DNA of 64,000 nucleotides from Steroidobacter denitrificans (lineage in GTDB: Bacteria; Pseudomonadota; Gammaproteobacteria; Steroidobacterales; Steroidobacteraceae), in contig NZ_CP011971.1 in NCBI RefSeq assembly GCF_001579945.1, positions 682,001 through 746,000 on the forward strand, written 5' to 3'. Shown piece by piece: positions 1-64,000 of this stretch. The notes under the pieces are model-generated. The model was not told where the DNA came from. It worked only from the letters and a program-made list of their open reading frames with translations, and did not search any database. Numbering within the stretch: the stretch's first letter is position 1; the number at the start of each line of letters is the position of its first letter. A program made the translations under genes and the position numbers.

Positions 1-285
1 GTGATCACCCTGCCGATCATTGCGCCTGCGCTCCTGGCGGGCTGGCTGCTGGCGTTCACGATTTCGCTGGACGACCTGGTGATCGCCAGTTTCGTTTCCG
101 GCCCGGGTTCGAGTACCCTGCCGATGGTGATTTTCTCGAAGGTGCGCCTGGGTGTGAGTCCGGATATCAACGCGCTGGCGACCATCATGGTGGCGTTGGT
201 GACCCTCGGTGTCGTCATTGCCGGTATCCTGATGGCTCGCCGGGAGGCGCGGCGTCAGCGCGACATCCAAATGGCAGCCGGCTAG
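1..285 (+). CDS. potI: Spermidine/putrescine ABC transporter permease (PotI/PotC type), C-terminal part
   Basis: This is the 3' end of an inner-membrane permease of a polyamine ABC importer; the 5' part lies outside the window. The visible 94 residues contain the family's conserved motif FTISLDDLVIASFVSGPG, the characteristic C-terminal stretch of PotC/PotI-type permeases. A final hydrophobic membrane segment (about residues 58-80) and a short basic cytoplasmic tail follow. The GTG at position 1 should not be read as a start. The partner genes (ATPase, second permease, binding protein) would lie to the left. PotI rather than PotC is a guess from overall similarity. Confidence 0.8.
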   Translation: MITLPIIAPALLAGWLLAFTISLDDLVIASFVSGPGSSTLPMVIFSKVRLGVSPDINALATIMVALVTLGVVIAGILMARREARRQRDIQMAAG

Positions 286-373
286 GATCCGCCGGTTACG
301 CGGTGGCACCAGCGATGCCATGCAGGGCGCCGATGGATGTCCGGCGCAGAAGCCTCGAGATTGGAGCAGGCCC

Positions 374-1558
374 ATGAAGAATTCGACTCGCTTGAATCAT
401 CCGCCGATCGTTGCCGTGGCGACGGACAATCGGCCGCTGGTGGCGCCGATCTACCAGTCCGTCAAGTTCACATTCGATGATGTCGTTCAGACGCAGCGCC
501 ACTCGCGCGGCGAGCGTGAAGGGTTCGCCTATTCGCGGGTATCGAATCCGACCTTGCAGCAACTGGAACTGACCCTGGCACAGTTGCAGGGTCGTGACGC
601 CTGTCTGTTGACCGCATCGGGGGTTGCGGCAGTCAACCTTGCCATGTTGTCTCTATGCAAGCAGGGCGATCATGTAGTGTCGTTCGCCGAACTCTACCAG
701 CCGACACGCTACATGATCCGGCGCCTGCTGGGACGCTATGGCGTATCCCACACGATTCTGTCGCTGGAGGATATCGAGGGTATCGAGCAACTGCTGGCGT
801 CCACGCCGACTCGGCTGGTGATGTTCGAATCGCCGAGCAATCCGGTCCTGAAGATTGCGGATATCGGGCGTATCACGGCCGCGGCCCGTGCTCACGGCGC
901 GCTCACGGTCATGGATAATACGTTCGCAGGATTCCATAACCACGGGCAGTTCGATATCGACGTGTATGTGCACAGTCTCACCAAATATGCGGGGGGACAC
1001 GGCGATGTCATGGGCGGCGCGGTGATCGCCCGGCAGGAACTCATCGACGCCATGCGCACGGATTTCATCGTCATGGGTGCGACGCTGGATCCGCATGCGG
1101 CCTTCCTGATCCAACGAGGAATGAAGACCTATGCGCTGCGTTACGAGCGGCAATGCGACAATGCCTCGAAGGTGGCGCGTTGGCTGGCGTCGCAACCCGG
1201 CGTGGCGCGTGTGCGTTATCCGGGTCTTGCCGCACATCCGCAATATGCGCTTGCACGGGCGCAGATGCATGATTTCGGGACCGTCGTGACCGTGGATTTG
1301 GAGGGCGGTGAGACGGCTGTGAACCGCTTCTCGGAGGCCTTGCGCCTGTTCACGATCTCGGCCAGTCTGGGTTCGACCGAATCGCTGGTGCAGCCCGGCC
1401 GGTTGATGTGGCCGTCGGATCTGGATGCGATACAGCGCCAATGGGCCGAAATCACGGCGGCGACGATGCGTTTGTCCATCGGCATCGAAGATGTCGAAGA
1501 TCTGCTCGAGGATATGCGGCAGGCGCTGCATCAGGCCGGGCGGGCAGCGCCTGTATAG
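374..1558 (+). CDS. Cys/Met metabolism PLP-dependent enzyme (cystathionine gamma-synthase/lyase family)
   Basis: This 394-residue protein is a fold-type I PLP enzyme of the Cys/Met metabolism family, about the normal length. The PLP-binding lysine is Lys204 in SLTKYAGGHGDVMGG, and Asp181 in VMDNTFAG would contact the pyridine nitrogen. The substrate-loop motif YSRVSNPT lies near residue 53. The ATG at 374 was chosen because the longer reading starts in a poorly conserved leader and GGAGCAGG sits just upstream. The family includes cystathionine gamma-synthase, cystathionine beta- and gamma-lyase, O-succinylhomoserine sulfhydrylase and methionine gamma-lyase. The sequence alone does not separate these, so no symbol is given. 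It stands alone between the permease and the convergent aceK. Confidence 0.85.
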   Translation: MKNSTRLNHPPIVAVATDNRPLVAPIYQSVKFTFDDVVQTQRHSRGEREGFAYSRVSNPTLQQLELTLAQLQGRDACLLTASGVAAVNLAMLSLCKQGDHVVSFAELYQPTRYMIRRLLGRYGVSHTILSLEDIEGIEQLLASTPTRLVMFESPSNPVLKIADIGRITAAARAHGALTVMDNTFAGFHNHGQFDIDVYVHSLTKYAGGHGDVMGGAVIARQELIDAMRTDFIVMGATLDPHAAFLIQRGMKTYALRYERQCDNASKVARWLASQPGVARVRYPGLAAHPQYALARAQMHDFGTVVTVDLEGGETAVNRFSEALRLFTISASLGSTESLVQPGRLMWPSDLDAIQRQWAEITAATMRLSIGIEDVEDLLEDMRQALHQAGRAAPV

Positions 1559-1581
1559 TTCTGGATCAACAGCGAGGCGGT

Positions 1582-3369
1582 TCAGAAGCTGCCGAACACG
1601 TGTACCCGATGCCGATGATAGGGTAGCACCTCCAGTACGTCGCCTTCCTGCAGACGTTGCTGAATCTCACGCCACCACTGCGCCGTCATGACCTCGCCGT
1701 GCACCTCGAGGAAGACCGTTTTCAGGCGCTCGTCGAAGCCCAGGAAGTTGATGAATGTCTCCGGGAATACGTCATTCTCATTGACGTGAAACCAGGCCTC
1801 CGCGCGCATCTCGTCCTCCTCATGGCGGGCTTGCGGCACCTCCCGGAAGCGGCAGTCGGAGACCGCGCAGAGTTCGTCGTAGTCATAAAAAATCACACGT
1901 CCGTGGCGCGTCACGCCGAAATTCTTGAGCAGCAGATCCCCGGCAAAAATGTTGGTGACGGCCAGGTCGCGTATGCATTGGCCGTAATCGAGCACCGCCA
2001 GTTCGGCGTCTCGCGGTGAGGCGTCACGAAGATACAGGTTGAGCGGAGTCATGCGGCGCTCGATATACATATGGCCGATGACCAGTTCGTCTCCCTCGAA
2101 ATGAACCGTATTGGCCGCTTCGTTATTCAATTCCTCCAGCACGGCTGCGGAAAAGCGGGCCACGGGAAACTTCAGGCGCTTGAACTCCTGGGCATCGACC
2201 AATCGCCCGGCCCGGTCATGTTTGAACACCAATTCGTATTTCTGCAGGACCTCCTCCCTCAGGACGTTCTTGGGATAGGCGAAGCGGTCGCGAATGATCT
2301 TGAAGACCACATCGTAGGAGGGCAGCGTAAAGCAGATCATCACCAAACCCCGCTCCCCCGGCGCATGTATGAACTGATCTTCACTTTGTTGCAGATGCCG
2401 GAACAGTTCTCGATAGCGTTCGGTCTTGCCCTGTTTGGCTCGACCTAGGACGGTATAAAGCTCGCTGACGGCCTTGAGCGGCAGGATGCTTTTCAGAAAT
2501 ACGACCGCCTGCCCCACATGGGTCAGATCCGCATGGAAGTAGGAGCGGGTGAAGCTGAACAGGATACTGACGGTGTCCTCATCCATCATGACGGCATCGA
2601 TGACGATGCCACTGTCGGAGTTTTTCAGGGCCAGCACGAACGGGCGCATCCAGCCAGGACCGCTGATGCGGCCGACGACATAGGCGCGGGTCATCTGAAA
2701 GAACACCGTGCGAATGAATTCGATCTGCGTGACCTGCAGCGGCGGCTGCGAGGCGGTGGCATCCCGTTCGAGCTGTGCGCGTACTTCGTTCGTGATGATC
2801 TGGATGCTGCGTTCGAAATCCACATAAGGAGTACGGAATCGATACTCGGTCAGTACATCCTCGAACAACAGCTCCAGGGAGCCGCGATTCACATATACGG
2901 AGGTCTGAATTTGTGCGGTGATCGCCGCTATGGGGTCGAAATCCAGGGCAACGAACTCGACGGCAGCGTCGACGCCGACCGTGCCGAAGGTTCTGCGCGT
3001 GACGGAGTTGAAGAAAGTCTTGTCGAATTCGCGGTCGGGCAGGGTTTCGATGAGCATGGTGAAGCGGCGCTTGATACTGCTCCATACTGCGCGCTCGTTC
3101 ACGTCCTCGCCAAGCCGGTTGCGCATCTGGGCGACGGCGCGATTGACGCATTTCTCGTACAGTTCGATGCGCTCCACTGCATCACGCTGGCTGCCGCGCC
3201 AGTCGCGCTCCTCGAATCGGTGGGGCGCACGCCGGGTGATTGCGCGGTATTCGGTATTGTAGTCGGCGAACGCCCGGGCCAGGGCCGAGGCGCATTGCTC
3301 CACCAGGAGGTCTCGCGGAGAGTTGCCCGGCGGCAGGGGAAGGCTGGAGGATTCGATTATGGACGACAT
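1582..3369 (-). CDS. aceK: Isocitrate dehydrogenase kinase/phosphatase
   Basis: AceK is the bifunctional enzyme that phosphorylates and dephosphorylates isocitrate dehydrogenase, setting the split between the TCA cycle and the glyoxylate bypass. The 595-residue product has the usual length. It carries the N-terminal family signature EERDWRGSQRDAVERIELYE and the C-terminal kinase-core motif VIFYDYDELC. The target gene icd lies immediately upstream on the same strand, 161 bp away, with an intrinsic terminator between them. In enterobacteria aceK instead follows aceB-aceA. No aceA or aceB is visible here, so the glyoxylate bypass itself is not shown by this window. Confidence 0.96.
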   Translation of the reverse strand: MSSIIESSSLPLPPGNSPRDLLVEQCASALARAFADYNTEYRAITRRAPHRFEERDWRGSQRDAVERIELYEKCVNRAVAQMRNRLGEDVNERAVWSSIKRRFTMLIETLPDREFDKTFFNSVTRRTFGTVGVDAAVEFVALDFDPIAAITAQIQTSVYVNRGSLELLFEDVLTEYRFRTPYVDFERSIQIITNEVRAQLERDATASQPPLQVTQIEFIRTVFFQMTRAYVVGRISGPGWMRPFVLALKNSDSGIVIDAVMMDEDTVSILFSFTRSYFHADLTHVGQAVVFLKSILPLKAVSELYTVLGRAKQGKTERYRELFRHLQQSEDQFIHAPGERGLVMICFTLPSYDVVFKIIRDRFAYPKNVLREEVLQKYELVFKHDRAGRLVDAQEFKRLKFPVARFSAAVLEELNNEAANTVHFEGDELVIGHMYIERRMTPLNLYLRDASPRDAELAVLDYGQCIRDLAVTNIFAGDLLLKNFGVTRHGRVIFYDYDELCAVSDCRFREVPQARHEEDEMRAEAWFHVNENDVFPETFINFLGFDERLKTVFLEVHGEVMTAQWWREIQQRLQEGDVLEVLPYHRHRVHVFGSF

Positions 3370-3439
3370 GGCGGATTATCGATCATCTGCCCTTGGTCTT
3401 CGATAACAATCGTCACACGAACCTTTCGTGGATCTCTGC

Positions 3440-3473
3440 AAAAAGATACGGGGCGCACGCGGCGCCCCGTATC
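3440..3473 (-). terminator. Rho-independent terminator of icd
   Basis: A perfect 12-bp inverted repeat (3445-3456 with 3462-3473, 5-nt loop) is followed on the minus strand by five T residues (the A run at 3440-3444). It lies about 60 bp past the icd stop codon and before aceK. It should end most icd transcripts, with aceK served by read-through or by its own promoter. Confidence 0.85.
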
Positions 3474-3530
3474 GAATCGACAACCGAGGCCCGAAATACG
3501 TGCCTCGGAACGAGCGGCCGCAGCCGTGGA

Positions 3531-4829
3531 TCATAGATTGCGAATCAGCGCATCGCCGAATTCGCTGCACTTCACTTCCTTGGCTCCTTCCATGAGGCGG
3601 GCGAAGTCATAGGTCACCGTCTTCTGGGCAATGGTTCTGTCCATGGCGGTGATGATGGCATCGGCTGCCTCGACCCAGCCCATATAGCGCAACATCATTT
3701 CGCCGGACAGGATCACTGAGCCGGGATTGACCTTGTCCATGTTCGCATACTTCGGTGCCGTGCCGTGCGTGGCCTCGAATACCGCGTGACCGGTGACGTA
3801 GTTGACATTGCCGCCCGGGGCGATGCCGATGCCGCCGACCTGCGCCGCAAGGGCGTCGGAGAGATAATCGCCGTTGAGGTTCATGGTTGCGATGACGTCG
3901 AATTCCTCGGGACGGGTCAATATCTGCTGCAGGGTAATGTCCGCGATGGCATCCTTGATGATGATCTTGCCGGCTTTTACGGCTGCATCCTGTTCTTCAT
4001 TCGCGGCCTTTTCGCCCTTGGCGGCCTTGGTGCGCTCCCATTGATCCCAGGTGTAGGTCTGGTCGGCGAATTCCTTCTCCGCCAGTTCGTACGACCAATT
4101 GCGAAAGCCGCCTTCCGTGAACTTCATGATATTGCCCTTGTGCACGATCGTCACGCTCTTGCGCTGGTTGGCGATCGCGTACTCGATGGCGGCGCGGAAC
4201 AGGCGCGCCGTGCCTTCCTGGGAGACTGCCTTGATGCCGATACCGGAGGTATCCGGGAAGCGGATCTTGGCGTACTGTTTCGGGAAGGTTTGTTTGAAAA
4301 GTTCCAGGAACTTCTTGTTCTCCGGTGAACCGGCCTCGAATTCGATGCCGGCATAGATGTCTTCGGTGTTCTCGCGGAAGATCGCCATGTCCACTTTCTC
4401 GGGCGCCTTGACGGGAGAAGGTACGCCTTTGAACCAGCGTACCGGGCGCAGACAGACATACAGGTCGAGCATCTGGCGCAATGCGACATTCAAGGAACGG
4501 ATGCCTCCGCCGATCGGCGTCGTCAGGGGGCCCTTGATCGACACCAGGTATTCGCGGCAGGCGGCGACGGTTTCGTCGGGCAGCCAGGTATTGAACAGAT
4601 CGTTGGACTTCTGGCCTGCATAGACTTCCATCCACTGGATCTTGCGCTTGTCACCATAGGCTTTCCGGACAGCCGCATCGAGCACGCGTACCGACGCACG
4701 CCATATGTCCGGGCCGGTGCCGTCGCCTTCGATGAAGGGGACGATGGGTTGGTCGGGAACGGTCAGCTTGCCGTTTTGAATCGTGATTTTCTGGCCTTGT
4801 GCAGGCACGTTGAGTTTGGGCGCCGACAT
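3531..4829 (-). CDS. icd: NADP-dependent isocitrate dehydrogenase
   Basis: This TCA-cycle enzyme oxidatively decarboxylates isocitrate to 2-oxoglutarate with NADP. The 432-residue protein matches the E. coli-type homodimeric enzyme. The substrate-binding segment [13 protein letters not shown] contains the serine (about residue 112) that AceK phosphorylates in E. coli, which fits the neighbouring aceK. Other family motifs are [14 protein letters not shown] near the N terminus and [19 protein letters not shown] near residue 340. I chose the ATG at 4829 over an in-frame TTG at 4832 because a GGAG sits 8 nt upstream of the ATG. Confidence 0.97.
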
Positions 4830-4865
4830 CAACAGACTCCATGGGGGAGGGGTTTGAAGGGCGGA

Positions 4866-4871
4866 ATTCTA
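4866..4871 (-). promoter_or_regulatory. Possible -10 element upstream of icd
   Basis: Read on the minus strand, this is TAGAAT (5 of 6 to the sigma-70 -10 consensus), about 37 bp before the icd start. No good -35 hexamer lies at the right distance, so the call is tentative. Confidence 0.25.
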
Positions 4872-4937
4872 GCACAGCAGGGTTCCGGGCACCGGCGCGT
4901 CGGCCAGGGTGAAAGAAACAGGCCGAAAAGCAGGTTT

Positions 4938-6239
4938 TCAGGCGAAATCCACCGTGGCTGTCACCCCGGCCGGGCTGTTTTCGAAGCGTATGGACCAGCC
5001 GTAGCGCTCGCAGATCCGTCTGACCAGGTACAGGCCCATGCCATGTCCGCCGGGGTGGGTGGTGAAGCGGCGCACCGTGGCGGACAGCGCATCCGGCGGT
5101 AAGGTTCCGGCATTGCTGACGGTCAGGACTCGTCCCTGCCAGCGGCAATATATTTCCTGGCCGACACCATGCTGCACGGCGTTGCGCACCAGATTGCCGA
5201 TTGTCATCGCTACCATACTTTCAGGAATCGCGAGCCGCAGATTCGAATCCGCCTGGAGATCCAGCCTGATGCGTTTTCCCGGCGCGACGTTGCGTTGATC
5301 TTCCACGACACGCATCAGCACGGCAGGCAGATCGCATTGGGTACCGTCCGGGATATCGGCGTGCTCACGCGAGAGTGCGAGCAGCGCATCGGTAAATTCG
5401 CTCATTTCACGTACTGCTCGCTGGATGCGCCCCAGCGGCTTGAGCATGTCGGGACGATGGGCGGCGAGTTGAGCCTCGAGCAGTTCGACCGCGCCGCGCA
5501 TGACCGCCAGCGGCGTGCGCAGTTCATGGCTGGCGGCGGCGGTGAAGGACTGTTCGCGTTCGACGAAGCCGTCGAGTCGTTCCATGAACATGTCGACGGA
5601 GCGTGCGATCGGCGCCAATTCGTTGCCGGCGAACTGCGCACCGATACGCACATGCCGCTCTCCCGGGTCTATCTGGGTCAACCGATCGGCCAGCGCGGTG
5701 ACCGGTTCGACCAGCCGCCGGGAGATGGCCGCGGCGGCCAGCCCCGCCAGGAAGACGATCGTTGCGACGCCCAGAGCCAGGATGAGTACGGCGATCCATT
5801 CCTGGCGCGACAGCGTGGTGACGTCGTAGGTGATGTACAGGCGGCCGAAGTCGCCATCGCGCACGAGTACGTCCAGGAGTCTTCCGCCGGAGCGTACGCG
5901 GTGCATCTCGCCGGGGCGCAGCATCGCGATATGACGCGGTAATTCGGCGATGTCCGTGGATCGGTAGATCCGCAGTCGCGCCGAGCGCAGCGGTTCGGCG
6001 CCGCGATCCACGCGCATGCGCTGCTCGAAATGTGTCAGTTCCTCGGAAAGTAGATCCCAGGCGATGCTGCGCTTGAGCCGTTCATCGGCGAGGTAGGCGA
6101 AGGCGCTGAGCACCAGTCCCGCGACAGCCACCAGCACAATCATGGTTCCCGCGATGCGGGCTCGCAGGCTGAGCCGTGCGAATTTCTCCGCCAGTCTACG
6201 GACGGGACGGTTCCGCGGAGAGTCGATAGCCCGTGCCAT
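4938..6239 (-). CDS. Two-component sensor histidine kinase
   Basis: This is a membrane-bound histidine kinase of about 433 residues. An N-terminal membrane helix (IAGTMIVLVAVAGLVLSAFA) is followed by a sensor region of roughly 110 residues. A second helix (AVLILALGVATIVFLAGLAA) leads to a HAMP linker, an H-box with the phospho-acceptor His in FTAAASHELRTPLAVM, an N-box NLVRNAVQHG and a G-box GHGMGLYLVRRICERYG. In the first G-box the usual Asp is replaced by Asn (LTVSNAG). The gene follows and overlaps its response regulator by 44 nt if the ATG at 6239 is used. A later non-ATG start is possible. The architecture resembles PmrB/QseC-type kinases, but no stimulus can be assigned. Confidence 0.9.
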   Translation of the reverse strand: MARAIDSPRNRPVRRLAEKFARLSLRARIAGTMIVLVAVAGLVLSAFAYLADERLKRSIAWDLLSEELTHFEQRMRVDRGAEPLRSARLRIYRSTDIAELPRHIAMLRPGEMHRVRSGGRLLDVLVRDGDFGRLYITYDVTTLSRQEWIAVLILALGVATIVFLAGLAAAAISRRLVEPVTALADRLTQIDPGERHVRIGAQFAGNELAPIARSVDMFMERLDGFVEREQSFTAAASHELRTPLAVMRGAVELLEAQLAAHRPDMLKPLGRIQRAVREMSEFTDALLALSREHADIPDGTQCDLPAVLMRVVEDQRNVAPGKRIRLDLQADSNLRLAIPESMVAMTIGNLVRNAVQHGVGQEIYCRWQGRVLTVSNAGTLPPDALSATVRRFTTHPGGHGMGLYLVRRICERYGWSIRFENSPAGVTATVDFA

Positions 6240-6885
6240 GTATGGTGTGCAGCAGCTTGACGGAGAAGTTCTTGTCGATGGCGGCACGCAGCGCGTGCAT
6301 GTGTGCGCGTAGAAAATCACCCTGCGGAGGCTGATCGCCCCACAGTTCCCGCTCGAGTTCGGCACGGGTCACGACCCGGTTCGCATTCTGCAACAGCAAA
6401 ACCAGCAGGCGCCGCGTCGTCGGATTGAGCTTCAGGGATTCTCCGCCGCGTTCGGCTTCCAGAGTATCCAGGTCGAATCTAAGGTCGCCGATGCCGAGCA
6501 CACGCGCAGATTCCGGCAAGTTGGCACGGCGGACCAGCGCTTTGATACGTACATCGAGCTCGGCGAGCGAAAAGGGTTTGACCAGGTAGTCGTCGGCGCC
6601 GGCCTCGAAACCCTCGATCTTGTCGGCGAGCAGATCCTTTGCGGTCAGCATGAGTACCGGCACCCGGGTATGTCCCGCCTGACGCAGGCGGCGGCATAGC
6701 GACAACCCGTCGAGTCGCGGCAGCATCAGATCCAGAACGATCACGTCGTAGTGTCGCCCGAGCGCCATCTGCAGGCCGGTCTCTCCGTCGCTGGCGTGTT
6801 CGACCACGCTGCCGCCGCGAGCCTGAAATGATTCGGCGATGTTGGCGGCGATGTCGTGATGGTCTTCTATGAGCAGCAGGCGCAT
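6196..6885 (-). CDS. OmpR/PhoB-family response regulator
   Basis: This 229-residue DNA-binding response regulator partners the kinase gene downstream. The receiver domain has the acidic pair in LIEDHHD, the phospho-acceptor Asp52 in VLDLMLPRLDG and the conserved Lys in LVKPFS. The C-terminal winged helix ends in the usual IHGTGYRLSAE. The ATG at 6885 is preferred because the receiver begins there. An upstream ATG at 6915 would add ten residues without a visible ribosome binding site. The target genes are unknown. Confidence 0.92.
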   Translation of the reverse strand: MRLLLIEDHHDIAANIAESFQARGGSVVEHASDGETGLQMALGRHYDVIVLDLMLPRLDGLSLCRRLRQAGHTRVPVLMLTAKDLLADKIEGFEAGADDYLVKPFSLAELDVRIKALVRRANLPESARVLGIGDLRFDLDTLEAERGGESLKLNPTTRRLLVLLLQNANRVVTRAELERELWGDQPPQGDFLRAHMHALRAAIDKNFSVKLLHTIHGTGYRLSAEPSRP

Positions 6886-7261
6886 GGGTCTGACGTGAGC
6901 AGGAGCGTCCAGCATACCCGGGAAGAGTTGGCGGCGCAGCCCGTTCCGCCACGGTAGATGGCCGGAAGTGCATGATTTTGCCCCGCGGCTTTACCGAGCG
7001 ATACGGCGGATGCCGAAAACTCGAAAAAACTCTACAAATGCTTGGAAATTCATATTGGCAGAAAAGCATGTATGGATATACAGTCTCGATTGAATCCAAG
7101 CGTGTTCGAGTCCGGACGGCAGTGAGGCGGTTGTAGCGCGATTCCAGTGACTCATATTCGAGCGGACGGTCAACCGGCACCGGAGAAATCAGCGCTGGTT
7201 GCCGATGCGGTGCTGCTCGAGAAGGTCAGGTTCGAGAAGCTGGATTCGAGAAGGCAGGTTC
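6886..7261. other. Divergent intergenic region with promoter signals
   Basis: About 376 bp separate the response regulator (leftward) and a small hypothetical gene (rightward). The middle (about 7010-7090) is AT-richer than its surroundings, as expected for divergent promoters. No convincing gene was found here. Confidence 0.5.
7055..7082 (+). promoter_or_regulatory. Candidate sigma-70 promoter for the small gene at 7262
   Basis: TTGGCA (7055-7060, 5 of 6 to the -35 consensus) and TATACA (7077-7082, 4 of 6 to the -10 consensus) are separated by 16 bp in a locally AT-rich stretch. Transcription would start about 170 bp before the gene, which would leave a long leader. Confidence 0.35.
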
Positions 7262-7696
7262 ATGACTAAGAAAACAGTGACTTCGAAACTCCGTCGTCCG
7301 GCCGGGCCGGTACGCCGCTCGCCGGCGGTGCCGGCCGAGGCGCGGATCCTGCCGGTGGAGGACGTGGAGGAAGAAGAGTATGAGCCGGCGGATCTTGCAA
7401 CTTTGATCGAGTCCGAGCGTAGGGTGCTTCTGGAAGCGCATTCCTTGATGCAATGCCTGAAAGAGGTGCTGACCGGGGCGGATTTCGACGAAGCCCTGTT
7501 CTATGCCGACCTGGCGGGTGTGGCTGCAAAGATGGTGAATGAGTCAGTGGCACGCCTCGACGCCACGCAGGTCATGCCCATGATCGAGGCGCTGCGGCCG
7601 GCCTTGCGCACCAAGGCGCGTGCGAGGCAGTCTCGTATTCGAGTATCGTCCGGGAAACTCGAGGTCAGGGAAGCCAGGCCGGTGTACCTGTGCTAG
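7262..7696 (+). CDS. Small hypothetical protein, basic ends and acidic middle
   Basis: I do not recognise this 144-residue protein. The N terminus (1-30) is basic and Pro/Ala-rich. It is followed by the acidic run VEDVEEEEYEPADL, then a predicted helical segment (about 47-105) and a basic C terminus rich in Arg. There is no signal peptide or membrane segment, so it is probably cytoplasmic. AAGGCAGG about 4 nt before the ATG supports the start. It faces the convergent DUF6165 gene. Confidence 0.6.
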   Translation: MTKKTVTSKLRRPAGPVRRSPAVPAEARILPVEDVEEEEYEPADLATLIESERRVLLEAHSLMQCLKEVLTGADFDEALFYADLAGVAAKMVNESVARLDATQVMPMIEALRPALRTKARARQSRIRVSSGKLEVREARPVYLC

Positions 7697-7732
7697 CCCT
7701 CCATCGGTCATGCGGAGGCTGTGGCCGTGGCG

Positions 7733-8125
7733 TCAGTATTCTGTATAGCTTTTTTCCTCGACGATCCTGGAGCCGAGATTGATATTGATGCGGCGTTTCA
7801 CAGCCGAACGTTCGTCGTTGGTGACGTAGACGGCGCGCGCCAGATCGATGAACTCCTGATCGAAGCTGTGCCGGCGTTCCTTGTCGCGGATGCGGTCCTC
7901 GATGTCCCAGAGTTTCTCATTGATGCTGCGCAATGCCGTTCGCTCAACATCGATATCCGACGCTGCATGGGCAGAATTACGCCAGGTCGCTTCCAGCAGG
8001 TCGAGTTCGATCCGCACGTTCGCGAGTTTTTCCGGGTCGCTGATGCGATCCGACTTGATTTGCAGGATGGTGATCTTGTCGATCAGTTCACCGGGAGAAA
8101 CCGGTACCAGGATGTCAGTATTCAT
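7733..8125 (-). CDS. DUF6165 family protein
   Basis: This 130-residue protein begins TDILVPVSPGELIDKITIL and contains IEDRIRDKERR, which fit the small uncharacterised family DUF6165. It is predicted to be helical and soluble, with no signal peptide. It lies 70 bp downstream of the heptosyltransferase on the same strand, so it is probably co-transcribed with it. In my recollection such genes often sit near LPS or glycan genes. The function is unknown; a role in LPS assembly is inferred from context only. Confidence 0.75.
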   Translation of the reverse strand: MNTDILVPVSPGELIDKITILQIKSDRISDPEKLANVRIELDLLEATWRNSAHAASDIDVERTALRSINEKLWDIEDRIRDKERRHSFDQEFIDLARAVYVTNDERSAVKRRININLGSRIVEEKSYTEY

Positions 8126-8195
8126 TGCGGCAGGTTAAGCGTCAGGACCGCGGCAAACAAGCCCGCTGGCGTCGCCGGGCGCTATCGCATCGCGG

Positions 8196-9344
8196 CTATG
8201 ATGCCGCAGGACGGCCTGGTGACTGCGTCGTCACGGAAGCCGAGGAGTCCGTCCGTCCGTCCGTCCGTCCGCGGCACACCGGACTTTCCAGAAGATCGTG
8301 CAGCTTTCGGATGACCTGCTCGGGCGTGATCAGATCCATGACGCCGGCACGTTCGATCTTGGTGGTCCAGGGCAGTTTTGCGGCGGGTTTGCCATGATAC
8401 TTGCGGGCGGCCGCGTCGTATTGGTCCACGCACCATTGCCGGCTGAGATAGGGGCCGCTGCGCGCCGGATTGGTTGCCGCATACAGACCGATCACGGGGG
8501 TGCCCACCGCGCCGGCCATGTGCGCCGGTCCAGAGTCCGGCGTCAGCAATACGGCGGCACGTTCGATCGTCGCCAGGAATTCCAGAAGCGTGTCCTGGCC
8601 GATCGTGTTGCGGCATTCGCGGCGCATATGTCCAAGAATCGAGTCGCCCATGCGCCGCTCGGTCTCGCTGCGGCCGCCGCACAGCACCACCTGCATTCCC
8701 AAGGTCGCCACCGCATGATCGGCGACTTGTGCATAGTGTTCGGCACGCCAATTGCGCAGCGGATGGCTGGCGCAGGGGCTGATGAGCAGGGTGGATACGG
8801 CAGGGTCGGGGATGATCCGCCGGGCATAGTCGCGGGCCGCGTCGGGGATCGGAATATCCCAGCGCAACTGCCTGTCGACCTGGAAATACTCGGCGAACCC
8901 GAACAGGGAATCCAGGACATGCTGCCGCCGCCTGGGATGGATGCGCCGGGTCGTGAACAGCCACTGCAGTTCGCGTGCGCGCGCACGATCGAAGCCCAGT
9001 CTGATGCGCGCGGGCACCAGCGTGGAGAGTATGCTGGCGCGCAGGGCCAGTTGCATATGCATGAGCACGTCGAAGCGGCGCCCGCGCATGGCGTGCGCCA
9101 GGTTGCGGGCTGACTTCAGAAGACTGCCCTTGTCGAGCACGATGAACTCGATGTCGGGTATGTGGCCGAACAGCTTGGCTTCCACGCGTCCGATGATCCA
9201 GGTGAAGCGCGCCGTCGGCCAGGCGCACTGCAGGCTGCGCACCACGGGCAATACGTGACAGGTATCGCCGATGGCCGAGAGCCGCAGGATGCAGACGCTT
9301 TCCGGAGGGTTGATGGATGCGGAGGGCATTACCTTACTCTTCAT
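8196..9344 (-). CDS. ADP-heptose:LPS heptosyltransferase family protein (GT9)
   Basis: The enzyme would transfer a heptose (or related sugar) to the LPS inner core on the cytoplasmic face. The 382-residue protein has the GT9 N-terminal motif ILRLSAIGDTCHVLPVVRSL and the C-terminal sugar-nucleotide motif DSGPAHMAGAVGTPVIGLYA. The family core ends near the helix VIRKLHDLLES. The last ~27 residues include a TDGRTDG stretch encoded by a GTCC tetranucleotide tract (8247-8271). An alternative start is the ATG at 9329. The neighbours KdkA-like kinase, acyltransferases and waaA confirm an LPS context. Heptosyltransferase I versus II is not decided. Confidence 0.9.
   Translation of the reverse strand: MKSKVMPSASINPPESVCILRLSAIGDTCHVLPVVRSLQCAWPTARFTWIIGRVEAKLFGHIPDIEFIVLDKGSLLKSARNLAHAMRGRRFDVLMHMQLALRASILSTLVPARIRLGFDRARARELQWLFTTRRIHPRRRQHVLDSLFGFAEYFQVDRQLRWDIPIPDAARDYARRIIPDPAVSTLLISPCASHPLRNWRAEHYAQVADHAVATLGMQVVLCGGRSETERRMGDSILGHMRRECRNTIGQDTLLEFLATIERAAVLLTPDSGPAHMAGAVGTPVIGLYAATNPARSGPYLSRQWCVDQYDAAARKYHGKPAAKLPWTTKIERAGVMDLITPEQVIRKLHDLLESPVCRGRTDGRTDSSASVTTQSPGRPAAS
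8247..8271. repeat. GTCC tetranucleotide tract, six copies
   Basis: Six uninterrupted GTCC units plus one G lie inside the 3' end of the heptosyltransferase gene. A change of one unit would shift the frame of the C-terminal tail only. At least one other frame through the tract stays open past 8182. Confidence 0.95.
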
Positions 9345-9440
9345 GTATCGCTATTCTTGCACGTACTTGCCGCCAACGGCCGCCGTCCTGGGTTCGTGAT
9401 ACCCGTGCCGATCCATCCTGTCGATCAATCCAGCCATTCC

Positions 9441-10358
9441 ATGGTCCATGACGACCCGGACGGCTCGTACGAGAATTCCTGCAGCGATGCGGGAGGCGGC
9501 GGCAATTCCACGGCAGCGCCCATCGAGGAACGGTTTTTCGCTGTCCCCGGCGGCGGTATCCTGTACGACCCCGCATGCGTGGAACTGCCGACGGACCGGT
9601 CTGCGGATCGTCTGGCCAATGCTCTGTTCGATCGTTCCCATTGGGCGTCGCTGGGTGTGCTGGAGGAGTTCGCGGGCGGGCGCGGTTCGGTTGCGTTGAT
9701 TCGCATGGGTATGCGCGCCGGTTCCAGCAATGATGGGCAAATCGCGAACGCGCAGGCATGGGTGCTGAGGCATTATCGGCGCGGCGGCTGGGCGGCCCGA
9801 TTTTCCGCCGATCGCTACTTCTGGCTGGGGACGGACCGCGCACGTTCGTTCCTGGAATGGCGTCTGCTTGCGCAACTGCGCCGCCAAGGACTCCCCGTAC
9901 CGCATCCGGTCGCTGCGCGCTATGTGCGCAGGAACTGTACTTATCGGGCGGATCTGCTCACCTCCTGGTTGCCCGCGACACGTACCTTGGCGGAGGCGAT
10001 CACCGGGGCGGAACTGCCGTCTGCCCTATGGTCCATGGTAGGCCGGACGATTGCGGCGTTTCATCGCGAGGGGGTGCAGCACCCGGATCTCAATGCCGCT
10101 AATATTCTGCTGCGCGAGGATCTGCTGGAGGGATGGAAAGACGGTCGTACTGAGGATCCGGTAGATGCCGTGCTGGCGCCACCCGTCCATTTGCTCGATT
10201 TCGATCGTGGCCGGATTCGTGCGCGCGGCGCCTGGGAGGGGCGGGTGCTGGCGCGGCTGGCGCGGTCGCTGCGCAAGATCCGCCGGCTACACGTGGACGT
10301 GAGGTTCTCGGAAGCGAACTGGCTTGCGCTCATGGAGGGGTATGAGCACGGATTATGA
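9441..10358 (+). CDS. kdkA: 3-deoxy-D-manno-octulosonic acid (Kdo) kinase, KdkA/WaaP family
   Basis: This 305-residue LPS kinase would phosphorylate Kdo in the inner core, using ATP at the cytoplasmic face. The eukaryotic-like kinase motifs are visible. The catalytic loop is GVQHPDLNAANILL, with the Asp that acts as base, and the metal-binding Asp lies in LLDFDRGRI. The preceding conserved segment FRHYRRGG-like reads WVLRHYRRGGWAARFS. The ATG at 9441 is chosen; the upstream part of the open frame overlaps the divergent heptosyltransferase and looks non-coding. The N-terminal ~35 residues are low in conservation, so a later start is possible. KdkA is favoured over WaaP by length and catalytic loop. 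Confidence 0.87.
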   Translation: MVHDDPDGSYENSCSDAGGGGNSTAAPIEERFFAVPGGGILYDPACVELPTDRSADRLANALFDRSHWASLGVLEEFAGGRGSVALIRMGMRAGSSNDGQIANAQAWVLRHYRRGGWAARFSADRYFWLGTDRARSFLEWRLLAQLRRQGLPVPHPVAARYVRRNCTYRADLLTSWLPATRTLAEAITGAELPSALWSMVGRTIAAFHREGVQHPDLNAANILLREDLLEGWKDGRTEDPVDAVLAPPVHLLDFDRGRIRARGAWEGRVLARLARSLRKIRRLHVDVRFSEANWLALMEGYEHGL

Positions 10359-10433
10359 GCCGGCGTTACGGCATCCGATCCGGCATGGATGTGCCGCAGC
10401 CCACGAGCGGCCGTTGCCCAGGAGCGCTCCTGG

Positions 10434-11453
10434 CTAACGCTCCGGATCCGATTCCTTGCGGTAATAGTCGGGATAATCCGGCACCAGGCCCTTGAAACGC
10501 CGGTGCACCCATAAATATTGCGCCGGCACCTTGCGTATTTGTGCCTCGATCAGTTCGTTGAATCGCCTTGCATCGGCAGCGGGATCGTCGCTGGGAAAAT
10601 CATCGAGCGCCGGATGAATCACCATCCGGTAGCCTCCTTTGGGTAGGCGCTCCTGGAAGAACGGCAGCACGGCGGCTCCCGTCATCCGTGCCAGGCGCGA
10701 GGTGGCCGTGTTGGTCGCCGCGGGGATCCCGAAGAATTCGACCATTTGTGCGCCTTTCTTGCGGTAGGCCTGATCCGGCGCGTACCACACCGGTTCGTTG
10801 CTTTTTAGCGCAGTGATCAAGTTGCGCACATCATCGCGGGGGATGGCCCGCTTCGCACGCAGTCCCCGGTTGCGCATCAAAAAACGCTCCATGACCGGAT
10901 TCTTTGTCGGGCGATACATGATGTTTGTCGGCAGCTCCATGGCCAGCACCCGTCCGCCGATTTCCACCGTCGTGAAATGGGCACTGAGCAGGATGGCGCC
11001 ACGGCCGCGGGCCAGTGCGGCGTGCAGATGCTCCATGCCTTCCAGCTGTGTCAATGAGCTGATGCGCTCATCGGGACTCCACCAGCTCATCGCAGTTTCG
11101 AACAGGCCGATGCCGATGCTGTGGAAATGATCCCGCAGCAATTGCTCGCGTTTCGCTTCGGTGCATTCGGGAAAGCACAGTGCCAGATTACGCCGGGCAA
11201 TATGCGCGAACGACAGGGGCAGGTGTGCAGCCACATCGCCGATCCGGCGGCCGAGCCATAGCAGGACCGGGTAGGGCACGGGTTCCAGCAGCCTCAGCAT
11301 GCCCAGCGCGATCCAGGTAGGCCAGTAGCGGGGATGCCAAAGGCGCCTCCTCCCCTGCCGGGCCGATGGCCCGATAGGGGAGGAGGGTTTCGCTGCGTGT
11401 TGTGTGGCCGAAACGTCGCTCGAGACGGGTGCGTGGCGTTTGCCCTGGTTCAT
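10434..11453 (-). CDS. LpxL/HtrB-family lipid A acyltransferase (second of a pair)
   Basis: This 339-residue inner-membrane acyltransferase would add a secondary acyl chain to Kdo-lipid A. After a variable ~35-residue N terminus comes a membrane helix (YWPTWIALGMLRLLEPVPYP), then the HX4E catalytic motif in LLSAHFTTVEIGG. The C-terminal part VPAQYLWVHRRFKG is typical of the family. The ATG at 11453 overlaps the stop codon of the upstream paralogue as ATGA, which fixes the start and implies translational coupling. A GCCAGGAGCGCTCCTGGC palindrome lies at the stop codon. LpxL versus LpxM type cannot be settled here. Confidence 0.9.
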   Translation of the reverse strand: MNQGKRHAPVSSDVSATQHAAKPSSPIGPSARQGRRRLWHPRYWPTWIALGMLRLLEPVPYPVLLWLGRRIGDVAAHLPLSFAHIARRNLALCFPECTEAKREQLLRDHFHSIGIGLFETAMSWWSPDERISSLTQLEGMEHLHAALARGRGAILLSAHFTTVEIGGRVLAMELPTNIMYRPTKNPVMERFLMRNRGLRAKRAIPRDDVRNLITALKSNEPVWYAPDQAYRKKGAQMVEFFGIPAATNTATSRLARMTGAAVLPFFQERLPKGGYRMVIHPALDDFPSDDPAADARRFNELIEAQIRKVPAQYLWVHRRFKGLVPDYPDYYRKESDPER

Positions 11454-12418
11454 GTGCGGTAGGGATCCACGGCGGTGCCGGACTGTTGGAAGCGTTTGTA
11501 GGCCCACAGGTATTGCGCCGGAACGGTCCGGGTATGTTCCTCGATCATTTCGTGGAAGCGCCGGGTATCGGCGATCGGATCATCGGATGGAAAGTTTTCG
11601 ATGGGGGGATGGATGCGCACCGTGTAGCCTGTGTCGTCTGCGCGCCGTTCGGGGAAGAAGGGTAACACCACAGCACCTGAAATCCGGGCAAGCCGGGAAG
11701 TGGCGATATTGGAGGCCGCCGGATGGCCGAACAGGGGTACAAGCGCGCTGTTTTTGTCGGTGAATCTTTGATCAGGCGCATACCAGACGGGCAGATTATT
11801 ACGTAAATTCTGCAGCAGATCGCGGATCTGTTCGCTGGAGATCGCCTGCACGGTATGCCGGGATCGTCCACGTCGGGACAATTCCGCGATCAATGCATTG
11901 CGTGGCGTGAGATACATGATACTAGTCGGCCCCAGCAGGGTCAGTGCCCGTGCGCCGATCTCCAAGGTGGTGAAATGCGCGCTGAGCAACAGTGCGCCGC
12001 GGCCCTTGGCTAGCGCCGTCTGCAAATGCTCGATACCCTCGATGCGGATCAGTTTGCGCATCCGCGCATCGCTTGCCCACCAGACCAGGCCGGTTTCCAG
12101 CAGTGCGCAACCGAGCGATTCAAAATGCTGCCGCAGCAGACGAGTGCGTTCCTCGGTCGTCAGCGTCGGCAGGCACATGGCGATATTGACGGCGGCGACA
12201 TGGCGGGCGCGGCGGCTGAACCGGTAGGCAATGCGCCCCAGCATTCGTCCGCAGGCCAGCTGAAACGACAGCGGCAACAAGTTCAAGAGCCTCACCAATG
12301 CCAGGCCCAGCCACATCGCCCAGTATCGAGGCCCCAGGAAGCGGTACAGCGGTATGCGCTGCGGCTCCTGCGACGGTGGTCGGCGCGCGCGCCTGATCGG
12401 TGTTTGTTCGAGTACCAT
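11450..12418 (-). CDS. LpxL/HtrB-family lipid A acyltransferase (first of a pair)
   Basis: This 322-residue paralogue of the next gene likely performs the other late acylation of lipid A. The N-terminal membrane helix (AMWLGLALVRLLNLLPLSF) precedes the HX4E motif in LLSAHFTTLEIGA, and TVPAQYLWAYKRFQ lies at the C terminus. The ATG at 12418 was chosen because the extra 30 residues of the longer frame run into the divergent waaA promoter region. The stop TGA overlaps the next start by 4 nt. The two genes are likely an operon transcribed away from waaA. Confidence 0.9.
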   Translation of the reverse strand: MVLEQTPIRRARRPPSQEPQRIPLYRFLGPRYWAMWLGLALVRLLNLLPLSFQLACGRMLGRIAYRFSRRARHVAAVNIAMCLPTLTTEERTRLLRQHFESLGCALLETGLVWWASDARMRKLIRIEGIEHLQTALAKGRGALLLSAHFTTLEIGARALTLLGPTSIMYLTPRNALIAELSRRGRSRHTVQAISSEQIRDLLQNLRNNLPVWYAPDQRFTDKNSALVPLFGHPAASNIATSRLARISGAVVLPFFPERRADDTGYTVRIHPPIENFPSDDPIADTRRFHEMIEEHTRTVPAQYLWAYKRFQQSGTAVDPYRT

Positions 12419-12509
12419 CTGCGCGCCTGAGAACGCCGGGTCGAGCCTGGAGAGGCGGGACCGTAAATCGAGAGGGGAATGGTAGAGAGATCCATGACGA
12501 TACCGCAAT

Positions 12510-13781
12510 ATGCAGCGCTTGATTTATAACGTTCTGGTACATCTCGCCACGCCGCCGGCTCTGGCCGCAATTCTTTTGCGCGGGCTGCGCAATCCTGCTC
12601 ATCGAGGCCGCCTCGGCGAGCGCCTGGGTTATGTTCGACTGGATGCTGCCGGCGATGCGTCGGACCGGCTATGGATCCATGCGGTATCGGTCGGGGAGGT
12701 CCAGGCGGCCGCGGTGTTGTTGCGGAGCTTGCAGCGGCGGTATCCGCGATACCGCTTGCTGGTGACGACGGCCACGCCCACGGGCGCCCGGCGGGTTCGC
12801 GATCTGTTCGGCGACCAGGTGCAGCACGCCTACTTGCCGTACGATCTGCCGGGCGCGGTACGGCGTTTCCTGTCGGCTGCACGTCCTGCGATCGCCATCG
12901 TCATGGAACGGGAAATCTGGCCTAACCTGTTTTGCGAATGCGCCGGGCGCGGCATCCCGGTGCTGTTGGCGAGCGCCCGACTCACGGAACGGTCGATGCG
13001 GTTGCACCGCAGATTTGCTGCATTGTTTGCACCTGCGCTGGACAAGGTCATCGTTGCGGCACAAACGGCGGCGGATGCACAACGATTCCTGGCCATCGGT
13101 GCACCGGCGCCGCAGGTGCATGTGACCGGCAATATAAAGTTCGACATGGAAGTCGATGAGGGCCTGCCCCAGGCAGGCGATGCATTGCGTGCGGCGCAGT
13201 TTCCAGACCGCTTGGTATGGGTTGCCGGCAGCACACATGAAGGCGAGGAGGATGTGTTGCTGGATGCGCATCGACGCGTATGCCTGCAGCATCCGGGCTG
13301 TCTGCTGGTTCTTGCGCCACGCCATCCTGAGCGATTCGATCCGGTTCGCGCCTGTCTGAAGGCGCGCGGCGTGCGTTTCGCGTCGCGTTCGGCCGGTACG
13401 TCGGTCGGGGCCGATACCGAGGTGCTGCTGGTCGATACGCTAGGCGAGTTGATGCTGTTCTATGCCGCCGGCGATATCGCCTTCGTCGGCGGCAGCCTGG
13501 TGCCTGTCGGTGGTCACAACCTGCTCGAACCCGCTGTGCTGGCCCGCCCCATCGTGGTGGGACCGTACAATTTCAATGGCCCGGATATCGCGCGGATGTT
13601 TCTGGATAGCGGTGCTGCCGTGGAAGCCGCCTCGGCAGCACCGCTGGCGAAAATCATCATCGAACTGGCGGGTGATACCGCACGGCGCGTAGCCATGGGG
13701 CATCTGGGGCGGCGGATCGTGACGGACAATCGTGGTGCAGCGGCGCACATGGTGCAGCTCATCGAAGCATCGCTGCGCTGA
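12510..13781 (+). CDS. waaA: Kdo transferase
   Basis: WaaA (KdtA) adds Kdo from CMP-Kdo to the lipid IVA precursor at the inner membrane. The 423-residue protein has the usual length, an N-terminal membrane anchor (NVLVHLATPPALAAILL) and the GT30 motif LWIHAVSVGEVQAA. The C-terminal Rossmann domain carries GSTHEGEED and the nucleotide-binding signature VPVGGHNLLEPAVL. It is divergent from the two acyltransferases that act on its product, with about 90 bp between the starts. Mono- versus bifunctionality cannot be judged. Confidence 0.96.
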   Translation: MQRLIYNVLVHLATPPALAAILLRGLRNPAHRGRLGERLGYVRLDAAGDASDRLWIHAVSVGEVQAAAVLLRSLQRRYPRYRLLVTTATPTGARRVRDLFGDQVQHAYLPYDLPGAVRRFLSAARPAIAIVMEREIWPNLFCECAGRGIPVLLASARLTERSMRLHRRFAALFAPALDKVIVAAQTAADAQRFLAIGAPAPQVHVTGNIKFDMEVDEGLPQAGDALRAAQFPDRLVWVAGSTHEGEEDVLLDAHRRVCLQHPGCLLVLAPRHPERFDPVRACLKARGVRFASRSAGTSVGADTEVLLVDTLGELMLFYAAGDIAFVGGSLVPVGGHNLLEPAVLARPIVVGPYNFNGPDIARMFLDSGAAVEAASAAPLAKIIIELAGDTARRVAMGHLGRRIVTDNRGAAAHMVQLIEASLR

Positions 13782-13859
13782 AACGGCCCTTGGCGGCTGG
13801 GTTTGCGGGCACGCTCGGACTCGGGTGCAGTGCCGGGGCGCGAGGATGCGGCATGTCAT

Positions 13860-14432
13860 TCAGATGCAGGACTGGACGCCAGGCTGATGCAGGGCGCAGA
13901 GCCGCGCGCGGGTGTTTTCGTCGTTCTCGAAGGTGGCCAGAGGATAGGCGCAGCACAAGGTGAAACTGTACAGACGAGTGAGCTCGTTCCAGAGGTCTTC
14001 CACCTCGACCGCACAGCGGCGACGGCCGGCGGCCGCCAGCAGCGGTACGACCTCGCTGAACACACATACGGGCTGGCCGCGCGCTGCCGCTTGTCGAATC
14101 AGCTGGCCCATGCTGTGATGGAAACGTTGTCGGTCCGGGCAGCCATCGATCATGAAGCTGTCCAGTGCTCGATGTGCGTCCAGCGTGATATAGCGATAGG
14201 CAGCCGCGAGAGCCGCGGGTGCCAGGCCCATAGAGTTCAACCGCGTCTCGATGCGTTCGCGATGCTGCATCGTCGTGAGCGCCACGCCGGTGCAGTTTGC
14301 ATCGATGGCATCGCGCAGGTAGCTACAGGCGGCTTCGATGAGCGCTTCATCCGTTTCGAAGAACTGCGCGAAGTGCGCAGCGTGTGCAGAATTCATCAGC
14401 TCGAAGCCGTACGTGATCGTTTGACGGATCAT
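13860..14432 (-). CDS. MEDS-domain (DcmR-like sensory domain) protein
   Basis: The 190-residue product is a single MEDS domain. The N-terminal signature AAHFAQFFETDEALIEAACSY and an internal TLDAHRALDSFMIDG match the family. MEDS domains are usually sensory modules fused to or encoded with histidine kinases, anti-sigma factors or methylotrophy regulators such as DcmR. Here no output domain or kinase gene is adjacent. The start is uncertain: ATGs at 14432 and 14396 are both plausible and neither has a clear ribosome binding site. Confidence 0.75.
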   Translation of the reverse strand: MIRQTITYGFELMNSAHAAHFAQFFETDEALIEAACSYLRDAIDANCTGVALTTMQHRERIETRLNSMGLAPAALAAAYRYITLDAHRALDSFMIDGCPDRQRFHHSMGQLIRQAAARGQPVCVFSEVVPLLAAAGRRRCAVEVEDLWNELTRLYSFTLCCAYPLATFENDENTRARLCALHQPGVQSCI

Positions 14433-14668
14433 AGACGGAGCAGGTGTCTTCCGCAGTGCTGATTTCCGAACTTGACTGGATCGGTATTTCGGTGGAGCAG
14501 GTCTTTTCAAGTCGACGCGCAGCAGCAATCCTCATGCCGTTCAGATGTCCGGCGGCAGCCGGGGTGCACATAATGCAGCAGACTGTCAAAAACAGCGACG
14601 GATGTCATGAATCGAAAAGCGGGCTACGCTGGGCAGGTCGAAATACGAGAGCGATACGGGGCGAGCGA

Positions 14669-15166
14669 ATGTTCAAACGATTGCTGCGGACTGCGAGTCT
14701 TGCCATTGCGACGATCGGTGCGTTTCAGTGTGCCGCCGCGGCGAGCTTGGGTTACGACCCTCTGGCAGATCCGTTCGATCAGTATCATCAGGCGGTCGAG
14801 CGTGCCCGGACGGATGGCAAACTGGTGCTGATCATTGCCGGCGGAGATTGGTGTAGCTGGTGTCATCGCCTGGATCGTTTCATCGAGCGAAACGGCGAGA
14901 TTCGGCAAGCGCTTGATGAGGCGTTCGTCACGATCAAGGTCTATGTCGGCGATGAAAACTACAACGAGCTCTTTTTTTCACAATTGCCGGCCGCGCGCGG
15001 CGCACCGCACTTCTGGATCGTTTCGCCGCAGCGCGATGTGCTGGCCTCGCAGTCCACGGGTGTTCTCGAACAGGGTCGGCGCGACTACGACAAGCAGGCA
15101 TTTTTATCCTTTATCGAGCGCTGGAAAATGCGTGATCGTCTCGCCGCCGTTGCTGTCGGATCCTAA
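14669..15166 (+). CDS. Secreted thioredoxin-fold protein
   Basis: This 165-residue protein has a signal peptide (residues 1-24, ending near QCAAAASLG), so it should act in the periplasm. A thioredoxin-7/DUF255-like domain carries the redox motif WCSWCHRL, followed by IKVYVGDENYNE. The cis-proline region of the fold is GAPHFWIVS. It probably acts in disulfide reduction or protein repair, but a specific substrate cannot be named. The ATG at 14669 gives a clean signal peptide; the longer frame upstream looks non-coding. Confidence 0.8.
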   Translation: MFKRLLRTASLAIATIGAFQCAAAASLGYDPLADPFDQYHQAVERARTDGKLVLIIAGGDWCSWCHRLDRFIERNGEIRQALDEAFVTIKVYVGDENYNELFFSQLPAARGAPHFWIVSPQRDVLASQSTGVLEQGRRDYDKQAFLSFIERWKMRDRLAAVAVGS

Positions 15167-15240
15167 CCTCGGCGCACGTCATCCTCAGGGTATGTCATCG
15201 CTGGCGCGTCCTTGTGGACAGTGCCGTATTCGGAATACTT

Positions 15241-16404
15241 TCAACGATCGGATCGGTTCCGTGATTGGCCGAACTGCATTTCCAGGGCGATGCCGACTTC
15301 CGGGCTCATGGTGCGCGCTTCCGTCAGCCGGCGACGAGGCCATTCCATACCGCCGCGCAGTTCCAGAATCAGCCACTCCGGTGTCAGTTGGCGGCGCATG
15401 ATCAGACGTCCGGAATAACGGGTGAGCGGGACTTCATTTTCGGTGGCGCCGTCCACCTGTATCTGCCAGGCCAGCCCGGAGCGCTCGCTGAGACTCTGAA
15501 ACAATGTGACCTGGGAGTACCACTCCAGCCCGACGGTTTCTTCCGTGAACTTGCCGAGGTTGCCCCAGCGCAGCAGGAATCGACGGCTGAGCGCGCGATC
15601 CAGGTTGACGCGCGTGGTCGTACCGAAACCTTCCGAATTCTGCCAAAAAACCGTTTCGCGGGCAGTGATCACGTAGTGATCCGCAAATGTCCTCACGATC
15701 TCGTAGCGCAGGCGTGTAAAGGGATCGAGCGGCAGGTCGACACGTACGCCAAGGCCCGCGTCGAAATCGTTGCCCGTACGTCTGGGGTTCGAATAACCCA
15801 GACCCACCAGAACGCTTTCATTCTCCAGGTTGCCGAATTGCCGGGTCGGCAGCGCCTCGAAATCGGATTCGGTGTCGCTGATGAAATTATCTTCGCCCAT
15901 GCGCCCGATGAATGCCGAGATACGCTTGTTCCACTGCGGCAGCTGCAGGTGCACCCGGAAGCGCAGTCGCGGATCGAGGCCGCTGTATTCGCTCCATAAG
16001 CCGCCCGCCGATACCGTGCCATGAGTTTGCCGGTATTGATCGTACAGATTCACGCCGCCGAACAGCCCGTCCAGCCAGGCCGAGGAGGTGCAGGCGGAGA
16101 TCGTCAGGGTGCGGCGTACTTTCTGTAGTACACCGTTGAGGATGGTTTCGTCAGGTTCGCAGTCCTCGAGCGTGTTCTGGTCCTCTTCGGGCAGCTCTTG
16201 TTCCGGTGGCCGGAACACGCCGGCGGAAGCAGCTGCAGCTGCTTCCGCATACGACTCGGCGGATGATGATGCCAGGCAGGCGGCGGGCAGCGCACCCAGC
16301 AGTAGGAAGATCACCGGCCCGGCGCCTCGGTGCACCGGTGCCGTACCGCCGAGGCCGAGTTCCACTATGATGGGGGTTTCGAGCTTTCCCATGCTGGTGG
16401 TCAA
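15241..16404 (-). CDS. Putative outer-membrane beta-barrel protein of unknown family
   Basis: I do not recognise this protein (up to 387 residues). A hydrophobic segment (VIFLLLGALPAACLASS) looks like a signal peptide. It is followed by an acidic linker (PPEQELPEEDQNTLED) and then about 290 residues of alternating polar and aromatic strands (RLRFRVHLQLPQW, VLVGLGYSNP, TRLRYEIVRTF), as in outer-membrane barrels. The C terminus ends close to ALEMQFGQS. The start is either 16404 or the ATG at 16392. The 16404 start would lie only 2 nt from the divergent gloA start, so 16392 may be better. Confidence 0.6.
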   Translation of the reverse strand: MTTSMGKLETPIIVELGLGGTAPVHRGAGPVIFLLLGALPAACLASSSAESYAEAAAAASAGVFRPPEQELPEEDQNTLEDCEPDETILNGVLQKVRRTLTISACTSSAWLDGLFGGVNLYDQYRQTHGTVSAGGLWSEYSGLDPRLRFRVHLQLPQWNKRISAFIGRMGEDNFISDTESDFEALPTRQFGNLENESVLVGLGYSNPRRTGNDFDAGLGVRVDLPLDPFTRLRYEIVRTFADHYVITARETVFWQNSEGFGTTTRVNLDRALSRRFLLRWGNLGKFTEETVGLEWYSQVTLFQSLSERSGLAWQIQVDGATENEVPLTRYSGRLIMRRQLTPEWLILELRGGMEWPRRRLTEARTMSPEVGIALEMQFGQSRNRSDR

Positions 16405-16406
16405 CC

Positions 16407-16826
16407 ATGAAGTATTTGCATACGATGGTCAGAGTAACCGACGTGGCGGCCTCCATGCGCTTTTATTGCGATGCACTGGGTCTGCAGGAACAGCGTCGCA
16501 TCGACAACGAGCAGGGACGGTTCACCTTGATCTTCCTGGCGGCTCCCGGTGACGAACAGGCGCAGATCGAACTGACTCATAACTGGGAGCCTGCCTACTA
16601 TGGAATCGGCCGTGCTTTCGGGCATCTCGCCTATGAGGTCGAGGATATTTACGCGATCTGCCGGCGGCTGATGGAACATGACGTGATCATCAATCGGCCG
16701 CCCCGGGACGGGCGCATGGCCTTCGTACGATCTCCAGACCTGATTTCCATCGAATTGCTGCAGAAGGGAGCGCCGCTGCCCATCTGCGAGCCGTGGGTCT
16801 CCATGCCGAACCATGGCGAGTGGTGA
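16407..16826 (+). CDS. gloA: Lactoylglutathione lyase (glyoxalase I)
   Basis: GloA isomerises the hemithioacetal of methylglyoxal and glutathione to S-lactoylglutathione. The 139-residue protein matches the Ni-type bacterial enzyme in length. The four expected metal ligands are visible: His5 in KYLHTMVRV, Glu in QIELTHNW, His in FGHLAYEV and Glu in SIELLQ. It is divergent from the putative outer-membrane protein and convergent with tolC. Confidence 0.9.
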   Translation: MKYLHTMVRVTDVAASMRFYCDALGLQEQRRIDNEQGRFTLIFLAAPGDEQAQIELTHNWEPAYYGIGRAFGHLAYEVEDIYAICRRLMEHDVIINRPPRDGRMAFVRSPDLISIELLQKGAPLPICEPWVSMPNHGEW

Positions 16827-16899
16827 TTTCGATCGCGTGGATGAAACTGCACGCTGAGGATGAGGATCTGGCGGGCGGAAGATCTGGCGGGGGCAGGCT

Positions 16900-18321
16900 C
16901 TAGCGCGAGAGCGGGCGTTCCTGCAGGAAACCGTTGATCTCCTGGAGATCGGCCAATCCGAGGGTTCCTGAGGCGAGTTGGAGTTGCAGCACGTTGAGCA
17001 GATAATCGTAGCGGCTGCGTGAATAGTTGGTTTGTGCAGCGAACAATTGGCGTCGTGCATCCAGCACATCCACGGTGGTTCGGGTGCCGACCTCGAAGCC
17101 GGCTTCGGTCGCCTCCAGCGCAGTCTGGCTGGATTCCAGCGCCTGTCTGAGCGCCTTGACGCGGGATATTTCACTGAGTACGCCGAGGTAGGCGTCACGG
17201 GCCGAACGCTCGGTTTCACGATTCGCCCGCTCCAGACGTTCGCGTGCTGCGCGATGCAAATAAACACGCTGGCGCACACGCGAGGAAGCTGCACCGCCGG
17301 AATAAATGGGCACCGTGACTTGTATACCTATCGAATCGGTGGTCTGGGACTGATCGGCAGGGCTGCGTGCGGTGCTCTGGCCGGCAGCGTTGCGGCCGAT
17401 CTGGGTGCCATCGAAATCCTGATCGGAGCGGCTGGCCACCAGATCGATCGATGGGTAGTGCCCGGCACGTGCCACCCGGATGTCCTGTTTGGCGATATCG
17501 GTGGCTAGACGCGCAGAGATGACGCGCAGGTTCTGCTCCAGCGCTGTGCTCACCCACTGGTTCTGGTCGAGGGGATCCGGGATTTTCAGGGGCATGTCGT
17601 CGATCGGTGCCGCCAGGCTGTCGAATGACTCACCCGTCAGTTCGCGCAACAGTTCCCGGGTGGTTGCCAGCGTACGTTTAGCCTGGATCACGTTCGCGGC
17701 GGCCTGGTCATGTGCTGCGCGCGCTTCCTGGACATCCGTGATCGCGACCAACCCCACTTCGAAACGCTTATCGGCCTGTTCCAGTTGTCGCGAAAAGGCC
17801 TCCAGCGAGGCTTCGGCGGCGTCGACTGTGTCCTGGGCGGCGAGTACGTCGAAATAGCGCAGTGCAGTGCGCTGGATGAGGTCCTGCTGGGCGGCCTGGA
17901 AGTCTGCTTCGGCCTGTGCGACTTGCGCATCGGCACGCTTGAGTGCGACCCACTGATCCCAGCGAAACAGCGTCTGGCGCAGGCTCAACTCATACTGCCT
18001 GGCATCCAAGTCGCTGTCGCTGCCGATCGTGCGTGGTACCAGCGGGCTGGTGGGAATGGACGGATCGGAGTTGATGAGCGTGGTGCGCTCCACTTCCTGA
18101 TCGGTCTTCGAGTAGGAGCCGCTGGCGCTCAGCTGCGGCAGCAGCGCCGCCAATGCCTGCGGTTTGGATTCGAGGCTGGCTAGCCGATTGGCATCCGCCT
18201 CACGGATCTGGGGATCGCTCTGCAGGGCGCGCTGATAGACCGTGACCAGATCCGCGGGCCAGGCCACGCTCGCAAGCAACGATACGCTGCCGGCGATGAC
18301 GAGATATGCGCATGGCTTCAT
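16900..18321 (-). CDS. tolC: TolC-family outer-membrane efflux protein
   Basis: This 473-residue outer-membrane channel has a signal peptide (CAYLVIAGSVSLLASVAWPA) and two OEP repeats. The conserved strand-turn segments YELSLRQTLFRWDQW and IQVTVPIYSGGAASSRVRQ mark the barrel entries. TVDVLDARRQLFAAQTNYSRSR is the usual C-terminal helical motif. No membrane-fusion protein or pump gene lies beside it, so it probably serves several exporters. It follows pcm and a rhodanese gene on the same strand, an order found in several gammaproteobacteria. Confidence 0.92.
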   Translation of the reverse strand: MKPCAYLVIAGSVSLLASVAWPADLVTVYQRALQSDPQIREADANRLASLESKPQALAALLPQLSASGSYSKTDQEVERTTLINSDPSIPTSPLVPRTIGSDSDLDARQYELSLRQTLFRWDQWVALKRADAQVAQAEADFQAAQQDLIQRTALRYFDVLAAQDTVDAAEASLEAFSRQLEQADKRFEVGLVAITDVQEARAAHDQAAANVIQAKRTLATTRELLRELTGESFDSLAAPIDDMPLKIPDPLDQNQWVSTALEQNLRVISARLATDIAKQDIRVARAGHYPSIDLVASRSDQDFDGTQIGRNAAGQSTARSPADQSQTTDSIGIQVTVPIYSGGAASSRVRQRVYLHRAARERLERANRETERSARDAYLGVLSEISRVKALRQALESSQTALEATEAGFEVGTRTTVDVLDARRQLFAAQTNYSRSRYDYLLNVLQLQLASGTLGLADLQEINGFLQERPLSR

Positions 18322-18363
18322 GTATTGCTTCCATCGGCTCGCTGCCGAGTGTGGTTCGGTGCC

Positions 18364-18684
18364 TCAGTAACCGGGAATGCTTGTATCTACGTCACGGGAC
18401 CAAGCCAGTACACCACCTGCGAGATTAACTGCCTGGAAGCCGTTTTGTTGCAGGAATTTCGCTACATCCAGACTGCGCCGCCCCGAGCGGCACAGAATGA
18501 TCGTTTCGCGGCTGCGATCGAGTTCGCCGATGCGATCGATGATCTGATCCATCGGGATGTGTATCGCGCCAGGCACGGGTGCGATCTGTAACTCCCATTC
18601 TTCGCGTACATCCAGCAAGGTCAGGATATCGCCGCGCTCACGCCGCTCGATGAATTCGGCGGGAGTGATCTCGGGAATGCTCAT
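18364..18684 (-). CDS. Single-domain rhodanese-like protein
   Basis: This 106-residue cytoplasmic protein is one rhodanese domain. It has the N-terminal motif LTLLDVREEWELQIAPVPGA and the active-site cysteine in ILCRSGRRS. It probably transfers sulfane sulfur; the acceptor is unknown. It sits between pcm (55 bp upstream) and tolC (42 bp downstream) and is likely co-transcribed with them. Confidence 0.88.
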   Translation of the reverse strand: MSIPEITPAEFIERRERGDILTLLDVREEWELQIAPVPGAIHIPMDQIIDRIGELDRSRETIILCRSGRRSLDVAKFLQQNGFQAVNLAGGVLAWSRDVDTSIPGY

Positions 18685-18738
18685 GATGATACCGGCCGCA
18701 GGCCAGGAGAAAAAAGGAAGCCGCCGCCGCAGGTGCCG

Positions 18739-19380
18739 CTAGAACACGAAGGTGGACGGGCGTGGTGCGTTGATGAGAGGATCGATAATCGTCTCGAACA
18801 GACTTTCGTGCTGCCATTCGCGCTCGCCGGTCCGGGTCACCTTCCAGGCTTCCATGACCGGTGCCTGCCCGACGACGATGAACATTCGTCCACCGATGCG
18901 CAGGGCTTGCTGAAACCGCTCGTCATAGATCGGCAACGAGCCCGTCACGGCGATAGCGTCATAGGCCGATTGTTCCTGGAGCTGCAGCGCATCGGCGAGT
19001 TCGACGGCGACGTTGTTGGCGGCAACGGCGAGCAGGTTCGTTTTTGCCAAGGCTGCCAGTTCCGGAATGATTTCCAGCGAGCGGACCCGGGCGGCAAGCC
19101 TGGATAGGCAGGCTGACAGGTAGCCGCTGCCGGTACCGACTTCCAGTACCATATCGTTGCTGTCGACAGCCAGGGATTGGAGGATACGCCCATGCAGCTT
19201 GGCCGGTAGCATCGTTTGGCCATGGGGCAGCGGGATCGGCGCATCCATGTGCGCCAGTTCGCCATAACCTGGTGCGAACACTTCCCGATGCACCTGCCTC
19301 ATGACGTCAAGTACGCGATCGTCGAACACGTTCCAAGTGCGAACTTGCTGCTCGATCATCGTGTCGCGCGCGGCTTCCAT
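18739..19380 (-). CDS. pcm: Protein-L-isoaspartate O-methyltransferase
   Basis: Pcm methylates L-isoaspartyl residues in damaged proteins using S-adenosylmethionine, allowing their repair. The 213-residue protein has the SAM-binding motif VLEVGTGSGYLSACLS and the substrate motif PIPLPHGQTMLPAKLHGR. The C terminus is somewhat divergent. It is the first gene of the pcm-rhodanese-tolC run. Confidence 0.92.
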   Translation of the reverse strand: MEAARDTMIEQQVRTWNVFDDRVLDVMRQVHREVFAPGYGELAHMDAPIPLPHGQTMLPAKLHGRILQSLAVDSNDMVLEVGTGSGYLSACLSRLAARVRSLEIIPELAALAKTNLLAVAANNVAVELADALQLQEQSAYDAIAVTGSLPIYDERFQQALRIGGRMFIVVGQAPVMEAWKVTRTGEREWQHESLFETIIDPLINAPRPSTFVF

Positions 19381-19877
19381 AGTCGTGGAGGAGATATCGT
19401 TGAGAGGAGCGCAAGGTTACGAACTTTGAATCCGGCACACAAGTTCAGGCGGCTGGTTCAGGCGGGCGGCTTATGACAAGCCAGCATATTGCGGCCCAGG
19501 CCGGCAGATCGAAACGCCGGTCGAGCTATCCGCCGGGCCGCCGCTGAGCCGACCGGGCGCAAACCGGCGAAAATCTGCCGCCGGAGCCGCCCAGCGGACC
19601 TGGCGCAGTGCTGCAACCGGCAGGTTCAGGGCTCGGCATCGGACCGCTATGAAATGACTGCCTACAATATGGTCAATCCGCAAGGCAGGAGAGCCGCCGT
19701 TCGCTATGCTACCGGCGGGAAACCAGGGATTTGCGTGCGTGTCCGCCGTTTGGTTCCGAATAGGCTTGCAATCCGGGAATGGAAGGCGGGAATACGCTAA
19801 CGCAAGGCGACCGACCGGGCGCTACCGGTGATGATTGGAGCGATGGTCGGGGTAATGGTTGAGTTGGCTGTTAATTG
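19381..19877. other. Long divergent intergenic region
   Basis: About 500 bp lie between pcm (leftward) and the GGDEF-EAL gene (rightward). No frame here has recognisable coding character, and I see no clear terminator, RNA gene or strong sigma-70 promoter. It must carry promoters for both sides. The short reading frames present are GC-rich and without similarity that I can name. Confidence 0.5.
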
Positions 19878-22190
19878 GTGAGTGCCCTTATTTTGGGGAC
19901 CTTGACTCTTTCACTGGTTGTTGCGGTCGTAGCGCTGCTGGCGCTGCTCGTATGGCGCGAGCTGCGGGCGGCGGCGTTGGTGCGAGCGGCAGGCCAGCTT
20001 GAAGATATCGTGCGTACCGGGCGGTTCGCGGAACGGTTGCGCGGCGGCGGCGGCGGCGCCGTTGCGCCATTCACCGACAGCGCCAACCGGCTGTTGGAAC
20101 AGGTGGCGCTGAAAGAAATGCTGATCGATGAACGTGAGCGTTCTCTCGCCGGCTTGCTGGGCGGTCTGCATGAGGCGGTGGCCGTGTATCGCGAGGCGTT
20201 CGTATTCGGCAATGAACGATTCGCTTCCTTGATGGGCCTGACGGAGGCCCGGCAGCTGGAGGGCCGGACCCTGTCCGAACTGGTCCATCCTGACTATGCC
20301 GATCTGGCACGTGAGCATCTGCGGCGTACGCTCCACGCGGAGCCGGGGCTGGAACGCCTGGAAATAGAACTGCGCCCGGAGAGCGGCTGCACCGTTCGGG
20401 CGGAGCTGACCGCGGTCAGGATCGATTATCAGAACGGCGCGGCATTACTGCTTACCGTAGTCGAGATGGGGCCGCGCGTGGCGGCGGTGCCGAGCCCGTC
20501 GCGCGCCCGTTCGACGGCGTGGGAAACACTCGATTCCCTGGGGGAAGGCGTCGTCACCACCGACATCAACGGGCGCATCGACTATCTCAATCAGGCGGGT
20601 GAACAATTGCTCGGCGTCAGCGCCGTGGACGCACTGGGCAAGGGGATCACCGATATTATCACGCTGCTCGATGAAGGCAGCCGGGGCTCCTTGGGCGATC
20701 CGGTGCGCCATTGCCTGGCAACCCAATCGAAGATCACGGCGGGACGCCGCGGGGTGATGATTTCGCACGGTGACGGCGAGGAGCGCTCCGTCGAGTTGAC
20801 GGTGACGCCGCTGAAGGGGCAGAAGGGCGATTTGCTGGGCACCGTCATCGTGGTGCGTGATGTCAGCGAATTACGCGGCATCACCAAGCAGATGTCCTAT
20901 CAGGCGAGTCATGATGCGCTCACCGGCCTGGTGAATCGCCGGGAATTCGAGCGGCGGCTGGAGGAAGTGCTGGCGATGGCGCATTCCGGCGACGGGCACC
21001 ATGTGTTGTGTTACCTGGATCTCGATCGCTTCAAGGCAGTCAACGATAGCTGCGGCCATATGGCGGGCGACGGCATGCTGCGTGAAGTCGCGGCCCTGAT
21101 CAAGGAAGCGGTGCGGGATTCCGATACGGTCGGACGTTTGGGAGGGGACGAATTCGGCATGCTGCTGGTGGGTTGTCCTCTGGACAAGGCGCGCCAGATC
21201 GCCGATGACGTGGTGCGTAGGATCAGCGAATACCGCTTTGTGTGGAAGGACAAGATATTCAATATCGGGGTCAGTGTCGGGCTGATCGAGATATCACGGG
21301 AAAGCGGCGCACCCGAAGAAGTGATGAGCGCAGCCGATTCGGCCTGCTACGTAGCAAAAAGACAGGGCAATCATGTGCACGTCTATTCGGCTCGTGACGA
21401 AGCGGTGGCGCGACATCGTGGCGAGATCCATTGGCTGCAGCAGCTGCAGTCTGCGCTGAAGGAGAATCGCTTCGAACTGCTGGCGCAGCCGATCGTAGCC
21501 ACCGCTACCGATCCGAAACAGGGACCGGCGCTGGAGGTACTGCTGCGTTTGCAGGATGAGGGCATGCCGGAGGGTATCTCACCGGTCGAGTTCTTGCGTG
21601 CGGCGGAGCGTTATCGACTGATGCCGGACGTGGATCGATGGGTCGTGCAAACGGCATTGACCGCGCTGGGCCGCGGCGGCATCCGCTTGCCCGCGCATCG
21701 CAGCCTGGCGATCAACCTGTCGGGACAAACATTGGGAGATCCGCAATTTCTGGAGTTCGTCGTGGACGTGCTGGATCGTACGGGCGTGTCGCCCAGCCAG
21801 CTGTGCTTCGAGGTGACGGAAAACTCGGTCATTACGAATATCGAGCATGCGCAGCGTTTCATCGGCGTACTGCATGGCATGGGATGCCAGTTCGCGCTGG
21901 ATGATTTCGGCCGCGGCTTGTCCTCGTTCGGCAACCTCAAAAATCTCGCGCTCGACTATTTGAAGATCGACGGCACGTTCATCCGCAATCTGGGAACCGA
22001 CAGCGTCAATCAGGCGATGGTTGCGGCCATGGTCAAGCTGGCGCGAAGCTTGAATTTCCAGGTCATCGCGGAGCAGGTCGAGGATGCGGGAGCGCTGCAG
22101 ATCGCCACCAGGATGGGCGTGGATTTCGTGCAGGGCTTCCACGTGGGCCGGCCGCAGCCGCTGGCCAGAGTGGTGGTTCGCACGACGTAG
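19878..22190 (+). CDS. Membrane PAS-GGDEF-EAL cyclic-di-GMP signalling protein
   Basis: This ~770-residue protein has one N-terminal membrane helix, two PAS-like regions (about 70-190 and 210-330), a GGDEF domain and an EAL domain. The GGDEF signature is intact (GRLGGDEFGML). The EAL domain starts with EVLLR in place of EALLR. It keeps NLSGQTL, CFEVTEN, ALDDFGRGLSSFGNL, YLKIDGTFI and AEQVED, so phosphodiesterase activity is plausible. The start is not ATG: GTG at 19878 or TTG at 19875. It stands alone, and the PAS ligand cannot be predicted. Confidence 0.92.
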   Translation: MSALILGTLTLSLVVAVVALLALLVWRELRAAALVRAAGQLEDIVRTGRFAERLRGGGGGAVAPFTDSANRLLEQVALKEMLIDERERSLAGLLGGLHEAVAVYREAFVFGNERFASLMGLTEARQLEGRTLSELVHPDYADLAREHLRRTLHAEPGLERLEIELRPESGCTVRAELTAVRIDYQNGAALLLTVVEMGPRVAAVPSPSRARSTAWETLDSLGEGVVTTDINGRIDYLNQAGEQLLGVSAVDALGKGITDIITLLDEGSRGSLGDPVRHCLATQSKITAGRRGVMISHGDGEERSVELTVTPLKGQKGDLLGTVIVVRDVSELRGITKQMSYQASHDALTGLVNRREFERRLEEVLAMAHSGDGHHVLCYLDLDRFKAVNDSCGHMAGDGMLREVAALIKEAVRDSDTVGRLGGDEFGMLLVGCPLDKARQIADDVVRRISEYRFVWKDKIFNIGVSVGLIEISRESGAPEEVMSAADSACYVAKRQGNHVHVYSARDEAVARHRGEIHWLQQLQSALKENRFELLAQPIVATATDPKQGPALEVLLRLQDEGMPEGISPVEFLRAAERYRLMPDVDRWVVQTALTALGRGGIRLPAHRSLAINLSGQTLGDPQFLEFVVDVLDRTGVSPSQLCFEVTENSVITNIEHAQRFIGVLHGMGCQFALDDFGRGLSSFGNLKNLALDYLKIDGTFIRNLGTDSVNQAMVAAMVKLARSLNFQVIAEQVEDAGALQIATRMGVDFVQGFHVGRPQPLARVVVRTT

Positions 22191-22238
22191 CGTCTATGCC
22201 GCGGTCCAGCAGGATGCCGTGTAGGATCGTTGTGAAAT

Positions 22239-22267
22239 AAAAACGGCGCAGCCGTGAAGCTGCGCCG
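22239..22267 (-). terminator. Rho-independent terminator of hppA
   Basis: A perfect 9-bp stem (22244-22252 with 22259-22267, 6-nt loop) is followed on the minus strand by five T residues (A run at 22239-22243). It lies just past the hppA stop codon. Confidence 0.85.
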
Positions 22268-22295
22268 CTTGGGGAGAGGCCGGCGGGTGGGTTGC

Positions 22296-24332
<2,037 letters not shown>

Positions 24333-24386
24333 GAAAATGATCCTCCCCTTTGCGGGAAATTAGTTCTTAAAAGCTTACGTTGGACT

Positions 24387-24409
24387 TCGCGGCGATGCTT
24401 GCGCCGCGA
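24387..24409. other. Hairpin between pfp and hppA
   Basis: An 8-bp perfect stem (24387-24394 with 24402-24409, 7-nt loop) lies in the pfp-hppA gap. There is no T run on the minus strand after it, so it is not a standard terminator. It could be a partial attenuator or a stability element. Confidence 0.4.
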
Positions 24410-24461
24410 TGCCGAGCCTGCCGGGACCAAAGTACTTTACCGGCGGGCCGAGCTGGTAAAA

Positions 24462-25733
24462 CTATAGCACAAAGCCTTTTTTGAGCTGCTTTTTCACGGG
24501 CACATTCTTCAGGACCACATACTGCGGCAGGCCGTCCTTGTAGGGTGGGTAGTCCTCGCCGCGAATCAGGCCGGAGAGATAGCGGCGGGCCTTGGCCGTG
24601 ATATGGAATCCATCCGCAGTGATGTAGTCACGCGGCAGCATTTTTTCCTTGTTGGCGACGCTTTCGAGGTCCGCCATGCCGATTTTCCAGCGGTAAGGCC
24701 GGTCGGAGACACGCACGATCGCCGGCATGACCGCATTGTGGCCCTTGAGCGCCAGTTCCACCGCGGCCTTGCCGACCGCATAGGCCTGTTCCACGTCGAC
24801 CTTGGAGGCGATGTGCCGGGCCGCGCGCTGCAGATAGTCGGCAACCGCCCAGTGATACTTGTAGCCCAGGCGGACCTTGATCCGCTGTGCGATGAAGGGC
24901 GCCACGCCGCCGAGCTGGGCATGGCCGAAAGCGTCGCGGCCGCCTGTTTCGGAAAGAAATTTACCCGCGGCATCGCGTACGCCTTCGGAGACCACGATCG
25001 CACAGTACCCGTATTTTTCCACGCTGCGTTTTACACGCGCGCAAAAGCGATCCTCATCGAAGGCGATTTCCGGAAACAGGATGATGTGGGGTGCATCTGC
25101 GGCCTGTTCAGCGGCCAGTCCGCCGGCCGCGGCGATCCAGCCGGCATGCCGGCCCATCACTTCCAGAACGAACACCTTGGTCGATGTCTTCGCCATCGAG
25201 GCGACATCGAAGCCGGCCTCGCGGATGGATACGGCGACATACTTGGCCACCGAACCGAAGCCCGGACAGCAGTCGGTCATCGGTAGATCGTTGTCCACGG
25301 TCTTGGGGATATGAATCGCCTGAATGGGATAGCCCAGACGTTCGGCGAGTTGCGAAACCTTGAGGCAGGTGTCAGCCGAATCGCCGCCGCCGTTGTAAAA
25401 AAAATAGCCGATGTCGTGCGCCTTGAAGACCTCGATCAGACGCAGGTACTGGGTGGGATCGTCCTCGAATTTCCGGAGCTTGTAGCGGGCTGAACCGAAG
25501 GCGCCCGAGGGGGTATGCCGCAGCGCACGGATCGCGGCGGCCGATTCTCGCCGGGTATCGACCAGGTCTTCCATCAGGGCGCCGACGATGCCGTGTCGGC
25601 CGGCGTAGAGCGTTGCGATGCGTTGCGGATGCTTGCGGCAGGTTTCGATGACCCCGCAGGCCGAGGCGTTGATCACCGCGGTCACGCCGCCTGATTGGGC
25701 ATAGAAGGCATTGCGGGGTTTCATGGCGGGCAT
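24462..25733 (-). CDS. pfp: Pyrophosphate-dependent 6-phosphofructokinase
   Basis: The enzyme reversibly phosphorylates fructose 6-phosphate using PPi instead of ATP. The 423-residue protein has a phosphofructokinase fold with NGGGDSADT, where Asp at the ATP/PPi-selecting position favours PPi. The catalytic loop PKTVDNDLPMTDCCPGFGS is of the PPi-dependent subfamily type, and VMGRHAGWIAAAGG also fits. It precedes hppA on the same strand. A pfp-H+-PPase pairing is known from methanotrophs such as Methylococcus capsulatus. The exact start (25733 or the ATG 9 nt later) is open. Confidence 0.92.
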   Translation of the reverse strand: MPAMKPRNAFYAQSGGVTAVINASACGVIETCRKHPQRIATLYAGRHGIVGALMEDLVDTRRESAAAIRALRHTPSGAFGSARYKLRKFEDDPTQYLRLIEVFKAHDIGYFFYNGGGDSADTCLKVSQLAERLGYPIQAIHIPKTVDNDLPMTDCCPGFGSVAKYVAVSIREAGFDVASMAKTSTKVFVLEVMGRHAGWIAAAGGLAAEQAADAPHIILFPEIAFDEDRFCARVKRSVEKYGYCAIVVSEGVRDAAGKFLSETGGRDAFGHAQLGGVAPFIAQRIKVRLGYKYHWAVADYLQRAARHIASKVDVEQAYAVGKAAVELALKGHNAVMPAIVRVSDRPYRWKIGMADLESVANKEKMLPRDYITADGFHITAKARRYLSGLIRGEDYPPYKDGLPQYVVLKNVPVKKQLKKGFVL

Positions 25734-25872
25734 GCATCACCTGGACGAACGTGGCAATGAGTCAAGGATAGCGCAGCGGGTGGCTGGCCGGGCGTTCGAA
25801 ACCAAGGTTTCCTAGTACCCAGGCGCCTCGCTTTTCTGTAGGGTAGCGCCTCTTTTCTGGAGGTCCGCGCGA

Positions 25873-27063
25873 ATGATGCGTATCGTACTGTTGGGAGCCC
25901 CGGGGTCGGGCAAGGGAACACAGGCGCAACGTCTACAAGCGAAATATGGTGTGCCCCAGGTCTCTTCCGGAGATCTGCTGCGCGACGCCGTGGCGCGTGG
26001 AACGGCGCTAGGCCTGAAGGCCAAGGCGGCGATGGATTCCGGGCAACTCGTTTCCGACGATATCGTGCTGGGATTGATCCGGGATCGCCTTGGCCGTCCC
26101 GATGCGGCGAACGGCTTCATCCTCGATGGCTTTCCCCGCAATATCGATCAGGCCAAGGCGCTGAGCAAACTGTTGGAGGACATAGGACAGCCCCTGGAGG
26201 TCGTGCTGTTGCTCGACGTGCGCCGGCAATCCCTGGCCCGGCGTCTGACCGGACGGCGCAGCTGCCCCAAATGCGGCGCGATCTACAATATTCATTCGCT
26301 GCCGGCCGGCGTCATGACCTGCGCGCGCGATGGAACGGAACTCTATCAGCGGCCCGATGACAAGGAAGAAGTCATCGATAAGCGCCTGGAGGTCTACGAG
26401 CGGCAGACCCGGCCGCTGGTCCGGCATTACACGCGGCTGGGTTTGCTGCGGGCGGTCGCGGGCGAAGGTGAGCAGGATGAAGTATTCGAGCGCATGGAAT
26501 CCGCCGCGCTGACCAGGCCCGTCTCATCGGCAGCAGTGCGGGTCGGCCGCAAGTCGGCCAAGCGCACGCCGCGATCTGCGAAACCGGTGCGATCGAGGAC
26601 GATCCGCCCTGCCGGCGGAGCGGCGAAATCCAAGACGGCGAAATCCAAGGCATCGAGTCCGGTGGTCCGGCCGGCGAAATCATCAGGTAAGAAGGCGGTC
26701 GCCAAGGCCCGGCCGGCGGGTACGGTGATCCGGAAAGCAAAGTCCGCCGGCAAGACGGCGCTGCGCAAGGCAGGCGTCAAAGCGACCAAGACAGCCAAGG
26801 TAGCCAAGGCCGCCAAGGCCGCTGCGAGCAAGACGGCTAAGGTGGCCGCGAGCGCAAGGAAGCCGGCCACGGTCACCGCAAGAAGGAAGGCCGGAACGAC
26901 GAAGAAGCTGTCCAGGAAAGCCGCCAGGCCGACGGCAAGAACAGCGCTAGGCCGCAAGACTGCGAAGCAGCGCACGGCACGGGCGCCTCGCGCGGCCGGC
27001 AGCCGCGGGGTACGCCGCGGGGCAGCAGGGAAAACAGCCAAAAAAGCGGCAAGGAAGAAATAA
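25873..27063 (+). CDS. adk: Adenylate kinase with long histone-H1-like C-terminal tail
   Basis: Residues 1-211 are a complete adenylate kinase that interconverts ATP+AMP and 2 ADP. The P-loop is GAPGSGKGT (8-16), and FILDGFPRN is the AMP-site motif. The LID domain has a zinc-type Cys131-x2-Cys134-x15-Cys150-x2-Asp153 set. Residues 212-396 form an extra tail made almost only of Lys, Ala, Arg, Thr, Ser, Gly, Pro and Val, with KTAK/AAKA-type repeats as in histone H1 or AlgP. Normal adenylate kinases end near residue 215. TGGAGGT 9 nt before the first ATG supports the start. The tail should bind DNA, RNA or polyphosphate; this is inference. Confidence 0.95.
   Translation: MMRIVLLGAPGSGKGTQAQRLQAKYGVPQVSSGDLLRDAVARGTALGLKAKAAMDSGQLVSDDIVLGLIRDRLGRPDAANGFILDGFPRNIDQAKALSKLLEDIGQPLEVVLLLDVRRQSLARRLTGRRSCPKCGAIYNIHSLPAGVMTCARDGTELYQRPDDKEEVIDKRLEVYERQTRPLVRHYTRLGLLRAVAGEGEQDEVFERMESAALTRPVSSAAVRVGRKSAKRTPRSAKPVRSRTIRPAGGAAKSKTAKSKASSPVVRPAKSSGKKAVAKARPAGTVIRKAKSAGKTALRKAGVKATKTAKVAKAAKAAASKTAKVAASARKPATVTARRKAGTTKKLSRKAARPTARTALGRKTAKQRTARAPRAAGSRGVRRGAAGKTAKKAARKK
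26506..27060 (+). repeat. Low-complexity Lys/Ala-rich coding repeat
   Basis: This stretch encodes the adenylate kinase tail. It is built of irregular repeats of AAG-GCN/GCC-AAG-type codons (for example TAKVAKAAKAAASKTAKVAA). The reading frame stays open to a single TAA. Confidence 0.85.
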
Positions 27064-27159
27064 ACCCGGGGTTGCTGCAGGAGGGGCAACCCGGCCGCGG
27101 TGATCCCTTCATGAGGATTCTTCGGCGGTCGTTCTCGACGATGGAATAGGGGGATGGGA

Positions 27160-28263
27160 TCAGGCTCCGGCGAGTGCGGCCAGGTGCTCGCCGATCACTT
27201 CGCGGCGCCATCCCTTCGTCAGGCGCTCGGCATGACCCGAGAACACCAGGCGCTCGACATCGCGACGTGTCGCGAGCAGTTCGGGACTGATGCGCAACTC
27301 CTGGGCTTGGGTGCGTACGAAGTTCATGAGCCGCGTCACTTGTGAGAGCTGTTGTGGTTCGGGCCGCTGCGGCAGTGTTGCGGGCGCTTCGGCGTCCGCC
27401 ATGCCGCACCCTTGCTCCACCAGCGACAATAGTTCCGCGCCTCGACGGCGAATGACACCGGCAGGCAGGGTGCGGATCCGCCCGAGATCCTGGATGCTCG
27501 CGGGCAGACGCTCGGCGATCTCGCGCAGGGCGTCATCGGTAAGAATCCAGCCTCGAGGCTTGTCGTGCCTCATTGCGGTGTTTTCACGCCATTGCGCCAG
27601 CAGCTTCGCAGTGGCGCGCTGCTCGGGTTGCAGCCGGTCCAATCCCTTGAGCCGTTGCCATGCAGTCCGCGGATCGGTTCGGTGCAACTCCAGACGTTCG
27701 AGTTCGCATGTCTCCTCAAGCAGCCATTCCAGCCGGCCGGCCGCCTCCAGGGCGTTACGCAGATCCAGATACAAGGGCACAAGATAACGTACGTCGTCGG
27801 CGGCATAGCGCAGTTGCTCCTCGCTGAGCGGCCGTCGCGACCAGTCCGCACGTGTATGAGCCTTTGCCAGGGTAACGCTCAGGCGTTCGGCAACGAGCGG
27901 CCCGTAGCCGATCTGCGCGGGGTAGCCGAGCAGGGCTGCTGCGATCTGGGTGTCGAACACCGGACCTGGCGGGCCCGATGGGCTGGTCAAGGAGATCACT
28001 TCGTAGTCCTGGCGCGCCGCATGCAGCACCTTGGTGCATTCGCGGTTTGCAAGCAGTTGCCATAGCGGCTGCAGATCGGGTATCGCCAGCGGATCGATGA
28101 GCGTACAGAAATCCGGCGTGGCGGCTTGAATGAGGCAGAGCTGAGGGAAATAGGTGCTCTCGCGCATGAATTCGGTGTCGAGAGCAAGGAAACGAGCGGC
28201 CGACAGCCGCTCCAGGGCCAACAGGAGATCGGCGGACGTAGCTATGGGAAGCGTGGCTTGCAT
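27160..28263 (-). CDS. rnd: Ribonuclease D
   Basis: This 3'-5' exoribonuclease trims tRNA and other small RNA ends. The 367-residue protein has the DEDD exonuclease domain: FLALDTEFMRE, KVLHAARQDYEV and RYAADDVRYLVPLYLDLR give the four acidic metal ligands. An HRDC domain follows (about residues 205-290; ATAKLLAQWRENTAMR). It faces adk convergently and is divergent from the membrane protein gene at 28337. Confidence 0.94.
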   Translation of the reverse strand: MQATLPIATSADLLLALERLSAARFLALDTEFMRESTYFPQLCLIQAATPDFCTLIDPLAIPDLQPLWQLLANRECTKVLHAARQDYEVISLTSPSGPPGPVFDTQIAAALLGYPAQIGYGPLVAERLSVTLAKAHTRADWSRRPLSEEQLRYAADDVRYLVPLYLDLRNALEAAGRLEWLLEETCELERLELHRTDPRTAWQRLKGLDRLQPEQRATAKLLAQWRENTAMRHDKPRGWILTDDALREIAERLPASIQDLGRIRTLPAGVIRRRGAELLSLVEQGCGMADAEAPATLPQRPEPQQLSQVTRLMNFVRTQAQELRISPELLATRRDVERLVFSGHAERLTKGWRREVIGEHLAALAGA

Positions 28264-28336
28264 GAAGGTGCGTGTACAATCGGCCTGGGGATGACCGCAT
28301 CGATATTATAGGCGCCGCGCCGGCTTCTCGACTCAC

Positions 28337-28843
28337 ATGCTGAGACTTCTGCAAACCTTCGTCGATATCGCACTGTGGCGTAAGGGACCTCAGGATCTGC
28401 CGGCTTCCACGGTGTTGGCGTCGATGGTGCTGTTCATGTACGTGGCCATCGAGTTCATCGGCGTGCAGATGTTCGATTTGAGCCTGCGCGCCGCGGTGGT
28501 CTTCATTGGTGTGGATGTGCTGATGATCAGCGGATGGCTATGGCTGGTCTTGGCGTTTTTCGGACGCCGCCAGCGATTCGTTCAGACCATCACTGCGACC
28601 CTGGGCGTAGGCGTGATGATCCTCATACTGGATATCACGGTGCGCGCACTGCAGATCGGGCTGGGTCTGGGCAATGACCTGGCGAGCAACTGGTTGTTGC
28701 TGCGATTTCTGATCATCGCGCTGGTCATGGGAAGGATTTTCATGCATGCACTGGACCGTGGCCTGATGACCGGGATGGCGCTCACCGTGGCGATCATCTA
28801 TTCGACCGAAGCGGTCGCCCAGATCATGCTCGGCGCCGTCTGA
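28337..28843 (+). CDS. Hypothetical four- to five-helix inner-membrane protein
   Basis: The 168-residue protein is mostly hydrophobic, with helices near residues 24-44, 49-72, 82-105, 118-138 and 142-165. The N terminus reads LLQTFVDIALWRKGPQDLP. I do not recognise the family. It ends 11 bp before mpl on the same strand and is probably co-transcribed with it. Confidence 0.75.
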   Translation: MLRLLQTFVDIALWRKGPQDLPASTVLASMVLFMYVAIEFIGVQMFDLSLRAAVVFIGVDVLMISGWLWLVLAFFGRRQRFVQTITATLGVGVMILILDITVRALQIGLGLGNDLASNWLLLRFLIIALVMGRIFMHALDRGLMTGMALTVAIIYSTEAVAQIMLGAV

Positions 28844-28854
28844 CAGGGATCGCG

Positions 28855-30243
28855 ATGCACATTCATATCCTCGGTATCTGCGGCACCTTCATGGGCGGCA
28901 TTGCAGCGTTGGCGCGCGCAGCCGGACATCGCGTGACAGGATCCGATAGCGGCGTCTATCCGCCTATGTCCGAGCAGTTGACCTCCCTGGGTATCGAGCT
29001 GATCGAGGGTTACGAGCCGGGGCAGCTTCGGCTCGCACCGGACATCGTGGTGGTCGGCAACGTCATGAGCCGTGGCAACACCTTGATCGAGGCGCTGCTG
29101 GAAAGCGGCATTCCCTACACCTCGGGACCGGATTGGCTGGCACGGCATGTACTCACGGGGCGGTGGACCCTGGCGGTTGCCGGTACGCATGGCAAGACCA
29201 CGACCGCCAGCGTGCTGACCTGGATACTGGAGCATGCGGGCCTGGACCCGGGTTTTCTCATCGGCGGGATTCCAGACAATTTTGCCGTATCGGCGCGTCT
29301 GGGCACGGGTGCTCCTTTCGTCGTGGAGGCCGACGAATACGATACCGCCTTCTTCGACAAGCGTGCCAAATTCGTGCACTACCGTCCGCGCACGGCCATT
29401 CTGAATAACCTCGAACATGATCATGCAGATATCTATCCGGACGTGGCCTCCATCCAATGGCAGTTCCAGCAGCTGTTACGGATGGTTCCACGCAACGGCC
29501 TGGTCGTCGCCAATGCCGCGGATGCGCATGTCATGGAAGTGATCGCCAAGGGTTGCTGGTCGCCTGTCGAGCATTTTGCCGGTGCTCCCCTCGAGCGGGA
29601 CGGAGCGCTGGAACACTGGCATGTGGCCGTGCCTGACGAAGGAGACTACACCCGCTTTGCGATCATGCGCGGCACGCATTGCGCCGGTACGGTGGACTGG
29701 GCCATGCCCGGCCGGCACAACGCCGAGAATGCGCTGGCCGCCATTTTGGCCGCACGTCATGCCGGCGTCGATATGGACGTGGCGATCGCGGCCCTGAAAT
29801 CCTTCAAGGGGGTCCGCCGCCGCATGGAAATCCGCGGTGTGGTTCGCGGCATTACCGTGTATGACGATTTTGCTCATCATCCCACGGCCGTTGCGGCTAC
29901 GATCGAGGCTCTGCGGCGACGTGTCGGATCGGCGCGTCTGGTGGCAGTCCTGGAGCCGCGCTCCAATACCATGAAGCTCGGTACGCATCGTGAGGCGCTG
30001 GCGGGTTCCCTGGAACTGGCGGACCGGGTGTGGTTGTATCAGGGGCCGAACGTGCAATGGGATGTTGCCGGGGCGGTGGCTCCCCTGGGAGAGCGGGCCA
30101 GAGTCGTGAAAAATAGCGGTGAACTGACCGATCTTCTGGTGAGCACGCTGGCGCCCGGGGATCATGTACTGATCATGTCGAACGGCGGCTTCGATGGAAT
30201 TCATGGTCGGTTGCTGGACCGTCTCGCCGACACATCCTCATGA
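28855..30243 (+). CDS. mpl: UDP-N-acetylmuramate:L-Ala-gamma-D-Glu-meso-DAP ligase
   Basis: Mpl attaches the recycled murein tripeptide to UDP-MurNAc, returning it to peptidoglycan synthesis. The 462-residue protein has the Mur-ligase layout: N-terminal HIHILGICGTFMGGIAALA, the ATP loop AGTHGKTTTASVLTWIL, VVEADEYDTAFFDKR and the C-terminal domain motif VYDDFAHHPTAV. The stop codon is followed at once by the next gene, suggesting an operon. Confidence 0.95.
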   Translation: MHIHILGICGTFMGGIAALARAAGHRVTGSDSGVYPPMSEQLTSLGIELIEGYEPGQLRLAPDIVVVGNVMSRGNTLIEALLESGIPYTSGPDWLARHVLTGRWTLAVAGTHGKTTTASVLTWILEHAGLDPGFLIGGIPDNFAVSARLGTGAPFVVEADEYDTAFFDKRAKFVHYRPRTAILNNLEHDHADIYPDVASIQWQFQQLLRMVPRNGLVVANAADAHVMEVIAKGCWSPVEHFAGAPLERDGALEHWHVAVPDEGDYTRFAIMRGTHCAGTVDWAMPGRHNAENALAAILAARHAGVDMDVAIAALKSFKGVRRRMEIRGVVRGITVYDDFAHHPTAVAATIEALRRRVGSARLVAVLEPRSNTMKLGTHREALAGSLELADRVWLYQGPNVQWDVAGAVAPLGERARVVKNSGELTDLLVSTLAPGDHVLIMSNGGFDGIHGRLLDRLADTSS

Positions 30244-30258
30244 TTGCCCTGGCTGGCA

Positions 30259-30834
30259 ATGACCGATAATTTGCCATTGTTTCCGCTGGGGGCCGTCCTG
30301 TTTCCTGGGGGGCTGATCAAACTACGGGTTTTCGAGCCGCGCTACCTTGCCATGGTCAGCCGCTGCCTGCGTGAAGACGCCGGATTCGGCGTGGTGCTGA
30401 TCCTTGCAGGCGTCGAGGCGGGCGGCCCGGTACGCACGGCGCAAGTGGGCACCCTGGCGCGGATCGCCGACTTCGAGCAACTCAGCGATGGTCTCCTGGG
30501 CATCACGGCGCAGGGCGGGCATCGTTTTCGTATCCTGTCGACGACGTGCCGCAGCGACGGGCTGAACACAGCGGTGGTGGAATGGCTGGATGAGACGGCG
30601 GCGCTATCGATACCGCCGGAGATGGCGGTCTTGGCCGAACTGGTGAGGCAGGCCGGCGTATCATCTGGCGATGCGCCTGGTGCTCCGCGCTACGACGATG
30701 CGAGCTGGGTGGGCATGCGCCTGGCGCAACTGTTGCCGCTCACGCTGCCGGAGCGCCAGCGCTGCCTGGAAATGAACGGCGCGCTCGAGCGCCTGCAGTT
30801 CCTGCGTGAGCGGCTGGATATCAGGCATCATTAG
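30259..30834 (+). CDS. LON-protease N-terminal (substrate-binding) domain protein
   Basis: This 191-residue stand-alone LON-N domain begins LPLFPLGAVLFPGGLIKLRV with FEPRYLAMV, the family hallmark. It lacks the ATPase and protease parts of Lon. The precise role of such proteins is not established. The ATG at 30259 was preferred to a TTG at 30244. It lies directly after mpl. Confidence 0.88.
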   Translation: MTDNLPLFPLGAVLFPGGLIKLRVFEPRYLAMVSRCLREDAGFGVVLILAGVEAGGPVRTAQVGTLARIADFEQLSDGLLGITAQGGHRFRILSTTCRSDGLNTAVVEWLDETAALSIPPEMAVLAELVRQAGVSSGDAPGAPRYDDASWVGMRLAQLLPLTLPERQRCLEMNGALERLQFLRERLDIRHH

Positions 30835-30905
30835 CCGCACGGACCCTTCGGGATGTCGCTTGAAGGGTGTCAGCGGCCGATGCAAAGGCGTTTGAGCACC
30901 TGTCC

Positions 30906-30961
30906 AAACCGCCCTGCTCGAAACCACCCTGGGTTATGCCCTGCCGCCCATGGGCGGCAGG
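30906..30961. repeat. Palindromic element C (short relative of the 31.47-kb element)
   Basis: The 27 nt at about 30914-30940 match the left flank of the element at 31453-31478 with only two differences (core CTGCTCGAAAC and ACCCTGGGTT). They are followed by a 22-nt perfect palindrome (30940-30961) without a loop. A 15-bp imperfect tandem repeat (30906-30935) lies within it. It lies between the stop codons of the LON-N gene and the CPBP gene. Confidence 0.7.
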
Positions 30962-30986
30962 CAGGTCACCGGACGGCCGAGGACCG

Positions 30987-32021
30987 TCACGAAGCCGCGG
31001 CCCGGGGGCGGGTCAGCGCAACCGCAAGGGCGATGAGCGCGAACCATGCGAGGGCGGCCCAGCCGATCACGCCGTCATAGCTGCCGACGAGGGCGGAGAA
31101 GCGGGTTTCCTCGAGCGTCGTATCGGCGCGCAGCACGGCAATGACACAGACCCCGGCCGCGTGCAGACCGATGCAGGCGCCAATGGCTCCCGTGCGCCAG
31201 CGCACCAGCGCCAGCAGAATGCCCAGCATCGTCAGCGCAAGAAAGGAGTCGATGAAGGTCAGCGGATCCGCATAGTGCTCGAACAGCTGGCCCAGGACGG
31301 TGAATCCATGCAACCAGGAAACCTCGTCATTCGGGATGCGCAGCTTGCCGCCCAGGAAATGCAGGAACGCATACAGCAGGCTGGGTGCGAGGATCGCAGC
31401 GACGATGCCGGAGCCGCGCGCCGCTGCGTTGGCGGATCGAGTGCTGCTCTGCTCGAAACTACCCTGGGTTGTGCCGTCCCGCTCATGGGTTTTGCCTGCC
31501 GCGCCTTCGGATTCACGGCAGGCAAAACCCATGAGCGGGACGGCATGGCGGTCGTCTGGCGATTCTCCGATATTGCCGCCGGGCGACAGGGCCGTGAACA
31601 GAATGCCGCGAAAGAAGGTTTCCTCGATCAGCGCCACGATCAGCCCTGAAACGATGCCGCCTGCGATCAGCGCCGGCAGTGTCTGCGCGAAGCCCTCCTT
31701 CAGCGTCCGCACCTCGAGTCCGAGCAGCAATGCGACCAGCGGCGCCATCAGTACGACGCCGCCCAGCCACCCGATCGCCAACTGGCCCATGAATTCGCGC
31801 CGAGGCAGGCCGTAGCCCATCGCCGTGCGATTGGCCAGTCCCAACCGGCGTGTCAGCATCACCAGACCGATCAGTGCGAACAGCATCGCCAGCCGGTTCA
31901 TGACTCGATGGACGGGCTCGACGGAAATGGTGCCGACCAGGAGCCATGCCGGATAGGTGAGGGCCGCGGCTAGAATCAGGGATGCGGTGAGCAGGACTAC
32001 GAACAGGAGGAATGTGCGCAT
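30987..32021 (-). CDS. CPBP-family intramembrane metalloprotease with in-frame palindromic insertion
   Basis: This multi-pass membrane protein (344 residues) belongs to the CPBP (Abi/CAAX-like) family. The catalytic pair Glu133-Glu134 lies in ALIEETFFRGILF, and the second motif LLYAFLHFLGG has His221. A third motif, CIGLHAAG, follows near residue 287. Between the first two motifs this protein has about 50 extra hydrophilic residues (about 149-203). Residues 159-184 of these are encoded by a perfect palindrome (31472-31545). The insertion keeps the frame, so the protein may still fold. The ATG at 32021 starts at the first membrane helix. The substrate is unknown. Confidence 0.82.
   Translation of the reverse strand: MRTFLLFVVLLTASLILAAALTYPAWLLVGTISVEPVHRVMNRLAMLFALIGLVMLTRRLGLANRTAMGYGLPRREFMGQLAIGWLGGVVLMAPLVALLLGLEVRTLKEGFAQTLPALIAGGIVSGLIVALIEETFFRGILFTALSPGGNIGESPDDRHAVPLMGFACRESEGAAGKTHERDGTTQGSFEQSSTRSANAAARGSGIVAAILAPSLLYAFLHFLGGKLRIPNDEVSWLHGFTVLGQLFEHYADPLTFIDSFLALTMLGILLALVRWRTGAIGACIGLHAAGVCVIAVLRADTTLEETRFSALVGSYDGVIGWAALAWFALIALAVALTRPRAAAS
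31472..31545. repeat. Palindromic element A, 30-bp perfect arms, inside the CPBP gene
   Basis: The arms 31472-31501 and 31516-31545 are perfectly complementary over 30 bp with a 14-nt loop. The outer 17 nt (TGCCGTCCCGCTCATGG) and the loop core GCCTTCGGATT are shared with element B at 47308-47384, but the inner stem sequence is not. It is translated on the minus strand as part of the protease. Confidence 0.95.
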
Positions 32022-32388
32022 GTGGCGACCGGGATTTCTTGTTGGAATTCCTTGAAAGTCACGGCGGCTTGCCGCGTCCGGCGCCCGCAGGGCCGGAGGC
32101 CGCATGCGACCGGCTCGACGGTGAAAACCCTAGCATGAATCAGCGCGGTCCGCGCCAGGCGCTCGTTCATGGTCTCGATCGGGGTAAATGAAAGCCCTCC
32201 ATCCGGACGTGTCACTCGTTAAAATGGTCGGCACAGCGCTTTGCTGCCCCAATTTTGTGGCGTTCTTCGTGGAGTGCCGCGCTGATCCATGGTTTGATGG
32301 GCTTCATGCTTCGACAGAACAGAGTTGACGGAAATTCGTCATCTATGGCTCCTGCGCCAGGACGACCGTCTTGAGCGGGGGCAGTTGA
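32022..32388. other. Divergent intergenic region
   Basis: About 370 bp lie between the CPBP protease (leftward) and the GT7-like gene (rightward). No coding frame here looks real and no clear promoter pair stands out. Several short GC-rich inverted repeats are present without T runs. Confidence 0.45.
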
Positions 32389-33282
32389 GTGCCGCAGAGT
32401 ACGCTGTCGGCAGCGCAGCGCTGGTTCAATCGGCTGTGGCCGAGTACGCGCCTGGGACACGACCCTCTGGGCGACTGGTGCGTGCAAGGACGCTACGTCC
32501 CCGTCAGCATCGCGAATTGGAAGCTGACGTTCATGATGCGCCGCCGGGTGCTCGAATGCCGCGTGGCGCAACCGCTTTCGTTCACATCCACCCAGCGGCT
32601 GACAATCGTCATCCCGTTTCGCGACCGGGAAACCCATCTGCGTCAATTGCTGCCGATACTGGTACCCATGCTGCGCGAACAGGGTATTCGCTACCGGATC
32701 GTCGTGGTCGAGCAGGAGCGCGGGCAACTGTTCAATCGAGGCAGGCTCATCAACGCCGGGATACGTTTCACGGCCGAGGCAACCGATTATTATTGCCTGC
32801 ACGACGTGGACGCGCTGCCCCTGGTCGCGAACTACGCCTGTCCTTCCCAGCCGCTGCGTCTGGTCAGATGGATTGCCGATCACCGGGCGGATCCGCCTGC
32901 CGATGCTCAGCGATCGCAACATTATTTCTCCGGTGCGGTGTCCATCCGCAAGGATCAGGTATTCGCGGCCAACGGCTATTCGAACGATTACTGGGGATGG
33001 GGCGGGGAAGACGACGATTTCTTTTTTCGTCTGCTGCTGCAGGGGATGTTGTGCTACTACGACACGCAGGGACGATTTCTCGACCTGCCCAATCCAGCGC
33101 ACCAGCAGGTGCGCAGAGATGCTCGGACCGTACCGTCCCATTGGAAGCATAACCGCCGGCGTCGCAGTCGCCTGGTGCGAGGATTGTTGGATCCCGCCCA
33201 GGATGGGCTGAGCACGCTACGCTATGAAGTCATCGATCATCGGGGTCATGGCGATCACGAAAGGCTACGCGTTCGCTGGTAG
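32389..33282 (+). CDS. Beta-1,4-galactosyltransferase-like glycosyltransferase (GT7)
   Basis: This 297-residue enzyme has the GT7 motifs known best from animal beta-4-galactosyltransferases. They are TIVIPFRDRETHLRQLLP, FNRGRLINAGI, the metal-site HDVDALPL and the acceptor/catalytic motif GYSNDYWGWGGEDDDFFFR. It should transfer a galactose-type residue from a UDP-sugar. There is no membrane anchor or signal, so it is probably cytoplasmic, acting on a lipid-linked glycan or LPS. The start is a GTG at 32389 with a G-rich ribosome binding site (GCGGGGGCAG). Genes for FkbM, Wzi and a GT32-like enzyme follow. Confidence 0.85.
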   Translation: MPQSTLSAAQRWFNRLWPSTRLGHDPLGDWCVQGRYVPVSIANWKLTFMMRRRVLECRVAQPLSFTSTQRLTIVIPFRDRETHLRQLLPILVPMLREQGIRYRIVVVEQERGQLFNRGRLINAGIRFTAEATDYYCLHDVDALPLVANYACPSQPLRLVRWIADHRADPPADAQRSQHYFSGAVSIRKDQVFAANGYSNDYWGWGGEDDDFFFRLLLQGMLCYYDTQGRFLDLPNPAHQQVRRDARTVPSHWKHNRRRRSRLVRGLLDPAQDGLSTLRYEVIDHRGHGDHERLRVRW

Positions 33283-33288
33283 GATCCT

Positions 33289-33975
33289 TCAGGAAGGCCG
33301 CCAGGCAATGGTATCGATGCCTTCCGCGGCGACACGGTAGCCGTTTGCGGCGAATCGCGCAGCGTGCGCCGCTCGCTCGACGCCGGTCATGTTCTTGTGC
33401 TCGAACTTGACGAGGGTGGGAAGGAATCGGGCGAAGTCGATCATGTGCAGGATGGCGGAATCGTAACCCTCGGTATCGATCTGCAATAGGACTGCGTCCA
33501 GCATTCCGGTACGCTCGAGCAGTTCCATCAGCGGTACGCAGTGCACCTCTTCCTCGATCACATCGGCCGGCCGAATGCCGTGTCTGATCAGATGGTCGCG
33601 ATCGAACGAGGCGATACCATTGGCCCAGCCCGGATAACGCGGCATCGCCGAAGGGGCGACGCGAAAGATCGGCAATACGCCGGCTGTCGTGTGAATGGCC
33701 CGATTGACAGGCACGATTTGCGGGTAATCGGCATAATTCATCCGCAACCGCCCGAACATGTCGGGCAAGGGTTCGACCACGATGCCGGCGCACGAATGTT
33801 CCGTTACGAATGAATACAGCCCATCGAAACGCACGCCGTCGTTGGCGCCGATCTGTACGAACTTGAGCCCTTGTGGTGCGCCGCGCACCAGCGTATCGAG
33901 CTGGCGTTGAAACCGGGAGATACGCTCGATGCGGTAGCCGGCCGGGCGCAGCAGACGATTCAGCAGCTTTCTCAT
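33289..33975 (-). CDS. FkbM-family methyltransferase
   Basis: This 228-residue SAM-dependent methyltransferase has the FkbM pattern: LKFVQIGANDGVRFDGLY, GIVVEPLPDMFGRLRMNY, VLLQIDTEGYDSAILHMIDF and LVKFEHKNM. Such enzymes often O-methylate sugars in surface glycans. It is convergent with the GT7-like gene and divergent from wzi, with only 18 bp between the two starts. Confidence 0.9.
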   Translation of the reverse strand: MRKLLNRLLRPAGYRIERISRFQRQLDTLVRGAPQGLKFVQIGANDGVRFDGLYSFVTEHSCAGIVVEPLPDMFGRLRMNYADYPQIVPVNRAIHTTAGVLPIFRVAPSAMPRYPGWANGIASFDRDHLIRHGIRPADVIEEEVHCVPLMELLERTGMLDAVLLQIDTEGYDSAILHMIDFARFLPTLVKFEHKNMTGVERAAHAARFAANGYRVAAEGIDTIAWRPS

Positions 33976-33993
33976 GGCTTTTGGTAACTGATC

Positions 33994-35976
33994 ATGAAGG
34001 GTAGGTTCTTGAACGGAAGGATACCGCGCATCTTGATCGTTTCGTTGCTCGTTCTCGTGGCGCAGCCTCCCGGCTGGGCCCGGGGCGTCAGCCCCTATCT
34101 GCCGCTCAATCTTTCGCCGGAGATTGAACGGCAGATCGAGCGGGTATTGATCCTCGCCGACAAGTCGGTAATGTCTCGTCCCATTCCTGCGGCGGTGGTG
34201 CTCGACGCGTTGCCCGCCGCTTGTCGTGTCGATGAAGTGCTGTGTCGCCGCGTTCGGCGCTACCTAGACCGCTACATGCAGCAGGCCGGGATTTCGCAGG
34301 CGAGCGCAGAGATTGCCGCGACCGATGGCGTGGCGACACCGTTGCCAAACCGGCGTGGCCTGCTCAGCGACAGCGCCTGGCAGGTATCCGCGCAAGCCTA
34401 TTGGCAGCCCCGCGATCATGTGCTGTTGAACCTGGGTGGCGTGGCTCATGAAGACGACGCCACGCCCACCGGCTCGATACTGAGCCTCGGCTTCGATTTC
34501 GCGCAACTCGACATCGGCTATCGCGATCATTGGTTCTCGCCCTTTGCGCATGGCGCAATGATCATCAGTACGCAGGCGCGCACCCTGCCGTCCGTGACCT
34601 TGTCGAACTATCGCCCGATCAGCCGATTGGGGTTGCAGTACGAGGTATTCCTGGCGGAAATGGCGCATTCCGACCGGATTCGATTCGAAGACGGTTTCAC
34701 GGCCGGCAACCCCCGGCTGGCGGGACTGCGATTTTCCATCGAGCCTGCGGCCGGCTGGTCGCTGGGCGCGAACCGCATGATGCAGTTCGGTGGCGGCGCG
34801 CGCGGTGGCCGGTCCGTCGGCGATTTCTTCGACGCCTTGTTCAAGCCGCACCAGAACGACAACCGCAGTGACACCTTGAGCCAGGAACAGGAGTTCGGCA
34901 ATCAGGTGGCGGCCTGGACCAGCCGGTTCATCTTCCCGGGATCGATTCCGTTCACCGTCTATCTGGAATATGCCGGCGAAGACAACTCATATGGAGGCGA
35001 TTTCCGGCTGGGTAACGCGGCATTGTCGATGGGTATCACATTTCCCCGGTTGTGGCGTCGGTTCGATTTGTCCTATGAGACGTCGGAATGGCAGAACGGT
35101 TGGTACGTGCATGGCATTTATGCCGATGGTCTGACGGAGGACGGACGCGTGCTGGGGCATTGGGGTGCTGATGCACGCGCTCCAGGCGATGCCGTCGGCG
35201 CACAGTCGCACATGCTGCGCCTGGGTTGGGAGCCGCGTTTCGGCGGCCTGATGCAGCTGCGAATGCGTACCATTGCCAACGAGTCCTACGGCAGCGTCGA
35301 TTACGAACGCGGCTATGAGGCGGGCTTGAGTTACAGCCGTACGCTGCGGGGCTTGACGGCGGGCGCGGAGATCCTGGCGGGACGCGACGTCTTTGGCGAC
35401 GACTACGGCCGGCTGGCGGGATTCGTCCGCTTCGGTGATGAATGGGCCGACGGCGGGAGTGCCGCCTGGCTGGATGACGTCAGCCGTCCGCGGGGCGCGG
35501 AATTGTTCGTCGATGCGGGAGTCAACCTCAGTCGAGCGACGATCTTCCCCGGGGACGGTAGTCCGCGGCACACGACATCGGATGAAGTCGCGCCGCATAT
35601 CGGGCTCGGTGCGCGCCGCGCCGTCTCGGATCGCAGTGATCTGGGCGTGCGAGTGGAGTTCGATCGTATCGACGGTGAGGCGTTGCTGGCGGTCCGGGCG
35701 TTGGACTACCGCTATCGTTTCCGCAATCCGCTGGCGTTTTCATTGTTCATCGGCGCGGCGCGCTATGAGCTGGCGACTCCGGCCTACGGCTATTACCTGG
35801 GTGCCGGCGTGCAATGGCGGGACATCCTGCCGCAATTCGATTTGGGCCTGGACTGGCGTTATGCCGACAAGGTAGCGCGAGACAAGCTGCTGGCCTCGGA
35901 TCCGGCCATCGATCCCAGGCCGGACATCTTCTATGACATCAGCGGCTGGAGTTTGTCCCTGAGTCGTCGCTTCTGA
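33994..35976 (+). CDS. Wzi-family capsule assembly outer-membrane protein
   Basis: The 660-residue protein has a signal peptide (RILIVSLLVLVAQPPGWARG), a helical periplasmic part (about 40-100) and a long beta-barrel domain. The segments QLDIGYRDHWFSPF and GNPRLAGLRFSIEPAAG resemble the Wzi family, which holds capsule polysaccharide at the cell surface. The C-terminal strand ends in Phe (LSLSRRF), as usual for barrel insertion. Its 3' end overlaps the convergent glycosyltransferase gene by 38 bp. No wza/wzc/wzx genes are in the window. Confidence 0.87.
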   Translation: MKGRFLNGRIPRILIVSLLVLVAQPPGWARGVSPYLPLNLSPEIERQIERVLILADKSVMSRPIPAAVVLDALPAACRVDEVLCRRVRRYLDRYMQQAGISQASAEIAATDGVATPLPNRRGLLSDSAWQVSAQAYWQPRDHVLLNLGGVAHEDDATPTGSILSLGFDFAQLDIGYRDHWFSPFAHGAMIISTQARTLPSVTLSNYRPISRLGLQYEVFLAEMAHSDRIRFEDGFTAGNPRLAGLRFSIEPAAGWSLGANRMMQFGGGARGGRSVGDFFDALFKPHQNDNRSDTLSQEQEFGNQVAAWTSRFIFPGSIPFTVYLEYAGEDNSYGGDFRLGNAALSMGITFPRLWRRFDLSYETSEWQNGWYVHGIYADGLTEDGRVLGHWGADARAPGDAVGAQSHMLRLGWEPRFGGLMQLRMRTIANESYGSVDYERGYEAGLSYSRTLRGLTAGAEILAGRDVFGDDYGRLAGFVRFGDEWADGGSAAWLDDVSRPRGAELFVDAGVNLSRATIFPGDGSPRHTTSDEVAPHIGLGARRAVSDRSDLGVRVEFDRIDGEALLAVRALDYRYRFRNPLAFSLFIGAARYELATPAYGYYLGAGVQWRDILPQFDLGLDWRYADKVARDKLLASDPAIDPRPDIFYDISGWSLSLSRRF

Positions 35977-36796
35977 GATATCGTGCGCATAGTCGCTCGA
36001 ATAGCGAGTCGCCGGGGAAGGGTGCATTCTTGTCGAAACCGCGTGCTCGGCGCGTCATCTCATTCCACAAATGAAGCGCAGAACTCGCTTGCGTCAGCAT
36101 CGGGTTGTCTCGCAGGCTGTCGTCGAAGATCGTGTGCCAGTTCTGATAATGCACCGGATAGAAGTGCCAGAAGGGCAAGGCCAGATTTTCGTACCCTAGA
36201 TGACGTACGGCATGCGTGAAACCACGCGGGCCGAATTCTCCCCAACGAATGTGCGGGCGAGTGTCGCCGGGCCGCAGGCGCCGCAGCAGCTTGCGACGTT
36301 TCATGCGTCCGCTGTCGTACGATAGCCAGCGGTTGGGATGATCCCAGCACTCGAGCATCCAGGCCGCGAGCTCGTGGCCGGCGGGCAGCCCGAGTACGGC
36401 CACGTTGATCGTCGTCAGAGTCTCCCAGGCGAACAGCTCCGCTCGCCCATAGTTCAATGGCTTGAGGCAGACGACGTCCGTATCGGCCCAGATGCCGCCC
36501 TGACGGTACAGCAGCCGGAAGCGGAACCAGTCCGCGAACGCCGCCACCGAGTTGTGGCGTTTGTCGCGAAACAGGTATTTTTGCGCCAGGGTCTCGGCGG
36601 CATCGACGAGCGTCACTCCGGGCGGCACGTTCTTCGGTGGTTCGTACGTATGCAGCAGCAGCGTATGCCCATTCGCCATGAACGAGTTCATGCACAGGCG
36701 CTCCAGGCGCGAAAGCCATGAGCCATGCCAGAACATGTGCACCGCCGGCAGTTTCTCGCGGGGTGTCGTCTGAGCGGCCATCGATGAGGCGCTCAT
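35939..36796 (-). CDS. GT32-like glycosyltransferase (DXD sugar-binding family)
   Basis: This 285-residue enzyme has the DXD-containing segment LLYRQGGIWADTDVVCLKPL typical of GT32 and alpha-1,4-galactosyltransferase-like proteins. AFADWFRFRLL precedes it and MFWHGSWLSRLERLC lies at the N terminus. It should use a nucleotide sugar and Mn2+. The ATG at 36796 overlaps the stop codon of the preceding methyltransferase gene as ATGA, which fixes the start. Donor and acceptor are unknown; the context implies surface glycan synthesis. Confidence 0.85.
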   Translation of the reverse strand: MSASSMAAQTTPREKLPAVHMFWHGSWLSRLERLCMNSFMANGHTLLLHTYEPPKNVPPGVTLVDAAETLAQKYLFRDKRHNSVAAFADWFRFRLLYRQGGIWADTDVVCLKPLNYGRAELFAWETLTTINVAVLGLPAGHELAAWMLECWDHPNRWLSYDSGRMKRRKLLRRLRPGDTRPHIRWGEFGPRGFTHAVRHLGYENLALPFWHFYPVHYQNWHTIFDDSLRDNPMLTQASSALHLWNEMTRRARGFDKNAPFPGDSLFERLCARYLRSDDSGTNSSR

Positions 36797-37740
36797 GCGG
36801 GCGCTCGCTCGAAAACGGCCACGACCGCGTGTCCAATCGGCCGCAGCACAGGGTTGCGCAATGCGGGGCGCAAGAGCGCAGCGCCGATCTTCGCTCCGCG
36901 GCGCACCAGCCAGCCGCGCAGCCGCGGATCCAGCAGGTGGGGTTCCGGCCCACTGCGTAAGGCCATGCCGTATTCGGCGACGATGCGCGCGTACCAACTC
37001 ACGTGGGAGTCGGCCAGCGGTTCGTGTTCGATCGTCACCACGCTCAGCCCGAGCTGGCGAGCTGCGTTGCGGAGACTCAGATCCGACCAGCGCGTGACAT
37101 GATGCGGTGGCATGTTGAGGATATCCCAGAAATCGATATTCGCGAACGAATCCTCGCTGGGCACGGCCAGGAGCAATCGTCCACCGCTGCGCAGGCAGTC
37201 ACGCGCGCTTTCGAGGAAGGAGCACACCTGAGGCACATGCTCCAGCACCTGGAAGGCGCAGACAACGTCATACTCGCCTACATGCCGACTCGCGTGAGTC
37301 TGCAGATCCTCCTGCAGCAGCCGTACACCCTCGCGTGCGGCGATCTCGATGGCATCGGGACTTGTTTCCAAGCCCAGATAGGAGGCGCAGCGCACGTGGC
37401 GGGAGAACGCGCCCTTGCCGGCGCCCACTTCCAGTACCTGGTCCTCGGGACGAATGTGGTGTGCCGCGATATCGTACTCCGCCTTCTGTTCGCGGTAGTA
37501 CCAGGGGATGGCCTGCAGTTGTCGATAGAAGTCGGCGTCACCCGCGGCTAGCGGCTCGAAGAAGCGCAGATCGCAGGCGGTACAGTGCAGGTAATCGATG
37601 CGCTCGACATCCATCCGGATGTGTATCTTGAAGGATCGCAGATATTCTTCGCGCAGTACGGCAGCATCGAGGGTCGCAAGCCGGATGCTGCGCGCGTGCG
37701 CGCACAACGGGCAGCGCGTCGCCTCCTCTACGGCGTTCAT
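36793..37740 (-). CDS. Class I SAM-dependent methyltransferase with N-terminal zinc-ribbon-like cysteines
   Basis: This 315-residue protein starts with a Cys-pair motif (CPLCAH and, further on, [13 protein letters not shown]), as in methyltransferases acting on sugars or lipid-linked intermediates. The SAM motif is [17 protein letters not shown], followed by [14 protein letters not shown] and [15 protein letters not shown]. The ATG at 37740 overlaps the hemL stop codon as ATGA. It is therefore coupled to hemL upstream and to the GT32-like gene downstream. A role in glycan methylation is inferred from context. Confidence 0.85.
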
Positions 37741-39011
37741 GCCGTATTCATGCACTGCAGCGCGGCTTGCGCGGCGCGAACGGTTTCGGCGATGTGCTCC
37801 TGCGTGTGGGCGATCGAGACGAACCCCGCTTCGAACGCCGAGGGCGCAAGATATACACCCTCGCGCAGCATGGCATGGAAAAAGCGCCGGAATCGGTCCG
37901 CATCGCTGGCCATGACCTCGGTGAAGCTGCGCGGTGCGCGCTCGGTGAAGAACAGTCCGAACATGCCGCACACATGGTTGGTGCTGAACGCGACGCCGGC
38001 ATCGCGGGCGGCCTCGGCGAGGCCTTCCACGAGCTGAGTGGTCGTCTGGGCGAGACGGGTGTGGAAGTCGGGCTCGCCGATCAGTTCCAGGGTCTTCAGG
38101 CCCGCGGCCATGGCGACCGGGTTGCCCGACAGGGTGCCTGCCTGGTAGACCGGACCCAGCGGGGCGATCTGTTCCATGATGTCGCGGCGTCCGCCGAAGG
38201 CGCCGACCGGCATGCCGCCGCCGACGATCTTGCCCAGCGTGGTCAGGTCGGGTTTGATGCCGTACAGCGCCTGCGCTCCGCCCAGCGCCACCCGAAAACC
38301 GGTCATCACTTCGTCAAAAATCAGGACGCTGCCGTGCTGGTCGCAGACCGAGCGCAGTGTTTCCAGGAATCCGGGCGCGGGCGGCACGCAGTTCATGTTG
38401 CCGGCGACGGGTTCGACGATGATGCAGGCGATCTGCCCGCCCACGGCATCGAACACCTGCTTCACTTCGGCGGCATCGTTGTAGGCGAGCGTAAGTGTCT
38501 GCGCCGCGAGTTCCTTGGGGACACCCGGTGAGGTGGGTACGCCGAAGGTCAGCGCGCCGGATCCCGCCTTCACCAGCAGGGAGTCCGAGTGACCGTGATA
38601 GCAGCCTGCGAATTTCACGATCTTGTCGCGGCCGGTATAGCCGCGTGCCAGGCGAATCGCGCTCATGGTCGCTTCGGTGCCGGAGCTGACCATGCGCACC
38701 AGTTCGATCGACGGCATCAGCTCACCGATCTTGCGTGCCAACTGCGTTTCGATCCGGGTAGGCGCGCCGAACGACAAGCCCAGAGCCGCACGTTCTTGTA
38801 CCGTCCGGATGACCTCTGGGTGCGCATGACCGAGAATCATCGGTCCCCAGGAGCCTACATAATCGATGTAGCTGCGGCCGTGCTCATCATGGATCAGCGC
38901 GCCGCCGGCACGCTCGATGAAGATCGGCTCGCCGCCGACGGCCCGGAAGGCGCGTACCGGGGAATTCACGCCGCCGGGAATATGGCGAGCGGCATCGGTG
39001 AATGAAGACAA
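37737..39011 (-). CDS. hemL: Glutamate-1-semialdehyde 2,1-aminomutase
   Basis: HemL converts glutamate-1-semialdehyde to 5-aminolevulinate in the C5 haem pathway. The 424-residue PLP enzyme begins [13 protein letters not shown]. It contains [11 protein letters not shown] and the PLP lysine in [19 protein letters not shown]. The length is typical. The following methyltransferase and glycosyltransferase genes are coupled by 4-nt overlaps, which is an unusual partnership for a haem gene. Confidence 0.97.
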
Positions 39012-39203
39012 GGCCGTAACTCCTGGGCGTGGCCGTCATGATGGGCGCTGCGCGGACGCCGGGTCCGGTCGCAGGGTCGTGCAAAAACACTGGGCGCCAA
39101 GTGTAAGCGGGACGATGCCGAGGCGCATCCTCCAGGAGTGCTGCGTCCCGATCGCGGCATTCGCAAGCAAGATATCGAGGCGATCGAGGTGTGAGAGACC
39201 GGC

Positions 39204-40199
39204 TCAGTGTCGTTGCAGCACGTGGCCCCTGCTGCGCAATAACGCCACGACGCTCTCCGGCCCGACCAGATGCAGCGCGCCGACGATCACTAGATAGTCC
39301 TGTTCGTCCTCCAGCAGCGCCTCGATGTCCGTCACCCAACGGTGATTGCGTTCGATCGTGAGAGGCCGGTAGAGCTCGGGATAGGCTGCGAAGCCTTCCG
39401 CCAACAGGCGCTCCAAGGTCTGGATGTCCCCCTGGCGCCAGGCCGATAGCAATTCGTCAAGATCGCGATCCATGCGCTCGAAGTCTGCGACGCTGTACAT
39501 CAGAAATTCGATCTGCAGTGTCTCGGGCAGATTAGCAAGATAGCTCAGCTGCTGCCGCAGGGTCTCCAGACCCGTGACGGGCTTTTGATCCCGCCGCGCC
39601 CGAGCCGCCAGGCGTTGCTCTATGCCGGCTCGAGACTCCAACCCCCTTCTGGCAAAATGCTGCTGAATCAGGGTCATGGCAGCCAGCCAGGGACGCAGAG
39701 GGTTCAGCAGTGCCGGATCCAGCTCTAGTTCCCGGGCGGCTGTGGCGACGGCTGCATGAGCCTGCGGCCCCAATTGCTGCTCGAGCGAGCGGCCAGGCGG
39801 CAGCAGACCCAGCTCCAGCAGGCTCTGCTGCATGTCCTGGAGGTCGAGGTTGCCTATGTCGATTTCCATGACGAGTCTGTCGGCTTGGGCGTAGGCGGCT
39901 TCGATGGCTGCAGGTAGCGGCTCATCCGGCGGCAGGAAATGGATCGACCCCAACAGATAGAGGGTGTTGCGCCGGCCTTTTACCGACCACAATGTATGCT
40001 GCGGCTCATGCTCTGCATGTCTGGATGCAGCCGGGGCACTGGCGTGGGCCAGGGCGTGGTGCGGAAAGGTCGCGATCCGCATCGTGACTTCAGGAGCCGG
40101 CATCGGCAGTGCCGGATGCGCCATGGCGCCACGCGGCATCGGAATGGCGGCCAGCAGCCACAAAAATACGAGCGTGGCGCACAGGTCAGCTACTTTCAT
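39204..40199 (-). CDS. TraB/GumN family protein
   Basis: The 331-residue protein has a signal peptide (LCATLVFLWLLAAIPMPRGA), so it is periplasmic or surface-anchored. The TraB/GumN domain is marked by TLYLLGSIHFLPPDE at its start, the paired Glu/Asp in RLVMEIDIGNL, and DYLVIVGALHLVGPESVVALL at the end. The family has been linked to metal-dependent peptidase-like activity, but the function is not settled. The ATG at 40199 gives the signal peptide directly. The cpdA-type gene lies upstream on the same strand. Confidence 0.88.
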   Translation of the reverse strand: MKVADLCATLVFLWLLAAIPMPRGAMAHPALPMPAPEVTMRIATFPHHALAHASAPAASRHAEHEPQHTLWSVKGRRNTLYLLGSIHFLPPDEPLPAAIEAAYAQADRLVMEIDIGNLDLQDMQQSLLELGLLPPGRSLEQQLGPQAHAAVATAARELELDPALLNPLRPWLAAMTLIQQHFARRGLESRAGIEQRLAARARRDQKPVTGLETLRQQLSYLANLPETLQIEFLMYSVADFERMDRDLDELLSAWRQGDIQTLERLLAEGFAAYPELYRPLTIERNHRWVTDIEALLEDEQDYLVIVGALHLVGPESVVALLRSRGHVLQRH

Positions 40200-40301
40200 G
40201 CCGACCACTATAAGGGATGAATAGCGCCGGAGGATGGGCGGCGCAGGCGGGCCGGCGTCCGTGCCGCAGGATGGCGGCGGCTCCAAGTCAGACCGGATCG
40301 A

Positions 40302-41108
40302 TCAGGCGGCGTTGCTTCGGGCCGCGTCTTCCAGCCAGCAGACTTCGGTGGCGATCGTGCCGTCCGGCATCAGTTCCAGCAGGCGATAGCCGGGCGGGCG
40401 GTCGTCGATCGAAAAGTCGGGGCTGCCGGGCAGGAACTGGGCGCAGGTCGACGGTGAGGCCATGAATCGCACGCCGCCTATGAAATGGTCCAGGGACTGG
40501 TGCACATGGCCCCACAGGACACCACGAACATTAGTGTGCTTGCGTACCAGGGCCAGAAACTCGTCCGCATCGCTCAGACCGACTTGATCCAGCCAGTTGC
40601 TGTGCATTCGGATCGGATGATGATGCAGGCAGAGCAGGACGTGATCCTGGTCCGGTAAGTGCAACAGGCTGTCCAGGGCGGTGAGCTGCTGTTTACCCAG
40701 GCGTCCACCGGCCTGATGCGCCACCTGGGAATCCAGCATGACAACCCGCCAGGGTCCGAATGCCTGGTGTCCGCCGAGCTGAAACGGCGCCTGCGCCAAG
40801 GCCGTACGCATCGGGCCGGGGAGGTCGTGATTGCCGGCCAGGCACAGTACGGGTACCGGTGAGTCCGCGAACAGCTCGCGGATCCAGCGATAACCTTGCG
40901 GATCGTCCTGGACCAGATCGCCGGTCAGCAGGATCCCGTCGGGTCGCGGGCAGCGCCGGCGTGCATCGGCCAAAGCAGCCTGCAGCGAGGGCAGTGAGGC
41001 AATCCCGCGCAGGCGTGCCGCATCATCGCCGAAAAGGTGCATGTCGGTGAATTGCAGAAGGCGGACGGAAGGCATCTTGACGGATATTTCCTTGAGTCGG
41101 GAGGACAT
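40302..41108 (-). CDS. cpdA: 3',5'-cyclic-AMP phosphodiesterase
   Basis: CpdA hydrolyses cAMP and so tunes CRP-type regulation. The 268-residue protein has the full set of metallophosphoesterase motifs: FTDMHLFG, LLTGDLVQDD, LAGNHDLPGP, CLHHHPIRM and LWGHVHQSLDH. The ATG at 41108 is chosen; a TTG upstream would add six residues. Related metallophosphoesterases exist, so CpdA is a strong but not certain call. Confidence 0.88.
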   Translation of the reverse strand: MSSRLKEISVKMPSVRLLQFTDMHLFGDDAARLRGIASLPSLQAALADARRRCPRPDGILLTGDLVQDDPQGYRWIRELFADSPVPVLCLAGNHDLPGPMRTALAQAPFQLGGHQAFGPWRVVMLDSQVAHQAGGRLGKQQLTALDSLLHLPDQDHVLLCLHHHPIRMHSNWLDQVGLSDADEFLALVRKHTNVRGVLWGHVHQSLDHFIGGVRFMASPSTCAQFLPGSPDFSIDDRPPGYRLLELMPDGTIATEVCWLEDAARSNAA

Positions 41109-41526
41109 GTGCAGCCATCCTAGCAATCACAAATGCGTCAAAAAGTGACCGAGGTCCGGTCGGTCGTACCGGCGAGCGGTGGCGCATGAAATTCTTGCAT
41201 TCGGTCTCATTACATAGTCGTTTTACCAGCCGTTTTACTTATGTCTGCACGGATGCCGGGGGTGGAAAACGGTATGGATTTCCGCATTTTTGCAAGCTGC
41301 CAGCTAAACGCACCCCAAAACGTATCCCAAAACGTATTCTTGAGAGCGTGGTTCCGGAACGCGACAGGAACTCGATACAACTCGGACTGCGAATGGCGCA
41401 TATCGATCGTGGTTTGCCGAGAGTTCACGGGATTCCGCCGGAGGCCGCATTGCTCGGCTTCGCCCCTTAGTCCAAAATGCGCGGCCTTCACCGCGTTTTT
41501 CGACCTAACCCTAGAGTATTTTCCTG
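41109..41526. other. Leader/intergenic region upstream of tkt
   Basis: About 418 bp lie between cpdA (leftward) and tkt (rightward). It includes an AT-richer part (41185-41350) and a 12-bp exact tandem duplication (CCCAAAACGTAT at 41314-41325 and 41326-41337). A short hairpin followed by a T run lies near 41480-41500. An open frame at 41186-41470 has no recognisable similarity and its repeats come from the tandem DNA, so I do not call it a gene. Confidence 0.5.
41480..41500 (+). terminator. Possible attenuator or terminator before tkt
   Basis: A 5-bp all-GC stem (41480-41484 with 41491-41495, 6-nt loop) is followed at once by TTTTT (41496-41500), 27 nt before the tkt start. It could be an attenuator in the leader or a coincidence. 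Confidence 0.35.
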
Positions 41527-43527
41527 ATGCAGATTTCCCGTCGTCGGCAGCTTGCCAACGCCGTCCGTGTTTTGGCGATGGATGCGGTTCAGAAGGCCAA
41601 TTCCGGACATCCGGGCATGCCGATGGGAATGGCCGATATCGCCGAGGTGCTCTGGAACGACCATCTGCGACATAATCCGGGCGATCCGCAATGGTGGGAT
41701 CGCGATCGGTTCGTGCTGTCCAACGGACATGGCTCGATGCTGCTGTACGCCCTGCTTCATCTGAGCGGCTATCCCCTGACCCTGGATGATTTGCGCGCAT
41801 TTCGCCAGTTGGGTTCCCACACGGCGGGACATCCCGAGCATGATCCGCAACGAGGGATTGAAACCACCACGGGCCCGCTGGGCCAGGGCCTCGCCAATGC
41901 CGTGGGCATGGCATTGGCGGAGAAAATGTTGGCGGCAAGCTTCAATCGTCCTGGTTTCGATCTGGTGGATCATCATACCTGGGTGTTTCTCGGCGATGGC
42001 TGTCTCATGGAGGGCATTTCTCACGAGGCCTGTTCTCTGGCCGGCACGCTGCAACTGGGCAAGCTGATTGCGTTCTACGACGACAATGGCATCTCGATAG
42101 ATGGCCAGGTGCAAGGCTGGTTCACCGACGATACGCCGCGACGTTTCGAGGCCTATGGCTGGCACGTCGTACCGAATGTCGATGGCCATGATCCTGCTGC
42201 GATCGAAGCCGCCATCGTTGCGGCAAAGCAGCAGGATCGGCCCAGCCTGATCTGCTGCCGGACGATCATCGGCTACGGTGCACCCAACAAACAGGGTACC
42301 GAGGCCACCCATGGCGCCGCGCTGGGCGTCGAGGAGGTCGCAGCGGCCCGTCAGAAACTAGGCTGGGTCTGGGAGCCTTTCGTGATTCCGGAAGACATCC
42401 GCAGCGGCTGGGATGCCCGCGAGCGCGGTGCGCGGCGCCAGGCACAATGGAACGATTTGTTTGCCCGCTACAAGCTTGCATTTCCCGGCCCGGCTGCGGA
42501 GTTCGAACGGCGCATGCGCGGCGAACTGCCTGACGGCTGGAGTGCGGTGGTCGAGGAATATGTGGCACAGGTGGCTCAGTCCGGCGGCAGTCTGGCGACG
42601 CGCCAGTCCTCGCAACAGGCGCTCAACGCCTATGGTCCGGTGTTGCCCGAGCTGTTTGGCGGCTCGGCCGACTTGACCGGCTCCAACAATACGAATCGCA
42701 AGGATTCCCGCGCCGTCACCGGCGAGGATGCAAGCGGCAATTACCTGCACTACGGCGTGCGTGAGTTCGGCATGTCGGCCATGATGAACGGTATCGCCCT
42801 GCATGGCGGACTGATTCCGTACGGCGGCACCTTCCTGGTTTTTTCGGACTATGCACGCAATGCCATGCGCATGTCCGCGCTCATGAAGCAGCGCGTCATC
42901 TATGTCATGACACACGACTCCATCGGCCTGGGCGAGGATGGACCGACACACCAGCCGGTGGAGCACCTGCCCAGCCTGCGCCTGATTCCCAACATGACGC
43001 TGTGGCGTCCCTGCGACGGCACGGAAACTGCCGTGGCCTGGGCGGCGGCAATCGAGTGGCGTGATGGGCCCAGTTGCCTGGCTCTATCCAGGCAGGGCTT
43101 GCCCGCACAGCCGCGCAGCGCTGAGCAATTGGCCAATATCAAGCGCGGCGGCTATGTCCTGCAGGACTGCAAGGGTATGGCGCAGGTCATATTGATCGCT
43201 ACGGGCTCCGAGGTCGCTCTGGCGCTGGAGGCCGCACGGCAGCTGACCCAGGACGGCAAGAGAGTGCGGGTCGTATCGATGCCCAGCGTCTGCGTGTTCG
43301 AAAGGCAGGACGAAGCCTATCGAGAGCAGGTATTGCCTGGCGGTGTGGAATGTCGCGTGGCCATCGAGGCGGCAGTACCGGATACCTGGTGGCGCTATGT
43401 CGGACTACGCGGCGCGGTCATCGGTATGACGAGTTTCGGCGCTTCCGGAACGGCGCAGGATCTGTTCAGGCACTTCGGATTCACCACGGAGTGCGTGGTG
43501 CGCAGGGTGACCGAACTGTTGGCATGA
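41527..43527 (+). CDS. tkt: Transketolase
   Basis: Transketolase moves two-carbon units between sugar phosphates in the pentose phosphate (or Calvin) pathway, using thiamine diphosphate. The 666-residue protein has the N-terminal signature [20 protein letters not shown], the ThDP motif [20 protein letters not shown] and the C-terminal motif [19 protein letters not shown]. It is the first gene of a tkt-gap-pgk-pyk run. Confidence 0.97.
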
Positions 43528-43552
43528 GTGTGAATCTTTCGAGGAAATGAGA

Positions 43553-44566
43553 ATGCCCATCAAAGTTGGAATCAATGGCTACGGTCGCATCGGTCGCAAT
43601 GTGCTGCGTGCTTTATACGAGGCCGGGCGCCAGAACGAAATCCGGATCGTGGCACTCAATGATCTGGGTGATGCGGGAACCAATGCACATCTGACGCAAT
43701 ACGATACCGCTCATGGCAGGTTCGGCGGCGAGGTCCGGGTGGAAGGTGATTCGATGCTCGTCAACGGCGATCGCATCCGTGTTCTGGCTGAGCGTGATCC
43801 GGCCAAGCTGCCCTGGGGTGAGTTGGGGGTGGATGTCGTGCTCGAATGCACGGGCTTGTTTACCAGCAAGGCGAAGGCCGCAGCTCATCTGACGGGTGGT
43901 GCGAAGAAGGTGCTGCTTTCCGCGCCGGGCGGCAAGGACGTCGATGCGACCATCGTCTATGGCGTCAATCACGAGCTGCTGAAGTCCAGCTATACTGTCG
44001 TGTCCAACGCATCCTGCACGACCAATTGCCTGGCGCCGGTTGCCAAGGTATTGAACGAGTCGATCGGCATCGTGTCGGGCATCATGACGACGATTCACGC
44101 ATATACGAACGACCAGGTGTTGACGGATGTCTATCATTCCGATCTGCGTCGCGCGCGTTCCGCCACGATGTCGATGATTCCGACTAAAACCGGCGCTGCA
44201 GCAGCCGTCGGTCTGGTCCTGCCGGAACTCGATGGCAAGCTCGACGGTTTTGCCGTACGGGTGCCGACGATCAATGTTTCGCTGGTGGATTTGACCTTCG
44301 TCGCGAAGCGTGCAACCAGCGTTGCGGAAATCAACGAGGCGATGCGTGCAGCCGCCACGGGACCGCTCAAGGGGGTCCTGGCCTATACCGATGCGCCGCT
44401 GGTGTCGATCGATTTCAACCATGATGCGCATTCCTCCACCTATGATGCGACCCTGACCAAGGTGATGGACGGCACTCTGGTAAAAGTATGCTCCTGGTAC
44501 GATAACGAATGGGGATTCTCGAACCGCATGCTGGATACCACGGCAGCGTGGTCGAAGGCCGGATAG
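43553..44566 (+). CDS. gap: Type I glyceraldehyde-3-phosphate dehydrogenase
   Basis: Gap interconverts glyceraldehyde 3-phosphate and 1,3-bisphosphoglycerate. The 337-residue protein starts [19 protein letters not shown] and has the active-site Cys155 in [32 protein letters not shown] near residue 34 resembles the Gap proteins of proteobacterial cbb operons. GAGG 8 nt before the ATG at 43553 decides against the ATG at 43547. The coenzyme is probably NAD (Asp in the NDLGD position), as an inference. Confidence 0.97.
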
Positions 44567-44578
44567 GAGGAATTCTCG

Positions 44579-45754
44579 ATGCCCATCCTTCGCATGACTG
44601 ATCTCGATCTGCGCGGCAAGCGGGTGTTGATCCGCGAGGATCTCAACGTGCCAGTGCAAGGCGGAAAAGTCAGCAGTGACGCCCGGATTCGTGCGGCGCT
44701 GCCGACGATCCAGTCAGCTAAGGACGCCGGTGCCCGCGTGCTGGTGATGTCTCATCTCGGCCGTCCGGAGGAAGGTGTCTATGACGAGGAATTCTCGCTC
44801 GCTCCGGTTGCTCGGCGCCTGGGGGAGTTACTCGGCTTCAAGGTGCGTTTCGAGAAGGATTGGCTGGATGGCGTAGAGTGTGCTGATGGGGAGGTCGTAC
44901 TGCTCGAGAATGTGCGATTCAACAGGGGTGAAAAGCGCGACAGTGACGATCTGGCACGCAGGATGGCCGCTTTGTGCGACGTCTATGTGATGGATGCCTT
45001 CGGTACTGCGCATCGTGCCGAGGCGAGTACGCATGGTGTGGCGCGTCACGCGAAAGTGGCCTGTGCCGGTCCGCTGCTGATGAACGAACTGATCGCGCTG
45101 GAGACTGCGCTGGAAAAACCGAAGCGGCCACTGATCGCCATCGTGGCCGGTTCGAAGGTGTCCAGCAAGCTGACGTTGCTGGAAAGCCTGCTGGGCAAGG
45201 TGGACAGATTGATCGTCGGCGGAGGCATTGCCAATACGTTTCTTGCCGCACAAGGCATCAATATCGGCAAGTCGCTGGTCGAAGCGGAGATGATCGATAT
45301 CGCCAAGGGATTGCTGAAACTTGCGCACGAACGTTCTGCGGATATCCCCTTGCCGACGGACGTGGTCGTTGCCGAGGAGTTTGCCGCTACCGCCGAGGCG
45401 GACGTCAAGGCGGTCGATACGGTGGCAGCCGATGAAATGATTCTGGATATCGGACCGGATACGGCGGAGCGTTTTGCGCGCATGCTGAATGATGCGGGTA
45501 CGATCGTCTGGAACGGCCCGGTCGGGGTGTTCGAGTTCGATCAGTTCGGCGAAGGTACGCGGGTGATTGCTCAGGCCATTGCTCGTAGCCCGGCTTTCTC
45601 GATCGCCGGCGGCGGCGATACGCTTGCTGCCATCGAGAAGTATCGGGTCGAAGGCGATATTTCCTATATTTCCACCGGCGGCGGTGCCTTCCTGGAGTTC
45701 TTGGAGGGCAAGAAACTGCCGGCGGTCGCGATTCTCGAAAAACGAGCGAGTTAG
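44579..45754 (+). CDS. pgk: Phosphoglycerate kinase
   Basis: Pgk interconverts 1,3-bisphosphoglycerate/ADP and 3-phosphoglycerate/ATP. The 391-residue protein contains [46 protein letters not shown] and the nucleotide-site motif [17 protein letters not shown] strong AGGAGG ribosome binding site lies before the ATG. It sits 12 bp after gap and 7 bp before pyk. Confidence 0.97.
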
Positions 45755-45761
45755 CCTACGA

Positions 45762-47195
45762 ATGCTGCGCCGAACCAAGATTCTGACGACGCTCGGCCCG
45801 GCAAGTGATGATCCGAAGGTACTCGCGGACTTGCTGCGCGCGGGCGCTGACGTCGTACGAATCAATTTTTCCCATGGTGAACCCCAGGCGCATGTGGAAC
45901 GCGTGAAGCGGGTCCGCGAGATCGCCGGCCAGGTCGGCAAGCTGGTCGCCATTCTGGGCGATCTGCAGGGACCGAAAATTCGCATCGAGCGCTTTGCCGC
46001 GGGACGGGTATTCCTGAATGAGGGCGATCCCTTCACGCTCGATGTCTCGCTCGATGCGAAATCGGGAACGGAGAAAGCCGTCGGCGTGGCCTACAAGGGC
46101 CTTCCTCGCGATGTCGCCGCCGGTGATCTGCTGCTGCTCAATGACGGCCAGATCGTTCTGGAAATCAACGAAGTCGATGGTCCACGCATCCATACCCGGG
46201 TCATCACTGGCGGTGAATTATCCGATAACAAGGGTATCAACAAGCAGGGGGGCGGTCTTTCGGCCGGTGCGCTGACCGACAAGGATCGCGCCGACATCAA
46301 GCTGGCCGCAGAGTTGGGGGTGGACTATCTCGCGGTTTCATTTGCCCGCGACGGCGATGACATGGAAGAGGCCCGTGGCTTGCTGCGCCGGGCGGGTGGT
46401 CATGGTTTCCTGGTGGCAAAGATCGAGCGCAGCGAGGCGCTGGCCAACTTGGAGCGCATCATTCTGGCCAGCGACGCCGTCATGGTGGCGCGCGGCGATC
46501 TGGGAGTGGAAGTCGGCAACGCCGAGTTGACCGGCTTGCAGAAACACATCATTGCAGTGACCCGCAAACTCAACCGCGTGGCGATCACGGCGACGCAGAT
46601 GATGGAATCGATGATCCACAATCCGATTCCGACTAGAGCGGAAGTATCGGATGTCGCCAATGCGGTGATGGATGGGACGGATGCGGTCATGCTTTCGGGC
46701 GAAAGCGCTGTCGGCAAGTATCCCGTCAAGGCGGTCGAGGCGATGGCGCAGGTCATTCTGGGGGCCGAGAAATACGAATCCTTGCACTCGCCTGTACGCC
46801 ACCGAGGCGGTGACAATCTTCTCGAGAAGACCGACCAGGCGATTGCGATGGCAGTGATGTACACGGCCAATTATCTAAAAGTAAAAGCGATCGTCGCCTT
46901 GACGGAATCGGGTTCCACACCGCTGTGGATGTCGCGCATCCGGACCGATATTCCGATCTATGCCTTCACTCGCCATGAAGAGACACGTCGTCGGGTGCTG
47001 TTGTACCGTGGGGTGTATCCGGTGTCCTTCGATATCACCCACACCAACGTCCAGGCCGCTTACACCGATATTTTTCGGCTGATGCTGCGCGAGAAGATGG
47101 TCGAGGAGGGAGATCGCATCATTCTTACGAAGGGTGAGTTGACGGGGGTGGCGGGGAAGACGAACGCAATGAAGATATTGGAGGTTCGCGCCTAG
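45762..47195 (+). CDS. pyk: Pyruvate kinase
   Basis: This 477-residue enzyme makes pyruvate and ATP from phosphoenolpyruvate and ADP. RRTKILTTLGPASDD and VVRINFSHGEPQAH mark the N-terminal barrel. MVARGDLGVEVGN and RVAITATQMMESMI are the active-site segments. The ATG at 45762 was chosen because the longer open frame overlaps pgk. With a PPi-dependent phosphofructokinase elsewhere in the window, pyruvate kinase is the main ATP-yielding irreversible step visible. Confidence 0.97.
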   Translation: MLRRTKILTTLGPASDDPKVLADLLRAGADVVRINFSHGEPQAHVERVKRVREIAGQVGKLVAILGDLQGPKIRIERFAAGRVFLNEGDPFTLDVSLDAKSGTEKAVGVAYKGLPRDVAAGDLLLLNDGQIVLEINEVDGPRIHTRVITGGELSDNKGINKQGGGLSAGALTDKDRADIKLAAELGVDYLAVSFARDGDDMEEARGLLRRAGGHGFLVAKIERSEALANLERIILASDAVMVARGDLGVEVGNAELTGLQKHIIAVTRKLNRVAITATQMMESMIHNPIPTRAEVSDVANAVMDGTDAVMLSGESAVGKYPVKAVEAMAQVILGAEKYESLHSPVRHRGGDNLLEKTDQAIAMAVMYTANYLKVKAIVALTESGSTPLWMSRIRTDIPIYAFTRHEETRRRVLLYRGVYPVSFDITHTNVQAAYTDIFRLMLREKMVEEGDRIILTKGELTGVAGKTNAMKILEVRA

Positions 47196-47201
47196 CGTAT
47201 T

Positions 47202-47230
47202 GCCTGGCGTATCGCCAGGCGCATTTATAT
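47202..47230 (+). terminator. Likely terminator after pyk
   Basis: A perfect 8-bp stem (47202-47209 with 47213-47220, 3-nt loop) is followed by GCATTTATATTTG, a T-rich but interrupted tail. It lies 7 bp after the pyk stop codon. Confidence 0.55.
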
Positions 47231-47307
47231 TTGACACCCGCCGGTCACGTAACGCGCTCGTCTTCGCGATCGGAGCGGATTCGTGATGCTTTGCTGGCCA
47301 AATGCAA

Positions 47308-47384
47308 TGCCGCCCCGCTCATGGTCTTTGTCGTCGTGCCTCAAATCCGAAGGCACGACGACAAAGACCATGAGCGGGGCGGCA
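47308..47384. repeat. Palindromic element B, 34-bp perfect arms
   Basis: The arms 47308-47341 and 47351-47384 are perfectly complementary over 34 bp with a 9-nt loop. The outer 17 nt differ from element A at one position, and the loop core (GCCTTCGGATT read on the minus strand) is shared, while the inner stem is unrelated. It lies between pyk and the MoxR gene. Confidence 0.95.
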
Positions 47385-47510
47385 CGAAGGTACGGCAGCG
47401 AGGCCATGAGCGGGGCGGCACGAAGGTACGGCAGCGAGGCCATGAGCGGGGCGGCACGAAGGTACGGCAGCGAGGTCATGGGCGGGGACGGAAGGCACGG
47501 AAGCGATGAC
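47368..47510. repeat. 36-bp tandem repeat, three exact copies plus degenerate copies
   Basis: Exact units occupy 47368-47403, 47404-47439 and 47440-47475; diverged copies follow to about 47510. Each unit begins with the outer right arm of palindrome B (CCATGAGCGGGGCGGCA) followed by a 19-nt spacer. The direct contact suggests the repeat grew out of the palindrome end. Confidence 0.93.
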
Positions 47511-47574
47511 CATGAGTGCGCTCGGAAGGCTCCGGTGTGACGCGGACGGACGATCGACGAATTTACGGTGATTC

Positions 47575-48426
47575 ATGACTGCACGATTCCAGGGTACTGA
47601 TAACTACGTTGCCACCGAGGACCTGATGATGGCCGTGAATGCGGCTGTGGTCCTGGGGCGGCCCTTGCTCGTGAAAGGCGAGCCGGGCACCGGCAAAACC
47701 CAGCTGGCCGAAGAGGTGGCCCGTGCGTTGGATCGCCCGTTGCATCGCTGGCATATCAAGTCGACGACCAAGGCGCAGCAGGGGCTGTACGAGTACGATG
47801 CCGTGTCGCGACTGCGCGATTCGCAACTGGGTGACGCCAAGGTTCACGATATCGGCAACTACATCGTCAAAGGCCGCTTGTGGGAGGCTTTCGAAAGCGA
47901 GGTACAGCCGGTATTGCTCGTGGACGAGATCGATAAGGCGGATATCGAGTTTCCGAACGATCTGCTGCATGAGCTGGACCGCATGGAATTCTTCGTCTAC
48001 GAGACGCGTCAATGGGTCAAGGCGCGCCAGCGTCCGATCATCGTCATTACCAGCAACAACGAAAAGGAACTGCCGGATGCGTTCCTGCGTCGCTGCTTTT
48101 TTCACTACATCCGCTTTCCGGATCACGCCACGATGGAACGGATCGTTGCGGTGCATTATCCGACGCTCAAGCGCGAACTGCTCGCCGAGGCGCTCACGGC
48201 GTTTTATCGAATCCGTGACATGGCCGGTCTGAAAAAGAAGCCTTCCACCTCGGAGCTGCTGGACTGGATCAAGCTGCTGCTGGCAGAGGACATCCCGCCG
48301 GAGGCCTTGCGAGGCGATGACCTGAAGAAGGCGATCCCGCCCTTGCACGGCGCCTTGCTGAAGAACGAGCAGGACGTGCACTTGTTCGAGCAATTGGTAT
48401 TTCTGCATCGGCGCCAGGGGCGTTAA
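47575..48426 (+). CDS. MoxR-family AAA+ ATPase
   Basis: This 283-residue AAA+ ATPase has Walker A GEPGTGKTQLAEEVARAL, Walker B LLVDEIDKADIEFPNDLL, sensor-1 ITSNNEKELPDAFLRRCFF and the usual C-terminal lid. MoxR-type ATPases act as chaperones, often with a VWA-domain partner. Here that partner is the next gene, 21 bp downstream. The client protein is unknown. Confidence 0.92.
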   Translation: MTARFQGTDNYVATEDLMMAVNAAVVLGRPLLVKGEPGTGKTQLAEEVARALDRPLHRWHIKSTTKAQQGLYEYDAVSRLRDSQLGDAKVHDIGNYIVKGRLWEAFESEVQPVLLVDEIDKADIEFPNDLLHELDRMEFFVYETRQWVKARQRPIIVITSNNEKELPDAFLRRCFFHYIRFPDHATMERIVAVHYPTLKRELLAEALTAFYRIRDMAGLKKKPSTSELLDWIKLLLAEDIPPEALRGDDLKKAIPPLHGALLKNEQDVHLFEQLVFLHRRQGR

Positions 48427-48447
48427 GTCGAACCCGGCGGTTGACTC

Positions 48448-49623
48448 ATGCTGGTTCCGTTTTTTTTCAAGCTGCGCGAAATCGGTGTCCCGGTCTCGAT
48501 CACCGAGCTGTTGACCTTGCTGGAGGGGTTGAAGGCACGAATCATCGAACCCAACGCCGAGGAGTTCTATTTCCTATCGCGAGCCTGCCTGGTGAAGGAC
48601 GAACGCCACTTCGATCGCTTCGATCGCGCCTTTGGCGCCTATTTCAAGGGTGTGGAAGATGCGTTCGAGGATCTGCTGGCCAATATTCCCGAGGAATGGC
48701 TCAGGCGTGCGAGCGAACGTATCTTGTCCGAGGAAGACAAGGCGCAAATCGAGGCCCTGGGCGGGTGGGACAAGCTGATGGAAACCCTGCAGCAGCGCCT
48801 GGCGGAGCAGAAGGAGCGTCATCAGGGCGGCAACAAGTGGATCGGGACCGCGGGAACTTCGCCTTTCGGCGCGTATGGCTACAACCCCGAAGGCATCCGC
48901 ATAGGGCAGCAGGAGTCGCGCCATCGGCGGGCAGTGAAGGTCTGGGACCAGCGAGATTTCCAGAATCTCGATGATTCAGTGGAACTGGGTACGCGCAACA
49001 TCAAGGTGGCGCTGCGCAAGCTGCGTCGATTCGCACGCGAAGGCGCCGCAGAGCACCTGGATCTGGATGACACGATCAGTTCGACTGCCCGCAATGCGGG
49101 CATGCTGGATTTGAAATTCGTGCCGGAACGGCACAATGCCGTCAAGGTGCTGTTGTTTCTGGATGTAGGCGGCTCGATGGATGATCACGTGCGGATTTGC
49201 GAGGAATTGTTTTCCGCTGCGCGCAGCGAGTTCAAGCACCTGGAATATTTCTATTTCCATAATTTCATATATGAGAGCGTGTGGAAGGACAACCGGCGGC
49301 GTCATGTCGAGAAGATCCCGACCTTGGAGGTCATGCGCACCTATGGACATGACTACAAACTGATCTTCGTGGGCGACGCCGCCATGAGCCCGTATGAAAT
49401 CATTCAGCCCGGCGGCAGCATAGAGCACTGGAATGAGGAGACGGGTGCGGTCTGGATGCAACGTCTGGCGCGAACCTGGCCGCAGCATGTGTGGTTGAAT
49501 CCCAAGCCACAGCCGCGCTGGGAACAGATTCCCTCGGTGCAGATCACCCGCGAGTTGATCGAGGATCGGATGTTTCCGCTGACCCTGGCTGGACTGGAGC
49601 GAGCGATCAAGGCATTGCATTAG
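48448..49623 (+). CDS. VWA-domain protein (CoxE-like), MoxR partner
   Basis: The 391-residue cytoplasmic protein has an N-terminal helical region (about 1-200) and a C-terminal von Willebrand A domain. Its metal-site motif is LLFLDVGGSMDDHVRICEEL. The segment SPFGAYGYNPEGIRIG is typical of this VWA subfamily. It probably works with the preceding ATPase in assembly or activation of a metalloenzyme or complex; this is inferred from the known MoxR-VWA pairing. Confidence 0.88.
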   Translation: MLVPFFFKLREIGVPVSITELLTLLEGLKARIIEPNAEEFYFLSRACLVKDERHFDRFDRAFGAYFKGVEDAFEDLLANIPEEWLRRASERILSEEDKAQIEALGGWDKLMETLQQRLAEQKERHQGGNKWIGTAGTSPFGAYGYNPEGIRIGQQESRHRRAVKVWDQRDFQNLDDSVELGTRNIKVALRKLRRFAREGAAEHLDLDDTISSTARNAGMLDLKFVPERHNAVKVLLFLDVGGSMDDHVRICEELFSAARSEFKHLEYFYFHNFIYESVWKDNRRRHVEKIPTLEVMRTYGHDYKLIFVGDAAMSPYEIIQPGGSIEHWNEETGAVWMQRLARTWPQHVWLNPKPQPRWEQIPSVQITRELIEDRMFPLTLAGLERAIKALH

Positions 49624-49699
49624 CGGCGGAATTTCCTGTGCCATACTAATACCGAATCGCGGCCACTCACGATGTTGATGCTTCGTGGTATGAGATCCC

Positions 49700-50974
49700 A
49701 TGAATCCTGACCGTCCATCCCAGCCGATTCTGCCGAAGGTCGGATTGATGCTGCCGGGCGGGGGAGCCCGCGCGGCGTATCAGGTGGGTGTGCTGCGTGC
49801 CCTGGCGGATCTGTTGCCGGCGCGTGCGGCCAATCCTTTTCCGGTCATCACCGGGACCTCGGCCGGAGCGGTCAATGCAACGGCCATTGCCGTGCACGCC
49901 GATCGTTTTCGGGTGGCGGTCGGCAATTTGGAGCGCGTATGGCGAAATTTTCAGGTTGGACAGGTATTTCGTGCCGACACGCTCAGCATGTTGCGTTCAG
50001 GCCTGCACTGGCTGTTGGCGATGGCATCAGGCGGCTGGCTGTTGCCGCCGCCTCGTTCGCTGTTCGATAACGCGCCTCTGCGTGAACTGCTGGGCAACCA
50101 GTTCGATTTCGGAGGAATACGCCGTGCGATCACCGCCGGCCATCTGGATGCCCTGTCCATTTCCGCCGCCGGCTATGTCAGTGCACGGTCGGTATCGTTC
50201 TACGAATGCCGTACAGGTTGCGAACCCTGGCAACGCATGCGCCGCGCCGGTGAACCGACGACGCTGTCGCTGGACCATATCATGGCCAGCATCGCTGTTC
50301 CGTTCTTGTTTCCGCCGGTGCGGCTGGAGGACGAATTCTATGGCGATGGATCGATGCGGGAAGCCAATCCCTTCAGCTCCGCCATTCATCTGGGAGCGCA
50401 ACGCCTACTGGTGATCGGTACGCGCAATGACACCTTGCCGACATCACCGGCGCTGCCGATGTGTCCAAGTTTTGGCCAAATCTTCGGCTACATGCTTGAT
50501 TCGCTGTTCACCGACGGACTGTATTCCGATCTGGAGCGCCTCACGCAGCTCAATCAGCTGGTGGATCGTTCCGGTCCGCTGACCAGTCCCAGCGGCGGAG
50601 CCGGGCCCGGAACGGGGGTGCAGCTCAAGCGGATCGATATGCTTGTCCTGTTGCCCAGCCGCGATTTATCCGAGATCGCGCGCTACCATGTCAGTTCACT
50701 GCCGCGGGCGCTGCGCGTCCTGCTGCGAGCCATGGGCGCCATGAATGCCGGGGGTGGACAGCTGATGAGCTATCTGTTGTTTCAGCAAAGTTATACCCGG
50801 GAGCTGATCGCATTGGGCTACATGGATGCGATGAAGCGCTCCGAGGATCTGGTTGCGTTCATGGGAGGCTATCCGGTGAGTTCGAGCGGTGCGACCGGTA
50901 TCATGCGCCGGCTGGCTGCGCGCCGCGGCGTGCGTGAGGGATTACAGCAGGAAAAGCGTGCCGAGGCCCAGTAG
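49700..50974 (+). CDS. Patatin-like phospholipase
   Basis: This 424-residue protein has the patatin serine hydrolase layout: oxyanion loop LPGGGARAAYQVGVL, nucleophile ITGTSAGAVNA and the catalytic Asp in FYGDGSMREANP. It probably hydrolyses acyl esters of phospholipids. There is no signal peptide. It follows the MoxR-VWA pair by 76 bp and its 3' end overlaps the convergent mgtE by 33 bp. Confidence 0.9.
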   Translation: MNPDRPSQPILPKVGLMLPGGGARAAYQVGVLRALADLLPARAANPFPVITGTSAGAVNATAIAVHADRFRVAVGNLERVWRNFQVGQVFRADTLSMLRSGLHWLLAMASGGWLLPPPRSLFDNAPLRELLGNQFDFGGIRRAITAGHLDALSISAAGYVSARSVSFYECRTGCEPWQRMRRAGEPTTLSLDHIMASIAVPFLFPPVRLEDEFYGDGSMREANPFSSAIHLGAQRLLVIGTRNDTLPTSPALPMCPSFGQIFGYMLDSLFTDGLYSDLERLTQLNQLVDRSGPLTSPSGGAGPGTGVQLKRIDMLVLLPSRDLSEIARYHVSSLPRALRVLLRAMGAMNAGGGQLMSYLLFQQSYTRELIALGYMDAMKRSEDLVAFMGGYPVSSSGATGIMRRLAARRGVREGLQQEKRAEAQ

Positions 50975-52294
50975 CGAAGCGAATCCGATCACGTCGGTGA
51001 TCGTCGTCAGGGTAACGCCGCCGGCCAGGGCCGGATCGATACCCAGGCGCTTGAGCACCAGCGGCACTCCCACACCGGCAATGGCAGCCGCCAGCAGGTT
51101 GATCATCAATGCGGCAAATACGATCACGCCCAGCGCCCAGGCTCTGAACCACAGACCGGCCGCGGTACCGACGACGCCGGCGACCACGAGACCGTTGAGC
51201 AGGCCCACGGCTATTTCACGCCACAATAGCCAGCGCGCATTCGACTGCTCTATTTGTCCAAGCACCAAGCCCCGTATGATCAATATCAGCGTCTGGCTGC
51301 CGGCGATGCCGCCCATACTGGCGACGATCGGCATGAGCACCGCCAGTGCAACGACTTTTTCGATCGTTGCCTCGAACATGCCCACGACATTGGCCGCCAA
51401 AAAGGCTGTTGCAAGATTCGCACTGATCCAGATGGCACGGCGCCGTGCACTCGTGACGACGCCGGCGAACATGTCGTCTTCCTCATCGAGGCCCGCCATG
51501 CTCATGACCGAGCGCTCAGCTTCCTCGCGGATGACGTCCACGACGTCATCGATCGTGATGCGGCCGAGCAGCCGGCCTTCCGGGCTCACGACCGCGGCAG
51601 ATACCAGATCATGATTCTCGAAAAGCTTTGCCACTTCGGGGGCAGGGGTTTGCGGAGAGATACCCTCCACTGCGGAATCCATCAGTTCGGCAACCGTGGA
51701 TTCCGGATCCTCGGTCAGCAAGGTCGTGATATCGATGCCGCCGAGATATTTGTCGTGCCGATTGACGACAAACAGCCGGTCGGTGCGATCCGGTAGTTCT
51801 CCGCGCATGCGCAGATAGCGCAGGACTACCTCGATGGTAACGTCCGGGCGCACGGTGACGGCGTCCAGATTCATCAGGCCGCCGGCACTATCGGCCTCGA
51901 ACGCCAGGATCGACGAGAGACGCTCACGATCCTGCGCGTCCATGGACTGCAGGACGCGCTCGATGAGCGTCTCGGGCAGATCGCCGATCAAATCCGCCAG
52001 GTCGTCGACTTCCAAGTCTTCGGTTGCGGCAATCAACTCTTCGGCATCCATGCCGCTGATCAGCTCGCTGCGTACCTCTTCGTTGAGTTCGACCAGTACA
52101 TCGCCTTCGAGCTCCGGCTCGACGAATTCCCAGATGATCTCCCGCTTGGCCGGGGGGAGCGATTCGATCAGGCGCGCGATTTCCGCCGGGTGCATCGAAT
52201 TGATCATGCGTTGCCCGTGGCGCATGGATCCTTGTTCGAGCAGGTTGCGCAGCGTGACGAAGCGGCTCGATTTTGGCTCTGGGGCTTCGGTCAT
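50942..52294 (-). CDS. mgtE: Magnesium transporter MgtE
   Basis: MgtE is a Mg2+-gated magnesium channel. The 450-residue protein has the N-domain (LIESLPPAKREIIWEFVEPE), two CBS domains (about 130-250) and five C-terminal membrane helices with VLMPIVASMGGIAGSQTL, the selectivity-pore region. The ATG at 52294 is used; the extra 30 N-terminal residues of the longer frame are unlike the family. Confidence 0.95.
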   Translation of the reverse strand: MTEAPEPKSSRFVTLRNLLEQGSMRHGQRMINSMHPAEIARLIESLPPAKREIIWEFVEPELEGDVLVELNEEVRSELISGMDAEELIAATEDLEVDDLADLIGDLPETLIERVLQSMDAQDRERLSSILAFEADSAGGLMNLDAVTVRPDVTIEVVLRYLRMRGELPDRTDRLFVVNRHDKYLGGIDITTLLTEDPESTVAELMDSAVEGISPQTPAPEVAKLFENHDLVSAAVVSPEGRLLGRITIDDVVDVIREEAERSVMSMAGLDEEDDMFAGVVTSARRRAIWISANLATAFLAANVVGMFEATIEKVVALAVLMPIVASMGGIAGSQTLILIIRGLVLGQIEQSNARWLLWREIAVGLLNGLVVAGVVGTAAGLWFRAWALGVIVFAALMINLLAAAIAGVGVPLVLKRLGIDPALAGGVTLTTITDVIGFASLLGLGTLFLL

Positions 52295-52504
52295 GATCGT
52301 TCGTCTATATGGCCGCGCAAACCAGTGGTGCACGCGGTTTGGGTTCGGACGGCGGCGTACGGGGGCGGCCGCGGCCAGGGTCAAAGGGATCGGGCGAAGA
52401 GACGCGCGGGCGAAGAGGCGCGCAGTGTAGCGGCGCCCGTGCTCATGAGAAAGGGAAATATGCTCTATACGCCGTGCATCGGCGCATGGGCGCTTGTGCA
52501 GGGG

Positions 52505-53380
52505 TCAGTGCCCGGGGCCGGGTGCGCCCAGGACCTGATGCCGCGCATTGACGTGGGCGTAACGGCTCGAAAAGTGGCGTGCCAGACGCTCCACCAGATA
52601 GACGGAGCGGTGCTGGCCGCCGGTGCAGCCGATCGCGATGGTCAGATAGCTGCGATTGGTGCGAATCAGTTCCGGAATCCAATGCTCCAGAAAACCGACC
52701 ACGTCCGCGAACATTCTTGCGACGATCGGATGATGTTCGAGATATTCCACGACCGCCGAATCGCGGCCCGTCAAAGGCGCCAACCCGGGTTCCCAGTAGG
52801 GATTGGGGAGGCTGCGGACGTCGAAGACGAAGTCGGCATCCGCCGGCACGCCATGGCGAAATGCAAATGATACGAACAGAATCGACATGCGCCCTTCGAT
52901 ACGCCCCGCCACGCGCTGTCGAATCAGCTCCCGCAAGTCATGGACGCTGGTGCGGGTCGTATCGATGATCAGATCTGCGGCATCGGCGATGGGCTCCAGA
53001 AGCACGCGCTCCTGCTCCAAGGCATCGGCCAGTCCCAGTCCGGAGCGGCTCAGCGGGTGTCGCCGCCGCGTTTCGCTGTAACGCTTGAGCAGAGCATCCT
53101 GATCGGCGCGCAGGAACAATACTTCGCAGTTCAAGCCGCTGTGCTTGAGTTCCTCGATGAGCTTCGGTACCGAGGCGATCTCGGCAGGGCGGTTGCGGGC
53201 GTCCACACCCACCGCGGTGCAGCTGTAGGTGGATTCCTGCGAACGTACAGTGTGGGAGATGAACATGGGCAGCAGACCTGCCGGGATGTTATCGATGCAG
53301 TAGTAATCCAGGTCTTCTAGCATGTGCAGTGCCACGCTCTTGCCCGAACCCGACAGACCGCTGACGATGACCAGACGCAT
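52505..53380 (-). CDS. rapZ: RNase adapter protein RapZ
   Basis: RapZ in enterobacteria binds small RNAs and steers RNase E to control GlmS synthesis. The 291-residue protein has the P-loop VSGLSGSGKSVALH, ALEDLDYYCIDN-type motif LEDLDYYCIDNIPAGLL and the C-terminal IAIGCTGGQHRSVYLVERL. The ATG at 53380 matches the family start. It belongs to the rpoN cluster, but ptsN, usually between hpf and rapZ, is missing. Confidence 0.96.
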   Translation of the reverse strand: MRLVIVSGLSGSGKSVALHMLEDLDYYCIDNIPAGLLPMFISHTVRSQESTYSCTAVGVDARNRPAEIASVPKLIEELKHSGLNCEVLFLRADQDALLKRYSETRRRHPLSRSGLGLADALEQERVLLEPIADAADLIIDTTRTSVHDLRELIRQRVAGRIEGRMSILFVSFAFRHGVPADADFVFDVRSLPNPYWEPGLAPLTGRDSAVVEYLEHHPIVARMFADVVGFLEHWIPELIRTNRSYLTIAIGCTGGQHRSVYLVERLARHFSSRYAHVNARHQVLGAPGPGH

Positions 53381-53518
53381 GGAGATGTACCAAGAGTGAA
53401 TGAACCGAATGAGAGGCACAGACCGCAGGTGCCGACCGGTAGGAGACAGTCGTGCCCCGTGGTGGCGTACCGCCGATCCCGGCCGGCGCCGCGGATCCGG
53501 CGTCCGCGGGTCGACAGC

Positions 53519-53839
53519 TCAGATCGAGCGGGCTCTCAGAGCCTCCTCCGCATGATGGTCCGAGCGTTTCTCCTTGTGTTTCTTGACGCGGCGATCGAGC
53601 TTGTCGGCCAGGGCGTCGATCGCGGCATACATATCGGCGTCGATCGCATCGGCATACACCTTGGTGCCGTTCAGAAGTATGGTCGCCTCGGCTTTATGCT
53701 GGAGTTTTTCGACCGTCAGTATGCAATGCACGTCCATGACCTGGTCTGAGTGCCTGATGACCCGGTCGAGTTTACGTTCCACATAGTCTTTCAGCGCTGG
53801 AGTGATATCGACGTGATGGCCGGTGAGGTTCAATTGCAT
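53519..53839 (-). CDS. hpf: Ribosome hibernation promoting factor
   Basis: This 106-residue protein (HPF short form/YhbH) binds idle 30S subunits in the A/P-site region and favours inactive ribosome dimers. It begins MQLNLTGHHVDITPALKDYV and has ADMYAAIDALADKLDRRVKK at the C-terminal helix. It lies 17 bp downstream of rpoN on the same strand, the conserved position. Confidence 0.95.
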   Translation of the reverse strand: MQLNLTGHHVDITPALKDYVERKLDRVIRHSDQVMDVHCILTVEKLQHKAEATILLNGTKVYADAIDADMYAAIDALADKLDRRVKKHKEKRSDHHAEEALRARSI

Positions 53840-53856
53840 GGCGCCTCCTGTTGACG

Positions 53857-55344
53857 CTATCGGACGAAAATTCGTTTGCGTTCGCTGGATGGCTGAATAC
53901 CCAGCGCCTCTCGGTACTTGGCGACGGTGCGCCGCGCGACCAGTACGCCTTCCTTGGCCAGTATTGCGGCGATACGGCTGTCGGACAATGGCTTGCCGGG
54001 CTCCTCGGTCGCGACCAGCTTGCGGATCTTGGCGCGTATGGCGGTGGACGATAATTCGGTGCCGTCGCAGCCTGCCACATGGCTGGAAAAAAAATAACGG
54101 AATTCGAATACCCCTCGATGGGTGTGCATGTACTTATTGGTGGTGACGCGCGAAATCGTCGACTCATGCATCTGCACGGCCTCGGCGACGTCCTTGAGGA
54201 TCATTGGCTGCATGTGTTCATCGCCATGCTCCAGGAATGCCGACTGGCGCTGCACGATGCAGCGGGCGACCTTGAGCAGCGTATCGTTGCGGATTTCCAG
54301 ACTGCGAATCAGCCAGCGCGCTTCCTGAAGCTGAGTGCGCAGCATGGCATGGTCGCTGGAGCGGCCGATCAGGCTGGCGTAACTCTGGTTGACGCGGATC
54401 CGGGGCAGACTGGCAGGATTGATATCCACCGCCCAGCCTTTTTCGGTACGCCGTATGAACACGTCGGGCACGATGTATTCCGCCGGCACCGAATGCACGC
54501 TGGAACCCGGTCGAGGCCGGCAGGAGCGTACCAGCGCCAGCGCGTTTTCCAGTTCCGCTTCCGTGACCCGCAGTTGCCGGCGCAGCAGCGCATATTGTTG
54601 TTCGGCAACCTCATCGAGATACTGGGCGGCGATCAGTAGAGCAGTGTCGCGACCGGGCGTATCGGGATCCAACTGGCGCAACTGCAATTCAATACATTCA
54701 CCGACCGATCGGGCGCCAACGCCAGCCGGTTCCATGGCTTGGACGACTTTCAGGATCCGTTCCAGGTCCGTCACCGACGCCATGGTCTCGGGTTGTAGAT
54801 TCGCCGCGATTTCTTCCAGCGGTTCGATGAGGTAGCCATCGTCGTTGATGGCATCGATGATGGCCGCCCCGATGCGCATCTCGTACGGATCGAGCCGCGA
54901 CATCTCCAACTGCCAGCTCAGGTGCTCCTGCAAGGTTTCCCCGCGCGCGGCCGAAAAATCGAGGGATTGATCGTCACCGGACCAGGAAGATTCGGCAGGA
55001 CCGCTCAGCGACGAGTCGGTCCATTGGTCATTGGTATCAGCGTCGGTGAGGTCCAGTCCGAATTCATCGTCGCCGGCTTCCTGTCGCTCCTCGTGGGTGG
55101 CAGCGCCGGGTTCCGTGGGCGGCGGACTGTCGTAGGCGGTTTGGTGGGGGGGCGGGGCATCGTCGGTTTCCAGACCGCCCGATTCCTCCTCCTCCGGTTC
55201 GAGCATGACGTTGCTTTCGAGTGCTTCGCGAATCTGCGCCTGGAGTTCGAGCACCGGCAGCTGCAGCAAGCGGATGGCCTGTTGCAGCTGCGGTGTCATC
55301 GTGAGCTGCTGACCGAGTTTGAGCTGCAGGGCTGGTTTGAGCAT
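53857..55344 (-). CDS. rpoN: RNA polymerase sigma-54 factor
   Basis: RpoN directs RNA polymerase to -24/-12 promoters and needs enhancer-binding activators. The 495-residue protein has the Gln/Leu-rich region I (LKLGQQLTMTPQLQQAIRLL), an acidic region II (about 50-120), the core-binding domain and the C-terminal RpoN box ARRTVAKYREALGIQPS. It lies between lptB and hpf in the conserved order. Confidence 0.97.
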   Translation of the reverse strand: MLKPALQLKLGQQLTMTPQLQQAIRLLQLPVLELQAQIREALESNVMLEPEEEESGGLETDDAPPPHQTAYDSPPPTEPGAATHEERQEAGDDEFGLDLTDADTNDQWTDSSLSGPAESSWSGDDQSLDFSAARGETLQEHLSWQLEMSRLDPYEMRIGAAIIDAINDDGYLIEPLEEIAANLQPETMASVTDLERILKVVQAMEPAGVGARSVGECIELQLRQLDPDTPGRDTALLIAAQYLDEVAEQQYALLRRQLRVTEAELENALALVRSCRPRPGSSVHSVPAEYIVPDVFIRRTEKGWAVDINPASLPRIRVNQSYASLIGRSSDHAMLRTQLQEARWLIRSLEIRNDTLLKVARCIVQRQSAFLEHGDEHMQPMILKDVAEAVQMHESTISRVTTNKYMHTHRGVFEFRYFFSSHVAGCDGTELSSTAIRAKIRKLVATEEPGKPLSDSRIAAILAKEGVLVARRTVAKYREALGIQPSSERKRIFVR

Positions 55345-55468
55345 TCGTCTCGCAACTTGGGTCGGATGGACGGATCCGGGGTGAGCGCGCTCCGTTCATC
55401 CGTCCCCATGAAAAACCGGGTGAAAAATCAGGAACGCTCAACGGAACTCTTGAAGCTGCAGATCCTGG

Positions 55469-56194
55469 TCAAAGACGGAAATCCTGCCCCAAGTACACCT
55501 CACGGACCTGCTGGTTTGCAAGGATATCCTCCGCAGTTCCGGCTGCGATCACGGTACCCGCGTTCACGATATAGGCGCGTCCGCAAATTCCCAATGTTTC
55601 CCGTACGTTATGATCCGTAATCAAAACCCCGATGCGGCGGGTGCTCAAATGCCGGATGATGCGCTGGATGTCCAGTACGGAAAGCGGGTCCACACCGGCG
55701 AAGGGTTCATCCAGCAGCATGAATCGCGGCTCCGCGGCAAGGGCCCGAGCGATTTCCACGCGTCGTCGCTCGCCGCCGGACAGACTCTGGCCGAGGCTGT
55801 TGCGGATGTGGCCGATATGCAGTTCTTCCAGGAGAGATTCCAGTATTTCGGTGCGTTGTGCGGCATTCAGCTCAGGACGGATTTCGAGAATCGCCCGTAC
55901 ATTGTCTGCCACGGTCAACTTGCGAAACACCGAGGCTTCCTGGGGGAGATAGCCTAATCCAAGGCGGGCGCGGCGATGCACCGGCAGGCGAGTGACATCC
56001 TGCTGGTCGATCAGGATCCGTCCGGCATCGCACTGGACCAGACCGACGATCATGTAGAAGGCCGTGGTCTTGCCGGCCCCATTGGGACCCAGCAGGCCGA
56101 CGACCTCACCGCTTGCCACCTCGATCGACAGATCCTTGACGACCTGCCGCGAGCGATACTTCTTGTCCAGCCCTATGACGCGCAGGCTACTCAT
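55469..56194 (-). CDS. lptB: LPS export ABC transporter ATP-binding protein LptB
   Basis: LptB powers extraction of LPS from the inner membrane with LptFG. The 241-residue ATPase has Walker [19 protein letters not shown], signature [15 protein letters not shown] and Walker [17 protein letters not shown]. The start overlaps the lptA stop codon as ATGA. LptF and LptG are not in the window. Confidence 0.97.
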
Positions 56195-57021
56195 GCCGTA
56201 GTTCCGGACACGGTCCGACCGGAGTTCATCTTCTCGGGGTCTGTCTGCTCGAGGTTCGTCTGTTTAGGATCGGTCTGTTTCGAATCCGTTTGGCCGGAAT
56301 CGATCGGTTCGTGGTCCAGGCGTTCCGGCAGGGGCTCGCCGGAGGGCTGATTTTCGCGCGGGCGAATGATGCCGCGGACGCGACCCGAGGAGCTGCCGTC
56401 AGGATTGATCTGTACGCGTTCGTCGTGAATGTTGTAGATCACGACGTCACCGCGAAATTCATCCTTGCCATTGCTGAACCAGACCTGGTTCGTAAGCGTC
56501 ACGATGCCGGTTACGAAATCGTATTCGATCGTTCCGGCCCGGCCTCGCACCTGACTGTCTGTCGGCCCGCCGCGTTGTTCGAAGATGGCCGGTGTCCCTT
56601 GCACTCGTGCACTGGCGATTTCGCCGTTGACGACGGTTGCGCTGGCGACGTCCGATTGCAGATCAGCTGCGGCAGTGCGGACATGCACGGCATCCTGGAA
56701 GGTCCAACGGCTGTTCTGGGAGCGGAAATCCTGCGCGGTGGCTGCTTGTGCCTGGATCGACATGGGGCCCTGCTGGACGCGCACATTGCCGGACAGTTCG
56801 AGCGTATCGCTCCTGAAATCCGAGTTGAGCACGTCGGCGCTCCAGACGAAGCCGGGAGCGACCCGCGGTGCCTGAGCGGCGGCAGTGCCCATCACCACCG
56901 GCAGGGTCATCGCCGTCAGCAGCGCCATCGCCATCGGCAGCCCGCCGGCGCTGATCGGTCTACGCGCTGGTCGCAAGCGGGTTCCCGCAGCAGGCGTAAA
57001 GCTATCGTGACCCATGATCAT
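56191..57021 (-). CDS. lptA: LPS transport periplasmic protein LptA with repetitive C-terminal tail
   Basis: LptA forms the periplasmic bridge that carries LPS to the outer membrane. Residues about 50-215 are the OstA-like beta-jellyroll domain ([46 protein letters not shown]). The N terminus has a signal segment ([20 protein letters not shown]). The last ~35 residues are pentapeptide-like repeats of the form [20 protein letters not shown], not typical of LptA. It overlaps both lptC and lptB by 4 nt. Confidence 0.93.
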
Positions 57022-57569
57022 TGCGGTTCATAGCGGCCTTTCGCGGCCTTTACACGAATTTTTTCAGTGCTTAAATCGGCAGTGAAGCTATTCACGACCA
57101 TGACATGCTGCCCGAATCTCAGGTTGACGGGGGAATTCGTGCTGTAGGCGATGTTCTTGTCGGTGTCGATCGCCATCGTCTCGGTGCGCAGGAATGCGCC
57201 CTCGGTGGCATTTGCCGGCCAAAGTTCGACGTTGCCCTGCAGATTGAGCACATGCGAATCGCCCGGCATGAAGCCGCTGCGCGCGGAGAGTTTCCATTCA
57301 CGATCGGGGGCCTGATAGTAATCGGCGTGCACCGCGCTCAAGAGGAAGCTGCCGTCCTGCGGCTGCTGTTCGATTCGCCGGGCGGTCAGCCGCATCTTCA
57401 TCGAACCATCGACATGGGTTTCGGTGATGAGGGCATCTTGCAGATAATACCCGGGTTGCGGTGGTGCTTCGCTGCTGCTGACCGGCGCGGCGCGGCGATC
57501 GACCAAGGCTCCATAGCCGATCACCAGTGCCGCCGGCAGCGCGGCGACCAAGACCCAGCGCCAGTTCAT
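57018..57569 (-). CDS. lptC: LPS export protein LptC
   Basis: LptC is a single-pass inner-membrane protein that passes LPS from LptBFG to LptA. The 183-residue protein has an N-terminal anchor (WVLVAALPAALVIGYGALV). A beta-jellyroll domain follows (GYYLQDALITETHVDGSMKM; HVLNLQGNVELW; NSPVNLRFGQHVMVVNSF). The start overlaps the kdsC stop codon by 4 nt and the stop overlaps the lptA start. Confidence 0.93.
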   Translation of the reverse strand: MNWRWVLVAALPAALVIGYGALVDRRAAPVSSSEAPPQPGYYLQDALITETHVDGSMKMRLTARRIEQQPQDGSFLLSAVHADYYQAPDREWKLSARSGFMPGDSHVLNLQGNVELWPANATEGAFLRTETMAIDTDKNIAYSTNSPVNLRFGQHVMVVNSFTADLSTEKIRVKAAKGRYEPQ

Positions 57570-58090
57570 GGAGGCCGTCCCCTGGCGTCGATGATCAGGT
57601 CGCAGACTTCGCGCACGGCGCCTTCGCCGCCGCGTGCCCTGGTGATGTAATGCGCCTGGGCGGCGACGGCAGGATGCGCATCGGCGACGCCGACCGCAAG
57701 GTGCGCCGCGGCGAACAAGGGCAGGTCGGGCACGTCATCGCCGATGCAGGCAAGCGCCTGCGGAGTGACGTTCAGGATGCCGAGAAGTTCCTGCAGCGCT
57801 CCCCCCTTGTCCTGAATGCCTTGTCGCACGTGCATGACGCCGAGTTCGCTCATGCGTCGTGCGACGGCCTCCGAGTGGCGGCCCGAGATGACTGCGACAT
57901 GTATGCCCGCGCGCAGCAGCGCCACGATGCCGGCGCCGTCGCGGACGTGAAAGGACTTCATTTCCTCGCCCCGTGCGGAAAAATACAGGCGTCCATCGGT
58001 GAGCACTCCGTCGACGTCCAGCACCAGCAGGCGGATATCGCGAGCGCGGTCCGCAAGGGTGTCCATCGAAGCGGCGATATCTGCAGGCAC
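57566..58090 (-). CDS. kdsC: Kdo-8-phosphate phosphatase
   Basis: KdsC removes phosphate from Kdo-8-P before CMP activation. The 174-residue HAD-type C0 phosphatase has the nucleophile motif LLVLDVDGVLTDGRLYF and the C-terminal CIGDDVPDLPLFAAAH. The start may be a GTG at 58090, sharing one base with the kdsD stop codon, or the ATG at 58066, which lies nearer the usual family start. Confidence 0.93.
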   Translation of the reverse strand: MPADIAASMDTLADRARDIRLLVLDVDGVLTDGRLYFSARGEEMKSFHVRDGAGIVALLRAGIHVAVISGRHSEAVARRMSELGVMHVRQGIQDKGGALQELLGILNVTPQALACIGDDVPDLPLFAAAHLAVGVADAHPAVAAQAHYITRARGGEGAVREVCDLIIDARGRPP

Positions 58091-59088
58091 TACATCACGC
58101 CTGCGCGCAACAGGTCATGCACATTCAATGCACCCACCAGCACGCCTCGTTCGTCGACGACCAGCAGCTGGGAGATGCGCTGGGTTTCGATCAGCCGCAC
58201 CGCCTCGGCGGCCAGTACGCGGGCGGTGATCGTCCTGGGGTCGGCCGTCATCACCTCGCGCATCCGCGTGGTGCGCAGATCGGTCGGGCGGTCGAGTGTG
58301 CGGCGCAGATCGCCGTCGGTATATATGCCGAGCACTCGGCCATCCTGGTCCGCGACCGCTGTCATGCCCAGTCCCTTGCGGCTCATTTCCAGCAGGCCGT
58401 CACGCAGACTCGCTTCAGGGGCGACGACCGGCAATTCATCGCCGGAACGCATGACATCCTCGACGTGCAGCAGCAGGCGGCGGCCAAGCGCTCCGCCTGG
58501 ATGGGAACGGGCGAAATCCTGTTCGCTGAAGCCGCGCGCCTCGAGTACGGCGACCGCGAGCGCATCACCCATGGCAAGTGCGGCGGTGGTACTGGCCGTG
58601 GGCGCCAGGTTATAGGGACAGGCTTCCGCCGGTACGCCGACGTCAAGCAAGGCCGTGGCGGCGCGGGCGAGCGTCGAGTGCAGCCTGCCCGTCATGGCGA
58701 TCAGCGGTACGCCCAGGCGTTTGATGACGGGCAGTATGATGAGCAGTTCCGCCGTCTCGCCGGAATTCGAAATAGCGAGCACGACATCTTCGCGGGTGAT
58801 CATGCCGATGTCGCCGTGACTGGCTTCGGCCGGATGCAGGAAGAACGAGGGGGTGCCGGTGCTGGCCAAGGTGGCGGCGATCTTGTTGCCGATGTGACCC
58901 GACTTGCCCATGCCGGTGACGACCACCCGGCCACGACAGCCGTGCAGCAGCCGGCAGGCAGCCACAAATGCAGTGCCAAGGCGATCCTGGAGCGCCGCCA
59001 CGGCGGCGATTTCCGTTTCGAATACGCGGCGTCCCCTGGCCAGGAGTTGGTCGGTATCGAGGGGCGGCTTGGTCGTCGCGGCGTCCAT
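58090..59088 (-). CDS. kdsD: Arabinose-5-phosphate isomerase
   Basis: KdsD makes D-arabinose 5-phosphate from ribulose 5-phosphate, the first step of Kdo synthesis. The 332-residue protein has a SIS domain (VVVTGMGKSGHIGNKIAATL; HGDIGMITREDVVLAISNSG) and two CBS domains (about 210-330). The ATG at 59088 is used; upstream residues in the longer frame are unlike the family. It heads the kdsD-kdsC-lptC-lptA-lptB-rpoN run. Confidence 0.95.
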   Translation of the reverse strand: MDAATTKPPLDTDQLLARGRRVFETEIAAVAALQDRLGTAFVAACRLLHGCRGRVVVTGMGKSGHIGNKIAATLASTGTPSFFLHPAEASHGDIGMITREDVVLAISNSGETAELLIILPVIKRLGVPLIAMTGRLHSTLARAATALLDVGVPAEACPYNLAPTASTTAALAMGDALAVAVLEARGFSEQDFARSHPGGALGRRLLLHVEDVMRSGDELPVVAPEASLRDGLLEMSRKGLGMTAVADQDGRVLGIYTDGDLRRTLDRPTDLRTTRMREVMTADPRTITARVLAAEAVRLIETQRISQLLVVDERGVLVGALNVHDLLRAGVM

Positions 59089-59187
59089 GCCGGCATGATA
59101 GCGCGGCCGATGGTCCCACTGCGATCCGCGCGCAGGAACAAATGGGCTATCATGACTGGCCGTTCCCATCGTATCGATATCCTGCCC

Positions 59188-59430
59188 ATGAATGCCGCTG
59201 CTATCCAGTCATTGATCGAAGCCGGCCTGCCCGGCGCCGAAGTCCGGGTCGCAACCCAGGACGATACTCATTTCGAAGCGCTGATCGTGGCGCCGCAATT
59301 CGCCGGCAAACGTACGATCCAGCGTCATCAGCTCGTATATGCGACGCTGGGTGAACTCATGGGGCGTGAAATTCATGCTCTGAGCATGCAGGTTCTGACC
59401 CCTGAGGAAAGGGATGCGAGGCACTCGTGA
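59188..59430 (+). CDS. ibaG: BolA-family protein IbaG
   Basis: This 80-residue BolA-like protein probably works with monothiol glutaredoxins in iron-sulfur or redox sensing. The motif HFEALIVAPQFAGKRTIQRH includes the conserved His region, and VYATLGELMGREIHALSMQV ends the fold. Placement directly before murA (16 bp) is conserved in many proteobacteria. An in-frame ATG 36 nt upstream is a less likely start. Confidence 0.92.
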   Translation: MNAAAIQSLIEAGLPGAEVRVATQDDTHFEALIVAPQFAGKRTIQRHQLVYATLGELMGREIHALSMQVLTPEERDARHS

Positions 59431-59442
59431 GGCCGGATTTGA

Positions 59443-60705
<1,263 letters not shown>

Positions 60706-61162
60706 CGGCACTGGCCCGATATCGGGAATGCGGGGGTACCCGGTTGCGACGTCCCCCCGGGCCGGCGGCCCGGCTCCATGGACGATCGCTCCCGGGTTCC
60801 GGCCGGCGTTTCCGATCGATGTTTCCGGCCGGTCCAGGAGCCCGCGGACGGATCGAACGACATTCGATCCGGACTTCAAAGTGCATCTTTCGATATGTGT
60901 ATAATGCGCAATTCCTTGTACATCTAAAATACACGCCGTGCCGCAGCCCTGGTTCCAGCCCCGGATCGTCCGAATCCGGCCGGCCGTCGCCGCAGGCGCT
61001 TACGGCTGCGGTATCGGCCAGGCGAAAGTGCCTGGCGATCCGGGTCTTATGGGGCGCCACGGGATCATCGGGCGCGAGGCCATCGGGCAGGATTGAATCT
61101 GCACAAGGGCGAGGCCGGGAGGGCGAGGATCCTCTCGTGAAGCATGTGGGCGGAGAGTCTGG
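60706..61162. other. Intergenic region before petABC
   Basis: About 457 bp separate murA and petA. It contains a GC-rich hairpin (60757-60763 with 60767-60773, 3-nt loop, no T run) and the promoter candidate listed at 60875-60905. The remaining GC-rich leader (60930-61160) has no recognisable gene. If the promoter is right, the petA mRNA has a leader of about 250 nt. Confidence 0.5.
60875..60905 (+). promoter_or_regulatory. Candidate sigma-70 promoter of petABC
   Basis: A consensus TATAAT (60900-60905) lies in a local AT-rich stretch. TTCAAA (60875-60880, 4 of 6) is a possible -35, though the 19-bp spacing is long. Confidence 0.45.
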
Positions 61163-61765
61163 ATGAGTGAAGCTGAACAGATCGATAACAATAGGCGCCA
61201 TTTCCTGGTGGCTGCCACCACTGCGGCCGGCGTGATCGGCGCAGCGTTTACGGCGGTGCCCTTTCTGGCGTCATGGAAGCCGAGCGCACGCGCACAGGCA
61301 CTGGGTGCACCGGTCGAACAGGACCTCAGCAAGCTCGAACCTGGTGCGATGATCAAGGTCAGCTGGCGTGGTCAGGCCATCTTCATCGTGCATCGTACGC
61401 CGCAGATGCTGGCGGAACTGGAGAATCCCTCGCTGCTGGCGCGGCTGCGCGATCCCGACTCGAAGGCGTCCTTGCAGCCTGAGTATGCGAAAAACACCGA
61501 CCGGGCGCTGAAGGGTGAATATCTGGTATTGATCGGCGTCTGCACCCATCTCGGCTGCGCTCCATTGGCCCGCTTTTCTCCGCAGGATGCTGAACTCGGC
61601 GCCGACTGGCCGGGCGGTTTCTATTGTCCCTGCCACGGCTCGAAATTCGATCTGTCCGGCCGGGTCTACAAGGACGTTCCGGCACCCACCAATTTAAGCG
61701 TACCGCCGTATCGCTTCCTCGCCGAAAACGTCGTGCAGATCGGCGTCGACGCGGAGGCCGCATAA
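61163..61765 (+). CDS. petA: Ubiquinol-cytochrome c reductase, Rieske iron-sulfur subunit
   Basis: This bc1-complex subunit carries the Rieske 2Fe-2S cluster. The 200-residue protein has a twin-arginine-type N terminus (NNRRHFLVAATT) and one membrane helix. The cluster ligands are Cys127/His129 in GVCTHLGC and Cys155/His158 in CPCHGSKFD, with Cys132 and Cys157 as the structural disulfide. petB starts directly after its stop codon. Confidence 0.97.
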   Translation: MSEAEQIDNNRRHFLVAATTAAGVIGAAFTAVPFLASWKPSARAQALGAPVEQDLSKLEPGAMIKVSWRGQAIFIVHRTPQMLAELENPSLLARLRDPDSKASLQPEYAKNTDRALKGEYLVLIGVCTHLGCAPLARFSPQDAELGADWPGGFYCPCHGSKFDLSGRVYKDVPAPTNLSVPPYRFLAENVVQIGVDAEAA

Positions 61766-63034
61766 ATGAGCGCCACGATGCAGCAAAATTCGACTCGGGC
61801 CGAGGAGACGCGCATGGGCGCATTGGTGGGCTGGATCGACGCACGTTTTCCGATGACTCGCATGTGGAAGGAGCATGTGAGTGAGTATTACGCGCCGAAG
61901 AACTTCAACTTCTGGTACTACTTCGGCTCGCTGGCCCTGGTGGTGCTGGCGCTGCAGATCGTCACGGGCATCTTCCTGACGATGAATTATAAGCCTTCGG
62001 CTGCGGAGGCATTCGCCTCGGTCGAATACATCATGCGCGATGTGGAGTGGGGCTGGTTGATCCGGTATATGCATTCGACCGGCGCATCGGCATTCTTCAT
62101 CATCATATATCTGCACATGTTCCGCGGCCTGATGTACGGCTCATACAAGAATCCGCGGGAGTTGGTGTGGATTTTCGGCATGCTGATCTACCTGTGCCTC
62201 ATGGCCGAAGCGTTCTTCGGCTATCTGCTGCCCTGGGGTAACATGTCCTATTGGGGTGCGCAGGTGATCGTCTCGCTGTTCGGCGCGATACCGGGCATCG
62301 GCGAGTCGCTGGTCGAATGGATCCGCGGCGACTACTACATTTCGGATATCACGCTCAACCGCTTCTTCGCGCTGCATGTGATCGCGCTGCCGCTGGCGCT
62401 GGTCTTTCTGGTGATCGCGCACATCCTGGCGCTTCACGAGGTAGGCTCGAACAATCCGGACGGCGTGGAAATCAAGAAGCTCAAGGGCCCCGACGGCCAT
62501 CCGGTGGATGGTATCCCGTTCCATCCATACTACACGGTCAAGGACGTGGTCGGTGTCGTCGTGTTCATGGCGCTGTTTGCGGGTATCATCTTTTTCGCGC
62601 CGGAGATGGGCGGCTACTTCCTGGAGCACGCCAACTTCGAGCCGGCGAATCCTTTACAGACCCCGGAACATATTGCTCCGGTGTGGTATTTCACGCCTTT
62701 CTACGCGATTCTGCGCGCAGTGCCCAATAAGCTCATGGGCGTCATCCTGATGGGCGCTGCGGTGCTGGCTTTCGTATTCATACCCTGGCTGGATCGCTCG
62801 AAGGTCAAGTCGATCCGTTATCGCGGATGGCTTTTCCGCGGTTTCCTGACCGCCTTCGCGATCAGCTTCATTGCTCTGGGCTATCTGGGGCTGCAACCGG
62901 CGACGCCAGGCTATACGAACGCTGCGCGGGTGTTCGGACTGATCTATTTCGCATTCTTTCTGCTGATGCCCTGGTACACCAAGATCGACCAGACCAAGCC
63001 AGTGCCGGAGCGAGTGACCTACCATGCCCATTAA
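61766..63034 (+). CDS. petB: Ubiquinol-cytochrome c reductase, cytochrome b subunit
   Basis: This 422-residue membrane subunit binds two b haems and the quinone sites. It starts WKEHVSEYYAPKNFNFWYYF, has GYLLPWGNMSYWGAQVI near the Qo site and shows the haem-ligating His residues in helices 2 and 4. TPEHIAPVWYFTPFYAILRA corresponds to the PEW-like Qo motif region. It overlaps petC by 11 nt. Confidence 0.97.
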   Translation: MSATMQQNSTRAEETRMGALVGWIDARFPMTRMWKEHVSEYYAPKNFNFWYYFGSLALVVLALQIVTGIFLTMNYKPSAAEAFASVEYIMRDVEWGWLIRYMHSTGASAFFIIIYLHMFRGLMYGSYKNPRELVWIFGMLIYLCLMAEAFFGYLLPWGNMSYWGAQVIVSLFGAIPGIGESLVEWIRGDYYISDITLNRFFALHVIALPLALVFLVIAHILALHEVGSNNPDGVEIKKLKGPDGHPVDGIPFHPYYTVKDVVGVVVFMALFAGIIFFAPEMGGYFLEHANFEPANPLQTPEHIAPVWYFTPFYAILRAVPNKLMGVILMGAAVLAFVFIPWLDRSKVKSIRYRGWLFRGFLTAFAISFIALGYLGLQPATPGYTNAARVFGLIYFAFFLLMPWYTKIDQTKPVPERVTYHAH

Positions 63035-63827
63035 GAAAAATTCGGTCCGACTCATAGCGCGACGGCTGTGCCGGACTTTGAGCCTGGTCTTGAGCGTTTC
63101 CGGCTTGGCCGTGGGGGTTGCGGGTGTCGCTCAGGCCGCTTCTGCGGGCGGTGAGTTCATCACGCCGGCGAACAACGATGTGGCGAACCTTGCATCCTTG
63201 CAGCGGGGCGCACGCAATTTCGTGAACTACTGCTCGGGCTGTCACTCGGCGAAGTATCTGCGCTACAGCCGCCTGGCCGCAGACCTCGGCTTGAGCGACG
63301 AGCAGGTGATGGGGAATCTGATCTTCACCGACGCGCGGATACACGACACGATGCGTGTCGCCATGGCACCGGACGATAGCGCGAACTGGTTCGGCGTTAC
63401 GCCGCCCGATCTGTCCTTGATCACGCGCAGCCGAGGTACGGATTACGTCTATTCCTTTTTGCGCTCGTTCTATGAGGATCCCAGCCGGCCGACCGGTATG
63501 AACAACGCGGTACTGCCGGGCACGTCCATGCCGCATGTTCTGTGGGATTTACAGGGCACCCAGACGGCGGTCTATGACGGCGAGAGCGATGCTGCGCACA
63601 ATACGGTGCACAAGAAGTTCAAGGGCTTCGAACTGGCGAGGGCGGGCAGTCTTTCGCCGCAGGAGTTTGATGAATTCGTCCGTGACACCGTCAATTTTCT
63701 GGACTATGCAGGCGAGCCGATGCAGTTGCAGCGCCGCAGTCTGGGCGTGCGCGTGCTAGTCTTCCTGCTGGTGTTCTTCGTGCTCGCCTACTTGCTCAAG
63801 AAGGAGTACTGGAAGGACGTCAAGTAG
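63024..63827 (+). CDS. petC: Ubiquinol-cytochrome c reductase, cytochrome c1 subunit
   Basis: This 267-residue subunit has a signal peptide (LSVSGLAVGVAGVAQAA) and the covalent haem motif Cys70-Ser-Gly-Cys73-His74 in NYCSGCHSAKYLRY. A Met ligand is likely in LPGTSMPHVLWDLQG. A C-terminal anchor is VLVFLLVFFVLAYLLKKEYW. It completes the petABC operon. Confidence 0.96.
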   Translation: MPIKKNSVRLIARRLCRTLSLVLSVSGLAVGVAGVAQAASAGGEFITPANNDVANLASLQRGARNFVNYCSGCHSAKYLRYSRLAADLGLSDEQVMGNLIFTDARIHDTMRVAMAPDDSANWFGVTPPDLSLITRSRGTDYVYSFLRSFYEDPSRPTGMNNAVLPGTSMPHVLWDLQGTQTAVYDGESDAAHNTVHKKFKGFELARAGSLSPQEFDEFVRDTVNFLDYAGEPMQLQRRSLGVRVLVFLLVFFVLAYLLKKEYWKDVK

Positions 63828-63892
63828 CGGTACGATGCTGTCGGACGCCGCTCGGAACGGATCCTTGCCATCTATCGGAGCGTACTGATGTG

Positions 63893-64000
63893 ATGACGCT
63901 CTTTTCCAGGGCGGACGATCCTTGGAGTCACCGCACCAGGATCGTGCTGGCTGAAAAAGGGATTCATGTCGAACTGATCGATGTGAGCGGCAGCAGCTTG
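63893..64000 (+). CDS. sspA: Stringent starvation protein A-like (GST N-terminal domain), 5' part
   Basis: The last 36 codons before the window edge encode MTLFSRADDPWSHRTRIVLA and continue with an EKGI segment, the start of SspA-type glutathione-S-transferase-fold proteins. SspA binds RNA polymerase in stressed cells. A petABC-sspA order is common in gammaproteobacteria. The gene is cut by the window end. Confidence 0.85.
   Translation, partial: MTLFSRADDPWSHRTRIVLAEKGIHVELIDVSGSSL

What the first reader, a model, noticed from the sequence alone, without database searches (positions are those of the whole stretch)
31472..47384. Element family with fixed ends and loop but variable, fully complementary stems
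Elements A (31472-31545) and B (47308-47384) share 16 of 17 outer arm bases and the loop core GCCTTCGGATT, yet the middle of the stem is unrelated while staying perfectly self-complementary in each. Chance or simple decay cannot give this. Either stem structure is selected (as RNA or DNA cruciform) or the elements are made by a copying mechanism that forces perfect arms. No transposase is nearby, so they would depend on factors elsewhere. This is the best candidate here for an undescribed system.
Basis: seen in the sequence. Interest (0 to 1): 0.8.

Follow-up and report, generated by a model that had tools for sequence, protein, structure and literature searches.

The report
Bacterial hairpin repeats with self-matching arms
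The two hairpins belong to a family of about 55 small, apparently mobile DNA repeats found so far in one bacterium, whose two arms change together as if one arm is repeatedly copied from the other; the kind of element is known, but this family looks new.

Summary
A (31472-31545, 30-nt arms) and B (47308-47384, 34-nt arms) are perfect hairpins sharing ends and loop core. One detail is wrong: the stem middles are not unrelated (8 of 12 aligned columns identical).

They are two of at least 55 copies in this 3.47-Mb genome. A covariance model found none in 216 other genomes of the family or 395 of the order (overlapping sets, capped scoring); an earlier model gave one weak hit in 39 nearer relatives.

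A's hairpin lies inside a 165-bp in-frame insertion in a CPBP-protease gene. All 9 same-genus homologues aligned lack it, so the inserted unit exceeds the hairpin.

Arms match within a copy (median 96%) far better than between copies (56%); 24 of 26 stem pairs show double changes. Mismatches are not richer in G-T than A-C, against RNA selection. Loops occur in both orientations relative to homologous flanks.

Arm homogenisation plus spacer inversion is the published footprint of DNA template switching. Best reading: an undescribed family of miniature palindromic repeats, organised like REPINs/REP dimers, with arms kept matched at DNA level. It fails REP tests (no REP hairpin or tag in the ends, no ends beside either Y1-transposase gene). 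The mobilising enzyme is unknown.

The parts
31472..31545 (.). Element A, palindrome: 30-nt perfect arms, 14-nt loop (loop core GCCTTCGGATT on +)
31419..31583 (-). Whole insertion that carries element A: 165 bp (55 codons, no stop) absent from 9 aligned same-genus homologues; edges uncertain by a few codons
30987..32105 (-). CPBP (Rce1-like, PF02517) protease gene that holds A in frame; start may be 32021
47308..47384 (.). Element B, palindrome: 34-nt perfect arms, 9-nt loop (loop core on -), between pyruvate kinase and a MoxR-like AAA gene
47368..47487 (+). 36-bp tandem array, 3.3 copies, that repeats the outer 3' arm of B (CCATGAGCGGGGCGGCA) plus 19 bp
45762..47195 (+). Pyruvate kinase gene upstream of B (neighbour, not part of the element)
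47575..48426 (+). AAA (MoxR-like) ATPase gene downstream of B (neighbour, not part of the element)

Best explanation
A and B are copies of a lineage-restricted family of miniature palindromic repeats. SHOWN: at least 55 copies; hairpin core of about 70 nt; copy A was gained as a 165-bp insertion; arms change together; loops are found in both orientations relative to homologous flanks. INFERRED: the copies spread as non-autonomous mobile DNA, mainly surviving between genes and downstream of stop codons; and the arms stay matched because, when the hairpin forms in single-stranded DNA at replication, the polymerase switches template and copies one arm from the other (which also flips the loop), not because RNA pairing is selected. 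UNKNOWN: the enzyme that moves them; a Y1 (HUH) transposase acting in trans is possible but has no direct support here.
For: Family: 55 places in own genome with R2, 53 with R1. Insertion: in 11 of 13 other genus genomes the homologous protein matches as two abutting pieces missing about residues 175-226; 9 of those 11 aligned, all 9 lack the 55 residues. Full-length copies align into the flanks by about 30-40 nt each side (1728558/2494383; 3320861/3445767). Arms: within-copy identity median 0.963 against 0.556 between copies; middle 0.933 against 0.400. 24 of 26 pairs have double changes, 300 double-change cells against 90 in shuffles, 0 of 500 shuffles reach it. 13 similar pairs that I chose (some copies used more than once): 51 mirrored against 28 one-sided changes. 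DNA not RNA: A-C 36, G-T 22. Loop inversion: 1119068/2657541 and 679108/3237564 have collinear flanks and opposite loops; copies with an unambiguous loop carry the flank motif 5' in 8 and 3' in 10 flanks. Published mechanism giving both signs: PMC8604942 (abstract, introduction); PMC8794818 (abstract).
Against: Movement itself was not seen: the most alike copies still differ, no target duplication was defined, and only one clean empty site (A) exists; B has none, because the gene order after pyk is not kept in relatives. The flank motif was found from hand-picked seeds; a random-start rerun recovered it (34 flanks) against at most 16 and 22 in distal controls, but its one-sidedness is weak (1 or 3 copies with both sides, about 5 expected; P 0.03 for the first). 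Selection on a DNA hairpin would also give matched arms, and inverted-repeat recombination would also flip loops. 35 of 53 copies have at most one core mismatch, but some have 5-6.
Confidence: 0.55

Rival explanations
1. REPIN-like element moved in trans by one of the genome's two Y1 (HUH) transposases as a single-stranded hairpin; arms match because only well-folded single-stranded DNA hairpins are copied. It works like a REPIN although its ends are not REPs.
For: Same plan as described for REPINs (conserved inverted ends, variable spacer, compensatory changes; PMC3116915 passages). Two PF01797 genes, 2317885 and 921702. DNA-level pairing. Intergenic, 3'-biased position as described for REPs (PMC3733652 abstract; here).
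Against: Neither Y1 locus (3.3 kb each) holds the end or loop strings searched; nearest copies are about 6 kb and 27 kb away. Half-ends fold no better than shuffled letters (median -9.3 against -8.9), GTAG near 10 of 106 ends, CGTC 9. Loop inversion is not expected from copying one strand.
Confidence: 0.25
2. The hairpin is selected as RNA (terminator, transcript stabiliser or attenuator) downstream of genes, and stems coevolve by compensatory mutation.
For: 49 of 53 copies lie between called genes; in tandem gene pairs 22 of 28 are nearer the upstream stop than the downstream start, P 0.004. Strong covariation.
Against: G-T mismatches are not more common than A-C on the loop strand (22 against 36) nor on the strand set by the flank motif (10 against 13 in 27 copies). 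No Rfam match over the elements. Loop strand is not fixed relative to the flanks. A sits inside a protein gene.
Confidence: 0.12
3. Unrelated strong hairpins or terminators that share ends by chance or convergence.
For: The end pair also occurs in 6 stretches from other phyla (Chloroflexi MAGs, Nitrosomonas, Streptomyces, Hydrogenedentes); their loops and stems differ from this family.
Against: 9 against 0 control matches; 55 model matches in one genome and none in 216 and 395 others; shared loops and flanks.
Confidence: 0.02

Closest known systems
REPINs (inverted REP doublets forming hairpins; PMC3116915, passages only)
   Same: About 70-100 nt; two inverted conserved ends; variable spacer that keeps hairpin pairing by compensatory changes; intergenic; lineage-specific.
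   Different: No REP palindrome or GTAG tag in the ends; no copy beside a Y1 transposase gene; homologous, non-palindromic flanks of about 30-40 nt travel with the hairpin; loops inverted relative to flanks.
CGTC-tagged REP dimers (PMC3733652, abstract and passages); the name for the repeat seen in relative G008 is my recall of the consensus
   Same: Hairpin dimers, many copies in one species, no dedicated transposase known, mostly downstream of genes, some inside genes.
   Different: The sequence CATTCCCGCGNNNGCGGGAAT is absent from this genome (0) and abundant in G008 (286 sites); our ends do not fold on their own.
Rickettsia palindromic elements (recalled; one search did not return a paper on them; PMC3733652 passages mention RPE-4 and RPE-6)
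   Same: Palindromic repeats found in frame inside protein genes, as A is.
   Different: Here 1 clear case inside a gene and 2 at gene ends among 53; sequence relation not tested.
Quasi-palindrome correction by template switching (PMC8604942, PMC8794818)
   Same: Arm homogenisation and spacer inversion in inverted repeats.
   Different: That is a mutation process at single sites; here its marks appear across a dispersed repeat family.

Membership tests
REPIN / REP dimer | Two inverted conserved ends around a variable, still pairing spacer | tested here: met
REPIN / REP dimer | Each end contains its own short imperfect palindrome (REP) | tested here: not met
   Median fold of 106 half-ends -9.3 against -8.9 shuffled
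REPIN / REP dimer | GTAG or CGTC tag at the ends | tested here: not met
   GTAG near 10 and CGTC near 9 of 106 ends
REPIN / REP dimer | Y1 transposase (RAYT) gene flanked by the repeat | tested here: not met
   Two PF01797 genes; no end or loop string in either 3.3-kb locus. Whether they are RAYTs proper was not tested
REPIN / REP dimer | Single REPs and doublets both common | tested here: inconclusive
   20 half-site strings outside elements among 63 in the loci held, several in tandem arrays or nested beside elements, the rest looking isolated; not a whole-genome count
Classical MITE of a DDE transposon | Terminal inverted repeats shared with an autonomous copy, and target duplication | tested here: inconclusive
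   48 exact 10-nt half-sites listed, no transposon-like facing pair noticed by eye; no target duplication defined at A
Structured RNA family | Pairing kept at RNA level (G-U tolerated on one strand) | tested here: not met
   G-T 22, A-C 36 of 78 mismatches; no Rfam match over elements
Template-switch homogenised inverted repeat | Arm homogenisation and spacer inversion | tested here: met
   a direct before/after event was not seen
Retroelement-made repeat (retron, DGR, group II intron) | Reverse transcriptase in the genome | tested here: not met
   PF00078: 0 matches in own genome, control rings in 3 of 14 genomes

The most novel reading that the evidence does not exclude
A mobile element that is copied from a single arm: an enzyme or replication step turns one hairpin strand into both arms each time a copy is made, so every new copy is born perfectly self-complementary and its loop can land in either orientation. 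Mutations in one arm are then inherited by both, and the family evolves as if it had only half a sequence.
Probability: 0.12. Interest if true: 0.8.

Novelty: new variant of a known kind. Interest (0 to 1): 0.45.

Why it matters
Covariation is usually read as proof of selected RNA structure. Here a family of 53 aligned copies shows very strong covariation with no G-U signature and with inverted loops, as a DNA copying process would give. If confirmed, it is a natural replicate set for measuring how often template switching rewrites hairpins in a bacterium, and a warning for covariation-based RNA discovery. It also shows that, within one genus, different species carry different palindromic repeat families (this one here, a CGTC-type one in G008).

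Tried and rejected
Chance: rejected. Two-copy curiosity: rejected. RNA gene or riboswitch: no Rfam match over elements in the window or in 20 loci (only a 6S RNA and two tRNAs elsewhere in them). Reverse transcriptase route: no PF00078. Phage source: the strict pattern gives 0 in viral contigs. Other phyla: 6 stretches in genome contigs, all six loops and stems unlike ours; the L102 one looks like a terminator. Standalone half-sites as REP units: no support. Local spread: neighbours within 5 kb are more alike (5 pairs, permutation P 0.007), P 0.04 at 15 kb, 0.08 at 50 kb; positions not clustered (P 0.24); kept as a hint only. B's empty site: not available. (profile search of flanks) failed and gave nothing; one search was badly ranged and unusable; both were replaced. 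In one search, 2 of 11 relative loci (L119, L120) dropped out of my script's filter and were not aligned. In one search three copies show low within-arm identity (0.26-0.41); I take these for offset by small indels and kept them in the medians. The genome searches score only part of the first-look candidates (150 of 1808; 22 and 12 per genome), so 55 is a lower bound and absence elsewhere means absence of a large family. The first order-level run and the family run share genomes.

Full report
What is there. The strict end pair occurs at 9 places in the genome and never in the reversed control. A covariance model from those nine found 53 places; a second from the 53 found 55 plus one weak partial hit inside a tandem array. 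Only 150 of 1808 candidates were scored, so 55 is a lower bound.

Where else. With model R1, 39 other relatives gave one weak match, in G002; with R2, 216 other genomes of the family and 395 of the order gave none, under strict filters and with only 22 and 12 candidates scored per genome (the sets overlap). Random stretches of relatives held few long hairpins: G003 0 in 200 kb, G008 1 in 200 kb, G013 0 in 60 kb, G002 3 in 81 kb, where one stretch was picked for the R1 hit. G008 instead has 286 sites of CATTCCCGCGNNNGCGGGAAT, which I recognise from memory as the CGTC/dRS3 type of REP; this genome has none.

What was inserted. A lies in a CPBP protease gene whose Pfam match is stretched (171 residues over 85 model positions). 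In 11 of 13 other genus genomes the protein matches in two abutting pieces that skip about residues 175-226; one more gave a fragment and one nothing. Nine of the eleven were aligned and all nine lack the same 55 residues. The insertion, 31419-31583, is 165 bp, in frame, without a stop, and has the 74-bp palindrome inside it. So the unit is larger than the palindrome. Other copies agree: 1728558/2494383 and 3320861/3445767 align for about 30-40 nt beyond the hairpin on each side, and a motif close to AACCCCGAAATGGTTTTGAGCAA recurs beside the hairpin (33 of 106 flanks from hand-picked seeds; 34 from random starts against at most 16 and 22 in distal controls). It is mostly on one side (31 copies one side, 1 both; 28 and 3 in the rerun), but that sidedness is only weakly beyond chance (P 0.03 for the first count). 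At 122690-122883 one hairpin with 31-nt arms encloses 132 bp that hold another copy.

How the arms behave. Within a copy the arms agree at a median 96% of positions; between copies arms agree at 56% (middle 93% against 40%). On the 53-copy alignment 91.9% of cells pair, 24 of 26 pairs have double changes, and 300 cells have double changes against 90 in shuffles; 0 of 500 shuffles reach any of the observed values, and sliding the partner by one column drops pairing to 40-44%. The tool warns that related sequences can exceed shuffles, and the structure came from the same alignment. In 13 similar pairs that I picked, some sharing copies, 51 stem positions changed on both sides and 28 on one. Core stems: 78 mismatches in 1491 pairs; 18 of 53 cores are perfect, 35 have at most one.

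DNA or RNA. If RNA pairing were selected on one strand, G-U should outnumber A-C there. On the loop strand it is 22 against 36, on the motif strand 10 against 13 in 27 copies. The covariance models tolerate G-U, so the way copies were found does not hide it. The loop also flips: 1119068 and 2657541 have collinear flanks and near-identical stems but opposite loops, as do 679108 and 3237564; 3320861/3445767 also scored as inverted, but that loop is nearly palindromic and I do not count it. Among copies with an unambiguous loop, the motif is on the 5' side in 8 and the 3' side in 10 flanks. Arm homogenisation with spacer inversion is what template switching between inverted-repeat arms is said to do (PMC8604942: abstract and introduction; PMC8794818: abstract). 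Selection on a DNA hairpin plus recombination between arms remains possible.

Where they sit. By my own codon-based gene caller, 49 of 53 copies lie between genes (28 tandem, 14 convergent, 7 divergent), 3 in or at the end of genes and 1 undecided. In tandem pairs 22 of 28 lie nearer the upstream stop (counted; P 0.004). No copy pair is near-identical, so I saw no sign of very recent spread.

Who moves them. Two Y1 transposase genes exist, neither with element strings in its 3.3-kb locus. No reverse transcriptase. No candidate is tied to the family.

Compared with what is known. REPINs (PMC3116915, passages) and GTAG/CGTC REP dimers (PMC3733652, abstract and passages) share the plan, the placement and even compensatory changes. 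Membership fails on the REP palindrome and tag in each end and the flanking transposase. So it works like a REPIN but is not filed as one.

Noticed in passing
window 47368-47487: A 36-bp tandem array (3.3 copies) built from the outer arm of B plus 19 bp, directly beside B.
   Followed up: partly
L006:1340-1570 (genome about 1803000-1803232): 81-bp tandem repeats, each with the left arm and loop of an element; only the last copy has the right arm that completes the hairpin.
   Followed up: partly
L001:1429-1622 (genome 122690-122883): Nested hairpins: perfect 31-nt outer arms enclose 132 bp holding a complete inner element.
   Followed up: partly
L177, just after pyruvate kinase, and L147:12625-12694 (both G008): In relative G008 a different hairpin repeat sits right after pyk, the gene that precedes B here; it belongs to a repeat with 286 exact core sites in that genome.
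   Followed up: partly
L107:1501-1558 (G002): Hairpin with stem GTGCGCCGTG and loop AAAAGG in the same genus, the only R1 match outside this genome; whether it is repeated there was not tested.
   Followed up: no
L109:2176-2300 and upstream of the ORF: The Y1 gene at 921702 is flanked by repeats around AATAAATCTGTCCCCATTTG, perhaps its own recognition repeats.
   Followed up: no
genome 1455927 and 2288031: Copies whose two arms carry clustered mismatches and resemble different family variants, as if one arm had been exchanged.
   Followed up: partly
L104, L105, L103, L101, L102, L106: The same 11-nt end pair occurs as a hairpin in Chloroflexi, Streptomyces, Nitrosomonas and Hydrogenedentes records with unrelated stems and loops.
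   Followed up: partly
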